DNA from: Marinoscillum sp.
Lineage (GTDB): Bacteria; Bacteroidota; Bacteroidia; Cytophagales; Cyclobacteriaceae
Assembly (NCBI GenBank): GCA_024305105.1
Contig: JAMWZA010000032.1
Coordinates: forward strand, 1-44,291
Reading direction: 5' to 3'
DNA: 44,291 nucleotides
The notes beneath the pieces are model-generated. The model had not been told where the DNA came from. It did no database searches and was given only the letters and a program-made list of their open reading frames with translations. Made by a program: the position numbers and the translations under genes. This document shows, in pieces, positions 1 to 44,291 of this stretch (positions within the stretch are counted from its first letter, which is position 1; every line of letters begins with the position of its first letter).

Positions 1-110
1 GCAGGCATCAATACAGGTTTGGTGAACTGATTGAGGTTTTGATCTCCAACGAATTGCGCATAGAGATTAATAACTGCGACTATGAGGTAAACGGCAGTGG
101 CAAGTCTCAT
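1..110 (-). CDS. Lysoplasmalogenase (YhhN/TMEM86 family), N-terminal part only
   Basis: A reading frame starts with ATG at 110 and runs off the left window edge, so only about 36 residues are visible. They form a hydrophobic segment starting MRLATAVYLIVAVINLYAQ, followed by a short polar stretch and then TKPVLMP. A first membrane helix followed by a T-K-P-x-L-M-P motif is what the YhhN family shows at its N-terminus. Those are multi-pass membrane enzymes that hydrolyse the vinyl-ether bond of lysoplasmalogens. The start overlaps the stop of the upstream MFS gene as ATGA, so the two are probably translationally coupled. The family call rests on few residues and is moderate. Confidence 0.6.
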   Translation of the reverse strand, partial: MRLATAVYLIVAVINLYAQFVGDQNLNQFTKPVLMP

Positions 111-1276
111 CTTTTTTGGGTCTTGTGTTGTTTGAGTCGAATGTTGATGATGTAAATAAAAGCAAATAAGGAAAAAAGACCAGCGATTCCAAATATGAGC
201 GGGAACCGTTCATTGCTGCCTTGATAGGCTGTTCCTGACAAGAGCGCTCCCACCCCAATGCCTATTTCAAGGAAAATAAAAAGTGTGGCAACTCCTTTGC
301 CTCTTATTTTTTCCGGACTGAGGTCAATTGTCCAGGCAAATAGTGTGGGTGAGTTCAAACCATAACCGATTCCAAAAAGAAAGGCACCAGTAAAAAACTG
401 CATTTTAGTGGTAGCAAACCCAATGACTAGCATACTAATAAACAGAATAAGTGTACTGGCAGTGAGCACAGGTTGCCTACCAAATCGATCTGATAATTGA
501 CCACCAATAATTCTTACCAGCAAAGATGAACAGGTGAAAACGATAAAGAACAATCCTCTATTTTTTATTTCCAAATAGTCACTAAAGTCTGGCGCCAGTG
601 TGACTACCGTACCAAATGCTAGCGTAGTTAAGATCATTACAATGGAGGGTGTGAAAACCCGCTTTTCAAAAACATCAGACGCGCCTATTTTGAGCATAGA
701 GACATGAAATTTACTCCGATCACTGAGCGTTTCTTTCATGCCAAAAAGAATTCCGACAGAAGCAAAGGCAAAGAATGAACTGACATAAAACAAGCTCTCA
801 ATGCCGTAATCTAAATAAATCCATGAACCAATGGCCGGTCCACTGGCCATTCCTATGGAGCCAAAAAAACTGCTGATACCAAGAGCTTCACCCCGTTTGT
901 TGGCAGGGACCAGGTCGGCGATATAAGCAGATGTGCCAGTTGGCTTAAAACCGGTAGAAAACCCATGAAATAACCGTAACAAGAGAAATCCTGAAACAGA
1001 AGTAAGTACAGGGTAAAAAAGCGCTGCAATTCCTGAAACGGAAGCACCGACTACCATCACTGGAATTCTTCCCCATCGATCTGTGAGTTTGCCGCTAAAT
1101 GGTCTTGAAATTCCTGCTGTAAGTGTAAACAGTGAAATAATCAAGCCAATGTATTCTTCTCCTCCAAGAGTGCTTAAATAGGCCGGAAGTTCCGGTATCA
1201 GCATGGTAAAGGAGGAAAAGAATAAATAGGAACTGAACGATAATAGCCAAAATTGACTGGAGTATCGCTTCAGCAT
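107..1276 (-). CDS. MFS transporter, drug/sugar efflux type
   Basis: This is a 389-residue membrane protein with about twelve hydrophobic segments, the usual size for a major facilitator carrier of the inner membrane. Two copies of the family's loop motif A are visible: GKLTDRWGR between helices 2 and 3, and GQLSDRFGR between helices 8 and 9. These mark the two six-helix halves. The substrate cannot be read from the sequence. The start lies immediately behind the prfB stop with no gap, and its own stop overlaps the start of the lysoplasmalogenase-like gene, so the three genes form one minus-strand transcription unit. The short basic tail ends in KTQKR. The fold is certain, the substrate is not. 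Confidence 0.9.
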   Translation of the reverse strand: MLKRYSSQFWLLSFSSYLFFSSFTMLIPELPAYLSTLGGEEYIGLIISLFTLTAGISRPFSGKLTDRWGRIPVMVVGASVSGIAALFYPVLTSVSGFLLLRLFHGFSTGFKPTGTSAYIADLVPANKRGEALGISSFFGSIGMASGPAIGSWIYLDYGIESLFYVSSFFAFASVGILFGMKETLSDRSKFHVSMLKIGASDVFEKRVFTPSIVMILTTLAFGTVVTLAPDFSDYLEIKNRGLFFIVFTCSSLLVRIIGGQLSDRFGRQPVLTASTLILFISMLVIGFATTKMQFFTGAFLFGIGYGLNSPTLFAWTIDLSPEKIRGKGVATLFIFLEIGIGVGALLSGTAYQGSNERFPLIFGIAGLFSLFAFIYIINIRLKQHKTQKR

Positions 1277-2369
1277 TTAAGAACTCGACTCCTCTCCGTG
1301 CAACAGAAAAGTCTTAATGTAGTCATTAATATCTCCGTCCAGTACATTCTGTACATCGGTACGTTCATGACCAGTACGAGCATCTTTTATTAGCTTGTAA
1401 GGATGGAGTACGTAATTACGTATTTGAGAGCCAAAATCAATTTTCATCTTTCCAGCCTCCACTTTATCACGTTCGGCATTTTTCTTTTCGATTTCGAGCT
1501 GATAAAGCTGAGATTTAAGCATCTGCATGGCTCTTTCCCGGTTAGCGAGCTGTGATCGTTCCTCCTGGCACACCACTACGATACCCGATGGTTTGTGTGT
1601 TAGCTGTACTTTGGTTTCTACTTTGTTGACATTCTGCCCACCTGCACCTCCGGACCTTGACGTATGTAATTCTATGTCATTGGGATGAATATCTATCTCG
1701 ATAGAATCATCTACTACAGGATAGACATACACGGAAGCAAAAGAAGTGTGTCTTCTGCCACCACTGTCAAACGGAGAAATACGCACTAAGCGATGAACTC
1801 CATTTTCAGATTTAAGAAATCCATAAGCTAATTGACCGACGAATTCTAAAGTAACAGACTTAACTCCGGCTACATCTCCAGCCTGATAGTCTACTTCTTT
1901 TACCTTGTAACCATTGGACTCGCCCCACATGATGTACATCCGCATGAGAATTCCGGCCCAGTCATTGCTTTCAGTACCGCCAGCTCCTGGAGTAATTTGC
2001 AGCATCGCAGAAAGCTGGTCTTCTTCACCGGAGAGCATTTTTTTGAATTCAAGCTCTTCCACTTCGGTGAGAGCCTTACTGTAGGCTTCATTCACTTCGG
2101 CTTCTGTACCCTCACCTTCGTCTAGAAACTCCTGTAAGGTCTCGGCTTCCTCTACTGCCAGAGCTACACGGTCATAATGATCTGTCCATGTTTTTTTGGC
2201 ACGAATGGCTTTCATGGTCAGTTCAGCCTGCTCCGGATCATTCCAAAAATCCGGTTGCACGGTGACCAACTCTTCTTCTTCTATTTCTTTCTTTTTGGTA
2301 TCATAGTCAAAGATACCTCCTCAAGGCCGTAATACGCGCCTTCAAGTCTTTCAACTGATCTGATGTCAT
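1277..2369 (-). CDS. prfB: Peptide chain release factor 2, with programmed +1 frameshift
   Basis: This gene encodes release factor 2, which terminates translation at UGA and UAA. The main frame shows the stop-codon-recognising tripeptide in RISPFDSGG and the catalytic GGQ in [13 protein letters not shown]. The ORF from 2269 lacks the N-terminus. It lies upstream in another frame: ATG at 2369, twenty codons reading [20 protein letters not shown], then in-frame TGA at 2309-2307. A +1 slip at CTT-TGA-C restores the frame as L-D-Y-D-T-K and gives about 363 residues, the normal RF2 length. An AGGAGG sequence sits just before the slip. RF2 shortage favours the slip, so the protein controls its own synthesis. 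It is first in the operon with the MFS transporter. Confidence 0.96.
2307..2321 (-). promoter_or_regulatory. Programmed +1 ribosomal frameshift site of prfB
   Basis: On the minus strand the site reads AGGAGG TAT CTT TGA C. It has an internal Shine-Dalgarno-like sequence (2321-2316), a slippery CTT codon and a poorly terminating UGA followed by C. This is the arrangement known from Escherichia coli prfB. The internal anti-SD pairing pushes the ribosome forward one base when RF2 is scarce. Confidence 0.95.
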
Positions 2370-2948
2370 GTTATATCAAGAACTTTGGTTTGTGAAAAAT
2401 ATCCACGAAGTTAATTAGAATAGTGATCTCTACTCGTTTTTTTTTAGCCGCTTTTACTAGTGTTAGCACTTTGTGTTATTTGAGTGTTTTAATCTTGGTA
2501 AGTAAAGCACAGAACTAGCTATGTAAGTGGCATTAGAATAGATAGTTAGTTGTTTAGAAGGTCATCATTCTATTTTTGATCAATCCTTATTGAAGTTGTC
2601 ACTAATCATGGAGGTAGTTATTGGTATACTCTCATTCTTGTTCTTAGAATAGATTTCATGGAAGTGTGAATGATCAAGAGGGTCTATACCCATGAAATGA
2701 TTGCTGTCAAAATAGTGTGCCGCACCATCTTTAATTCTGTGGTGAAAACTGCGAAGTATTGTGTTTTGTGGTCTCATCGTATGTGGGGCTTGTTTGTACC
2801 AGAAAGCTCGCAAATTATTGTGAGCTTTTTTGTGATAAGAATCAACGATTGAAATGATTTTACCGCAGATCATGTGGCTAAGTGACTTGAGTCATTTGTA
2901 CTGTAAAAATTCGAAATTAACTTAACTCCTCAAGTAAATTGAAAGACT
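2370..2948. other. Divergent intergenic region between prfB and the DUF892 gene
   Basis: About 580 bp lies between two divergent genes and must hold both promoters. Short open frames exist on both strands (97 codons minus at 2580-2873, 60 codons plus at 2670-2852). They overlap each other and neither resembles a family I recognise. I found no repeat, RNA gene or strong hairpin here. An eroded gene cannot be excluded. Confidence 0.4.
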
Positions 2949-3455
2949 ATGAGAGCTATTTTGGATCTTCACGATTTACTGGTAGAGCAGCTCCGGGAGT
3001 TGTATGATGCCGAACTATATTTGAAGGAGGCACTACCAGACTTAAAAGAGAACGCATGGCACCCGGGACTTAGACGGGTGATTGATGAATATGAACTTCT
3101 TGCCGCTGATAGTAGCATGATTCTTTTGCAGGTATTCAATGATTTATTTACTCTGGAGTTTGGAGAGAGAAGCTACTCCATTCGCTCAATGATGAAGTAC
3201 AATGAGTCGATCATAGAAGCCTGTAAGACCCCAGAAGTGACGGATGCTGCTATTGTACTTGCTTTACAGCAGGTAATTCATTTCAAAATAGCATCTTATG
3301 GAGCCGTATGTACTTATGCCAAAATTCTCGGAGTGTACAACGATGGCGAACTTCTCCATCAGCTGCTGGATCAGCAAAAGAAACTTGATCGTAAGTTGGT
3401 AGCACTTGCTGATCTGGATATAGATCGCAAGGCCTTCAACTACGATAGGGGATAG
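2949..3455 (+). CDS. DUF892 family ferritin-like protein
   Basis: This 168-residue helical protein opens with LHDLLVEQLRELYDAELYLKEALPDL. The family's N-terminal helix typically carries L-x-D-x-Y-x-A-E, which here reads LRELYDAELYLKEAL. Later helices contain further Glu and His residues (for example IDEYELL and VIHFKIASYG), which fits a four-helix ferritin-like fold. Relatives (YciE/YciF type) are linked to general stress, but their reaction is unknown. The gene has its own promoter region and ends directly against the convergent CBS gene, with adjoining stop codons. The family call is good; the function is unknown. Confidence 0.75.
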   Translation: MRAILDLHDLLVEQLRELYDAELYLKEALPDLKENAWHPGLRRVIDEYELLAADSSMILLQVFNDLFTLEFGERSYSIRSMMKYNESIIEACKTPEVTDAAIVLALQQVIHFKIASYGAVCTYAKILGVYNDGELLHQLLDQQKKLDRKLVALADLDIDRKAFNYDRG

Positions 3456-3914
3456 TTACCATGTCTGGCTTTGCATGTTGTGCACAGCACGCATGATGTC
3501 TTTTTGAGATATCTGACCAACGAGTTTCCCCTTGTTTACCACTGGAAAACGTCGAATTCGTTTGTCCAAAAACATTTTAGCAGCATCAAAAATATTGGTC
3601 TCTGGAGGGATGCTGATGACATTGGAGGTCATGTGCTCAGCTACCATTCCGTTGAGATTGGGCATGTTGTTGTATTTGCCCCGCACGACTTCTTTCATGC
3701 AGTCTCCTTCAGAGATAACCCCAACGAGTTCATTGTCATCATTGACCACAGGGCCACCAGAGATTTTGTACTTTAGTAGCGTTTGAATCACCTCGTCCAT
3801 ATGTTGCTCTGGTTTAAAGGTGATTAATTTGGATGTCATGTAATCTTGAACCGTAACTTTCTGAGCGGAGGCTGCTGGTTTAGCCACAGGCACTCCTCGA
3901 TAACTTTTTACCAT
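3456..3914 (-). CDS. Protein with two CBS domains
   Basis: This 152-residue protein consists of a short Pro/Ala-rich N-terminus and a tandem pair of CBS domains. The first begins around residue 24 (VQDYMTSKLITF) and ends near GVISEGDCMKEV. The second begins around residue 92 (VAEHMTSNVISI) and ends near GQISQKDIMRAV. Such a Bateman module binds adenosine nucleotides. A stand-alone version usually acts as a regulatory subunit or stress protein with no catalytic part of its own. It is convergent with the DUF892 gene and about 160 bp separate its start from the terminator behind ilvE, so it is probably monocistronic. The partner protein is unknown. Confidence 0.9.
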   Translation of the reverse strand: MVKSYRGVPVAKPAASAQKVTVQDYMTSKLITFKPEQHMDEVIQTLLKYKISGGPVVNDDNELVGVISEGDCMKEVVRGKYNNMPNLNGMVAEHMTSNVISIPPETNIFDAAKMFLDKRIRRFPVVNKGKLVGQISQKDIMRAVHNMQSQTW

Positions 3915-4042
3915 ACTTGTTCATTTTAAGGTTTAGAGTGTCTTATAAATTACTAAAAATCGATGACTTTTCCTAGCAGGAGATTATGAAAAGGTGTTGA
4001 AGTGTGGGTTTGAAGGTGTACTATAATAGTCTTGCCAGTAAC

Positions 4043-4071
4043 AAAAAAGGCGATCAATTGACCGCCTTTTT
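4043..4071. terminator. Rho-independent terminator behind ilvE
   Basis: The sequence AAAAAGGCG, a loop holding TCAATTGA, then CGCCTTTTT forms a stem of nine or more pairs with U-tracts on both strands. It lies six bases after the ilvE stop on the minus strand and about 130 bp upstream of the CBS gene start. Confidence 0.85.
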
Positions 4072-4076
4072 ACTTT

Positions 4077-5141
4077 TTATATCTTGTGGATCCAGTTATG
4101 TGGATCATCGATTTCGCCTGTTTTGATTTTATTTAGCGTATCTAGGAACTCTGTCGAATACTTCCAGTCTGCTACAGGAGGCAGGTTGTAGTCCGTACCT
4201 TCATGATGGATCATTTTGATCTGAGCCACAGTAGCCGCCGTTCCGGCACCAAAAGCTTCTTGCATGCTACCATCTTTTATGGAATCAATTACCTCTGTTA
4301 CTTTAATAGGACGCTCTTCTACTGTCATGCCTTTGTCTTTGGCAAGCTGGATGATGCTGTCTCTGGTAATACCTCTTAAGATGGTGTCACCTGTAGGTGC
4401 AGTCACCAACGTGTCGTTTTTAATGAACATCAGGTTCATGGTACCACTCTCCTCTACGTATTCGTGAGTCTTGGCATCTGTCCAGATGAGCTGGTTAAAA
4501 CCTTCTTTTTGAGCATCTACAGCTGGCTTCAATGCTGCTGCATAATTACCCCCCGTTTTGGCAAAACCGGTTCCACCTTTTGCGGCACGTGTATAATTTG
4601 TTTCTATTTTCACTTTGACAGGCTCGGCATAATAAGCCCCAACCGGTCCAGTGATGATCAAAAACTGATACGTATCAGATGGCCTGATGCCGATGTAAGG
4701 GTCCATGGCGAGCTGGAAAGGACGAATGTATAAGGCAGTGCCCGGAGCAGACGGTACCCATTGGTTATCCAAACGAAGTAACTCATCCAGTGCTCCCATA
4801 AATAATTCTTCAGGGACAGGAGGCATGCACATCCTAACAGCACTTTCCTGCATCCTTTTGGCATTGGCTTCAGGTCTGAAAACCAGAATATCACCATTTT
4901 CATTTCTGTTGGCTTTAAGTCCCTCAAAAATGGTGGATGCGTAGTGCAATGTCGTATTGGCTGGAGAAATACTAAGGTTGCCGTAAGGGACAATTCTAAG
5001 GTCTTTCCATTCGCCATCAGCATAGTCTGCGATGAACATGTGATCGGAATATGTTTTCCCGAATTGTGGGTTGGCCAAATCAACCTGACTGATTTTAGAT
5101 TCAGCGGATTTGGTGATGCTGATGTCCATTGTCTCTGTCAT
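4077..5141 (-). CDS. ilvE: Branched-chain amino acid aminotransferase
   Basis: This is a 354-residue fold-type IV PLP enzyme that interconverts leucine, isoleucine and valine with their 2-oxo acids, using glutamate/2-oxoglutarate, in the cytoplasm. The PLP lysine is K195 in GFAKTGGNYAAALKP. The cofactor phosphate and carboxylate contacts appear in VEESGTMNLMFI and in ILRGITRDSI. The N-terminal substrate motif reads TTLHYASTIFEGLKA. The length and the KTGGNY signature place it with the longer, eukaryote-like BCAT subgroup (BCAT type II) rather than the roughly 300-residue E. coli type. The gene is followed by a strong terminator and preceded by the cobalamin adenosyltransferase gene, 23 bp away on the same strand, so it may be co-transcribed with it. 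Confidence 0.95.
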   Translation of the reverse strand: MTETMDISITKSAESKISQVDLANPQFGKTYSDHMFIADYADGEWKDLRIVPYGNLSISPANTTLHYASTIFEGLKANRNENGDILVFRPEANAKRMQESAVRMCMPPVPEELFMGALDELLRLDNQWVPSAPGTALYIRPFQLAMDPYIGIRPSDTYQFLIITGPVGAYYAEPVKVKIETNYTRAAKGGTGFAKTGGNYAAALKPAVDAQKEGFNQLIWTDAKTHEYVEESGTMNLMFIKNDTLVTAPTGDTILRGITRDSIIQLAKDKGMTVEERPIKVTEVIDSIKDGSMQEAFGAGTAATVAQIKMIHHEGTDYNLPPVADWKYSTEFLDTLNKIKTGEIDDPHNWIHKI

Positions 5142-5164
5142 ACTTTTTCAAAAGTCTAGTTTTT

Positions 5165-5725
5165 TCAATCATGGTCCGGACTCCAGGGAGTCTCAGGAAC
5201 TTCCAGCATGTCTGCAAGCTTGCGTGCCATTACGAAAAAGTAATCTGAGAGCCTATTCATAAACTGAATAATGTGGGCGTCTACAGGTTCGGCATTGGAC
5301 AGTGCGATGATACTACGTTCAGTTCGGCGGCAAACAGTCCTGCATACATGGCACAAAGATACAACTTGGTGTCCTCCCGGAAGTATAAAAGTCTTTAATT
5401 CTGGGAGCTCAGCGGAGTATTTGTCAATCCATACCTCTATTTGCTTCACCTCTACCTCGGTGATTTGTGGTAACTCAAACCCCTTGAACCCAGCTTCTGT
5501 TGCTAATATGGATCCGATGGAGAAAAGATTTTCCTGAATCCAGTAAAATTGGCTGGTGATTCTATTAGGGGCTTCTTTTTGATCTTTTAGAAGACCGATG
5601 AACGAGTTGAGTTCATCCACATTACCATAGGCATCGATTCTGAGGTCAGACTTGGATACTTTTTTTCCTCCAAGAAGTGAGGTTTCCCCTTTATCGCCAG
5701 TTTTGGTGTACAGTTTTGCACTCAT
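5165..5725 (-). CDS. Cob(I)alamin adenosyltransferase, PduO type
   Basis: This 186-residue protein transfers the adenosyl group of ATP to cob(I)alamin to make coenzyme B12. The N-terminal ATP-binding motif [14 protein letters not shown] and the C-terminal [14 protein letters not shown] (with the conserved R-x-x-E-R) are diagnostic of the PduO/MMAB family, which acts as a trimer of five-helix bundles. The usual D-E-L-N-S motif is present as VDELNSFIG. Its start overlaps the stop of the ABC ATPase gene by four bases (ATGA), which implies translational coupling. This may be incidental, since the ATPase is of the LolD/MacB type and not a B12 importer. No B12-dependent enzyme is in the window. Confidence 0.93.
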
Positions 5726-6435
5726 ACCGCCGGAGCTGTTGATCGGATATTTTCGTTCACAACATCTGACTCAATCAAACCGTCTCTTAGTCTAACGATC
5801 CGGTGTGCATATTCGGCAATATCTTCCTCGTGCGTTACCATAATGATGGTATTGCCCTTTTGGTGAAGATCAGCAAATAAGTCCATGATCTGGTAAGAGG
5901 TTTTCGAATCAAGGTTTCCCGTTGGCTCATCGGCCAGAATAATACTTGGATCATTTACCAGCGCTCTGGCAATGGCAACACGTTGACGCTGACCACCAGA
6001 TAGCTCATTGGGTTTGTGATAAGCCCGGTCGCCAAGACCAACACCATCAAGTGCTTTCAGAGCAAGTTCATCCCGGTCATCCTTGCCATATCCGGCATAG
6101 ACCAGTGGTAATGATACGTTTTCCAGGGAGGAGGCTCTAGGTAAAAGGTTAAACGTTTGAAATACAAAACCAATTTCTTTGTTTCGAATCTCGGCCAGTT
6201 CGTTTTCAGTTAGATCACTCACGTCGTTGTTGTTTAACACGTAAGTGCCATCAGTAGGCGTATCCAAACACCCTATTATGTTCATCAAGGTAGATTTACC
6301 TGAACCAGATGGGCCCATAAATGCTACATATTCACCCTTATTTATTTGGATGGAAACGTCTTTAAGCGCATTAATGGTTTCGCTTCCCATTACATACTGC
6401 TTCTTTATGTTTTTAGTGTCAATGATTAATCCCAT
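5722..6435 (-). CDS. ABC transporter ATP-binding protein, MacB/LolD type
   Basis: This 237-residue ATPase has Walker [10 protein letters not shown] (residues 41-49), a Q-loop in [13 protein letters not shown], the signature [15 protein letters not shown], Walker [15 protein letters not shown], and a switch histidine in MVTHEED. The D-E-P-T-G-N-L-D stretch and the short length are characteristic of the LolD/MacB subfamily. Those ATPases work with FtsX-like permeases in lipoprotein release or macrolide/peptide efflux rather than classical import. No permease gene lies beside it; the downstream neighbour is the cobalamin adenosyltransferase. The FtsX-type partner must be encoded elsewhere. Fold and subfamily are certain, the cargo is unknown. 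Confidence 0.93.
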
Positions 6436-6527
6436 ATTGGCTTAAAACTAACGAAATCTTTAAAATTGAGTTAACTATCCTACTAACGCGATATTGCACA
6501 GTTTTGGTTGGAATTATTTAATTTATT

Positions 6528-6950
6528 ATGCCAAAGGCTCTAATAATTTTTTCCTGGTGGTTTTTTGGGACATTTAACGGTTGGGATACACTTCAAAAGT
6601 TGGAAGTAGTGCCTACTTATGATGACCTGTTGGGCGAGACTTTTGATGTTCCTGTCTTTTCTGATGAACTCAAAGCCTTTGACCAAAAACAGGTGACTAT
6701 TGAAGGTTATACCATTCCCCTTCAACAATCTGTAGAACAGGACTATTTTGTTTTATCTAGATTTCCTTACAACAACTGTTTTTTCTGCGGCAATGCTGGT
6801 CCGGAAACCGTAGCGGAGGTTTACACTTCTGAACCGATCGCGACACAAGATGCGCGAGTTAGAGTCACGGGAATACTTCAGCTGAACGATCAGGATCCGC
6901 TTCACCTGTTCTTTATACTAAAGGATGCCACAGTAGAGGTCTTGGATTAA
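6528..6950 (+). CDS. Small exported protein with a CxxC motif, DUF3299-like
   Basis: This 140-residue protein begins with a hydrophobic stretch (ALIIFSWWFFGTF) that could be a signal or anchor. The rest reads as an all-beta domain containing VTIEGYTIPLQQS and later YNNCFFCGNAGPETVAEVY. The layout (a statement about a modified or required boundary, then a strand ending in YVIPL-like residues, then a cysteine segment) resembles DUF3299-type or OB-fold-like proteins of Bacteroidota. The paired cysteines C-x-x-C might bind a metal or form a disulfide. Its end overlaps the convergent SDR gene by four bases. The function is unknown and the family call is tentative. Confidence 0.6.
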   Translation: MPKALIIFSWWFFGTFNGWDTLQKLEVVPTYDDLLGETFDVPVFSDELKAFDQKQVTIEGYTIPLQQSVEQDYFVLSRFPYNNCFFCGNAGPETVAEVYTSEPIATQDARVRVTGILQLNDQDPLHLFFILKDATVEVLD

Positions 6951-7624
6951 GAATTGTTGTAAACCTTAAGCACCGCATCTCTGAGTACGCTGGACTTTTC
7001 TGATAGCAGGAAATCAATGTTCTCTGCAATTTCGGTTGGCTTCACCCAATCGTCAAAATTCGCATCTGGCATGGATTCTCTGTTAGGAGGGGTATCGATC
7101 ACACTTGGCACAATCACAGAAGCCCGAATATTTTTCAACTGGTCATCTGCATTGATTAGCTCAGCCAGCTCTATGACGGAGCTTTTTGATAGCGCATAAG
7201 GTAGAAGAGCAGCACCACCACCTTCCAAAGCAGGCTTTGCGCCGGTAAAGACAATCTGTCCACCGCCAGATTCATTCATCCATTTGACGCATGCTCTACT
7301 GGTCAGGTAAGCTGTCATAAAATTGAGGTGATACATTTTGAGGAGGTCCTCTTTGCCAGAATCCAGGATTCCGCCCATTCCGAATCCTCCAGCCAGGAGC
7401 ACAGCCCCGTGCAATTGAGGATATTTTGATTGAATTCGTTCAAAACAATTGGCCACTGAGTCCTCATCAGTGAGGTCACACTCAAACAAATCAACATTTT
7501 CTGATTTGGTGGATTTACCAGGTCTGGTCGTTCCAATGAGTTGATAGCCTCTTTCAGAAAGTAACCCGGTAACTGCTGATCCAAGGTTGCCTGTTGCTCC
7601 GGTGATGAAGATATTTTTAGCCAT
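6947..7624 (-). CDS. Short-chain dehydrogenase/reductase (SDR) family oxidoreductase
   Basis: This 225-residue Rossmann enzyme has the N-terminal nucleotide motif ITGATGNLGSA (TGxxGxLG), an acidic ECDLTDEDS segment after strand 3, an LAGGFGMGG region in place of the usual NNAG, and the catalytic Y-x-x-x-K in LLPYALSKSS. The upstream serine/threonine would come from VFTGAKPAL. The classical SDR active site is therefore mostly present, but the serine position is unclear. Substrate and cofactor preference cannot be read. It stands between two convergent or divergent single genes, so there is no operon context. The SDR assignment is strong. Confidence 0.88.
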   Translation of the reverse strand: MAKNIFITGATGNLGSAVTGLLSERGYQLIGTTRPGKSTKSENVDLFECDLTDEDSVANCFERIQSKYPQLHGAVLLAGGFGMGGILDSGKEDLLKMYHLNFMTAYLTSRACVKWMNESGGGQIVFTGAKPALEGGGAALLPYALSKSSVIELAELINADDQLKNIRASVIVPSVIDTPPNRESMPDANFDDWVKPTEIAENIDFLLSEKSSVLRDAVLKVYNNS

Positions 7625-7668
7625 ATTGTAGTCGTTTACATTTACAACTGATAGTAGAGCGCTAAGTT

Positions 7669-8010
7669 ATGGAAGATTCTAAATCTGGGTTTTTTCAGGA
7701 TGTTTATGAAGTGGTACGATTGATTCCCGAAGGCCGAGCGACCTCTTATGGAGCTATTGCCAATTACCTCGGTTTAAAAAGTGGAGCTCGAATGGTGGGA
7801 TGGGCCATGAACGCTGCACACACTGATCCCAGTATTCCTGCTCATCGGGTGGTTAATCGAATAGGTGTTCTTTCGGGAAAAAATCATTTTACCGGTGGGC
7901 CGAATGCGATGCAGGAGAGATTAGAGGCTGAGAAGATAACTGTCAGAGAAGATCAGATACAGAATTTTAAAGAGGTCTTTTGGGATCCGATGAAGGAGTT
8001 AAGCTTTTAG
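7669..8010 (+). CDS. Alkyltransferase-like (ATL) DNA repair protein
   Basis: This 113-residue protein matches the DNA-binding domain of O6-alkylguanine-DNA alkyltransferase. It has GRATSYGAIANYLG (recognition helix region) and SGARMVGWAMNA with the arginine finger. The active site reads IPAHRVVN, where active enzymes have P-C-H-R-V: the acceptor cysteine is replaced by alanine. In the known ATL family the cysteine is lost, often to tryptophan, and the protein binds alkylated guanine and passes it to nucleotide excision repair without removing the alkyl group. It is a stand-alone gene divergent from the SDR gene. Its 3' end overlaps the small minus-strand gene by 12 bases. Confidence 0.9.
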   Translation: MEDSKSGFFQDVYEVVRLIPEGRATSYGAIANYLGLKSGARMVGWAMNAAHTDPSIPAHRVVNRIGVLSGKNHFTGGPNAMQERLEAEKITVREDQIQNFKEVFWDPMKELSF

Positions 8011-8190
8011 TGATTTTATTTGATTAAGGTAATCTTCCATGCCCTCTTCTGCAATATTCATTACCTCTGTATCTTTTCACGCTTTCTTGAAAGACCGGAT
8101 ATAGGCTCGTTTAATGAAATAGTTGGAAATCATGTTTTTTATTTCGCTAACCAGTTTGACAACCTGATCAGGAAAGATTGATTTATTCAT
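7999..8190 (-). pseudogene. Small gene interrupted by an in-frame TGA
   Basis: Reading from ATG at 8190, a 63-codon frame begins MNKSIFPDQVVKLVSEIKN, continues to FIKRAYIRSFKKA, meets TGA at 8079-8077, and goes on in the same frame as KDTEVMNIAEEG to TAA at 7999. Both halves read like one small helical protein, and a single CGA-to-TGA change would explain the stop. The frame lies about 28 bp behind the symporter gene once the IS element is removed, so it was probably the second gene of that operon. A truncated second copy of its first 25 codons lies on the other side of the IS. No family is recognised. It could instead be two functioning short peptides. Confidence 0.6.
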
Positions 8191-8226
8191 ATTCTTCCTA
8201 GTGAGTTTTATAATAAATTTAATCCT
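8117..8226. repeat. Left long direct repeat flanking the IS element
   Basis: This 110-bp segment recurs at 9876-9985 with two mismatches (C/A at 8169 and T/A at 8182). It covers the end of the symporter gene, the spacer and the first codons of the small minus-strand gene. It is the target-site duplication made at insertion. Confidence 0.93.
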
Positions 8227-8239
8227 CCTGTTTTCCTCG
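8227..8239. repeat. Left terminal inverted repeat of the IS
   Basis: CCTGTTTTCCTCG, the exact reverse complement of 9863-9875. One further T/A pair outside it also matches, so the boundary is uncertain by one base. Confidence 0.88.
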
Positions 8240-8329
8240 GTGATTTCACAAAAGTGCGTTTATTTACTCTGAGGCTATTTTTTCGTTAAAATTGGGTGTC
8301 CCAGAGGTCATATTTTCCTACTTTGGCAC

Positions 8330-9847
8330 ATGTTTGTGCGCAAAAAGAAAAACCCAAGTGGAGTAGTAAGTGTCCAAATTATCGACAAGAGTAGCGGAAA
8401 GTATGTGGTCAGGAAAACAATAGGGTCCAGTAATGACGTTGATCAGATTGAGAAGTTGGCTTCTCTAGCTCATCAATGGATACAGGATCAAACCGGCCAA
8501 GAAATTCTGGATTTCACCAATTATGAAGAGCTGACCCGCACCGTACTTGACGGGGTTGCCGGGGTTACCATTTCGGGTGTAGAATTACTGTTAGGTCGTA
8601 TATTCGATCAAATAGGATTTGGTGAGATTGACTCGGACTTGTTTAAGCCCTTGGTATTGTCCCGTCTTGAAAGCCCTTCCAGTAAGTTGAAGACAACAGA
8701 CTACCTTTTCAAGTACTATTCGCTAAGTATCGATGTAGAGTCCATTTATCGCTATATGGACAAGCTCTACAACACCCAGAAGGAGAAAGTTCAGGAGATA
8801 AGCTACCATCATACCAGAGGGGTTTTAGCAGACGATATCAGGATGGTATTCTATGACGTGACCACCCTGTATTTTGAAATAGAGAAGGAGGACAACTTAC
8901 GTAAGACTGGTTTTTCCAAGGACGGCAAGCATCAACACCCACAGATCGTGCTGGGCCTGTTAGTAAGTGTGGGTGGTTATCCACTGGCATACGACATCTT
9001 TGAGGGCAACAAGTATGAAGGAGACACCATGCTGCCCATCATTGATGCATTCAAAGAGCGGTATCAATTTGAGCATTTAACTATTGTGGCTGACTCAGGC
9101 CTGATCAGTAACAACAACATAACAGAGCTGGAAGAAAGGGGTTACAGGTATATTCTGGGAGCCCGGATCAAAAACCAACCCAGCCAGGTCACCAAACAGA
9201 TATGTGCACTCGACCTGAAAAACGGGGAGAGTAAGGCCATCTGGAAAAGTGAAAATACTGTCCTTATCATCAACTACTCTGAGAAAAGGGCCAAAAAGGA
9301 TCTCTTCAACAGGGAAAGGGGGCTTAAAAGGCTGAAAAAGCAGGTTGCATCCGGCAAGCTCACCAAGTCAAACATCAATAAAAGGGGATACAACAAATAT
9401 TTAAAAATAGAGGGCGAGATGAACGTGGCTATTGACAGGGAAAAGTTCGAGGAAGATGCCAAATGGGATGGTCTGAAAGGATATCAGACCAATCACATAT
9501 CCCTATCAATGGAGGATGTCATCGAAAACTACCGGCAGCTTTGGAAGATCGAGAAGGCATTCAGGATATCAAAATACGACTTAAAGATCAGGCCCATATA
9601 CCACAGGAAACAAAGGAGGATTGAAGCGCATATATGTCTGTCTTTCGCCGCTTACAAGGTATACAAAGAGCTTGAACGCCTGCTGCATGAAAAGAAAGCC
9701 ACAATAAGTGCCGAAAAGGCCATCGATATTGCTAAAACCATATACAATATAAAGGTCAGGGTAATGGGGTCAGACCAAACAATCGTGAAAACCATCATCA
9801 CCAATGACGAACAAAGATATCTGGCCAATCTTTTTAACCTAATTTAG
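8330..9847 (+). CDS. IS1634-family DDE transposase
   Basis: This 505-residue transposase of the IS4 superfamily begins MFVRKKKNPSG, the usual N-terminal style of the IS1634 group. The catalytic triad can be read: D176 in FYDVTTLYFE, D255 in IVADSGLIS and E408 in YRQLWKIEKAFRISK. The last is the Y-x2-R-x3-E-x6-K signature of this superfamily. The long insertion between the second Asp and the Glu is normal for the family. No frameshift or internal stop is present, so the enzyme may be active. It starts about 100 bp inside the left terminus and stops 16 bases before the right inverted repeat. Confidence 0.95.
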   Translation: MFVRKKKNPSGVVSVQIIDKSSGKYVVRKTIGSSNDVDQIEKLASLAHQWIQDQTGQEILDFTNYEELTRTVLDGVAGVTISGVELLLGRIFDQIGFGEIDSDLFKPLVLSRLESPSSKLKTTDYLFKYYSLSIDVESIYRYMDKLYNTQKEKVQEISYHHTRGVLADDIRMVFYDVTTLYFEIEKEDNLRKTGFSKDGKHQHPQIVLGLLVSVGGYPLAYDIFEGNKYEGDTMLPIIDAFKERYQFEHLTIVADSGLISNNNITELEERGYRYILGARIKNQPSQVTKQICALDLKNGESKAIWKSENTVLIINYSEKRAKKDLFNRERGLKRLKKQVASGKLTKSNINKRGYNKYLKIEGEMNVAIDREKFEEDAKWDGLKGYQTNHISLSMEDVIENYRQLWKIEKAFRISKYDLKIRPIYHRKQRRIEAHICLSFAAYKVYKELERLLHEKKATISAEKAIDIAKTIYNIKVRVMGSDQTIVKTIITNDEQRYLANLFNLI

Positions 9848-9862
9848 CCTTGGGTGTCCCAG

Positions 9863-9875
9863 CGAGGAAAACAGG
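9863..9875. repeat. Right terminal inverted repeat of the IS
   Basis: CGAGGAAAACAGG, the exact reverse complement of 8227-8239. The right direct repeat follows immediately. Confidence 0.88.
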
Positions 9876-9949
9876 AAATAGTTGGAAATCATGTTTTTTA
9901 TTTCGCTAACCAGTTTGACAACCTGATAAGGAAAGATTGAATTATTCAT
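9876..9949 (-). pseudogene. Truncated duplicate of the small gene's N-terminus
   Basis: ATG at 9949 begins MNNSIFPYQVVKLVSEIKN, a copy of the start of the 7999-8190 gene with two changed codons. After 25 codons the frame enters the IS end and closes at a TAG inside it. It is a by-product of the long target duplication and is unlikely to be functional. Confidence 0.7.
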
Positions 9950-9985
9950 ATTCTTCCTAGTGAGTTTTATAATAAATTTAATCCT
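9876..9985. repeat. Right long direct repeat flanking the IS element
   Basis: This second copy of the 110-bp target duplication differs from the left copy at two positions. It covers the last two sense codons and the stop of the symporter gene, and a truncated start of the small downstream gene. Confidence 0.93.
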
Positions 9986-11417
9986 TCTTCCTGATGAAAA
10001 GTAACCCCATAAACGTTAGTGCACCATTCAAAATCAAGATTTCAAAACCAAATTTATAACCTCCCAGCCATGCTTCTGAATTGAGATTAATGATATAAGA
10101 AGCTGCCGGAGAAAGCAAGGTGATTAGTGGCACATATTGATCTTTGACGTTGATTTTAGTGAAAATACCGAGCGCGAACATTCCTAAAAGTGGTCCATAA
10201 GTATATCCCGCTGCAACGAACACTGCTGTAATCACACTCTGATCGTTAATGGCCTGGAAAACAAGAATAACGACAAACAGCACCAAGGAAAACGCGAGGT
10301 GAACTACTTTTCTGAGGGTCTTTTTTTTGTGATAATTGGCGGGAGTAAATCCTAAAAAGTCCACACAAAATGAAGTGGTGAGTGCTGTAAGTGCCGAGTC
10401 TGCACTGGAGTAGGCGGCCGCCGTGATTCCCAATAAAAACACAACCGCTCCAACCGTAGGGAAGTGATTGATCGCGAGCTCAGGAAACAAGTAATCGGTT
10501 CGAGCTGGGATGCTCATTCCGATTGATTCAGCAAATTGAAATTGGAGTAACCCAAGGCTCAGGAAGAGAAAATTGGCAATCACCAGGATTATGCAAAACC
10601 AAAAAACATTCTTCTGTGCATCTGACAGGGTTCTGCAGGTAAGGTTTTTTTGCATCATGTCCTGATCCAACCCTGTCATGACGATGGCGATGAATGCACC
10701 TGAAGCAAATTGTTTGAAGAAGTTTTTTCCACTTTGCCAGTCCCAGTTGAAGATTTTCATTCGTGGATCAGTACTCATGTTTTGTGTGAGTTCAGCCCAG
10801 GACCAATCCAGTTGATCCTTGATGAACACAATACTAAAAACAACTGCTGCGAGCATGAACGTCGTCTGAAGTGTATCTGTCCAAACGATGGTTTTTATAC
10901 CTCCCCTAAAGGTATAGATCCAAATCAATACAATGGTGACAAGCACAGAAACCCAAAATGGCAGATCAAAAGAATCGAAAAAGGATATCTGCAGTACACC
11001 TGCTACCAGAAATAGTCTGAATGATGAGCCAATAATTCTGCTCAGGAGAAAAAAGAAGGCTCCAGACTTGTAAGTCCAGAAGCCAAATCGTTCTTCCAGA
11101 TAAGAATAGATGGAAACCAGGTTCAATTTGTAATACAGCGGAAGCAAAATTTTGGCGATGACCCAATAGCCTACTAAATACCCAAGAACTACCTGAAAAT
11201 AATGGAAGTTGCTATTGCCCACTTCACCAGGAACAGAAATGAACGTAACGCCAGATAATGAAGCGCCAATCATCCCAAAAGCTACCAGATACCATGGGGA
11301 TTGCCTGTTGGCATTGTAAAAGTCACCTTCAGTGGAATTTCTGGAAGTAAACCACGATATGGCAATCAATACAAAGAAATATCCGAGGACAATACTCCCA
11401 ACAATTAGAGGACTCAT
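9978..11417 (-). CDS. Sodium:solute symporter (SSS family)
   Basis: This 479-residue inner-membrane protein has roughly thirteen hydrophobic segments. Features typical of the SSS family include an N-terminal FYNANRQSPWYLVAFGMIGASLSGVTF region, the central RGGIKTIVWTDTLQT segment and a serine-rich AAAYSSADSALTALTTSF stretch that contributes to the sodium site. It would import an organic solute with sodium; the substrate (sugar, sialic acid or other) is not evident. The gene ends RKKD at the edge of the right IS repeat, so its coding sequence is intact, but anything downstream in its operon is now separated by the IS. It is divergent from clpS, with about 80 bp between them. Confidence 0.93.
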   Translation of the reverse strand: MSPLIVGSIVLGYFFVLIAISWFTSRNSTEGDFYNANRQSPWYLVAFGMIGASLSGVTFISVPGEVGNSNFHYFQVVLGYLVGYWVIAKILLPLYYKLNLVSIYSYLEERFGFWTYKSGAFFFLLSRIIGSSFRLFLVAGVLQISFFDSFDLPFWVSVLVTIVLIWIYTFRGGIKTIVWTDTLQTTFMLAAVVFSIVFIKDQLDWSWAELTQNMSTDPRMKIFNWDWQSGKNFFKQFASGAFIAIVMTGLDQDMMQKNLTCRTLSDAQKNVFWFCIILVIANFLFLSLGLLQFQFAESIGMSIPARTDYLFPELAINHFPTVGAVVFLLGITAAAYSSADSALTALTTSFCVDFLGFTPANYHKKKTLRKVVHLAFSLVLFVVILVFQAINDQSVITAVFVAAGYTYGPLLGMFALGIFTKINVKDQYVPLITLLSPAASYIINLNSEAWLGGYKFGFEILILNGALTFMGLLFIRKKD

Positions 11418-11496
11418 CTGATTATCTAGTAGTTAGCGTGTAAGAAAACGCTCAAAATTGTGCCAAATAAATCACATACACTAATTTTGCGCTATT

Positions 11497-11787
11497 ATGC
11501 TAAAGATGGAGTTCGCACCAGAAATAGAAGAGCTAGTAGAGGTTGAAGAAGATCAGGGACAAGAGGATGTTAAAAACCTTGTAGTTCACAACGATGAATT
11601 CAACACGTTTGATCATGTGATCAACACACTGATAAAGGTGTGCAAGCATGATGCGCATCAGGCAGAGCAGTGCACGTACATAATCCATTATAAGGGGAAG
11701 TGCTCTGTAAAGAACGGATCGTTTAATGAACTGAAGCCGATGAAGGATGGTGTGACTGATGCAGGTATTTCTGCCACCATCGAATGA
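11497..11787 (+). CDS. clpS: ATP-dependent Clp protease adaptor ClpS
   Basis: This 96-residue protein matches ClpS, the adaptor that delivers N-degron substrates to ClpAP or ClpCP. The core reads [32 protein letters not shown]. It contains the N-D-[DE] segment and conserved helical positions of the substrate pocket, and ends in a beta strand around [13 protein letters not shown]. An N-terminal acidic extension of about 25 residues precedes it. ATG at 11506 is an alternative start. The stop overlaps the start of recR (ATGA), so the two are translated as a pair. This linkage has no obvious functional reason. Confidence 0.92.
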
Positions 11788-12398
11788 TGGAGTACCCTTC
11801 CAAATTAGTGGAGCAAGCGGTAGAGGAAATATCGAAGCTCCCGGGTATTGGTCGTAAAAGTGCACTGAGGCTGGTGTTGCACCTATTAAAACAACCGGAC
11901 TCACAGACCTTTTCTTTGGCAGAATCACTTCAGGAACTCCGTACCAGGATTAAGTATTGCGCTACCTGTCACATCATAGCAGACACAGAAGATTGTACAT
12001 GTAAAACACCTTCGCGGGATGTAACCACGATTTGTGTGGTGGAAGATACTCCGGATGTATTGGCCATCAGAAATACCGGACAGTACAATGGCATGTTTCA
12101 TGTCCTTGGCGGCCGAATTTCACCAATGGATGGCATTGGACCCGAAAACATTAAAATCGACTCGCTCATTTCACGAGTTGATGCACCGGATAGTGAAGTC
12201 AAAGAAGTGATTCTTGCGCTCAGTTCTACTATGGAGGGGGATACCACGTCTTTCTACATTACCAAAATGCTGAAGAAAACCGGCATAAAGATCTCTACCA
12301 TTGCTCGCGGAATACCAGTAGGAGGAGAGTTGGAGTTTGCGGATGAAGTAACCTTGGGTAGAAGCATTGCTACCAGAACGTTGTTTTCAACAGACTAA
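11784..12398 (+). CDS. recR: Recombination protein RecR
   Basis: This 204-residue protein is full length for RecR, which loads RecA at gaps together with RecO and RecF. In order it shows a helix-hairpin-helix ([17 protein letters not shown]), a four-cysteine zinc motif ([15 protein letters not shown], with C-x2-C and C-x-C), and a Toprim domain beginning [17 protein letters not shown] and containing YHVLGG-like [16 protein letters not shown]. The C-terminal Walker-B-like segment [19 protein letters not shown] is also typical. Two adjacent ATG codons (11784 and 11787) could serve as the start; the first overlaps the clpS stop by four bases. Confidence 0.97.
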
Positions 12399-12493
12399 AT
12401 GGATTGCCTTATTTGGTAATCAATATATCCAAAGCTGGTTTTTGCCCCGTAATAACATTATTTTAGAATAGTCACCAACTCAGTATCGCCTGA

Positions 12494-14362
12494 ATGCTTA
12501 ATCTTTTACTTATCATCAATCTTCTATCAGGCGTGAACCGACTTGATTCCATAGCCACACTGCCGGATAGCTTGCCTGATGTGAAGATACATGCCTATGA
12601 ATCTTTTATTAACAGTGGAGCTAATGATTTAGAAATAGCTTCAGCGCGACTTGGCTTGGGAGATCAGTTTCAAAACTTAAGGTTCCAGGACCGGGCACTT
12701 GAGCAGTATGATCAAGCTCTGGAGGTTTTTCAATCGCTGAGTGATTCTTTAGGGATTTATGAGACATTGATTAAAATATCTCAAGCATATTCTACCGTTC
12801 AGGAGTTTGAGAACTCTTTAAAGTATGCTCAGGAGGCCGTCTTGTATAATTCCGATATCAACCAACTTAAAGTCACTAATCACCGGCTTGGGTACATTTA
12901 TTTTAACCTCAATAAAACAGATTCAGCAGAAAAGTATCTGAGATTAGCCGTAGAGCAGTATAATGCAACCAACAGTGTTCCGGTAGCTTCCCTTTTGATG
13001 CTGGCAGGGTTGAATATCAATATGGGCAAATATCAGACAGCATTGCGAGCTATGCTTCAATTAGAGCAATTGGGTATCTCTTCCGGTTCTCTCACATCCC
13101 AGTATTACACCTACAATTTTATTAGCGCATTGTATAAAAAGCTTGGGAATGAAGCGCAGAGCGCGGTTTATCGTTCAAAAAGAGATTCTCTAAACGTTTC
13201 GCTGGATCAGGTTTCGAGTCCTCTGGATTTTCTGGAAACGAATGTGATTGCAGATACCCTTTCCAATGATTTTATAAATGCCATTGCCAATCAAAGGCTC
13301 TATATCGACCAGTTAAAAAAGATTTATAAAAATGACCTTTCCACACAATTAGCCAATTTTCAGAAAGTTTATGAACTAAGGGAGAAGGAAGGAAAAATAG
13401 ACCTTTTACAGAAAGAGAATGAGCTGTATGAATTGCGGCAAAAAGAAAGCAGGTCTTATGTAGTCATTCTGTTTTTGAGTGTTATCATTCTGTCGTTGAT
13501 CTTATTTATTGGATATAGGGTTCTGATCTCCAGAAACAAAACCAATCAAGAGTTGAAATCCTTGAACGAACGGATTTCTGTTCAGAGTAAGGACCTGAAA
13601 GAAAAGAATGAGTTGCTGGAGCAAACTATTGGAGATCTAAAAGGAACCCAATCCCAATTGATCCAATCGGAGAAAATGGCTTCTATTGGTTCTTTCGTTT
13701 CTGGTGTTGCACATGAGCTTAACAATCCGATTAACATTCTAAATGGAGGCCTTCAGGTCATTGAGAGGAATCTGAAAGAGATGAGTTTTGAGCACGGTAA
13801 GGACTCGGACCTTATAGACGACATCAATGTGATGCTCAAAGAATCGTCATTCAGTATCACTAAGATCAATCGAATAATACAAGCTTTGATTATTGCTACC
13901 TATACTGATAGAACGCCGGTGGAAGTAGACTTTACAGAAATCGTGGACAACGTCAAGATTTCCCTTCGGGAAGAAACGGTGAAGGGCAATGTGAAATTTA
14001 TTCAGGAAGTAGAGTCTGTCAAATTCAAATGTTTTCCCAATCGCATCCATCACGCAATCAAGTCTATATTGGAAAATGCTTTTTATTACGCAAAAAAATC
14101 CAACACAAACGAGCAGTTTGTCCGCATAGAAATCAGGGAGAAGTCCAAAGGATTGGTTGTTAAAATAGAGAACAGTGGGCCGACAATTCCTGAAGACGAT
14201 CTATTGAAAATATTCGACCCATTCTATACTACAAAGGATGACGGAGAGTCACCGGGACTTGGGTTGTATTTTGCTTTTAGTGCTGTGGAAGAACACCGAG
14301 GAAGTATTTCTGCGAGCAACAAATCTGGCAACGTCGTATTCACCATGCGTTTGCCTAAATAG
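12494..14362 (+). CDS. TPR-containing sensor histidine kinase
   Basis: This 622-residue membrane kinase has a periplasmic part of about 300 residues made of tetratricopeptide-like helix pairs (e.g. YDQALEVFQSL, ENSLKYAQEAV, DSAEKYLRLAV), one membrane helix at about 321-341 (SYVVILFLSVIILSL), a coiled coil, then the kinase. H407 in the H-box GVAHELNNPIN is the phosphorylated histidine. The N-box is SILENAFYYAKK. The G-box region reads FDPFYTTKDDGESPGLGLYF. The first residues (MLNLLLIINLLSG) look like a short signal segment. Proteins of this layout signal to response regulators in Bacteroidota; no response regulator is adjacent, so it is an orphan. The signal is unknown. Confidence 0.92.
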   Translation: MLNLLLIINLLSGVNRLDSIATLPDSLPDVKIHAYESFINSGANDLEIASARLGLGDQFQNLRFQDRALEQYDQALEVFQSLSDSLGIYETLIKISQAYSTVQEFENSLKYAQEAVLYNSDINQLKVTNHRLGYIYFNLNKTDSAEKYLRLAVEQYNATNSVPVASLLMLAGLNINMGKYQTALRAMLQLEQLGISSGSLTSQYYTYNFISALYKKLGNEAQSAVYRSKRDSLNVSLDQVSSPLDFLETNVIADTLSNDFINAIANQRLYIDQLKKIYKNDLSTQLANFQKVYELREKEGKIDLLQKENELYELRQKESRSYVVILFLSVIILSLILFIGYRVLISRNKTNQELKSLNERISVQSKDLKEKNELLEQTIGDLKGTQSQLIQSEKMASIGSFVSGVAHELNNPINILNGGLQVIERNLKEMSFEHGKDSDLIDDINVMLKESSFSITKINRIIQALIIATYTDRTPVEVDFTEIVDNVKISLREETVKGNVKFIQEVESVKFKCFPNRIHHAIKSILENAFYYAKKSNTNEQFVRIEIREKSKGLVVKIENSGPTIPEDDLLKIFDPFYTTKDDGESPGLGLYFAFSAVEEHRGSISASNKSGNVVFTMRLPK

Positions 14363-14539
14363 TTATCTTTTTTTCGTAAGTAAATTATAGGATAGTAGTA
14401 GTGCTATGGAAATGGCCATAATGAAGAAGTACCATCTAGGCTCACCTTGTTTCCAGGTGGTATAAAAGTAGGCTGCGCTGAATGCCATTACCGCTGTAAC
14501 CAGCGTGTAGCTGAGATATTTTAATGCTCTTGGATCCAT
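14363..14539 (-). CDS. Small two-helix membrane protein, 58 residues
   Basis: A complete frame runs from ATG at 14539 to TAA at 14365-14363 and encodes 58 residues starting MDPRALKYLSYTLVTAVMAF. Two hydrophobic segments are separated by the polar loop YTTWKQGEPRW, and the C-terminus is basic (LLTKKR), suggesting a membrane hairpin. It ends directly against the stop of the convergent histidine kinase gene. No family is recognised. The regular membrane-protein pattern and the tidy fit against its neighbour support a real gene. Confidence 0.7.
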   Translation of the reverse strand: MDPRALKYLSYTLVTAVMAFSAAYFYTTWKQGEPRWYFFIMAISIALLLSYNLLTKKR

Positions 14540-15010
14540 TTTAGTGCAATTTGCCTTTTAAATTTTAGAAAATAAACGAAAAACCAGACTTTGAGTGCCT
14601 TACTTAACTCTTTAAAAATCAGGTAGGGTACAGAATAGACTGCTTCATACTTGTAACATGAGTTCGTTAAAGCAATTGATGAAATGAATTGTCTTTTCGA
14701 CCACAGGAGAAATCTTACTCTTAGTCAAAAGCAGATTGAATAATCAACAATTTCTTATCGATTTAGGCAGATATCTTCGTTTTATTGCACAATATGACCG
14801 GGTCACGCTGACAGTTTTTGGGCTGTATTTAAATCGAACTCAAGTTTTGTAGTTATATTTTTTAGAACAAGATTTTCAAGGGACATCCTGTTTTTTTGAA
14901 AGAGGAACTTAATCTGTTAAGAATTAAGTGCTTGTGATCAATTTAAATAGAAGAAATACACAGCGATATCTCTATAAGTAAAGTATGAATTGATTGATTA
15001 TAATTGCTAA
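14540..15010. other. Intergenic region upstream of the DUF6377 regulator
   Basis: About 470 bp of AT-rich DNA with no convincing gene. One short stretch around 14685-14742 reads, without a start, as HRRNLTLSQKQIE then a stop, vaguely like the start of an XRE helix-turn-helix. This may be chance or a remnant. The region must hold the promoter of the regulator and, on the other strand, of the small membrane protein. Confidence 0.4.
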
Positions 15011-16651
15011 ATGCGCTGGACAGTAATTATAGTCTTTTGTTTTTCCTTTTTTATAGCAAAGTCTAACGAGCTAGATTCATTAATGTCATTGTTGGATGAT
15101 GAGATAAAAAATAAATCAAGATACGAGCAGATGAAGAAAAATAGGATTGAAGCAATCCTATCATTTCTCAAAAAGCCTGCTTTAGATTCGCTAGAGAGGT
15201 TCAGGTATAATAAACTTTTGATAGGTGAATATGAAAAATACAATTTTGATTCGACTGTATTGTATATTCAAGCCAATCTCAAAATCGCTCAGGATATCGG
15301 AGATAAAAAACTGGTTAATGAAACCTGGATAACCTTAGGGGCCAATTTAAGTAATGTCGGCAGAAGCAAAGAAGCTGAAGATGTATTGTCTAAAGTCGAT
15401 CAATCCTTCTTAGATCGTCAGAATAAAATTAGGTTTTACAACGTTCAGCGAAGACTATATGAAAACCTTTCTTATTATGCCTCTACTGAGAGTTTCTTGA
15501 AATATTATCAATCGAGGTATAATCATTATAAGTCCGAATTAATGAAGATTCTTCCGGAGGATCATGAGGTGTATCTCGATATCATGGAGAAAGACCTTTT
15601 GGATCAATCGCATCCTGAAAAATGTCTGAGTATCAATCAACAGCGGCTCGAAAGGACAAGAATTGGTGAGCCAAGATATTCATTGGTGACCTTTCAGAGA
15701 TTTCTTATTTATCAAGCTACTAGAGAGTATGACCTGCAAAAAAAGTATTTAATCCTCTCAGCCATTTCTGACATTCGGGCAGTGGTAAAGGACAATGCTT
15801 CATTGACAATTCTTGCATCTATTCTTTATGAAGCAGGAAACACGGAGAAGGCATATTATTATATCAAAAGCGCCTATGAGGATGCCATCAAGTTCAACTC
15901 CATTCTCAGGTTCGAAGAAATTTCAAAAACGCTATCGCCAATTACCAGGTCCTATCAGCAGCTTTCAGATCAACAGAAAGACAGACTAGAATCGAACATC
16001 ATAATCATCAGTCTGCTGAGTCTGGTTCTGGCAATTACGATATTTTTCATCTACAGGCAGGTGGCCAGACTTTCTGTAGCCAGGAATGATTTAAAAAAGT
16101 CTTTAGAGGATTTGAATACAACAAATGATCAATTAAAGGAAGCCAACCAAAAGCAAGAGTTACTTTACAATGATTTGTCAGAATCAAATCTTGTGAAAGA
16201 GCATTACATTGGCAATTTTCTCAATATTCATTCTGAATACATCGATAAAATAGATGATTATCAAAAATTGGTGAAGCGTATGCTGATGGGTCGTAAGTAC
16301 ACTGAGCTGCTGGATCAAATCAATTCTGGACGATTTGTGGATAGAGAAATAAAGGCATTCTACACCACTTTTGATCAGGCATTTTTGTCTATCTATCCTG
16401 GGTTCATTGAACAATTTAATGACTTACTTAAAGAAGGGGAAGGGATACAATTATCCGAGGGAGAACTATTGAATACAGAACTTCGAGTATTTGCGCTTAT
16501 TAGGTTAGGAGTGGATGATAGTTCATCTATCGCCAAGGTCCTGAGATACTCTGTAAATACCATATATAATTACAGAGTAAAAATCAAAAACAAAGCAAGA
16601 GGAGATAGGGGTGAATTTGAGAAAATGGTACAGGAAATCGATGCCTTTTAA
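15011..16651 (+). CDS. DUF6377-type transmembrane transcriptional regulator of the PUL
   Basis: This 546-residue protein has an N-terminal signal-like segment (VIIVFCFSFFIAKS), a periplasmic TPR-like helical region, and one membrane helix around residues 330-352 (IIIISLLSLVLAITIFFIY). A coiled coil follows, then a cytoplasmic domain starting near SNLVKEHYIGNFLNIHSEYIDK, and a C-terminal helix-turn-helix around RLGVDDSSSIAKVLRYSVNTIYNYRVKIK. This order is that of DUF6377 proteins, one-piece sensor-regulators found next to SusC/SusD genes in Bacteroidota. It stands just upstream of the susC gene on the same strand, so it probably senses a glycan signal in the periplasm and controls this PUL. 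The start follows an AT-rich 470-bp gap. Confidence 0.88.
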   Translation: MRWTVIIVFCFSFFIAKSNELDSLMSLLDDEIKNKSRYEQMKKNRIEAILSFLKKPALDSLERFRYNKLLIGEYEKYNFDSTVLYIQANLKIAQDIGDKKLVNETWITLGANLSNVGRSKEAEDVLSKVDQSFLDRQNKIRFYNVQRRLYENLSYYASTESFLKYYQSRYNHYKSELMKILPEDHEVYLDIMEKDLLDQSHPEKCLSINQQRLERTRIGEPRYSLVTFQRFLIYQATREYDLQKKYLILSAISDIRAVVKDNASLTILASILYEAGNTEKAYYYIKSAYEDAIKFNSILRFEEISKTLSPITRSYQQLSDQQKDRLESNIIIISLLSLVLAITIFFIYRQVARLSVARNDLKKSLEDLNTTNDQLKEANQKQELLYNDLSESNLVKEHYIGNFLNIHSEYIDKIDDYQKLVKRMLMGRKYTELLDQINSGRFVDREIKAFYTTFDQAFLSIYPGFIEQFNDLLKEGEGIQLSEGELLNTELRVFALIRLGVDDSSSIAKVLRYSVNTIYNYRVKIKNKARGDRGEFEKMVQEIDAF

Positions 16652-16843
16652 AATAATTGCAATACTTTGGTCTTTTAATACGTCCACTTTTCCAAAATCC
16701 TAATTTTCGCATAAGTTCTTGGTAATCAGTAAATAGGAGTTTTAACCACCTGTTTGAAATCCACTTTTTAGCTACCAGCACTCTTTTCAGACTATTCATA
16801 AATATAGCTTGCTCGAATAATCACAAGCATAGCTTCAAAGTTT

Positions 16844-19800
16844 ATGAACAAACACATACGCAAATTTCTAACAGGCACACGGTTCTGCTTATTAATGATC
16901 TTTTCCGTTTTGGCCATAGCAAATCTAGATGCTCAATCCAGTTCCATTACTGGAACAGTTTTGGACTCAGAAACTTCAGAACCACTACCTGGAGTGACTG
17001 TTCTTTTAAAGGGCACGAATACAGGAACGACCACAGACATAGATGGTAAGTACAAAATCAATCTTTCCGATGATGTGAAGACTCCGGTACTGGTGTATTC
17101 CTTCGTTGGGTTTACCAAACAAGAGGTAAGTGTAGGAGGCAGGTCTATTGTAGATGTTGATCTTAAGGTTGACATGCAGTCTCTGGATGAGGTGATAGTC
17201 GTCGGTTATGGGAGTCAAAAAAAGAGTCTCTTAACTGGTTCTATTTCCAAAATAGACGAAAAAACACTTGATAATATCAAAACGGTGAGAGTAGAGCAGG
17301 CGCTTCAGGGAGCTGCTCCCGGGGTTATGGTCATGAGCAACTCAGGTCAACCGGGAGATGGCTGGACTGTCAATATTCGTGGTTTCGGAACACCCGGTGG
17401 TGCAGAGCCTCTCTACATTATTGATGGCCTCCCATTAAGTGGTGCAGCTTTGGATATCCTTAACCCTAATGACATTAAGTCAATGGAAGTTTTGAAAGAC
17501 GCTGCTGCTGCTGCTATATATGGAGCCCGAGGTGCAAACGGGGTGGTTATTATCACTACCAAAACGGGGAAATCAAATACTAAGCCATCCATTACTTATC
17601 AAGGTTTCTATGGCGTGCAAAACCCATGGCAAAGACAAGATGTCTTGAATAGTCAGCAATATGTGCGAGTCCTCAATGAAGCATATGTGAACGATGGAAA
17701 ATCGCCATTTTTTAGCGCTGAAGATATCTCAAACATAACTGCTGATACAGATTGGCAGGATGCTATGTATTATGAAAATGCTCCTAAGCAAAGTCACCAT
17801 GTGGGCCTAACAGGGGGTAATGAGTTTGGTAATTTTTCTTCCTCATTATCATACTTTCAGCAGGATGGAATTATCGCAAAAGGCAAATCAAACTTTGAAA
17901 GAATCAATTTTCGTATCAATGGAACCAGAAAGGTCAATCGATTAGAGCTTGGAGCCAATATCAATGTAGCTCAAATCAACACAAAAGGAATTTCTACGAA
18001 CTCTCAATACGGTGGGGGTATTAATCAGGCGATAAATTTGCCTCCGATCATCCCAATCACCAACTCCGATGGATCATGGGGAATTCCAGAAGACTTTGGT
18101 CTGTCCATGCAGGAGGTAGTGAATCCTATAGCATTGCTTTCTTATGTCAATAGTGAGTCAGGCACGTTCAAGGGAATTGGAGGCGTCAATGCTTCGTTCG
18201 AAATTCTAGAGGGACTTGTGTTCAAAACGGCTTATTCGGGAGAGGTGGCTTACGTCAAATCGAGATCTTTCAGTCCTATTTATAGAATTAATGCTACCAA
18301 TAAGAACGAAATCTCTTCGGTATCACAAAGTTCGAACTTGTACGTAAAAGGCAACTGGGACAACACCCTGACCTATAAGAAATCTATAGGATCACACAAT
18401 CTGACTTTTTTATTAGGGACAACAAGGTTTCGTGAATATTCAGAAGGTTTAGGCGGGTCAAAAGACAGCTTGATATTCGATACATTTGATAAGGCTTATA
18501 TCGATAATTCCTTACAAGTTCAAGGTAGAGTTGGAGGCAGCTTTAATAATGAACACACCTTGCAATCGTACTTTGGTAGAATCTATTACAACTTTAGTGA
18601 AAAATACCTTGTTGAGGTTGTACTAAGAGCAGATGGCTCCTCTAGATTTGGTAAAAACAACAGGTATGGTTTCTTTCCTGCGTTCTCAGCAGGATGGGCG
18701 TTTACAGAAGAAGACTTCATGCCTAATCTTTCGTTTCTAGATTTTGGTAAAATCAGAGCTAGCTGGGGACAAAACGGAAACGAAAATATTGGAGATTTCA
18801 ATTTCACCTCTCTAATATCACAGGGTCACTACTACAATTTTGGATTGAATCAGACACTGTACAATGGAATCCAACCTGCATTTCTCCCCAATGCTGATTT
18901 GCGATGGGAAGCTTCAGAGCAGTTAGACTTTGGCCTGGATCTCATGCTATTGGATGGCAAAATCGGCATTACCTTCGATTACTATGAGAAAACTAATAAG
19001 GATTGGTTGCTGGATGGAACGGGGAACTATCCTAGAGTGCTCGGAAATCTCGTTGGTACCATAAATGCTGGGGAAGTAAAAAATACCGGTTATGAGCTTG
19101 AAATCAACTATAAAGAAATTTTCTCTAACGGCATTCAGGTTAATGTAGGACTATCAGGCTCTACCAATAAAAATGAAGTCACGGAAATCATAGAAGGAAC
19201 TGACCATTTATTGGGAGCAGGTGGAGGTCATGGTCAAGGAACCATATTGAGGGGTACAGTTGGTATGCCACTGGGATACTTTTGGGGCTATAAGACCGAT
19301 GGCATCTTCAATCACCCTGCGGAGCTTGCAAAAGCACCTCATCAACCATTTGCAGAAGTAGGAGATCTCATCTTTGTAGATACAAACGAGGATGGGACAC
19401 TGGACGAAACAGATAAACAGGAATTAGGTACTCCTTATCCTAAACTAATGATGGGACTAAACCTATCAGTGGAGTATAAAAATTTCGACCTATCCACGTT
19501 CTGGTATTCTGCTCTGGGCCACCAGATCTGGAATGCCACGAGAAGAGCTGACCTGATCGTTTCAAATTACTCTACCACTATCCTTGATCGTTGGACAGAA
19601 TCAAATACGGATACGAGTATTCCAAGAGTAACGAGCTCTGACCTCAATAGATCTTGGAGAAACCCTTCTGACTTCTATCTAGAAGACGCTGATTATTTAA
19701 GACTTAAGAATATCACTCTTGGATACACCCTACCTCGTCAGATGACGGAGCGTCTAAGAATATCTGATGTTAGGTTTTATGTCACCTCCGAGAACCTACT

Positions 19801-19924
19801 AACCTTCACTAAGTACTCAGGAATGGAAGTGGAAGTTGGTGGAGGAGCTTTGGGTATGGGTATCGATTATGGAGTCTATCCCCAGGCAAAGACGTTTGTC
19901 GGTGGAGTTAATGTAACATTTTGA
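16844..19924 (+). CDS. SusC/RagA-family TonB-linked outer membrane transporter
   Basis: This 1026-residue outer-membrane protein imports oligosaccharides using TonB energy. After a signal peptide ending near ANLDAQSS it has a carboxypeptidase-D regulatory-like domain (about residues 33-110, TGTVLDSETSEPLPGVTVLLKG). Next come the TonB box region SLDEVIVVGYG, the plug with EVLKDAAAAAIYGARGANG (the SusC family signature) and a long beta-barrel that ends in an aromatic residue (NVTF). It works as a complex with the adjacent SusD lipoprotein. The stop codon lies 17 bp before the SusD ATG. It is the first transport gene of the PUL, preceded by a 190-bp gap that should hold the promoter. Confidence 0.97.
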   Translation: MNKHIRKFLTGTRFCLLMIFSVLAIANLDAQSSSITGTVLDSETSEPLPGVTVLLKGTNTGTTTDIDGKYKINLSDDVKTPVLVYSFVGFTKQEVSVGGRSIVDVDLKVDMQSLDEVIVVGYGSQKKSLLTGSISKIDEKTLDNIKTVRVEQALQGAAPGVMVMSNSGQPGDGWTVNIRGFGTPGGAEPLYIIDGLPLSGAALDILNPNDIKSMEVLKDAAAAAIYGARGANGVVIITTKTGKSNTKPSITYQGFYGVQNPWQRQDVLNSQQYVRVLNEAYVNDGKSPFFSAEDISNITADTDWQDAMYYENAPKQSHHVGLTGGNEFGNFSSSLSYFQQDGIIAKGKSNFERINFRINGTRKVNRLELGANINVAQINTKGISTNSQYGGGINQAINLPPIIPITNSDGSWGIPEDFGLSMQEVVNPIALLSYVNSESGTFKGIGGVNASFEILEGLVFKTAYSGEVAYVKSRSFSPIYRINATNKNEISSVSQSSNLYVKGNWDNTLTYKKSIGSHNLTFLLGTTRFREYSEGLGGSKDSLIFDTFDKAYIDNSLQVQGRVGGSFNNEHTLQSYFGRIYYNFSEKYLVEVVLRADGSSRFGKNNRYGFFPAFSAGWAFTEEDFMPNLSFLDFGKIRASWGQNGNENIGDFNFTSLISQGHYYNFGLNQTLYNGIQPAFLPNADLRWEASEQLDFGLDLMLLDGKIGITFDYYEKTNKDWLLDGTGNYPRVLGNLVGTINAGEVKNTGYELEINYKEIFSNGIQVNVGLSGSTNKNEVTEIIEGTDHLLGAGGGHGQGTILRGTVGMPLGYFWGYKTDGIFNHPAELAKAPHQPFAEVGDLIFVDTNEDGTLDETDKQELGTPYPKLMMGLNLSVEYKNFDLSTFWYSALGHQIWNATRRADLIVSNYSTTILDRWTESNTDTSIPRVTSSDLNRSWRNPSDFYLEDADYLRLKNITLGYTLPRQMTERLRISDVRFYVTSENLLTFTKYSGMEVEVGGGALGMGIDYGVYPQAKTFVGGVNVTF

Positions 19925-19941
19925 TTTTAAAGGATTCAATT

Positions 19942-21549
19942 ATGAGAAATATCATATACAAAGCTTTAAGTGTAGTTATCCTGCTAGGAGCTGTAGGTTG
20001 CTCAGACGATTTTCTGGAGCTGGAACCAAAGTTAAATAAGCTGGAAGCCAATGCTTATCAAAACGAAAACGATGCTTTGCAGGCGATGGTGGCAGTTTAC
20101 CATGTCTTTGCCGTACAGCCTTGGATTCATGTACCCATGCAATCGGACATGTTCAGTGATGATGCTTTTACAGCTGGAGAGCCTGGTGGGGGAATGCAGC
20201 AGTTTCAGGAACAAGAAAATTCAACTGTAACTCCAGAAAACACTGCTGCAGCAGACTTATGGAATAAATGTTATTCTGGTATTTACCGGGCGAATGTTTA
20301 TTTGGAGAAAGAAAGTGGAATAGAGTGGACGACAGATGGTCTTCAAGCAAGAATGAAAGCTGAAGTGAGAGTATTACGAGCACATTTTTATTGGGATCTA
20401 GTGAGACATTTCGGATGGGTCCCTCTGGTCACTTCTCAGTTTGAAGATTTTCAAGCTTCTAAGGAAGTCACTCAGGTAACGCCTGAAGAGGTTTTGACTT
20501 TTATTGCTACCGAGCTTTTAGAATCTGTAGATGACCTGCCTCAGATAGCCACAGATGAAGAAAAAGGAAGAGTCACAGCAGATATGGTAACTACCTTGAT
20601 GGCAAGAATCTATTTGCTACATGAGGGCTTCTTCCAGCCTGTATTAGGTGTGTCTGATAGTTGGCAGGATGCCAATGGTACCGTAATAGATGAAGCTTAT
20701 GTTAAAGGTCGTGTAGATGAACTCTTAGCGAGTGGTAGGTATTCATTGCTAGCTGATTACAACGATGTTTTTGATTGGGCCAATGAAAATTCTGAAGAAT
20801 CTATTTTCGAATGGCAATATTCGGAAAATGCACTTTCCAATGATTGGAGTGGTTGGGGTATCCGAGGCAATTTTGCCGTGGTGTATTTTGGGCCAAGAAC
20901 TCCTGAAGGCGATCCGGAAATTGCTGAGGGTTGGAGCTTCAATACCCTTTCATGGTCGCTGTATGATGAATTTGAAACTGGAGACCCAAGATTGGATGCT
21001 ACGATTTATGATGCTGATGCCAACCTTACGAGTTATGCTCCAGGATATCAGAACACCGGTTATTTCAATGCGAAATACATGCCAAGGACTGCCTACAGAT
21101 CTACTGAAGGAGGTAATCCAGACCACAACTGGAGAGTCAATTATAAGGACATGAGATTATCGGAACTCTATTTGATTGGAGCAGAGCTCCATTTAAATAG
21201 CAATCCTTCTTTAGCTACTGAATATCTAAATACAGTGAGGGTGAGAGCTATGGGTGAGTCAGCCAGACTGAACAGCATAACCCTTGATGATATCTATCAT
21301 GAACGAAGAGTGGAGTTGGCGTGTGAGGGCCATAGAAAATGGGATCTGCTTCGCAGGGGACTTGATTATGCGAAAACCAGGATCGACCAATCCTTTGATG
21401 CTCCAGCGGGGATAGAAAATGCCAACGAGTTTAATAATGGGGTGTTCATTCAGGATACATGGGGTATGCTGCCCATTCCAGCATCTGAAATCCGACTCAC
21501 CAATGAAGGACAATTAAAGCAATATGTACCTGCCTATGGCGGAGGGTAA
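19942..21549 (+). CDS. SusD/RagB-family nutrient-binding outer membrane lipoprotein
   Basis: This is a 535-residue lipoprotein of the RagB/SusD family, the surface lid that captures glycan for the SusC channel. The signal peptide ends in a lipobox-like LLGAVGC, followed by SDDFLELEPK, a typical mature start. TPR-type helices carry family signatures such as RMKAEVRVLRAHFYWDLVRHFGWVPLV and the C-terminal YHERRVELACEGHRKWDLLR. An in-frame TTG at 19921 would overlap the susC stop, but ATG at 19942 gives a clean lipoprotein signal, so I prefer it. It must be co-transcribed with susC. The bound glycan cannot be read. Confidence 0.96.
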   Translation: MRNIIYKALSVVILLGAVGCSDDFLELEPKLNKLEANAYQNENDALQAMVAVYHVFAVQPWIHVPMQSDMFSDDAFTAGEPGGGMQQFQEQENSTVTPENTAAADLWNKCYSGIYRANVYLEKESGIEWTTDGLQARMKAEVRVLRAHFYWDLVRHFGWVPLVTSQFEDFQASKEVTQVTPEEVLTFIATELLESVDDLPQIATDEEKGRVTADMVTTLMARIYLLHEGFFQPVLGVSDSWQDANGTVIDEAYVKGRVDELLASGRYSLLADYNDVFDWANENSEESIFEWQYSENALSNDWSGWGIRGNFAVVYFGPRTPEGDPEIAEGWSFNTLSWSLYDEFETGDPRLDATIYDADANLTSYAPGYQNTGYFNAKYMPRTAYRSTEGGNPDHNWRVNYKDMRLSELYLIGAELHLNSNPSLATEYLNTVRVRAMGESARLNSITLDDIYHERRVELACEGHRKWDLLRRGLDYAKTRIDQSFDAPAGIENANEFNNGVFIQDTWGMLPIPASEIRLTNEGQLKQYVPAYGGG

Positions 21550-21596
21550 TGCTATTGACAATAAATACAAGATTAGTAACTCTAAACAACTAAAAA

Positions 21597-22445
21597 ATGA
21601 AAACGAATTCTTACATTAAATCAGTGATCTTATTCAGCCTTGGGCTGTTAGTTTTTGGAATATCCTCTTGTGAAGAGGAAGAACCTATCGATCCCCCACT
21701 TGCTTTCTTTACAGCGGAAGTAGATGCGTCGGATAATCTTACATGGAGTTTTACAAATGATTCTCAAGGAGCAGATACCTACAGCTGGGATTTTGGTGAT
21801 GAAACTGGTACTTCTACAGAAGCAAGTCCATCATATACCTATGCAGCTGCTGGAACATATACGGTAGTGCTGACTACAACCAACGATGGCGGAGAGGACA
21901 CTCACACTGAATCGATTGTAGTTCAAGATAATGCCGCTGTTAATGAGTTGTCAAACGGCGAATTTACTGATGAGTCAGAATGGACTGTTCAGCAATTCAA
22001 TACGTTCAGCAATGCCACAGTATCAATTGCTGATGGAGTGTTGGCTGTAACTGAAGTAGACCCAGATGCTGGCTGGGGTGGAGAAGCACATGGAGGAGTG
22101 TGGCAGTCGGTGACTGTCGAAGCAGGCACTTACGCTTTCGATCTAGATGTGACTACATCTGGTGCTGATGAATTGTGGGCTGAAGTTTGGGTTGGAAGTG
22201 CTGAGCCAGAGGCTGATGATGATTACAATGGCGATGATGGTGCAACGGCGGTTTTGATACTAAACACATGGGATTGCGCAGATCATGCCAATCATACCGG
22301 CTCTTTAGCTGCAGACAATTGTCGAGCAGAAGGTAACACCTTAGAGTTGGAAGACGGGACCTATTATGTGGTGATACGCACAGGAGGCATTACTTTCCCT
22401 GCAGATGGCGTTATCATTGATAATGCTTCAATGTTCAAACAATAA
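21597..22445 (+). CDS. PKD-domain surface lipoprotein, putative glycan-binding protein
   Basis: This 282-residue lipoprotein has a signal ending FGISSC followed by acidic EEEEPIDPP, resembling lipoprotein export signals used for surface exposure in Bacteroidota. A PKD domain spans about residues 35-110, with the family motif YSWDFGDETG and a later YTYAAAGTYTVVLTTTNDGG. The C-terminal 165 residues form a beta-rich jelly-roll-like module (GGVWQSVTVEAGTYAFDLDV...) with many aromatic and acidic residues. Placed right after susD, it fits the SusE/F-like surface glycan-binding position. The binding role is an inference from position and architecture; no catalytic residues are visible. Confidence 0.85.
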   Translation: MKTNSYIKSVILFSLGLLVFGISSCEEEEPIDPPLAFFTAEVDASDNLTWSFTNDSQGADTYSWDFGDETGTSTEASPSYTYAAAGTYTVVLTTTNDGGEDTHTESIVVQDNAAVNELSNGEFTDESEWTVQQFNTFSNATVSIADGVLAVTEVDPDAGWGGEAHGGVWQSVTVEAGTYAFDLDVTTSGADELWAEVWVGSAEPEADDDYNGDDGATAVLILNTWDCADHANHTGSLAADNCRAEGNTLELEDGTYYVVIRTGGITFPADGVIIDNASMFKQ

Positions 22446-22469
22446 TAAGAGACTTCTTCATAGTTCATA

Positions 22470-22501
22470 GGTTAGGGAGCTATTCATTTTGCTCCCTAAC
22501 C
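22470..22501 (+). terminator. Strong hairpin between the SusCD genes and the glycoside hydrolase genes
   Basis: GGTTAGGGAGC and GCTCCCTAACC form a perfect 11-bp stem with a 10-base loop, 25 bp after the lipoprotein stop. No clear U-run follows (GATAACTTA), so it may be a weak terminator, an mRNA-stabilising end or an attenuator reducing expression of the hydrolase genes relative to susCD. Confidence 0.7.
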
Positions 22502-22641
22502 GATAACTTAGATTTCACACTTGAGTGATCAATTGGTTTGTACGTCTTTGTCATTAGTAGAAATGAGCATTCCAAAAAGAAAAAGATACTCATACAAAAC
22601 ATGTAATGATTTCTAGTCAAATTCCTTTATTGAAGTATCAT

Positions 22642-24093
22642 ATGAGCAGAGTAACTGTCCTATTATTTCTGTTATTCACTCTAATTGTCAGATGCACCAA
22701 CGGTCAAATGATTGATCACACCAGACAAGCTGAATATTTCGAAGAAGGCAATATCTCTTTGTTTCCTTCAAAAAGTTCTAAGGTAGCCATTACGCTCACG
22801 CTTGCAGACGGGTCGCAAAAATTTGTCAGTCAAGAACCTGCTATTTTGGGTTACAACGATTCCAGTCTGGTGATTCATGTCTCCGAGCAGGAGGCTTTTC
22901 AATCCATGGATGGTTTCGGGTTTGCGCTGACTGGCGGTAGTGCGATTCATCTAAACTCTATGAGTTCCTCAGCAAGAAAGGAGTTGCTTCAAGAGTTGTT
23001 TGGTCAGTCACCTGGCGAACTCAATTTCAGCTTTATCCGAGTTAGTATCGGAGCATCAGATCTAGATCAGACACCTTTCAGTTACGTTGATGCGCAGGAC
23101 TATGATCTTGATTCATTTTCGCTAACACGAGATAAGCAGAATATGATTCCGATAATAAAGGAAATATTGGAAATCAATCCTGATTTAAAAATAATGGCCT
23201 CACCATGGTCGCCACCAATATGGATGAAATCAAATAATAGCAGTATTGGAGGGTCCTTGTTGCCCATTTACTATAGTTCCTATGCCAGCTATTTTGTGCG
23301 CTATATCAAGGCCATGAAACAAGAAGGTATCAATATTGAGTTCATTAGTATTCAGAATGAGCCACTACATGATGGTAACAACCCAAGTTTATACATGCCA
23401 GCTGATGAGCAGGCCGCCTTTATTAAGAAAGGTCTTGGCCCTAGATTTGAGCAGGAAGGTATTGAAACCAAAGTATTGATATATGATCACAATGTGGATC
23501 GCATAGATTATCCCATCTCAATATTGGATGATGATGAAGCGAATAAATATGTCTACGGAAGTGCGTTTCATTTGTATGCAGGAGATATTTCCGATATCTC
23601 TGAAGTGCATTCTTTACATCCCGATAAGCACATTTACTTTACAGAACAGTGGTACGGTGCACATGGTAATTTTTCTGAAGATTTAAAGTGGCACATTCGA
23701 GAGGTCATCATCGGTTCAGTCAGAAATTGGAGTAAAGGAGTAATCGAGTGGAATTTAACTTCAAGTAGTTCATTGGAACCACATACAGATGGTGGATGCA
23801 ATCAGTGCCTCGGAGCGATTACCGTAGATGGTGATGAAGTAATACGCAACGCTGGCTATTACGTTATGGGGCATGTATCAAGCTTCGTGCCTCCGGGAAG
23901 TAAGCGTATCAATTCTACATATTATCAAAGTTTGCCAAATGTGGCATTCCGAACACCTGAAAATGATATTGTGCTACTAGTTCTTAATGACACCGAGGAT
24001 GTACAACAAATTGGCGTAAATCAGCAGGAAACAAAATTTTCTGTTAATCTGAAATCAGGTTCAGTAGCCACATTTAAATGGAAAAATGAATGA
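22642..24093 (+). CDS. Glycoside hydrolase family 30 enzyme (first of two)
   Basis: This is an exported retaining beta-glycosidase of GH30. With the ATG at 22642 it has 483 residues and begins with a signal peptide (MSRVTVLLFLLFTLIVRC). An upstream in-frame ATG at 22606 would add 12 residues. The family pattern is clear: FGFALTGGSAIHL, RVSIGASDLD, MASPWSPPIWMKSN, the acid/base in ISIQNEPLHDG (E252 counted from 22606) and the nucleophile in IYFTEQWYG (E347). A short C-terminal beta domain follows. GH30 members hydrolyse beta-1,6-glucan, beta-glucosides or xylan. With its GH5/CBM6 neighbours, beta-1,6 or mixed-linked glucan is the likeliest substrate, by inference. Confidence 0.93.
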   Translation: MSRVTVLLFLLFTLIVRCTNGQMIDHTRQAEYFEEGNISLFPSKSSKVAITLTLADGSQKFVSQEPAILGYNDSSLVIHVSEQEAFQSMDGFGFALTGGSAIHLNSMSSSARKELLQELFGQSPGELNFSFIRVSIGASDLDQTPFSYVDAQDYDLDSFSLTRDKQNMIPIIKEILEINPDLKIMASPWSPPIWMKSNNSSIGGSLLPIYYSSYASYFVRYIKAMKQEGINIEFISIQNEPLHDGNNPSLYMPADEQAAFIKKGLGPRFEQEGIETKVLIYDHNVDRIDYPISILDDDEANKYVYGSAFHLYAGDISDISEVHSLHPDKHIYFTEQWYGAHGNFSEDLKWHIREVIIGSVRNWSKGVIEWNLTSSSSLEPHTDGGCNQCLGAITVDGDEVIRNAGYYVMGHVSSFVPPGSKRINSTYYQSLPNVAFRTPENDIVLLVLNDTEDVQQIGVNQQETKFSVNLKSGSVATFKWKNE

Positions 24094-24266
24094 TGAATTT
24101 GGTCTGAATTTAAGGGTGTTACTTGAATGTGGCGAGATGAAGCTTACTTGGTCCAGATAGTGATCAGTCTCTTTCTGTAAATAATGGTGTGAATCAAGAT
24201 CGATCCAAAAAGCCAACTGCAAATAATTTCACCTTAGACAGTGAACTAACATTAATAAAAAACACA

Positions 24267-25742
24267 ATGAGTCGATTAGCCATTTTACTTACTTTATCAA
24301 TCGTCACAGTTAGTTGTTACAACGCTCAAAAGAAGAGGGATAACAATTCACTGTCAAGCCAAATTGAATATCCTGAAACACCCAAATTGGCCGTTGTTTA
24401 TGAGACCGCTAGCGATACAGATATGCGGCTTGAAAAAGTAGGAGGGTTTGAATTTGTGGAAAGGACACAAGCATTAGAAACGGAGAAATCTATTTTTCTG
24501 AACCCTAACAAACAATTTCAAACTTTTTTAGGAGTGGGTGGAGCCATTACCGATGCGAGTGCTGAGGTGTTCGCTAAGCTTTCTCCTGAAAAACAACAAG
24601 AACTGATGGATGCGTATTTTGGTGAAGAGGGCATTCATTACAATATCCTTCGGACGTCCATTCACAGCGCTGATTTTGGAACAGGTAGTCACACGTATAT
24701 AAAGGAAGGGGACAAAGAACTTAAAACCTTTTCTGTTGTAAAAGACAAAAAGTATCGAATACCGATGATCAAACGAGCCCTCGGTATGATTGGGGAAGAA
24801 GCTGTCTTCTATGCCAGTCCATGGAGTCCACCGGCATTCATGAAATCCAACAAGAATATGCTTCGGGGTGGGAAATTATTGCCTGAATATTATGACACCT
24901 GGGCCAACTATTATGTAAGGTTTATTGATGCTTACGAGGCTGAAGGAATGCCTATCTGGGGAGTGACCATACAGAATGAGCCAATGGCCACACAACGATG
25001 GGAATCATGTATCTATACGGCGGAAGAAGAGCGAGATTTCCTTAAGAACCACCTTGGTCCAGTGATGGAGAAAGCTGGTTATGGTGATAAAAACATTGTG
25101 GTGTGGGATCACAACAGGGACCTGATCACCAATCGAGCGAACACAATATTTGGAGACCCGGAAGCTGCAAAATATGCCTGGGGTATCGGTTTTCACTGGT
25201 ACGAAACCTGGACAGGAGGAGATCCTAAATTTGATAACCTCGGACTTATCAATGAGGCCTACCCTGACAAAAAGTTATTATTTACCGAAGGATGCAATGA
25301 AAATTTTGATTCTACAAAATATCAACATTGGCCCAATGCAGAGCGGTATGGACGGTCGATGATCAACGATTTTAATAACGGTACAGTGGGCTGGACCGAC
25401 TGGAACATCCTTCTTGATCAAAACGGAGGGCCGAATCACGTCGAGAATTTCTGCTTTGCACCCATTCATGCGGATTTGAGGACAGATGAATTAATCTATA
25501 CGCCATCATATTTCTATTTAGGGCACTTTTCAAAGTTCATTAAGCCTGGAGCAAAACGCATTAGTACCTCTTCAAGTCAAAGTGATTTAGAAAGTACTTC
25601 ATGGATGAATCCAGATGGAGAGATAGTCACTATTGTCATGAATGCCACAAGTAACAAACAGGATTATTCATTGTATATCGGAGAGGTAGAGTCAAAATTG
25701 AAGATTAATGCACGCTCAATTCAAACGATAGTTACGAGATAA
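24267..25742 (+). CDS. Glycoside hydrolase family 30 enzyme (second of two)
   Basis: This is a second GH30 enzyme, 491 residues from ATG 24267, with a signal ending LSIVTVSC that may be lipidated. A GTG 78 bp upstream would extend it but adds a hydrophilic stretch before the signal, so it is unlikely. Diagnostic segments are GVGGAITDASAEVF, RTSIHSADFGTG, YASPWSPPAFMKSN, the acid/base glutamate in VTIQNEPMATQRWE (E238) and the nucleophile in LLFTEGCNEN (E341). It keeps the G-x-G-G-A-x-T-D-A opening of the glucocerebrosidase-like GH30_1 group and differs clearly from its neighbour, so the two are paralogues with probably different linkage preference. It lies 170 bp after the first. Confidence 0.94.
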   Translation: MSRLAILLTLSIVTVSCYNAQKKRDNNSLSSQIEYPETPKLAVVYETASDTDMRLEKVGGFEFVERTQALETEKSIFLNPNKQFQTFLGVGGAITDASAEVFAKLSPEKQQELMDAYFGEEGIHYNILRTSIHSADFGTGSHTYIKEGDKELKTFSVVKDKKYRIPMIKRALGMIGEEAVFYASPWSPPAFMKSNKNMLRGGKLLPEYYDTWANYYVRFIDAYEAEGMPIWGVTIQNEPMATQRWESCIYTAEEERDFLKNHLGPVMEKAGYGDKNIVVWDHNRDLITNRANTIFGDPEAAKYAWGIGFHWYETWTGGDPKFDNLGLINEAYPDKKLLFTEGCNENFDSTKYQHWPNAERYGRSMINDFNNGTVGWTDWNILLDQNGGPNHVENFCFAPIHADLRTDELIYTPSYFYLGHFSKFIKPGAKRISTSSSQSDLESTSWMNPDGEIVTIVMNATSNKQDYSLYIGEVESKLKINARSIQTIVTR

Positions 25743-25804
25743 ACAATTTAATCACCACAGGTTCGGATTTTGGATCAGAACTGAAATTGACTTAAAAATA
25801 AAAT

Positions 25805-28528
25805 ATGCTAAATCGAATATTATTTATTGGTCTTTTGTTTTCCACTCCATACTTAGTAAGTGCTCAATTCCAGCGCACACAAGGAGATCGGATAGTAGAT
25901 ACTGACGGAAATGAAGTGCTATGGAGAGGAATGGGGCTTGGCGGCTGGATGCTGCAGGAAGGCTACATGTTGGGCACTTCTGGCGCACAGTATGAGTTAG
26001 AAAACAGAATTGATGAGTTGGTAGGCCGTGAAAAAAGGGATGAGTTTTATGAAGCATGGTGGGCCAATCACATGAGAAAAATCGATGTAGACTCACTTGC
26101 TGCCTGGGGGTTCAACATGGTCAGGTTACCGATGCATTACAAGCTGTATACTCCTCCTATAGAAGATGAACCTGTTCAGGGGGAGAATACGTGGTTAGAA
26201 AGAGGGTTTGTGATGACGGACAGCTTGGTGTCATGGTGCAAACAAAATGACCTTTACCTCATTCTTGATCTGCATGCTGCACCTGGAGGACAAGGTGAAA
26301 ATGCCGATATAAGCGATTATGATCCCAGCAAACCGTCTTTATGGGAAAGCGACCTTAACAAAGAAAAAACAGTGGCTCTATGGCGTAAGTTGGCTGAGCG
26401 TTACGCCGATGAGCCTACCATTGTAGCTTATGATTTGATCAATGAACCCAATTGGGGATTTCAGGATCATGCCAATGATCCAAACGGTTGTTCAGAATCA
26501 CAAAACACCCCACTTTGGGACCTGCAAAAGGATATTACCAGCGCCATTAGAGAAGTAGATACAAATCATATTGTAGTAATTGAAGGCAATTGCTGGGGTG
26601 GTAACTATTCAGGACTTCCAGAGCTTTGGGATGATAACCTGGTGATCAGCTATCACAAATATTGGAATGATGAAAATGATGTGTCCGCAGCAGTAAATAT
26701 GCGGGAATCAAGAGGTGTACCTGTATGGCTGGGTGAAACCGGGGAAAACTCCAATACCTGGTTTACCAACACCGTACGCGCCCTGGAGGCCAACAACATC
26801 GGATGGGCCTGGTGGCCATTGAAGAAGCTGGGACTTAACAATGCGTTAGAAATTCCTCGTAATGACAATTATCAAAAAATACTCGATTATTGGAATGACC
26901 CTGCAAATAATGCCAAACCCGGTGCTCAGGAGGCATATGAAGGCTTGATGACCCTCGCAGAATCTACAAAACTAGAAAATGCCATTTACCATAAGGACGT
27001 GCCGGATGCATTGATCAGACAGCCACACACTACTGAAACATTGCCTTTTGTCAATAGAAGGTTGGTGGATGAGGAATTGGTGATTCATGCATCAGATTTT
27101 GATTTAGGTAGAAATAATTATGCTTACTGGGATACAGATACAGCCAATTATCATGTAACCACAGGAAACTACACAGCTTGGAATGTAGGGTGGTCTTACC
27201 GCAATGATGGTGTAGATATAGAACCCTCAGGAGACGAGGATGATAAAAACAACGGATTCAATGTCGGGTGGACAAACCCAGGGGAATGGCTGCAATACAC
27301 GTTAAATGTCGGTGCTACGGATAATTATGAGATGAAAATCAGGTATGCCAGTGATGGAACAGGTCAGGTAAGACTTTCAGTAGATGGGTCAATAGCAACT
27401 GAGTCCATAAGTCTACCATCGACAGGAGGTTGGCAAGATTGGGAAACTGCTACACTAAGCAATTTGGTTTTGGAAAGTGGTTCCCATAAAATTCAAGTAC
27501 ACATCGAAAATGGTTTTAACATTGGATACTACACTCTCAACCGTATTGGAGGACTTGAGGACGCAGCTTTTGAAGGATTGGGCGCCCGGACTGGTGCTTC
27601 TGGTTTTGATGTTGAGCTGGATCTCAATCAGCCCGTTAGGACTTCATCTATTGAGGGTGCTGAGGGGTTCTCTTTAGCTGTAGATGATCAGGTTGTTTCT
27701 GCCACTCCGTCTTTAATCGATTCCCGAAAAATCAAACTTACCGTGACTCAGCACCTTTACGATGACAATGATATTAAGGTGCTCTACTCAGGAAGCACGC
27801 TGTTATCAGAACTATCAGGAGTGCCTCTCGATGAGATTGAGAGCCTGCCTGTAACTAACACCCTTCCAGTTCATTATAACGTAGAGGGGACTATACAGGC
27901 GGAGGACTTTTTTGTCAATGAGGGGCTGGCACTAGAAGAGACAAGCGATACGGGTGGCGGATTTAATGTTGGCTATACCAATGTAGGGGATTACCTGGAG
28001 TACAGAATCAATGTTAAGGATAGTGGGTTATATCAAATCACCTCTCGGGTGGCTTGCCAAAGCAATGCCGGTAAATTTAGCCTTCAGCAAATTTCAGATG
28101 ATGAAACCGTAATTAATGAGGCCGTCTCCAGTGTCCCAGTAACGGGAGGATGGCAGGAGTGGGAAACCATTTCGGATGGTGAAATTAATCTACATAAGGG
28201 TCGTTGGGTGCTAAGACTCACCATTACTGATCCTGAGTTTAACCTAAACTGGATTCGATTAACAAAAAAAAAGATCGTTACGGCGATAAATGATAAAAGT
28301 GAATTGGTCCTTTACCCAAATCCTACACAGAGGTTTATAAATGTATCCAGTGCAACTCATGACCAATTCACGGTCCTGACAATGAATGGGTCAAAGGTTT
28401 TGTCAGGGCAAGTTACTGATGAAAGAAGCATAGACCTGAAAGCATTGAAATCAGGAACTTATGTGTTGATTTTAGTGGATACAAAGCAGGGAGAATACAG
28501 TTACCACAGGATTTTAAAGAGGAAATAA
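25805..28528 (+). CDS. GH5 enzyme with two CBM6-like domains and a T9SS sorting domain
   Basis: This 907-residue exported enzyme has a signal peptide ending LVSAQ, then a GH5 TIM barrel (about 25-395) opening with WRGMGLGGWMLQEGY. The acid/base E214 is in YDLINEPNWG and the nucleophile E311 in VWLGETGEN. Two CBM6-like modules follow (about 432-580 and 697-825), both with FNVG(W/Y)TN and WLQY or YLEY motifs. A segment between them (about 590-690) is an Ig-like linker. The C-terminus (about 835-907) starts LVLYPNPTQ and ends YHRILKRK, a type A T9SS signal, so the enzyme is exported to the cell surface or medium. CBM6 often binds beta-1,3-glucan or xylan. Confidence 0.93.
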   Translation: MLNRILFIGLLFSTPYLVSAQFQRTQGDRIVDTDGNEVLWRGMGLGGWMLQEGYMLGTSGAQYELENRIDELVGREKRDEFYEAWWANHMRKIDVDSLAAWGFNMVRLPMHYKLYTPPIEDEPVQGENTWLERGFVMTDSLVSWCKQNDLYLILDLHAAPGGQGENADISDYDPSKPSLWESDLNKEKTVALWRKLAERYADEPTIVAYDLINEPNWGFQDHANDPNGCSESQNTPLWDLQKDITSAIREVDTNHIVVIEGNCWGGNYSGLPELWDDNLVISYHKYWNDENDVSAAVNMRESRGVPVWLGETGENSNTWFTNTVRALEANNIGWAWWPLKKLGLNNALEIPRNDNYQKILDYWNDPANNAKPGAQEAYEGLMTLAESTKLENAIYHKDVPDALIRQPHTTETLPFVNRRLVDEELVIHASDFDLGRNNYAYWDTDTANYHVTTGNYTAWNVGWSYRNDGVDIEPSGDEDDKNNGFNVGWTNPGEWLQYTLNVGATDNYEMKIRYASDGTGQVRLSVDGSIATESISLPSTGGWQDWETATLSNLVLESGSHKIQVHIENGFNIGYYTLNRIGGLEDAAFEGLGARTGASGFDVELDLNQPVRTSSIEGAEGFSLAVDDQVVSATPSLIDSRKIKLTVTQHLYDDNDIKVLYSGSTLLSELSGVPLDEIESLPVTNTLPVHYNVEGTIQAEDFFVNEGLALEETSDTGGGFNVGYTNVGDYLEYRINVKDSGLYQITSRVACQSNAGKFSLQQISDDETVINEAVSSVPVTGGWQEWETISDGEINLHKGRWVLRLTITDPEFNLNWIRLTKKKIVTAINDKSELVLYPNPTQRFINVSSATHDQFTVLTMNGSKVLSGQVTDERSIDLKALKSGTYVLILVDTKQGEYSYHRILKRK

Positions 28529-28560
28529 TTGGCCTATTCGTAAAAATTAATTTACACAAA

Positions 28561-28653
28561 GTGATGAGGATAGAGACTGCCAAGCTTTACGCTAAGGATC
28601 GAGCGGTCCGGTTAACAATTCCGGCACACGGAATTCAAACAATTGTGTTTTAA
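28561..28653 (+). pseudogene. Possible remnant of a glycoside hydrolase C-terminus
   Basis: Between the two GH5 genes (310 bp without a gene) an open stretch ends in VRLTIPAHGIQTIVF and a TAA at 28651. This closely resembles the last strands of GH30 proteins (the complete second GH30 ends with KINARSIQTIVTR). There is no upstream catalytic domain and the frame is blocked further upstream. I read it as the tail of a deleted third hydrolase. It could also be chance similarity over about 15 residues. Confidence 0.45.
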
Positions 28654-28838
28654 TGTGAAAGGCCAGGAGTCTTGAGCAGTTGGTTTGTGAGTTGGAAAAG
28701 GGTGCTTCTATTCCTAAGAGAGGCTCTTGCAATGCCAAAGAAATACTTCTTCATACTATGGGCCAGAGTGGCGGTTGCTTCTTTGGTCCCATATTCACTC
28801 CGTCATGATGAAGATGTTTTGAACCAAAACCAACAAAA

Positions 28839-30830
28839 ATGATGAAAACAATTACACCTTTAAATTCACGTGGTAACTCCCCGGTTGCCACAGAAAATCG
28901 CAAACGAATGCAGTTGTTTGATTGGCGCATTCTGACAATCTTGTTCCTGCTATGGGCAGCAACTCCGTCAATTGGGCAATATGTCCACACTGATGGAACA
29001 CAAATCAGGGATGAAAATAACAATCCCATCTACATGCGAGGAATGAATCTGGGGAACTGGCTACTGTGGGAAGGTTATTTGATGATGGGAGATTTTGACT
29101 ATCGCACCCACACACAGTTTTTCAATGAAGTGAAAGATGCGTTTGGTGGTAATTTGGGACAGGCCATAGAATTTGAGCATCAGTGGCGGCTCAATTATGT
29201 AAATGAACAGTCCATCATTGATCTGAAGAATCTGGGTTTCAATTCGGTACGAGTACCTTTCCATTTTAATCTTTTTTGGGATTACGGTTCATACAGTGTG
29301 AACAATAGAGGCTTTCAGTACCTGGATCGTGTGATTAACTGGTGTCGCGCTAATGATATGTATGTACTGCTCGATATGCATGCTGCGCCAGGTTATCAAA
29401 ACCCTGGAGATCACAGTGATAATGTCAATTCCAATGCCAGCCAACCACGAAGCAGTGTGGGTTTTTGGGATGGTGATAACATCAATATCGCCTCACAGGT
29501 GTGGCAGCATATCGCCAACTATTACAAAAACGAGCCAGTGGTTTGGGGTTACGACCTGATTAATGAGCCTGTACCACAACCAGGTAGAGAATACGAATTG
29601 CTTCCTTCTCTCATTGCTATGAGAAATGCCATTCGTTCTGTAGACAACAATCACATTATCGTGGCAGAAGGTAGCTGGTGGGGATCAGACATGCAGAAGC
29701 TAGACTGGCAAGATCCATCTGTTCAGTCCAATTCGGGTGTCAACTACCGATGGGATAATAATCTGGTCTATCAGACGCATCACTACTCCAATGACGTGTC
29801 TTTACTTAACGGGCGAAAAGCGTTAACGGATCGCTTGAACATCCCTTTGATGCTTGGCGAGTACGGAGAAAATACCGATCAGCTTCTTAGAGACATGACT
29901 GACTGGTGTATCAATAATGATGTAGCCTATTTTCCCTGGTCTTTCAAAAAGATGTACCATGATCGGTGTATCTGGACCATCCACCCGAATGGTGCTTACA
30001 ATGCTGTTCGTGATTTTATAAAGAATGGTGGATCACCACCAGTCAATGCTTACAATAATATGATCAGCTTTTGTCAAAACAATATTGGCAATGGAGTGCC
30101 TGGTTTCTCGTTTCATCAGGGATTTTATGATGCGGTAAAGTATACAGGAAGCACTACCACATCTGGAGCACCTGTAGGTCAGACTATCTGGTTAAAGGCA
30201 AATAATGGGCAATATGTGAGTTCAGAAAATGGTCAGTCACCTATGAATGCTAATCGAGGATCTGTAGGAGGATGGGAACAGTTTACCGTTGAAGCTGTCG
30301 GGTCCGATCAGGTGGCTTTCAAGGGAAGCAATGGCATGTATGTCAATTCTCAAAATGGTCAATCAGGAATGACTTGTAACAGCTCAGCAGTGGCTGGATG
30401 GGAAGCCTTTTACTGGGAGGATTTAGGTAACAATACTGTGGCTTTAAGAGGTTTTGGAGATCAGTATATCTCATCTGAGAATGGGCAGTCTGCCATGATG
30501 TGTAACAGGTCCTCTATAGGCGGTTGGGAAATGTTTACGTGGGGAACTGGCACGGGCTCCAGAATTGCCAATATGATATCTGATATTGAACAAAAGGGCG
30601 TTTTGATCTATCCAAACCCAATAAATGACACGTTTAGAGTCAATCTCAGAGATTTCGGCATGGAAGAAGCAACACTGACTTTATCAAACTTATCAGGGCA
30701 GAAGATTTACACCATGTTAATCAATGGTAGTACTTCCATAAGCAGGTCAGAAAGCATCAAAGGAGGAGTCTACCTGATCAGCATAACTGAAGGAGATATT
30801 AGTATGACGAGGAAAGTAATTTTTGAATAG
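28839..30830 (+). CDS. GH5 enzyme with fascin-like beta-trefoil and T9SS sorting domain
   Basis: This 663-residue exported GH5 enzyme has a second in-frame ATG at 28908 that would place the signal peptide (ILTILFLLWAATPSIGQ) at the very N-terminus; both starts are possible. The barrel opens with MRGMNLGNWLLWEGY. The acid/base E243 is in YDLINEPVPQ and the nucleophile E341 in LMLGEYGENT. From about 449 to 575 come three similar repeats, each with YVSSENGQS- or YVNSQNGQS-like and GGWE-F motifs, which form a fascin-like beta-trefoil likely to bind glycan. The C-terminal part starts VLIYPNPIN and ends RKVIFE, a type A T9SS signal. It is the last gene of the PUL, followed by a bidirectional terminator. 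Confidence 0.92.
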   Translation: MMKTITPLNSRGNSPVATENRKRMQLFDWRILTILFLLWAATPSIGQYVHTDGTQIRDENNNPIYMRGMNLGNWLLWEGYLMMGDFDYRTHTQFFNEVKDAFGGNLGQAIEFEHQWRLNYVNEQSIIDLKNLGFNSVRVPFHFNLFWDYGSYSVNNRGFQYLDRVINWCRANDMYVLLDMHAAPGYQNPGDHSDNVNSNASQPRSSVGFWDGDNINIASQVWQHIANYYKNEPVVWGYDLINEPVPQPGREYELLPSLIAMRNAIRSVDNNHIIVAEGSWWGSDMQKLDWQDPSVQSNSGVNYRWDNNLVYQTHHYSNDVSLLNGRKALTDRLNIPLMLGEYGENTDQLLRDMTDWCINNDVAYFPWSFKKMYHDRCIWTIHPNGAYNAVRDFIKNGGSPPVNAYNNMISFCQNNIGNGVPGFSFHQGFYDAVKYTGSTTTSGAPVGQTIWLKANNGQYVSSENGQSPMNANRGSVGGWEQFTVEAVGSDQVAFKGSNGMYVNSQNGQSGMTCNSSAVAGWEAFYWEDLGNNTVALRGFGDQYISSENGQSAMMCNRSSIGGWEMFTWGTGTGSRIANMISDIEQKGVLIYPNPINDTFRVNLRDFGMEEATLTLSNLSGQKIYTMLINGSTSISRSESIKGGVYLISITEGDISMTRKVIFE

Positions 30831-30837
30831 AACAAAA

Positions 30838-30861
30838 AAAAGGTGTCTTAAGACACCTTTT
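30838..30861. terminator. Bidirectional terminator overlapping a stop codon
   Basis: The 24-base perfect palindrome AAAAGGTGTCTTAAGACACC followed by TTTT, with A/T tracts on both sides, serves the last PUL gene on the plus strand and the convergent gene on the minus strand. The stop codon and last codons of the latter form one arm. Confidence 0.9.
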
Positions 30862-31219
30862 CTAATTCGTTCACCATGGCTAATGCTTCATCCATGCTTT
30901 TGGCTTCTTCTGCAATGTAGCCAGCTGTTTTAGCTGTTCGGTTGAGTTGCATTTTGGATATTGGATCGTTAGTCACCCTTATGATTCTACTAACACCTTT
31001 CTGCACTACATACATCTGTGCTTTTTTGATGTGTTCGGTACCTTTCTGGCTCGCTGGCTTCATGTTGGCAATGTCATTTATGACCATAAACCCATCTCGA
31101 AGCTTGTCTACTTCGCTCATCAGTTTCTCAGCTCCTTTTCCCAATTCGTCATCAGACATAAAACCTTCAAGGTGTAGTATGACAAGGTTTTTCTCTACGT
31201 CAGCTTCAATTTTATACAT
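30848..31219 (-). CDS. Small conserved cytoplasmic protein, STAS/SpoIIAA-like
   Basis: The core reads MYKIEADVEKNLVILHLEG and continues as a regular alpha/beta pattern: helix DDELGKGAEKLMSEVDKL, strand GFMVINDIANM, helix, strand VSRIIRVTND and a long C-terminal helix. This is the layout of a STAS or SpoIIAA-like domain (123 residues). The frame stays open upstream to 31336, adding 39 poorly conserved-looking residues, but ATG 31219 fits the fold better. The gene ends inside the bidirectional terminator. The partner and function are unknown, and the fold call is by pattern only. Confidence 0.6.
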   Translation of the reverse strand: MYKIEADVEKNLVILHLEGFMSDDELGKGAEKLMSEVDKLRDGFMVINDIANMKPASQKGTEHIKKAQMYVVQKGVSRIIRVTNDPISKMQLNRTAKTAGYIAEEAKSMDEALAMVNELEKVS

Positions 31220-31379
31220 GTCTTTTAGGTAGTTTTTGTAGGATTCAAAATTAGGTTGGGTAGGTGATGTAACCACATGAATCTGTATGGACACGGTGAT
31301 TTTTAACATCAACCAGAATAATTCGTCTCTTTTCATTTATATCTTCACAGAATAATCGTCATAACTATAAAAAATCCGC

Positions 31380-32423
31380 ATGAATCCAATCAAAACAGCG
31401 CTCTTGTCCTACGGTATGTCAGGCAAAGTATTTCACGCACCTTTTATCGACTTACATGAAGGATTCAAACTTATGGGAAGTTGGGAGCGGAGCAAGCAGC
31501 TCATCCAGCAAGACTATCCTGATGTGGCGTCCTATCCTTCTATGGAAGCTGTTCTGGATGACGATTCCGTAGAGCTCGTGATTGTCAATACGCCCACTTA
31601 TACCCACTATGAGTACTGTAAGAAAGTGCTGGAAGCTGGTAAACATGCCGTGGTGGAGAAGGCATTTGTGGGTACAACGGAAGAAGCGGTAGAGTTGCAC
31701 GAGTTGGCAAAGTCTAAAGGATTGAAGCTGGCCGTGTTCCAGAACAGACGGTGGGATAGCGACTTTAAGACGGTGGAGAGCATTTTAGACTCAGGAGAAC
31801 TTGGAGACATCATCGAAGCAAGAATTGCATTTGATCGCTGGAAACCAGAGCTAAGCCCCAAAACACACAAGGAAAAACCGAGTCCCGGAGCTGGAATTAT
31901 CAAGGATTTGGGTGCGCATGTTATCGATCAGGCAATTACATTGTTTGGTATGCCCAATGCTGTTTTAGCTGATGTCGGCATCACGCGTGAGGGTTCTGAA
32001 GTGGATGATTACTTTGATATTCTTTTGAAATACGATCACACCAGAGTCCACGTTCATGGAGGCTATTTTTTCAAAGAAGAGCTGCCCGGGTTTGTGTTTA
32101 ACGGGACAAAAGGAACCTTTCATAAGTCCAGGGCTGATGTGCAGGAAGATCAGTTAAAAGCAGGCATGAAGCCCAATGATCCAATTTATGGATTTGAGAA
32201 TGACGGTGAGCAGGGGCTTTTGCATGTAGAGAAGAATGGCGAAGATATACGCGTGAAAGTCGCCACAGAGCGTGGAGATTACATGGGTTATTATGAGGGT
32301 GTATTTCAGTCAATTAGAAATGGAGAGGAAGAGCCGGTAACTTCAGAGGAAGGAGTGAATGTGATGCGAGTGATCGATGCAGCATTTGAAAGTGCAGAGA
32401 AGGGATGTTTGATTAAGCTCTAG
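31380..32423 (+). CDS. Gfo/Idh/MocA-family oxidoreductase
   Basis: This 347-residue NAD(P)-dependent oxidoreductase has an N-terminal Rossmann fold (LLSYGMSGKVFHAPF as nucleotide loop) and the family's VELVIVNTPTYTHYEYCKKVLEAGKHAVVEKAF. The E-K of the last segment corresponds to the catalytic E-K-P region. The C-terminal alpha/beta domain includes ELSPKTHKEKPSPGAGIIKDLGAHVIDQA, with the conserved G-x-x-x-D-x-G-x-H. Members act on sugars, inositols or dihydrodiols; this one resembles the YdgJ/YvaA group by its opening motif. It is a single gene behind the PUL terminator on the plus strand, so a role in that pathway is not implied. Confidence 0.92.
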   Translation: MNPIKTALLSYGMSGKVFHAPFIDLHEGFKLMGSWERSKQLIQQDYPDVASYPSMEAVLDDDSVELVIVNTPTYTHYEYCKKVLEAGKHAVVEKAFVGTTEEAVELHELAKSKGLKLAVFQNRRWDSDFKTVESILDSGELGDIIEARIAFDRWKPELSPKTHKEKPSPGAGIIKDLGAHVIDQAITLFGMPNAVLADVGITREGSEVDDYFDILLKYDHTRVHVHGGYFFKEELPGFVFNGTKGTFHKSRADVQEDQLKAGMKPNDPIYGFENDGEQGLLHVEKNGEDIRVKVATERGDYMGYYEGVFQSIRNGEEEPVTSEEGVNVMRVIDAAFESAEKGCLIKL

Positions 32424-32625
32424 TTTGTGCTTGATCATCGGGAAGTATAACACCATCAGGCAATTCCAGGCTTGGCCCTTTTTCTTCTTTTTTGTGTGGA
32501 TCTGAGAACGTTCGAATTCGGCGTTTGGATTTGCTTGACTTGAGATAGTAAAGGACAACAAAAATCAATACCGAACCGAAGAGATTTGTAAGTATCAAAA
32601 TGACCCATGTAGCTTCCGTAGACAT
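32413..32625 (-). CDS. Small single-pass membrane protein
   Basis: This 70-residue protein begins MSTEATWVILILTNLFGSVL with one membrane helix (about residues 7-27). A basic segment KSSKSKRRIRTF follows, then a hydrophilic C-terminus. Positive charges just after the helix place the C-terminus in the cytoplasm. The last 11 bases overlap the end of the convergent oxidoreductase gene. No family is recognised. The well-formed anchor and charge distribution support a real gene. Confidence 0.65.
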   Translation of the reverse strand: MSTEATWVILILTNLFGSVLIFVVLYYLKSSKSKRRIRTFSDPHKKEEKGPSLELPDGVILPDDQAQTRA

Positions 32626-32790
32626 ATCACTTTCTATAACGTGAGAATTGAAAAACAGTGTGTTCTATTAAATGTTCTGACTTTATAAAGATATTCGATA
32701 AAAATCTCGCATTAAGATTTGGTGGATTCAATTGATCCGCTATTTTTGCGATCCAATTTGGTACAAACGACCGTGAATTGGAATGTCGAT

Positions 32791-32870
32791 GCACCTAAAT
32801 AGAGTGTCAGACCATATGAAACACAGAGGAGCCCCGATAACTATCGGGGGAGTGTCGAATGCTTCGACCA
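32791..32870 (+). repeat. Degenerate duplicate of the tRNA-Ser leader and 5' half
   Basis: This stretch parallels 32896-32955. GCACCTAAATAG, ACACAGAGGAG and GTCGAATGC match the region before and inside the tRNA-Ser gene. After the acceptor-like AGAGGAG (32825-32831) an 18-base hairpin replaces the D-arm start, and the copy ends before the anticodon arm. It looks like a partial tandem duplication that has decayed. Confidence 0.6.
32832..32849. repeat. Short palindromic hairpin inside the tRNA remnant
   Basis: CCCCGATA-AC-TATCGGGG is a perfect 8-bp stem with a 2-base loop. Its GC-rich ends and placement inside a broken tRNA copy suggest a dispersed REP-like palindrome. Whether it recurs elsewhere in the genome cannot be seen here. 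Confidence 0.5.
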
Positions 32871-32928
32871 CCTCAAGAGAATAAGAAGAAACGCAGCATC
32901 TAAATAGGATGTGAGACTACAAATACAC

Positions 32929-33013
32929 AGAGGAGTGGCAGAGTGGTCGAATGCGGCGGTCTTGAAAACCGTTGTACCGCGAGGTACCGGGGGTTCGAAT
33001 CCCTCCTCCTCTG
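32929..33013 (+). tRNA. tRNA-Ser(UGA)
   Basis: An 85-base cloverleaf. The acceptor stem AGAGGAG (32929-32935) pairs with CTCCTCT (33006-33012), with discriminator G at 33013. The anticodon TGA is at 32963-32965 in loop CTTGAAA. A long variable arm (GTACCGCGAGGTACC region) is typical of class II serine tRNA. The T-arm GGGGGTTCGAATCCCTC includes one G-U pair. CCA is not encoded. It is the likely integration site of the island that starts with the integrase behind it. Confidence 0.97.
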
Positions 33014-33036
33014 CTTTTAAGGAATCAAATCCGAGC

Positions 33037-33071
33037 AAAACCCTTCATATTTAACGTATGAAGGGTTTTTT
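33037..33071 (+). terminator. Rho-independent terminator behind tRNA-Ser
   Basis: AAAACCCTTCATA (33037-33049) pairs perfectly with TATGAAGGGTTTT (33057-33069) across a 7-base loop. More T residues follow. It lies 24 bases after the tRNA end. Confidence 0.9.
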
Positions 33072-33114
33072 CTTTTGTATCCTACCCATGTTATTCATCC
33101 TTTTTCATATTATT

Positions 33115-33150
33115 GGTTAACAATTCGGTTAACAAGGAAAGTGCTAACCG
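33115..33150. repeat. GGTTAACA repeats upstream of the integrase
   Basis: GGTTAACA occurs twice, 12 bases apart (33115-33122 and 33127-33134), and a partly inverted copy GCTAACCG follows at 33143-33150. Spaced direct repeats between a tRNA and an integrase gene could be integrase arm-type binding sites, but the function is a guess. Confidence 0.4.
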
Positions 33151-33207
33151 AAAGTACTTTGTTTAGCTTTATTTAAGGTTTTTTGATCGTTTTTGAGTAT
33201 ATTTAAT

Positions 33208-33222
33208 AGGGATTCGAACCCT
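33208..33222. repeat. Inverted copy of the tRNA T-arm sequence
   Basis: AGGGATTCGAACCCT matches in reverse complement 14 exact bases of the tRNA-Ser T-arm (GGGTTCGAATCCCT at 32991-33004). It cannot form a tRNA by itself. It may be part of the attachment region or a remnant of another tRNA-targeting insertion. Confidence 0.5.
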
Positions 33223-33269
33223 CGATCCCTCCGAAAAACATCAAAATAACCGTTTAAAAACCAATAACT

Positions 33270-34517
33270 ATGGCAACTCATTCTTTCAGCATTCTTTTTT
33301 GGCTCCTAAATAATCGCGTAAGCAAGAAAACCGGTGAATCTCCTATTATGGCTCGAATTACCGTGAATGGTAAACGGGCTGAGATAGCTACCGGTAAGAA
33401 AATACTACCAAGCAAGTGGAATGTGAACTCTGGTAGAATGAAGGGAAGCTCAGAGGAGGCTCGGGTATTCAACCGAGCCTTAACAAATATGTATATGGCC
33501 ATCGAGAAGATCTACGATGACCTGAGATCTAAAGATCAATACGTGTCAGCCCAAGCCATCAAAAGCATCTACCAGGGGAAATCTACCCAACAGCACTCAC
33601 TCCTTGAGCTATTCAGATATCACAACGAACAAATCAAGGCTCAGATTGGGCAAGGGTATTCAGAAGGTACCCTAGAAAGATACGAGACTACCAGAAAACA
33701 CACCGAGGGATTTATCAACTATCACTATAGAAGGGATGATTATGGACTCAATGAGCTGAAATATGATTTCATTACTGAGTTTGAATTCTATTTAAAATCG
33801 GTAAAAAAAATAGGTCATAATACCACTATGAAGTATCTGAGAAACTTCAAGAAGATCGTATTGATAGCCCTGAAAAATGAATGGATATTGAGAGATCCAT
33901 TTGCGAAGTATCAAATGTCCCTGAAGGAGGTAAAGAAAGATTACCTGACCAAAGAGGAGATACAAGCACTTTACAACAGAGAGTTTGAAATGGAGCGCCT
34001 GGAGCATGTTAGAGATATCTTTCTGTTTTGCTGCTATACAGGGTTGGCTTATGCAGATGTGAAGAAATTGACACCTGACAATATATCTAAAGGCCTGGAT
34101 GGGGAATACTGGATATTCGTTGATAGAACAAAGACAGGAAGTTCATCAAATGTCCCATTGTTGCCGATTGCCGCAGAGATCATGAATAAATATAAAGAAC
34201 ATCCAATGGCCGTCAACTCTGGGACGCTGCTGCCAGTGATCTCTAATCAGAAGATGAATGCTTACTTGAAGGAGATGGCCACTCTCTGCAAAATCAATAA
34301 GAATATCACCTTCCATATGGCCAGGCACACATTCGCTACAACTATTACACTTTCTAACGGAGTGTCGATTGAAACAGTGAGTTCGATGCTTGGGCACAAG
34401 AACTTAAAGACGACTCAGATCTATGCAAAAGTGGTTCAAGAGAAAGTAAGCCAAGACATGCAGAAGCTGAAAGGAATCCTAGGTGGTCCTGGTATGATGA
34501 AGGCTTCTAATCAATGA
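33270..34517 (+). CDS. Tyrosine recombinase (integrase), Bacteroidetes type
   Basis: This 415-residue integrase has an N-terminal arm-type binding domain (about 1-105), a SAM-like core-binding domain (about 110-215) and a catalytic domain. Catalytic residues visible are K288 in DRTKTGSS, H349-x-x-R352 in HMARHTFAT, H376 in LGHKNLK and Y385 in TQIYAKV. The first arginine, expected in a TGLR motif, is alanine (TGLAYADV, A260). IntDOT of the Bacteroides element CTnDOT also lacks this arginine (it has serine), so this fits an active Bacteroidetes enzyme. It lies 256 bp behind tRNA-Ser and would catalyse integration of the island there. The gene has its own upstream region. Confidence 0.95.
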   Translation: MATHSFSILFWLLNNRVSKKTGESPIMARITVNGKRAEIATGKKILPSKWNVNSGRMKGSSEEARVFNRALTNMYMAIEKIYDDLRSKDQYVSAQAIKSIYQGKSTQQHSLLELFRYHNEQIKAQIGQGYSEGTLERYETTRKHTEGFINYHYRRDDYGLNELKYDFITEFEFYLKSVKKIGHNTTMKYLRNFKKIVLIALKNEWILRDPFAKYQMSLKEVKKDYLTKEEIQALYNREFEMERLEHVRDIFLFCCYTGLAYADVKKLTPDNISKGLDGEYWIFVDRTKTGSSSNVPLLPIAAEIMNKYKEHPMAVNSGTLLPVISNQKMNAYLKEMATLCKINKNITFHMARHTFATTITLSNGVSIETVSSMLGHKNLKTTQIYAKVVQEKVSQDMQKLKGILGGPGMMKASNQ

Positions 34518-34701
34518 ATTGATCTACTACTTCCAAGTCGATCCCAGAGTACTCTGAAAACTCATAGATGGTCACCAGCTGGTGATCATCTTTTTTTAGA
34601 TGGCTCTTGATATCTTGGATCATTTTACGTCCATAACGCTCACTTCTGCCAGTGATCCGCTGAATATCCTTGGGGTAAATTATGACTCTCGTTAGCTTCA
34701 T
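34507..34701 (-). CDS. Small helix-turn-helix-like protein beside the integrase
   Basis: This 64-residue protein, read from ATG 34701 (a further ATG at 34719 adds six residues), begins MKLTRVIIYPKDIQRITGRS and goes on ERYGRKMIQDIKSHL. The I-x-x-I-T-G-R-S-x-R-x-x-x-x-x-M-I-x-D-I-K pattern looks like a DNA-binding helix-turn-helix of the kind found in small excisionase-like proteins. Its end overlaps the integrase gene by 11 bases on the opposite strand. An excision or regulatory role is plausible from position only. Confidence in a real gene is fair; the function is tentative. Confidence 0.6.
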   Translation of the reverse strand: MKLTRVIIYPKDIQRITGRSERYGRKMIQDIKSHLKKDDHQLVTIYEFSEYSGIDLEVVDQFID

Positions 34702-34847
34702 TTGGGAGTGGTAATACACTATCCATACTTAGTCCATGCGGCATCTTCGGCAAAAACTACCAGAAGGTATTAAGACCGGAAGCCGCTTCTTGTGACACAT
34801 CTTTAAATATGTTCTTTTTAGGCCATAAACCAAACATTTTTAACATT

Positions 34848-35621
34848 ATGGCTCGACAAAAGGGTATCATTAAACTGGAAGGAACCATCGGGGATGTGTC
34901 CTTCTACAAGAGTAAAGACGGCTACTTGGCCAGGGAAAAAGGTGGTGTGGATGGGGATCGAATCAAGAACGACCCAGCGTTCCAAAGGACACGCGAGAAC
35001 GGATCGGAATTTGGGCGGGCGGGTAAGGCTGGCAAGCTTATTCGCACAGCTTTCAGGCCACTTCTATTGAAAACATCAGATAGTAAGGTTACTTCCAGGT
35101 TGACCAAGCAACTAATGACTGTTCTACAGTCCGACCCTGACCACCCCAGAGGTGAACGAAAGGTGGACAATGGAAACCTAGAACTGATCCAAGGTTTTGA
35201 TTTCAACGCTGCTGGTAGGTTAGAAGCAACCTTGTATGCTCCATACGATGTGACGTTTGACCGAGCTGGTGGCACTGCATCTGTAGACATTCCAGAGTTT
35301 ATTCCAGCGAACAGCCTGGCATATCCTCAAGGGGCAACTCACCTGAAAATGGTAGCTGCTGTATCGGAGGTGAATTTTGACAATGACGAATTCACTTACA
35401 ATATGGTAGAGTCTGCAGAGGTCGAAATCACTAATGCTGTGACCGGTCCTTTGAAGCTGGATGTTGCTTATAACGCTGAAAGTCAGGAATTGTTGATGAT
35501 CGTATTTGGAATTGATTTCTACCAATCTGTAAATGGGCAAATGTACCTAATGAAGAATGGTGGTTACAATTGTCTGGCTCTGGTAGAAGTTGACAAGTTC
35601 ATCCAGCTCCAACAAAATTGA
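34848..35621 (+). CDS. Conserved Bacteroidota protein starting MARQKG, unknown function
   Basis: This 257-residue protein starts at ATG 34848; a frame from 34809 adds 13 residues without pattern. The N-terminus MARQKGIIKLEGTIGDVSFY is followed by KDGYLAREKGGVD, then NDPAFQRTRENGSEFGRAGKAGKLIR, a helix rich in Arg and Ala. The C-terminal half is beta-rich. The N-terminal layout reminds me of DUF6266 proteins but the sequence is different. There is no signal peptide, membrane helix or catalytic motif, so a structural or binding role seems more likely than an enzyme. It lies behind the integrase and 9 bp before the DUF5675 gene, as the first gene of a three-gene unit. Confidence 0.75.
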   Translation: MARQKGIIKLEGTIGDVSFYKSKDGYLAREKGGVDGDRIKNDPAFQRTRENGSEFGRAGKAGKLIRTAFRPLLLKTSDSKVTSRLTKQLMTVLQSDPDHPRGERKVDNGNLELIQGFDFNAAGRLEATLYAPYDVTFDRAGGTASVDIPEFIPANSLAYPQGATHLKMVAAVSEVNFDNDEFTYNMVESAEVEITNAVTGPLKLDVAYNAESQELLMIVFGIDFYQSVNGQMYLMKNGGYNCLALVEVDKFIQLQQN

Positions 35622-35630
35622 TAATTCAGA

Positions 35631-36254
35631 ATGGAAATAACCCTATTCAGGAAATATCATGAGATGGGCACTAATGGGAAGCTCAAGGATGGTGAGCAGT
35701 TGCTCTGCCACACCATAGAGCTTCCCTGGCTCCAAAACAGGCAAAACGTTTCCTGCATCCCGGAGGGACGATATCAAGTGGTCAAGAGGAATACAAAAGA
35801 ACGTGGAGACCATCTTCATGTGATTGATGTGCCAGGTCGATCCTGGATCCTATTTCACCCTGCCAACAATGCTTTGAAAGAGATCAAAGGGTGCATTGCG
35901 CCAGTGAGCAAATTGGATGCTCCGGGAATCGGGTCTTTGTCCAGGAAGGCTACAGACAAACTCTTGGGTCTTCTCTTTGAGGCCATAGATCGAGGTGAGG
36001 AAGTTTTTATAACCATTAAAAAGGAGGTCGATATGAATATCATCAATAGAGTGAAGGCACCCACTCCCAAGTTTTTCAAGGTGCTGAGAAATGTCGGTTT
36101 AGCTCTAGCTGCTGCCGGAGGAGCTATTTTAGCTTCACCCATTGCTTTGCCAGCTGGCATTGTCACTGTTGGAGGTTACTTGATAGCTGGAGGAAGTGTG
36201 TTGTCGGCAGTTAGTCAGGCAACCGTTGAGGAACCTACAACTGATCGGCCATGA
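35631..36254 (+). CDS. DUF5675 family protein with a hydrophobic C-terminal extension
   Basis: This 207-residue protein consists of a DUF5675 domain (about 1-130) and a hydrophobic tail. The domain begins MEITLFRKYHEMGTNGKL and carries ELPWLQNRQNVSCIPEGRYQV, DVPGRSWILFHPANN and GCIAPVSK, the segments by which I recognise it. The tail (about 147-195, VGLALAAAGGAILASPIALP) contains long glycine/alanine-rich membrane-like helices. The DUF5675 fold is often seen in phage- or mobile-element-related clusters; its activity is not known. The last four bases overlap the next gene (ATGA). The combination with a membrane tail suggests a membrane-located role. Confidence 0.8.
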   Translation: MEITLFRKYHEMGTNGKLKDGEQLLCHTIELPWLQNRQNVSCIPEGRYQVVKRNTKERGDHLHVIDVPGRSWILFHPANNALKEIKGCIAPVSKLDAPGIGSLSRKATDKLLGLLFEAIDRGEEVFITIKKEVDMNIINRVKAPTPKFFKVLRNVGLALAAAGGAILASPIALPAGIVTVGGYLIAGGSVLSAVSQATVEEPTTDRP

Positions 36255-36460
36255 GTCATTCTAATCATATAGGCACTAAGGCCGGTACAATTGGAGGAAC
36301 ATTGCTGAGTATTATTCCCAACCTGACTGGGGCAGACATTCTTAGGACAGTCCTCTTGGCTGCAATTGGGGCGGTGGTGAGTTTCGGTATATCCATGTTG
36401 ATGAAATGGATCGTAAGGGCGTTCGGTAAGCGACCCTCCTCCAACAGGCCAACTATGTAA
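36251..36460 (+). CDS. Small membrane protein, holin-like in size
   Basis: This 69-residue protein starts MSHSNHIGTKAGTIGGTLLS and holds a long hydrophobic region from about 10 to 55, including DILRTVLLAAIGAVVSFGIS. It ends with the basic tail KWIVRAFGKRPSSNRPTM. Two helices with a Gly/Ala-rich core and a charged C-terminus are typical of holin-like proteins, but also of many unrelated small membrane proteins. It overlaps the DUF5675 gene by four bases and is followed at once by a strong terminator, so it closes the three-gene unit. Confidence 0.7.
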   Translation: MSHSNHIGTKAGTIGGTLLSIIPNLTGADILRTVLLAAIGAVVSFGISMLMKWIVRAFGKRPSSNRPTM

Positions 36461-36493
36461 AACAGGCTCCCGGATATTTTGGGAGCCTGTTTT
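36459..36493. terminator. Strong terminator closing the MARQKG/DUF5675 unit
   Basis: AAAACAGGCTCCC pairs perfectly with GGGAGCCTGTTTT across a 9-base loop and T-rich flanks exist on both sides. It overlaps the stop of the small membrane gene and lies just behind the convergent DUF6943-like gene, so it can serve both. Confidence 0.92.
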
Positions 36494-36495
36494 GT

Positions 36496-36967
36496 TTAAT
36501 CCAGTTCTCGAAACGTGTCCAGTAAGAAAGCCATTTTTAGTTGCTCTATCAAGTCCAATTGTTTTGTGATGTTCTTGGTCTTGGCTTCAAGTCCTTCGAG
36601 AGCTAGCAACCTATCTCGGATTCTGTCTATCGTACTAGGGATAGTGTGAACCAAGAATCTGAAGCCCAGTGCGAAGGTCATTAATTCTGAGAAACGGGAT
36701 GACAGATCCAACCAGATGCTTTTTGAAATAGCCTGACTTCCACAAGGCAAAACATAGCCAGTAAAACAGGTGTCGGTTTTCCTCAAATTCAGTGCAAACA
36801 AGGTAACAGTTTGGGCAAGGCTTGTCCAGGGGTTTTCCGGCATTCAGGCCTTTTGACAAAACAAAGAAATGATGGTTCTTCGGAATTTCTCCTCCTCCAA
36901 AAGTGGATACGCGGTATCTAAACATAGTTTGAGCATTTAAAAAGTTATGCTCAGTCCAGTTTGTCAC
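36496..36967 (-). pseudogene. DUF6943-like gene split by a +1 frameshift
   Basis: The first part (36967 to about 36650) encodes NHHFFVLSKGLNAGKPLDKP, CPNCYLVCTEF, FYWLCFALWKSGYF and GSVIPFLRINDL, the segments I associate with DUF6943. That frame then stops at 36635. The family normally continues with a helical C-terminus. Such a sequence (STIDRIRDRLLALEGLEAK, then KQLDLIEQLKMAFLLDTF) is present in the overlapping frame 36496-36843. A +1 shift upstream of 36635 would join the two into about 150 residues. It is probably a recently broken gene or a sequencing error. The function of the family is unknown; the CPNC motif might bind metal. Confidence 0.65.
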
Positions 36968-37036
36968 CGCCTGCGGCGCATAAATCCCAAAAGAAAAAAA
37001 GAGAAAAAAGAAAGCTTAATATCTTTGAAGGCACCA

Positions 37037-37092
37037 TGTCACGGCAAGGAGGAACGGAATAAATTTTATGCCGGAAATTCCTTGACGTGACA
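37037..37092. repeat. Imperfect long inverted repeat
   Basis: TGTCACGGCAAGGA (37037-37050) pairs with TCCTTGACGTGACA (37079-37092) at 13 of 14 positions across 28 bases, in the 204-bp gap between two genes. There is no U-run. It could be a regulatory hairpin, an operator or a small mobile remnant. Confidence 0.55.
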
Positions 37093-37171
37093 ATTAAGGA
37101 AATGTATTGAGTGGCACATTCGTCAAATTACCCTGGAACGTTTTTCTGGATTGACATGGAGCCTACATATC

Positions 37172-37927
37172 TTAGCTTCCTTTTTTTGATTTTTTCACCT
37201 TCTTCAATGGTAGCCCCTGAATTGTGGTTCGAGAAACAGGTATAAAGTGTAATTCAGTATTGTTTGTCACCGTTAAAACTTCATTCTCAGAAAACGCTAC
37301 GATCAATGAATTTCCATTATCAAAGGATAGATATTCCTTTTTACCTCGGGAATATGAGTAGCCCAATGAGTAAGCGCAAAGTGAGAGACTACAGTACCAA
37401 ATCAAGAAAGTAGAAAGGTTAAAACCCAAACTCAAAACATTTAGCATTTCAGTAAATGTCTTGGATTTAATGAGATGTGGGTTTCCATTTAGTTGAAAGC
37501 AATACCTCCATTCGAAAAGTAGGATTATGGAATAAATGACAAACAGCACCACTGCGTAAAAAAGTGTATTTAGTGGTTTTAGGATATTTAGATAGTAGAT
37601 TCTTAGAGCTATGCCAAACGGTAGCAAGAATCTAGTGGATATGTAAAGAGAAATGGTAAGCACTCGATTCCATTTTGTGGAAGTGTTGGTACTAGCGATG
37701 AGCTTTAATAGAGGGTAGGATGTAAACCAAACCAATGCCAATACAAGACCGAATATCAGTACCCTAAAGAGTATGTTGGGAAGCTGCTGAAGTGGGTTGA
37801 ACTCGTAATAGTCCAGTGGAATGTTATGATAGCTATAGAAGCCCATCTCCCAAAGAATTGATAATGTGAGCAATGCTGTGCCAAGAATACCTAAAACCCA
37901 TTGTGTTGATAAATTTAAATTTTTCAT
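37172..37927 (-). CDS. Multi-pass membrane protein of unknown function
   Basis: This 251-residue protein has about five hydrophobic segments in its first 195 residues (for example WVLGILGTALLTLSILWEM, ILFRVLIFGLVLALVWFTSY, TLFYAVVLFVIYSIILLFEW). It ends in a soluble tail of about 55 residues with a beta pattern (SLIVAFSENEVLTVTNNTEL) and a basic end (KKVKKSKKGS). I do not recognise the family. A membrane anchor with a small cytoplasmic domain may suggest sensing or assembly work. It stands alone on the minus strand between a broken gene and a non-coding stretch. Base composition is similar to the island genes around it. Confidence 0.7.
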   Translation of the reverse strand: MKNLNLSTQWVLGILGTALLTLSILWEMGFYSYHNIPLDYYEFNPLQQLPNILFRVLIFGLVLALVWFTSYPLLKLIASTNTSTKWNRVLTISLYISTRFLLPFGIALRIYYLNILKPLNTLFYAVVLFVIYSIILLFEWRYCFQLNGNPHLIKSKTFTEMLNVLSLGFNLSTFLIWYCSLSLCAYSLGYSYSRGKKEYLSFDNGNSLIVAFSENEVLTVTNNTELHFIPVSRTTIQGLPLKKVKKSKKGS

Positions 37928-38073
37928 GATATAAATGTTGGTTAGAAATGCGCAAAGATTCCCGATTGTTATGAGCTAATCTAATGCAGGTAAAAGAGCC
38001 CTCAGCCAGCGTTAGCATCGCGGGCCTTAGCGGGCGCCACCACCAGCCTGCCAGAAGATAATGACCAAAGGAA

Positions 38074-38101
38074 ATGGCTGGGAGTGCGTCCCAACAGCCA
38101 T
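38074..38101. repeat. Hairpin in the GC-rich region
   Basis: ATGGCTG-GGA and TCC-CAA-CAGCCAT form a 7 + 3 bp stem around GTGCG. The stem is interrupted on one side by CAA. Confidence 0.55.
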
Positions 38102-38604
38102 GGCATTAATGATCATCTTTTTTACAAGTTAAAATGGCTGTCGAGACGGTACTGGTGGTGGCCGCAGGCCCGCACAAACAATGGGCAGTGGCTGGGCTGG
38201 GAGCTGGCCAGGCGGTTGGAATGGAGGCAGTCGATTGAGGGATAATGCGTTGATCAGTGTGAGGGGTTCCCTCGATGCTGCTGGAACAGGGTTGGCCGAG
38301 AGGCCTGCTCCCAGAACAGGGAGAACTGCCGTGATGACCAGACGGAAAGCAAAGCAGAGGATGTGACATACTCTGAAAGACCCGCAGGGCAGACAGTGTT
38401 CCGTCAGTTGGCGGATCTCTGGCTGGTATGGCGTATCCTATGCAGCTCGGGCTGGGCAGCACTCCGCTTTACCTGCTGGGAGACTGACCAATTTTCGATG
38501 GAACTGGAATAGGGCTCTAAATGAACTCTTTGGTGGGTACCGGAGGGAGACTGATATGTTGCACGATAAGCAAGTTTATTAAGGAGTGGGCTGGAAAAGC
38601 AAGG

Positions 38605-38653
38605 GTGTCACTCTATGGAGCATTGAGCGGTTGGGTGAGTGATAGTGTGACAC
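38605..38653. repeat. Inverted repeat around GTGTCACTCTAT
   Basis: GTGTCACTCTAT (38605-38616) and ATAGTGTGACAC (38642-38653) are inverted copies with one mismatch, separated by 25 bases. Confidence 0.6.
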
Positions 38654-38665
38654 TCTTGCTCTGGG

Positions 38666-38718
38666 ATGCCAAAGAAGTTTCCGTATGGAACGCAGAGTAG
38701 TACGGAGGCTTCTGGCAT
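38666..38718. repeat. Inverted repeat around ATGCCAAAGAAG
   Basis: ATGCCAAAGAAGTTTCCGTA (38666-38685) and TACGGAGGCTTCTGGCAT (38701-38718) pair with a few mismatches and a small bulge, across 15 bases. With the preceding inverted repeat it forms two successive stems 80 bp ahead of the nuclease gene. Confidence 0.6.
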
Positions 38719-38799
38719 AGGGCCTTTCCTTTTCCATGACCAAACTGAATCAGAACAAACGATTATCTTTATTATCAATTGTAACGTAATAACCGCATA

Positions 38800-39732
38800 A
38801 TGAAAAATCCTAACCTTATCTGGCCACTCTCCATATTATTCCTGATGCATATAATTCCGTCATTTGGGCAAGCGCCAAGTGATCGCTATAAGGATATAGT
38901 TATTGATCCAAGTTATGAGCATAATAAATGGGGTGTGGAGCCGTCTGATATGGTTTATCAATTCGCAGCTTATATTTCTTCTTATGATAGTGATGATGAC
39001 AATGATGGGGACGGCCAAGGTGATATATGGGGTATTCCTGAATGGGTCGCTTATGAAGTGAAGGAAAGAAATCCTCAAAGCACTAACCCAGATTATTCAA
39101 GACCTAGAAAATGGTTAACAGATGAACTGGGAAATGAAAAGAGAATTGTACCTGATGATGCCACGTATTATGTTGGTGGTACGACTAAAATGCGCGAGGT
39201 AAAAACTGATTATCGCTATGTGCGTGGGCATATGTGCCCCAAGAATGCAGCAGATCGTATTAGTCTGGAGGCTGGCTATAATACTCATAGTACACTTAAT
39301 GCTGTTCCTCAACTACAATGGCAGAATAACGGAATATGGAAACGCCTGGAGGAGGATATTGAAGAATGGGCGGATAAAGAAGGGAGCATTTGGGTGGTCT
39401 GTGGTCCCGTGTTTTTTGGTAAAAGCCCTGCAGTATGGCTTGGTCAAAAAGGAGAAGTTCAAGCAGCTGTACCTGATGCCTTATTTAAGGTTGTGATTAA
39501 GATGGCTGGAAATGGAGCGGTTGAAACTCTTTCCTTTCTTATGCCTAATGTGGTGCCAAAAGCTGAAGATGATTATAGTCACTTTTTGGTAAGTATTGAT
39601 CGTCTTGAGGAGCTAACAGGGTTGGACTTTCTGAGTAATATAGACGACCCTCTTGCCGATTCTATTGAGTCAAAATATGAGGGGCTTAGTGATTCGGAAA
39701 GACGGGGTGTTGTGGAGAAGTGGTTTGATTGA
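38800..39732 (+). CDS. Exported DNA/RNA non-specific endonuclease
   Basis: This 310-residue nuclease of the NUC1/endonuclease G family begins with a signal peptide (LIWPLSILFLMHIIPSFGQ). The catalytic His lies in the RGH motif YVRGHMCPKNAADR (H144), where classical members have D-R-G-H. The metal-binding Asn region follows in TLNAVPQLQWQNNGIWKRLE. A strand near GSIWVVCGPVF completes the betaBalpha-Me core. An unusual Asp-rich stretch (SYDSDDDNDGDGQGD, about 61-75) may bind calcium. It would degrade extracellular or periplasmic nucleic acids. It has no operon partner: a non-coding GC-rich region lies upstream and the HigBA pair downstream, convergent. Confidence 0.92.
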   Translation: MKNPNLIWPLSILFLMHIIPSFGQAPSDRYKDIVIDPSYEHNKWGVEPSDMVYQFAAYISSYDSDDDNDGDGQGDIWGIPEWVAYEVKERNPQSTNPDYSRPRKWLTDELGNEKRIVPDDATYYVGGTTKMREVKTDYRYVRGHMCPKNAADRISLEAGYNTHSTLNAVPQLQWQNNGIWKRLEEDIEEWADKEGSIWVVCGPVFFGKSPAVWLGQKGEVQAAVPDALFKVVIKMAGNGAVETLSFLMPNVVPKAEDDYSHFLVSIDRLEELTGLDFLSNIDDPLADSIESKYEGLSDSERRGVVEKWFD

Positions 39733-39884
39733 ATATATGGCACCAATTTTATATACGCTTGGTGTCACGAGCTGGAGGAATGGCATAAAGGGGTTATTTC
39801 AAATTTGAGATTGATAAGCCGCGATCAAGTGTTTGACCTATGTCTCTGAGGAATTATGAATAGGAAGGAATACCCAATTGTGTG

Positions 39885-40346
39885 TTAGACTACCTGCCTT
39901 GCCGGCAGGCAGGCTTCCAATTCCTTTTTGGTGTTTATCACACTAGCGTTCCGAAGTTTGGGATCAACTTTCAATGTATAGGGACGGTTAAACGCATCCT
40001 GATTCATACCAAAATGATCCGCCAATTTTCGGATTACCTCTTTGGAAAGTCCTTTCTTATAATTCAAAATATCAGAAACCAACCCCTTGCTAACATTTAG
40101 AATTTTCACCAAATCCTTTGCCCTCAACCTGTGATCATCCATTAATGAAACCAGGAGCTGGATGGGATCTACTTCTTCAAAGGTGTTATTCTCCTGATCG
40201 TACTTTTCAATGAGCACAGTTAATAATTCTATTTCCTCCTCTACCTCTGGAGTAACCTCATCCTGAAAAGCTAATTGCTCCACCAATTGGCAATACTCAT
40301 CATACTGCTCTCTCGATTTGATCACTTTGTATTTTAATGCTTCCAT
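39885..40346 (-). CDS. higA: HigA-type antitoxin with helix-turn-helix domain
   Basis: This 153-residue protein has an N-terminal helical part (EALKYKVIKSREQYDEYCQL), a linker with acidic residues and an XRE-type helix-turn-helix at about 68-115 (LRAKDLVKILNVSKGLVSDIL, then LSKEVIRKLADHFGMN). Together with the HigB gene three bases upstream it makes a type II toxin-antitoxin pair, with the toxin first as is usual for higBA. The antitoxin would neutralise the toxin and repress the operon, probably through the inverted repeat ahead of higB. The last residues (ACLPARQVV) come from a palindromic repeat that has run into the end of the gene. Confidence 0.88.
   Translation of the reverse strand: MEALKYKVIKSREQYDEYCQLVEQLAFQDEVTPEVEEEIELLTVLIEKYDQENNTFEEVDPIQLLVSLMDDHRLRAKDLVKILNVSKGLVSDILNYKKGLSKEVIRKLADHFGMNQDAFNRPYTLKVDPKLRNASVINTKKELEACLPARQVV
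39893..39913. repeat. GC-rich palindrome forming the 3' end of the antitoxin gene
   Basis: CCTGCCTTGCCGGCAGGCAGG is a nearly perfect palindrome centred on GCCGGC. It encodes the LPARQ-like tail of the antitoxin on the minus strand. Such palindromes, giving PAGRQ-type tails, occur dispersed in many Bacteroidota genomes. Confidence 0.75.
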
Positions 40347-40349
40347 TTT

Positions 40350-40682
40350 TCAATAATCATTTACCGCGTACTGCTCATTCTTATCACACAACCTATCATA
40401 CTCCGCATGGGTCCCCAGCCAACAAACAAAGAGGTGAGCTGCTTTAGTACCGAACAGGTATTTACAGATCATTCGATAGTTATTTCCTCCAATATTAAAA
40501 ACCACTCTATCACATCCATTGCCTAAAAGATCTGCAGAACCAAACGTCTTCTTTATATCATCTGGTTTATCCCAATCTGCTCCTTTCAAAATCTCCAACC
40601 AAATACCAAATGAAACCTTGCTTCTTGCTTGCTTCCTGGTGTAGTCTTCTATTGTTTGCTTCTTTATGAGGTGTACTTTCAA
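40350..40682 (-). CDS. higB: HigB-type mRNA interferase toxin
   Basis: This 110-residue toxin of the HigB/RelE superfamily cleaves mRNA on the ribosome when free of its antitoxin. Family segments are FGIWLEILKGADWDKPDDIKKTF, DRVVFNIGGNNYRMICKY and the C-terminal LFVCWLGTHAEYDRL, whose W-x-G-T-H-A-x-Y-D signature is characteristic. It starts 29 bases after an inverted repeat likely to be its operator and ends three bases before the antitoxin ATG, so both are made from one transcript. All motifs look intact, so the toxin is presumably functional. Confidence 0.92.
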   Translation of the reverse strand: MKVHLIKKQTIEDYTRKQARSKVSFGIWLEILKGADWDKPDDIKKTFGSADLLGNGCDRVVFNIGGNNYRMICKYLFGTKAAHLFVCWLGTHAEYDRLCDKNEQYAVNDY

Positions 40683-40710
40683 TGTAAATATACGAGTATG
40701 AAGTAAGAAT

Positions 40711-40729
40711 AGTTCACGTAAAGTGAACT
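40711..40729 (-). promoter_or_regulatory. Probable autoregulatory operator of higBA
   Basis: AGTTCAC-GTAAA-GTGAACT is a perfect 7-bp inverted repeat with a 5-base spacer, placed 29-47 bases upstream of the higB start. HigA-type antitoxins bind such palindromes to repress their own operon. The assignment rests on symmetry and position. Confidence 0.7.
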
Positions 40730-41376
40730 TTATTTACCTGAATTAAATCTGATTTCTGTAACGAAATTAACATAATCACCATAACCATCAAGGGCATAAT
40801 ATTCGATGATGTATCGTTTTAACTTCAAAAGAAAACTTCTATTCTTAACCAACCAAGGTTGATTCCGCTTTACGGTAGATATCAGTGGATGACTCATCTG
40901 CCACTCTATTAGACAATGTGTCCTTGTCACTTATCTTTGAACTTATTGTCCAGGTCTATTGAACCATAGGTGCTAAGGATGTTATAACTAAAGCTGTGGA
41001 AGGTTCTGTTGGTTAGGTTGGATACCCATGGGTATTTTCGTTGAAACTGTCTTCTGTACTGATCCAGTTTCTCTTTGGATAGCTTCTTGTTTTCAAGAAT
41101 AGCCTGATACTCTCCATTTATTGAGTCTGCTTCTAGTATGAGACGGTCAATCATTTCATTGGCGGCATCTTTGGTAAATGTAACAGCCAAAATTTTGCTA
41201 GGTTTCACATTTTTTTCAAAAACGAGGCTTAGTATCTTACGAATGATGGTTGCTGTTTTTCCGGCACCTGCCCTGGCTAAAACAAGTACCCTCGAATTGT
41301 CTGTGAGTACCGCTTCAATTTGTTTGTCGTTGAGTCCATGGAGGATTTTATTGTTGGTTAAGTCTGACATACTCAT
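40730..41376 (-). pseudogene. Broken UvrD/Rep-family helicase
   Basis: The first 149 residues (ATG 41376 to TGA 40927) form the start of a superfamily 1 helicase: Q motif LNDKQIEAV, Walker A ARAGAGKTAT (K40), motif Ia ILAVTFTKDAANEM and TFHSFSYNIL. Family members exceed 600 residues, so most of it is missing. Past the stop, another frame reads ISDKDTLSNRVADESSTDIY and a third holds LKLKRYIIEYYALDGYGDYV and VNFVTEIRFNSGK. The last resembles the region following motif Ib in related UvrD proteins. The gene appears to carry two frame changes and a 3' deletion ending at 40730. It begins eight bases after the nucleoid-protein gene, in its operon. Confidence 0.7.
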
Positions 41377-41383
41377 AAAATGA

Positions 41384-42427
41384 TTAATCCTCTTGATCAT
41401 AATAGATCTTATAGAACTTCTTGCCCGAATCTGGATCAACACCTTTCTCAATTAGGTTTCGATTACCATGGATATAGATGTGAAAGTTCTTGTCCAGTTT
41501 TAAAACGCTTTTGAAGACTCTGGATTTCTTTTTCACAGCCTGATCTGATATTTCAAACGACCTAGGTGTTTCTAGATCATTTTCTTCCTGAAACTGAGTC
41601 TCAAACTGCTTAAATGAATCTATTAAATCCGGTCTCTTTAGGACGGTGTTCATGAATTGATCATGGTCAAATTCTTTGTTTTCCTTAAAAAAGTTCATTG
41701 ACTTATTAAGAATGTCAGCTTGGTCGGCACGATCAACTGTCGGATCTGACATCAATTGATTTTTCACAAAGTCTTTAGTAAGGGAAAGAAAATTATTGGT
41801 GAGAAAATAATCGTTTTGTGCTGGGCGTAAATTCAAAAAGTCATTCAACCAAAATTTAGCTTCTTCATTCTTATTTGTACCATTAACTAATTGCACTTTA
41901 TATCCTTTGTCTGACTCAGTGTTTAATACTAAGCATCCCTTATCAAGTTTTGTGAGATTAATCCCTTTGTCACTGATAAATTCAAATGACTGTGAAGTTG
42001 GCTCTACTTTCAAGTAAGTATCTCTAGTTTCCGATTTAAAAATTCCAAGTCCATCAACTAATTCGTCTTCAATAAGGATGTCCCTAAATCTGGCAATGTA
42101 TAATTCGCCCCCCTTCACTTTAGGATGTGTAGAAACCTCATAAAGGTGCTTGGCAATATCTTTTGAGCTTTGGGTAAGACTATTCACATTATTTAAAATC
42201 GTGCGTGAAAAATTAAATACCTCATTGTATTTAAGGTCGGTAGGATGAGTAAAGTTATAAAACTCAGATCCTTTGAATGGTGACAGGAAATAGGTTAGCA
42301 ATAAATCTCTAATGGAAGTATCTGGGTCAATATTTTGCTTGGAGAATGTAATGCCTTCATCACGTAATTTATTTCCGACTTTATGCACAATCAATTCATG
42401 CATGGAGCAGTTTGAAAAATCAATCAT
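41384..42427 (-). CDS. Nucleoid-associated protein, NdpA/YejK (37-kDa) family
   Basis: This 347-residue protein follows the layout of the NA37 family. The N-terminus reads MHELIVHKVGNKLRDEGITF, then RDLLLTYFLSPFKGSEFYNF. Downstream come the characteristic GGELYIARFRDILIEDELVDGLGIFKSE and EAKFWLNDFLNLRPAQNDYF segments. YejK of E. coli associates with the nucleoid; its mechanism is not settled. Stand-alone copies beside helicases occur in phage-defence-like clusters of Bacteroidota. The start overlaps the preceding small ORF as ATGA, and the UvrD-like gene begins eight bases beyond its stop, so all are one operon. The gene is intact. Confidence 0.8.
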   Translation of the reverse strand: MIDFSNCSMHELIVHKVGNKLRDEGITFSKQNIDPDTSIRDLLLTYFLSPFKGSEFYNFTHPTDLKYNEVFNFSRTILNNVNSLTQSSKDIAKHLYEVSTHPKVKGGELYIARFRDILIEDELVDGLGIFKSETRDTYLKVEPTSQSFEFISDKGINLTKLDKGCLVLNTESDKGYKVQLVNGTNKNEEAKFWLNDFLNLRPAQNDYFLTNNFLSLTKDFVKNQLMSDPTVDRADQADILNKSMNFFKENKEFDHDQFMNTVLKRPDLIDSFKQFETQFQEENDLETPRSFEISDQAVKKKSRVFKSVLKLDKNFHIYIHGNRNLIEKGVDPDSGKKFYKIYYDQED

Positions 42428-42621
42428 ATCAAGTTATAATTTTTTACTTTTTCCATTTTCAAACTCTCTATCTCCTCACGAACTTCTCGCTCAAGCTTTT
42501 GAAGATTCGATATTTTTTTTGCTTGATAATTTTTTATCAGGGTGAATTCTGAAATAAACTCTCCATCTCTAGTTTTACTGAAGATGGCATTTGAAAAACC
42601 ATACTTAACCTTACATTTCAA
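42424..42621 (-). CDS. Small ORF lacking an ATG, possibly the -1-frame end of the upstream gene
   Basis: From TTG at 42621 this frame encodes 65 residues starting LKCKVKYGFSNAIF and ending in a charged helix (LQKLEREVREEIESLKMEK). The frame stays open further upstream, through ILLLDSIVIEYSFSW, into the end of the large upstream gene, whose stop lies at 42671-42669. No ATG exists in the open part. A -1 slip on the run of six A residues (42686-42681) would fuse it to the large protein as a beta-rich tail. It may therefore be a C-terminal domain joined by frameshifting, or a broken or misread gene. Its stop overlaps the nucleoid-protein start, which suggests it is translated. Confidence 0.5.
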   Translation of the reverse strand: MKCKVKYGFSNAIFSKTRDGEFISEFTLIKNYQAKKISNLQKLEREVREEIESLKMEKVKNYNLI

Positions 42622-42668
42622 GCCTGATATGTTTAGCCAACTGAAACTATATTCAATAACAATCGAGT

Positions 42669-44291
42669 CTAAAAGAAGAATTTTTTGAATTCTATGTCAG
42701 AGAGTTCAGATAGACCTGCCAAATTTCTACCATTGAAATAGGTCACTAGATCATGTTCCTTTTTATCGCGAAGATTTTCAGGAATTTCTATCTCTTCATC
42801 ATATTTGAATTTAATGGAAGAAATATCCTGTTCTTCAAAGGTTTGAGAGGAAGAAATCTCAGAAAAACTAAGTAAAAAATTCACTCGTTCCTCGTTAGAC
42901 TGGAATTGTGAGAATTGGATTTTTATTGTTTCAGATTGAATGATCTCTTTCGAGACTAATGCTTCATCTATCCTCATAATTATCCTATTTGCAAGAATCT
43001 TGTCCGTTTTAGTTGATGTGTTGATAGTATTGACAATCATGTTATCAAATTCATCAATCTTCATTGAAATAATCACTTTTCCCCATGTTGTATTAAGAGA
43101 CAGTTGATTGGTAAGGTCTTTTGAAGATGTGATAATATTTAAAATAATTTCATTCTTATTATCCGAGTTCTGCTTGAATTTTAGGCTGCCAGAAATCTCT
43201 AAATCCAGATCTTTAAGAATTTCAGTCTTGTTGATTATAGGAAGTGATTTTGCCACTTCGTTTATTGTAGTAGGCTTTATTAATTTCTTATACTCTGGAA
43301 CGGATTTAAGAGGCTTATCCTTAACCTCAATCATACTTTTAAAATCCTCGATTTCTGAGGGACTGAAAAGTCTTGTACACATAATCTCAATTAATCTCTT
43401 GCGATTGGCACCTTTTATAAACACACCTCTTTTGGCAAGGAAAAATTTGATGTCCTTTGGCGTTACGGCTTCCGTATTGAGAAACGGCTTAAGAATATCA
43501 CCGTAAGGTAATTGGTTAGTAAATACATCATTAATCTTATTTGAACTTTTGGAAGTTGTTTTAGAGTTCAAATTCGTTTCATTCCTTAAGTTTTGAGGTA
43601 ACGGATACTCAGCTAAGATTTTGGAATTTAAGCTCTCATATTTTTCAACTCGAAGTTTTTCAGACAGTTCAGGGTTATTAAATTCAGAAATTATAGTTAA
43701 CACTTCATTCCTATATGCTGAATCAAAATCGGGAAAATATATAATGTACTCATTCCCAAAGCCGCTAGTAAGTTTTACGAGAAGCCAAATCACTTTTTTC
43801 AGATGTTCTGGATCATATGAGTCTTTACAAAATAACAGAACACTAATTCTATTCACATCCTCCTTAACTATTGGCAATATTCTAGAATTAAGGAACTCAG
43901 GAGGCATCTGCAAATCTCTTTGACCAATATTTTCTGGATTCATATTGGCTTCTGTAATTGGGTACAGAAACTTTAGTTTTAACCCTTCGCGATAATTATG
44001 GGCAGCTATTGAGGCTGACGCCAAAAAATTGATATGATTATTATCAAGGATAATATAGGATATGTGTTCATCGAGTTGTTTTTCCTTCATGAAATTAATC
44101 AACTCAACATTGGTCTCATGTTCGGTAACACTAGAACTAAACCAAAACAAAATGCAATAAACGCTCTTGTATTTTTCATCATACCGATTCATTATTTCTG
44201 GCAAATAATAGCCGTTAAATATCGAATTGAATTTGTCTATCTCTTCCTTTAGAGGCAATGATGAATCTTTTGAATACGTATCATCTAACCG
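42669..44291 (-). CDS. Large protein with a SAP-like segment, 5' end outside the window
   Basis: The frame is open to the right edge with no ATG in the last 33 bases (a TTG lies at 44258), so the start is probably beyond the window. At least 540 residues are visible. The first 200 form an alpha/beta pattern (YCILFWFSS, ISYIILDNN, ISVLLFCKD, EYIIYFPDF). Around residues 255-300 of the TTG-numbered protein, TPKDIKFFLAKRGVFIKGANR with KRLIEIMCTRLFSP resembles a SAP/HeH-type DNA-binding helix pair. A beta-rich C-terminal part follows. No catalytic motif is recognised. It is the first visible gene of the operon with the nucleoid protein and the UvrD remnant, which suggests a DNA-related, perhaps defensive, role. 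Confidence 0.7.
   Translation of the reverse strand, partial: RLDDTYSKDSSLPLKEEIDKFNSIFNGYYLPEIMNRYDEKYKSVYCILFWFSSSVTEHETNVELINFMKEKQLDEHISYIILDNNHINFLASASIAAHNYREGLKLKFLYPITEANMNPENIGQRDLQMPPEFLNSRILPIVKEDVNRISVLLFCKDSYDPEHLKKVIWLLVKLTSGFGNEYIIYFPDFDSAYRNEVLTIISEFNNPELSEKLRVEKYESLNSKILAEYPLPQNLRNETNLNSKTTSKSSNKINDVFTNQLPYGDILKPFLNTEAVTPKDIKFFLAKRGVFIKGANRKRLIEIMCTRLFSPSEIEDFKSMIEVKDKPLKSVPEYKKLIKPTTINEVAKSLPIINKTEILKDLDLEISGSLKFKQNSDNKNEIILNIITSSKDLTNQLSLNTTWGKVIISMKIDEFDNMIVNTINTSTKTDKILANRIIMRIDEALVSKEIIQSETIKIQFSQFQSNEERVNFLLSFSEISSSQTFEEQDISSIKFKYDEEIEIPENLRDKKEHDLVTYFNGRNLAGLSELSDIEFKKFFF

Follow-up and report, generated by a model that had tools for sequence, protein, structure and literature searches.

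A conserved gene module with predicted lysis functions behind a tRNA-Ser gene of Marinoscillum sp. may form one end of a family of genomic islands in Bacteroidota

Do an integrase gene and the compact gene group next to it form a small mobile unit of their own or the end of something larger? The question is raised by a contig of Marinoscillum sp. (44,291 nucleotides, in its entirety termed the window), in which a tRNA-Ser gene is followed by genes for a tyrosine integrase, an HTH protein on the opposite strand, a protein of the MARQKG family, DUF5675 with a membrane tail and a small membrane protein, and finally by a terminator (Table 1). This order was read from the sequence and its open reading frames, and the calls for tRNA, Pfam domains and open reading frames confirm the layout described in an earlier note in all its parts. 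The integrase carries Arm-DNA-bind_5, Phage_int_SAM_5 and Phage_integrase domains (Pfam), its gene and that of the HTH protein overlap by 11 bp at their 3' ends, and the three genes on the forward strand are tightly packed, with 9 bp between MARQKG and DUF5675 and an overlap of 4 bp between DUF5675 and the small membrane protein gene. The terminator is missing from a consensus scan because its loop of nine bases exceeds the limit of eight set by the tool. The arrangement is more than a chance constellation since it recurs in dozens of Bacteroidota loci.

Table 1. Features at and around the tRNA-Ser site of the window (positions in nucleotides)
Feature	Position	Strand	Basis or remark
tRNA-Ser(TGA)	32929..33014	+	ARAGORN and Rfam; intact copy, site occupied
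Repeats GGTTAACA / GGTTAACA / inverted GCTAACC, past the tRNA terminator	33115..33150		Sequence; candidate arm-type integrase-binding sites
14-bp inverted copy of the tRNA T-arm, just ahead of the integrase	33208..33221	-	Sequence
Tyrosine integrase	33270..34517	+	PF17293, PF13102, PF00589; PHROG integrase, E 2.1e-47
Small HTH-like protein, candidate excision factor or repressor	34507..34719	-	Family recurs in most loci
MARQKG-family protein	34848..35621	+	Start set by alignment; ORF list begins at 34809
DUF5675 enzyme fused to hydrophobic holin-like tail	35631..36254	+	PF18925, E 3.8e-28, residues 5-114
Small membrane protein, single hydrophobic segment	36251..36460	+	ORF; homologues in 51-52 of 99 loci
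Intrinsic terminator, 13-bp perfect stem, then TTTGTTT	36459..36493	+	Direct sequence reading
DUF6943 gene, conserved opposite-strand neighbour, two frames	36496..36967	-	PF22105, E 1.3e-33 (36635-36967) and E 0.032 (36496-36843)
Repeated non-coding block B, frequent DUF6943 companion	37986..38506	+	13 matches including own copy, in 4 of 6 genomes of the genus
Probable island cargo to contig end: nuclease-like gene, HTH regulator, helicase piece, unknowns	38800..44291		Island membership of the whole stretch inferred

MARQKG is encoded in 27 of 296 sampled Bacteroidota genomes, frequently in several copies. We compared 99 loci. The set is biased, since 80 of them were the most query-like among at least 540, and partly redundant (L061 and L033 represent a single place; L071 and L073 are 98.5% identical); two distant paralogues, L046 and L047, were left out. 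Sequence of 3.5 kb or more is available on either side of 67 loci; in these, an HTH gene on the opposite strand lies within 1.2 kb upstream of MARQKG in 54 cases, and DUF5675, tail or small membrane genes follow within 3 kb downstream, also in 54 cases. DUF6943 occurs downstream on the opposite strand in 33 of them, never downstream on the same strand and never upstream. Furthermore, 29 of 37 DUF5675 genes in 19 genomes, most of them chosen for having MARQKG, are found directly behind MARQKG on the same strand with 6-108 bp between the match ends (G358, G032 and G036 were dropped before counting), and 30 of the 59 MARQKG matches in these genomes have no DUF5675 behind them. Several pairs of loci from the same genome share only about 1.7-2.2 kb, other pairs 0.4-5 kb. 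The HTH, MARQKG, DUF5675 and membrane protein genes thus constitute a genuinely linked module; they are not scattered independently, and MARQKG was found neither in 50,697 phage records nor in a pattern-seeded scan of IMG/VR.

The MARQKG protein combines a basic N-terminal part of 110 residues (pI 10.1) with an acidic remainder (pI 4.05). The earlier statement that it has no known function stands, as neither family libraries (Pfam, PHROG, NCBIfam, PADLOC) nor a Foldseek search of BFVD and PDB with its AlphaFold model (pLDDT 86.4) gave a significant match, the latter at E<=0.001. The best fold matches are partial overlaps with beta-sandwich domains with a query TM of about 0.2-0.3. A capsid-like fold, which had been proposed as a check, did not emerge from these two databases, and the idea of a capsid protein was dropped. 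Homology with DUF6266 (PF19781), which adjoins DUF6943 in stretches of the same genus without visible MARQKG, was not supported either (hhalign probability 0.9% and 0.3%): DUF6266 resembles MARQKG by eye in its gross layout of glycine-rich start, middle stretch and beta-type end, but the profile similarity in hhalign is not significant. Block B likewise adjoins DUF6943 in stretches without visible MARQKG. The DUF6943 gene past the terminator of the window appears frame-disrupted, with its N-terminal and C-terminal parts in two frames and only E 0.032 for the latter. A relationship of DUF6943 with type I specificity subunits was discarded (weak PADLOC hit, E 0.07; no sequence relative in the PDB at E<=1).

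The DUF5675 protein is more informative. Its hydrophobic tail, to which the earlier note had drawn attention, is indeed fused to the enzyme in the window and in a few relatives, e.g. L030 and L056, whereas most relatives displayed have two separate genes for about 135 and 70-90 amino acids. A conserved His and Cys belong to the YkuD motif, and residues H61, H76 and C88 are invariant in 24 sequences. Fold matches comprise DpaA and Tlde1a, with DpaA, a YkuD-class protein, as the best relevant one (probability 0.99, TM 0.41, but E 0.03 and second by E-value); a profile search against PDB sequences returned nothing relevant. From this weak fold match, DUF5675 is predicted to be a YkuD-like peptidoglycan enzyme. 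In Mu-like and other tailed phages it adjoins small membrane proteins in lysis-type gene groups (PV485168.1 and three IMG/VR contigs, L176, L178 and L184), just as in the module, but here no head or tail genes were recognized around DUF5675, and MARQKG was not found in these phage groups. By this analogy, DUF5675 and the membrane proteins point to a role in cell exit, as had been surmised, with lysis as the predicted activity. The HTH protein, whose family is encoded upstream on the opposite strand in most loci, is weakly similar to a Cox-like excisionase (PHROG, E 0.019) and remains a candidate excision factor or repressor; its profile found no relevant relative among PDB sequences.

While the tabulation of homologues bore out the recurrence of DUF5675 and membrane genes downstream of MARQKG, it did not do so for the integrase, which is encoded near the module in only 12 of the 99 loci; half of these 12 integrase genes are oriented away from MARQKG. 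The compact order of tRNA or tmRNA, integrase (+), HTH (-) and MARQKG is found in the window, L029, L054, L056 and L083. In other genomes, six pairs of integrase and MARQKG genes face each other at distances of 23.7-45.1 kb; one further pair, 136 kb apart, is the last within 150 kb and does not. In the ten genomes concerned, picked from 12 loci most of which had signs of a tRNA end, 23 of 29 strong MARQKG copies have no strong facing integrase within 60 kb. The integrase of the window lies directly beside the module, in contrast to its position at the opposite end in the paired islands. The notion of a small self-contained unit of integrase and three genes is not supported by these counts. In this reading, an autonomous element of about 3.4 kb (integrase, HTH and three genes) would have been picked up by large islands, which could account for the compact loci and for the same-genome pairs sharing so little sequence. 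However, the module of the window is followed by DUF6943 and cargo, an integrase is seldom near, and a same-strand direct repeat of at least 12 bp of the tRNA 3' end is lacking downstream in the window, L054, L056 and L083; we regard this reading as improbable. The contig of L029 stops right after the module.

The tRNA-Ser gene of the window lies behind an orthologous left-flank gene. In two sister genomes (G002, G004) core genes come next, whereas in the window the site is occupied by an insert. Other genes occupy the site in G005, the tRNA-Ser gene of G001 is located about 10 kb away on the other strand, and none was seen in the stretch compared from G003. In the window genome, the corresponding core gene resides on another contig, C18, which is not joined to the window contig, and is preceded by two tRNA-Ser remnants; an exact 21-bp tRNA-Ser 3' end adjoins the core flank. 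This remnant does not prove an attR since G004 has a similar one beside its intact tRNA without carrying the island. The 14-bp inverted T-arm copy ahead of the integrase could be an att remnant or due to chance. Paired short repeats with different letters follow the tRNAs of L054, L056, L083, L066, L068, L071, L087 and L088, with an inverted copy visible in some, and are possible arm-type integrase-binding sites. In the kilobase upstream of the HTH gene (82 loci), the T-arm motif occurs in eight direct copies in 76 kb (0.105 per kb versus 0.007-0.084 elsewhere) and seven inverted ones (0.092 versus 0.028-0.063), the latter a modest excess. A tRNA or tmRNA gene lies within 2 kb upstream of MARQKG in 13 of 99 loci, 12 times on the MARQKG strand, and never downstream in the stretches compared; proximity was judged by this contrast, not by a chance expectation.

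Four of the six islands bounded by such facing pairs were read; they share seven proteins and a backbone of integrase (4/4), replication-like protein, DnaC-like loader (4/4), DUF6943 and MARQKG module around variable cargo, in which defence genes were recognized in three. An excisionase-like HTH protein is encoded in three of the four. The MARQKG module occupies the end opposite the integrase in all four, and a tyrosine integrase beside an intact tRNA, a feature of tRNA-integrating islands, is present in three of them and in the window. Neither the window nor the compact loci showed a replication-like or DnaC-like gene, so that of the integration, excision and replication genes the window displays the integrase; the two gene types occur in five and seven loci, respectively, among 101 (short) stretches. 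The PHROG families shown for 50 of the 97 island proteins (25 of 43) include no confirmed terminase, portal, capsid or tail gene; the single terminase hit was rejected, as the protein matches phrog_7035 much better, and a HerA/DUF87 domain is among the domains listed. The 25-kb circular 'plasmid' p1 of Marivirga, arranged as DnaC/rep/xis/int, junction and HTH/MARQKG/DUF5675/tail, has the gene order that would be expected of an excised island. Its junction lacks the tRNA T-arm motif, and its integrase, MARQKG and DUF5675 genes read in broken or short frames.

These findings support the earlier assignment to an integrative mobile element, and a phage satellite is possible. We give a probability of about one half to the reading that the window covers the end of an integrated genomic island that lies next to the tRNA, including a module for release (lysis). 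More generally, the module may be one end of a Bacteroidota island family at tRNA genes that uses a conserved uncharacterized protein and phage-type wall-opening genes as an exit route. Excision would be the task of the integrase, assisted or checked by the small HTH protein, which would act as directionality factor or repressor. The circle would be copied by the replication-like protein and the loader, and the MARQKG operon would be switched on late. DUF5675 and the holin-like membrane proteins would then open the envelope, and the DNA would exit either packaged by a helper phage or in particles or vesicles to which MARQKG might contribute. Several observations count against this reading: MARQKG was not found in IMG/VR and the phage records although packaged elements are expected in viromes, and it shows no capsid or other informative fold. 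The same holds for the strong MARQKG copies that have no facing integrase, the MARQKG matches with no DUF5675 behind them, the small number of loci with replication-like and DnaC-like genes, the T-arm motif missing from the junction of Marivirga p1 together with its broken or short frames, and the ambiguous 21-bp remnant on C18. A bolder version sees MARQKG as the structural or DNA-escorting component of a novel system of particles or vesicles that lacks a recognized capsid fold, and the islands as a widespread, unrecognized virus-like or satellite class of Bacteroidota that carries defence genes, replicates as circles of about 25-45 kb and releases itself by its own lysis genes; this appears unlikely to us.

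Two other explanations deserve attention. The operon of MARQKG, DUF5675 and membrane genes might be an abortive-infection effector, in which HTH or MARQKG senses phage and the lysis genes kill early, hence its place beside defence cargo. Lysis proteins are natural suicide effectors, the cargo of several islands includes defence genes, and some MARQKG copies have neither DUF5675 nor integrase nearby. Yet the module belongs to the constant backbone and not to the varying cargo, no PADLOC model matches MARQKG (other window proteins reach E 0.03 at best), and the timing of phage-type lysis genes usually serves release; we consider a defence function rather doubtful. The islands could also be integrative mobilizable elements that conjugate with a helper and use DUF5675 for local opening of the wall instead of lysis. 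RteC has a role in CTnDOT, and an RteC-like protein (PF09357) is encoded in islands B and D as well as in L032, L086 and L130; tRNA sites and a circular form would fit, too. According to the available text of PMC5704250, known Bacteroidetes elements of this kind have their own relaxase, and four are mobilized by helper ICEs. On the other hand, the Pfam families listed for 50 of the 97 island proteins (25 of 33) contain no relaxase, PLSDB types Marivirga p1 as non-mobilizable, and holin-like partners suit lysis better. Conjugation is not a likely solution in our opinion.

Defence genes move in islands by a mostly unknown transfer route. Here, a recurrent island backbone is found across Bacteroidota species. 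Among its unexplained parts, the most conserved one is an unnamed protein linked with phage-type lysis genes. Defence genes would have a direct and testable way to spread if the island is released by the module, and a suicide module, should it be one, would represent a new type of defence. MARQKG has no significant match in the family libraries searched and can therefore also serve as a marker for finding islands.

PICI and P4 are phage satellites with integrase, excision and replication genes and anti-phage cargo. The islands differ from phage satellites by a paired span of 24-45 kb and a lysis-type module of their own, with no packaging gene or helper identified. PICMI satellites, as far as described in the available part of PMC10803314, share integrase, excision and replication genes and anti-phage cargo with the islands and are also devoid of capsid-remodelling genes. 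NBU1-type elements of Bacteroidetes resemble the islands in tyrosine integrase and excision factors, with an RteC-type regulator in some islands, but the islands have a lysis-type module and no relaxase among the families listed (compared with the text available from PMC5704250). Tycheposons, tRNA-integrating cargo elements of Prochlorococcus of 4-200 kb, are likewise characterized by a tyrosine recombinase, a tRNA site, large variable cargo and a wide size range in the part of PMC10872708 available, a likeness of organization that leaves gene homology aside; the islands are set apart by the conserved module of MARQKG, DUF5675 and membrane proteins together with DUF6943, by their Bacteroidota hosts and by their frequent defence cargo.

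The window carries, with a probability of about 0.85 to 0.9, the end of a member of a family of tRNA-integrated islands with a conserved MARQKG/DUF5675 module. The arrangement of this module in the window is listed in the table.

Features of the MARQKG/DUF5675 module in the window
Feature	Position	Remarks
tRNA-Ser(TGA)	32929-33014	ahead of the integrase
tyrosine integrase	33270-34517	behind tRNA-Ser(TGA)
small HTH-like gene	34507-34719	opposite strand
MARQKG gene	start 34848	start placed by alignment
DUF5675 fused to hydrophobic tail		3' of MARQKG gene
membrane protein, 69 aa		3' of DUF5675-tail gene
terminator, 13-bp stem	36459-36493	closes module
DUF6943 gene		after terminator, opposite strand, apparently frame-disrupted

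The MARQKG module is real and directional. We compared 99 partly redundant MARQKG loci, 18 from genomes of relatives, one from a plasmid and 80 from a contig collection, the latter being the best 80 of at least 540 by similarity to the query. Clustering recovered the HTH gene at 87 loci, DUF5675/tail at 70, the small membrane protein at 52, DUF6943 at 38 and the integrase at 12; the corresponding numbers from direct searches were 88, 56 (DUF5675) and 66 (tail), 51, 41 and 12. Of these loci, 67 retain 3.5 kb or more of sequence on both sides of MARQKG. Among them, the HTH gene lies on the opposite strand within 1.2 kb upstream in 54, and DUF6943, present in 33, is always located downstream on the opposite strand and nowhere else. 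The earlier note had asked whether MARQKG is always followed by integrase, DUF5675 and the small membrane gene: a DUF5675, tail or small membrane gene indeed follows within 3 kb in 54 of the 67 loci, but an integrase is nearby in only seven. Among 19 genomes, most of them chosen for having MARQKG, 29 of 37 DUF5675 genes sit directly behind MARQKG, one of the other eight ending where its contig ends; 30 of 59 MARQKG matches lack DUF5675 and solo and divergent copies therefore exist. Several pairs of loci from the same genome share about 1.7-2.2 kb of sequence, and in four inspected pairs similarity stops at the operon terminator (three) or within the tail gene (one).

The integrase may be found at the other end of the island. 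Ten genomes, picked from 12 loci of which most had signs of tRNA ends, gave 29 strong places for MARQKG and 22 for the integrase. In six pairs the two genes face each other at a distance of 23.7-45.1 kb; in one pair, 136 kb apart, they do not. Three further MARQKG copies lie more than 0.7 Mb from an integrase on their contig, and all other strong copies reside on contigs without a strong integrase. Four of the six facing-pair islands were read (A-D; L231-L238), and all four contain integrase, replication-like protein, DnaC-like loader, DUF6943, membrane tail, DUF5675 and MARQKG; three have an excisionase-like HTH gene, and in three the integrase adjoins a tRNA (ORFs of at least 70 aa were compared, which leaves the small HTH gene unscored). 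In family scans covering 50 of the 97 proteins listed for the islands, A and B show AbiEi/AbiEii, A also type I restriction-modification, and D Shedu and DUF4365; CHAT and RteC appear as well, and no obvious defence genes were seen by eye in C. In two copies from Marinoscillum pacificum, excisionase-like and VapE-like helicase genes precede MARQKG (L033 6090-8584, L034 5568-8248) and the HTH gene was not found.

A tRNA or tmRNA is present within 2 kb upstream of MARQKG in 13 of the 99 loci, 12 times on the MARQKG strand, and never downstream in the stretches analysed. Paired short direct repeats behind the tRNA terminator (window, L054, L056, L083, L066, L068, L071, L087, L088), differing in their letters between lineages and in some loci accompanied by an inverted copy, have the layout of putative integrase arm sites.

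The only MARQKG carrier among 72,556 plasmid records is the circular p1 of Marivirga sp. BKB1-2 (NZ_CP129969.1; 25,320 bp). A DnaC-like gene spanning the record start is followed by replication-like, excisionase and integrase genes (the last as two ORFs), a junction, and then HTH, MARQKG (two ORFs), a short DUF5675 frame, membrane tail and cargo. This is the order expected of an excised island. GGACAC repeats flank the junction on both sides; a tRNA T-arm motif was not found there. We infer that p1 arose by excision of an island and not by acquisition of the genes on a plasmid. Reverse-transcriptase-like pieces were seen by eye in its cargo (L049 22466-23317).

Orthologues of the window's left flank occur in five sister genomes. 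In G002 and G004 they are followed by tRNA-Ser and then by core genes encoding a small protein and a YihY/BrkB-like protein; G005 has other genes at this site. The window genome carries the BrkB-like gene on contig C18, preceded by two copies of the tRNA-Ser end, one exact over 21 bp and the other 13 bp long. Since G004 has a similar remnant (83% over 102 bp) beside an intact tRNA, the C18 remnant may be older than the island. At least 11.3 kb behind the window's tRNA-Ser lack the core gene. Nowhere in the window is the tRNA end repeated on the same strand over 12 bp or more, so that the right end probably lies outside. Of the genes downstream, one codes for an HTH protein resembling PD-Lambda-2_B and another for an N-terminal fragment of a UvrD-type helicase. 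A non-coding block (37986-38506), without Rfam match at gathering score, recurs in the genus near DUF6943 and near integrase-like gene pairs (L169, L170). At several loci DUF6943 has a leader (36987-37016 in the window) that is pyrimidine-rich on the gene's strand and bears a short GC hairpin. DUF6266 adjoins DUF6943 in L168 and L171-L174, where no MARQKG was seen, which suggests that DUF6266 is an analogous partner.

The MARQKG family has no name. Searches of Pfam, PHROGs, NCBIfam and PADLOC with the window protein gave nothing significant, and an alignment of 38 members did not match any Pfam family significantly either (best E 0.055). Of 59 relatives, 12 carry MARQKG, four of them only as distant copies, as do 27 of 296 genomes sampled across the phylum; both counts include the window's own genome. 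One genome has 28 matches of any strength. Distant paralogues (22-29% identity) such as L046 (G000:C101:33443-34231), with no DUF5675 seen nearby, occur once per genome in the genus, including each of the five sister genomes, and are possibly domesticated; the solo copies L035 and L036 have XRE-type regulator genes as well as internal duplications nearby.

That MARQKG is a particle protein appears unlikely. No copy was found by tblastn in 50,697 phage records, and a scan of IMG/VR seeded with a pattern yielded 92 hits to that pattern, none of them a relative. The AlphaFold model of MARQKG (pLDDT 86.4, pTM 0.77) begins with a hairpin and continues through a helical stretch into a second half rich in beta structure, and Foldseek returned nothing at E 0.001 or better; the first 110 residues are basic (pI 10.1), the rest acidic (pI 4.05). 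A role of the module in release by lysis is slightly favoured. DUF5675 matches 123 phage records, a microvirus also having it, and in Vibrio phage vB-Vv-ZX4290 it is flanked by the late activator on one side and by TraR/DksA-DUF2730-terminase genes on the other, the Mu-type lysis position. Small membrane-protein genes were seen by eye within a few genes of DUF5675 in at least six of eight viewed IMG/VR loci (22 found), and tail-type genes near some, most clearly L176, L178 and L184. The DUF5675 model (pLDDT 77) weakly resembles DpaA and Tlde1a. Excerpts of two papers mention DUF5675 without assigning a function there (PMC10671443; PMC9229204).

Literature searches limited to open-licence papers listed no title on a tRNA-island element with a MARQKG/DUF5675 module. 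Charybdis elements are marine circles of about 4.6 kb with a putative archaeal host and are unlike the MARQKG islands (PMC12324425).
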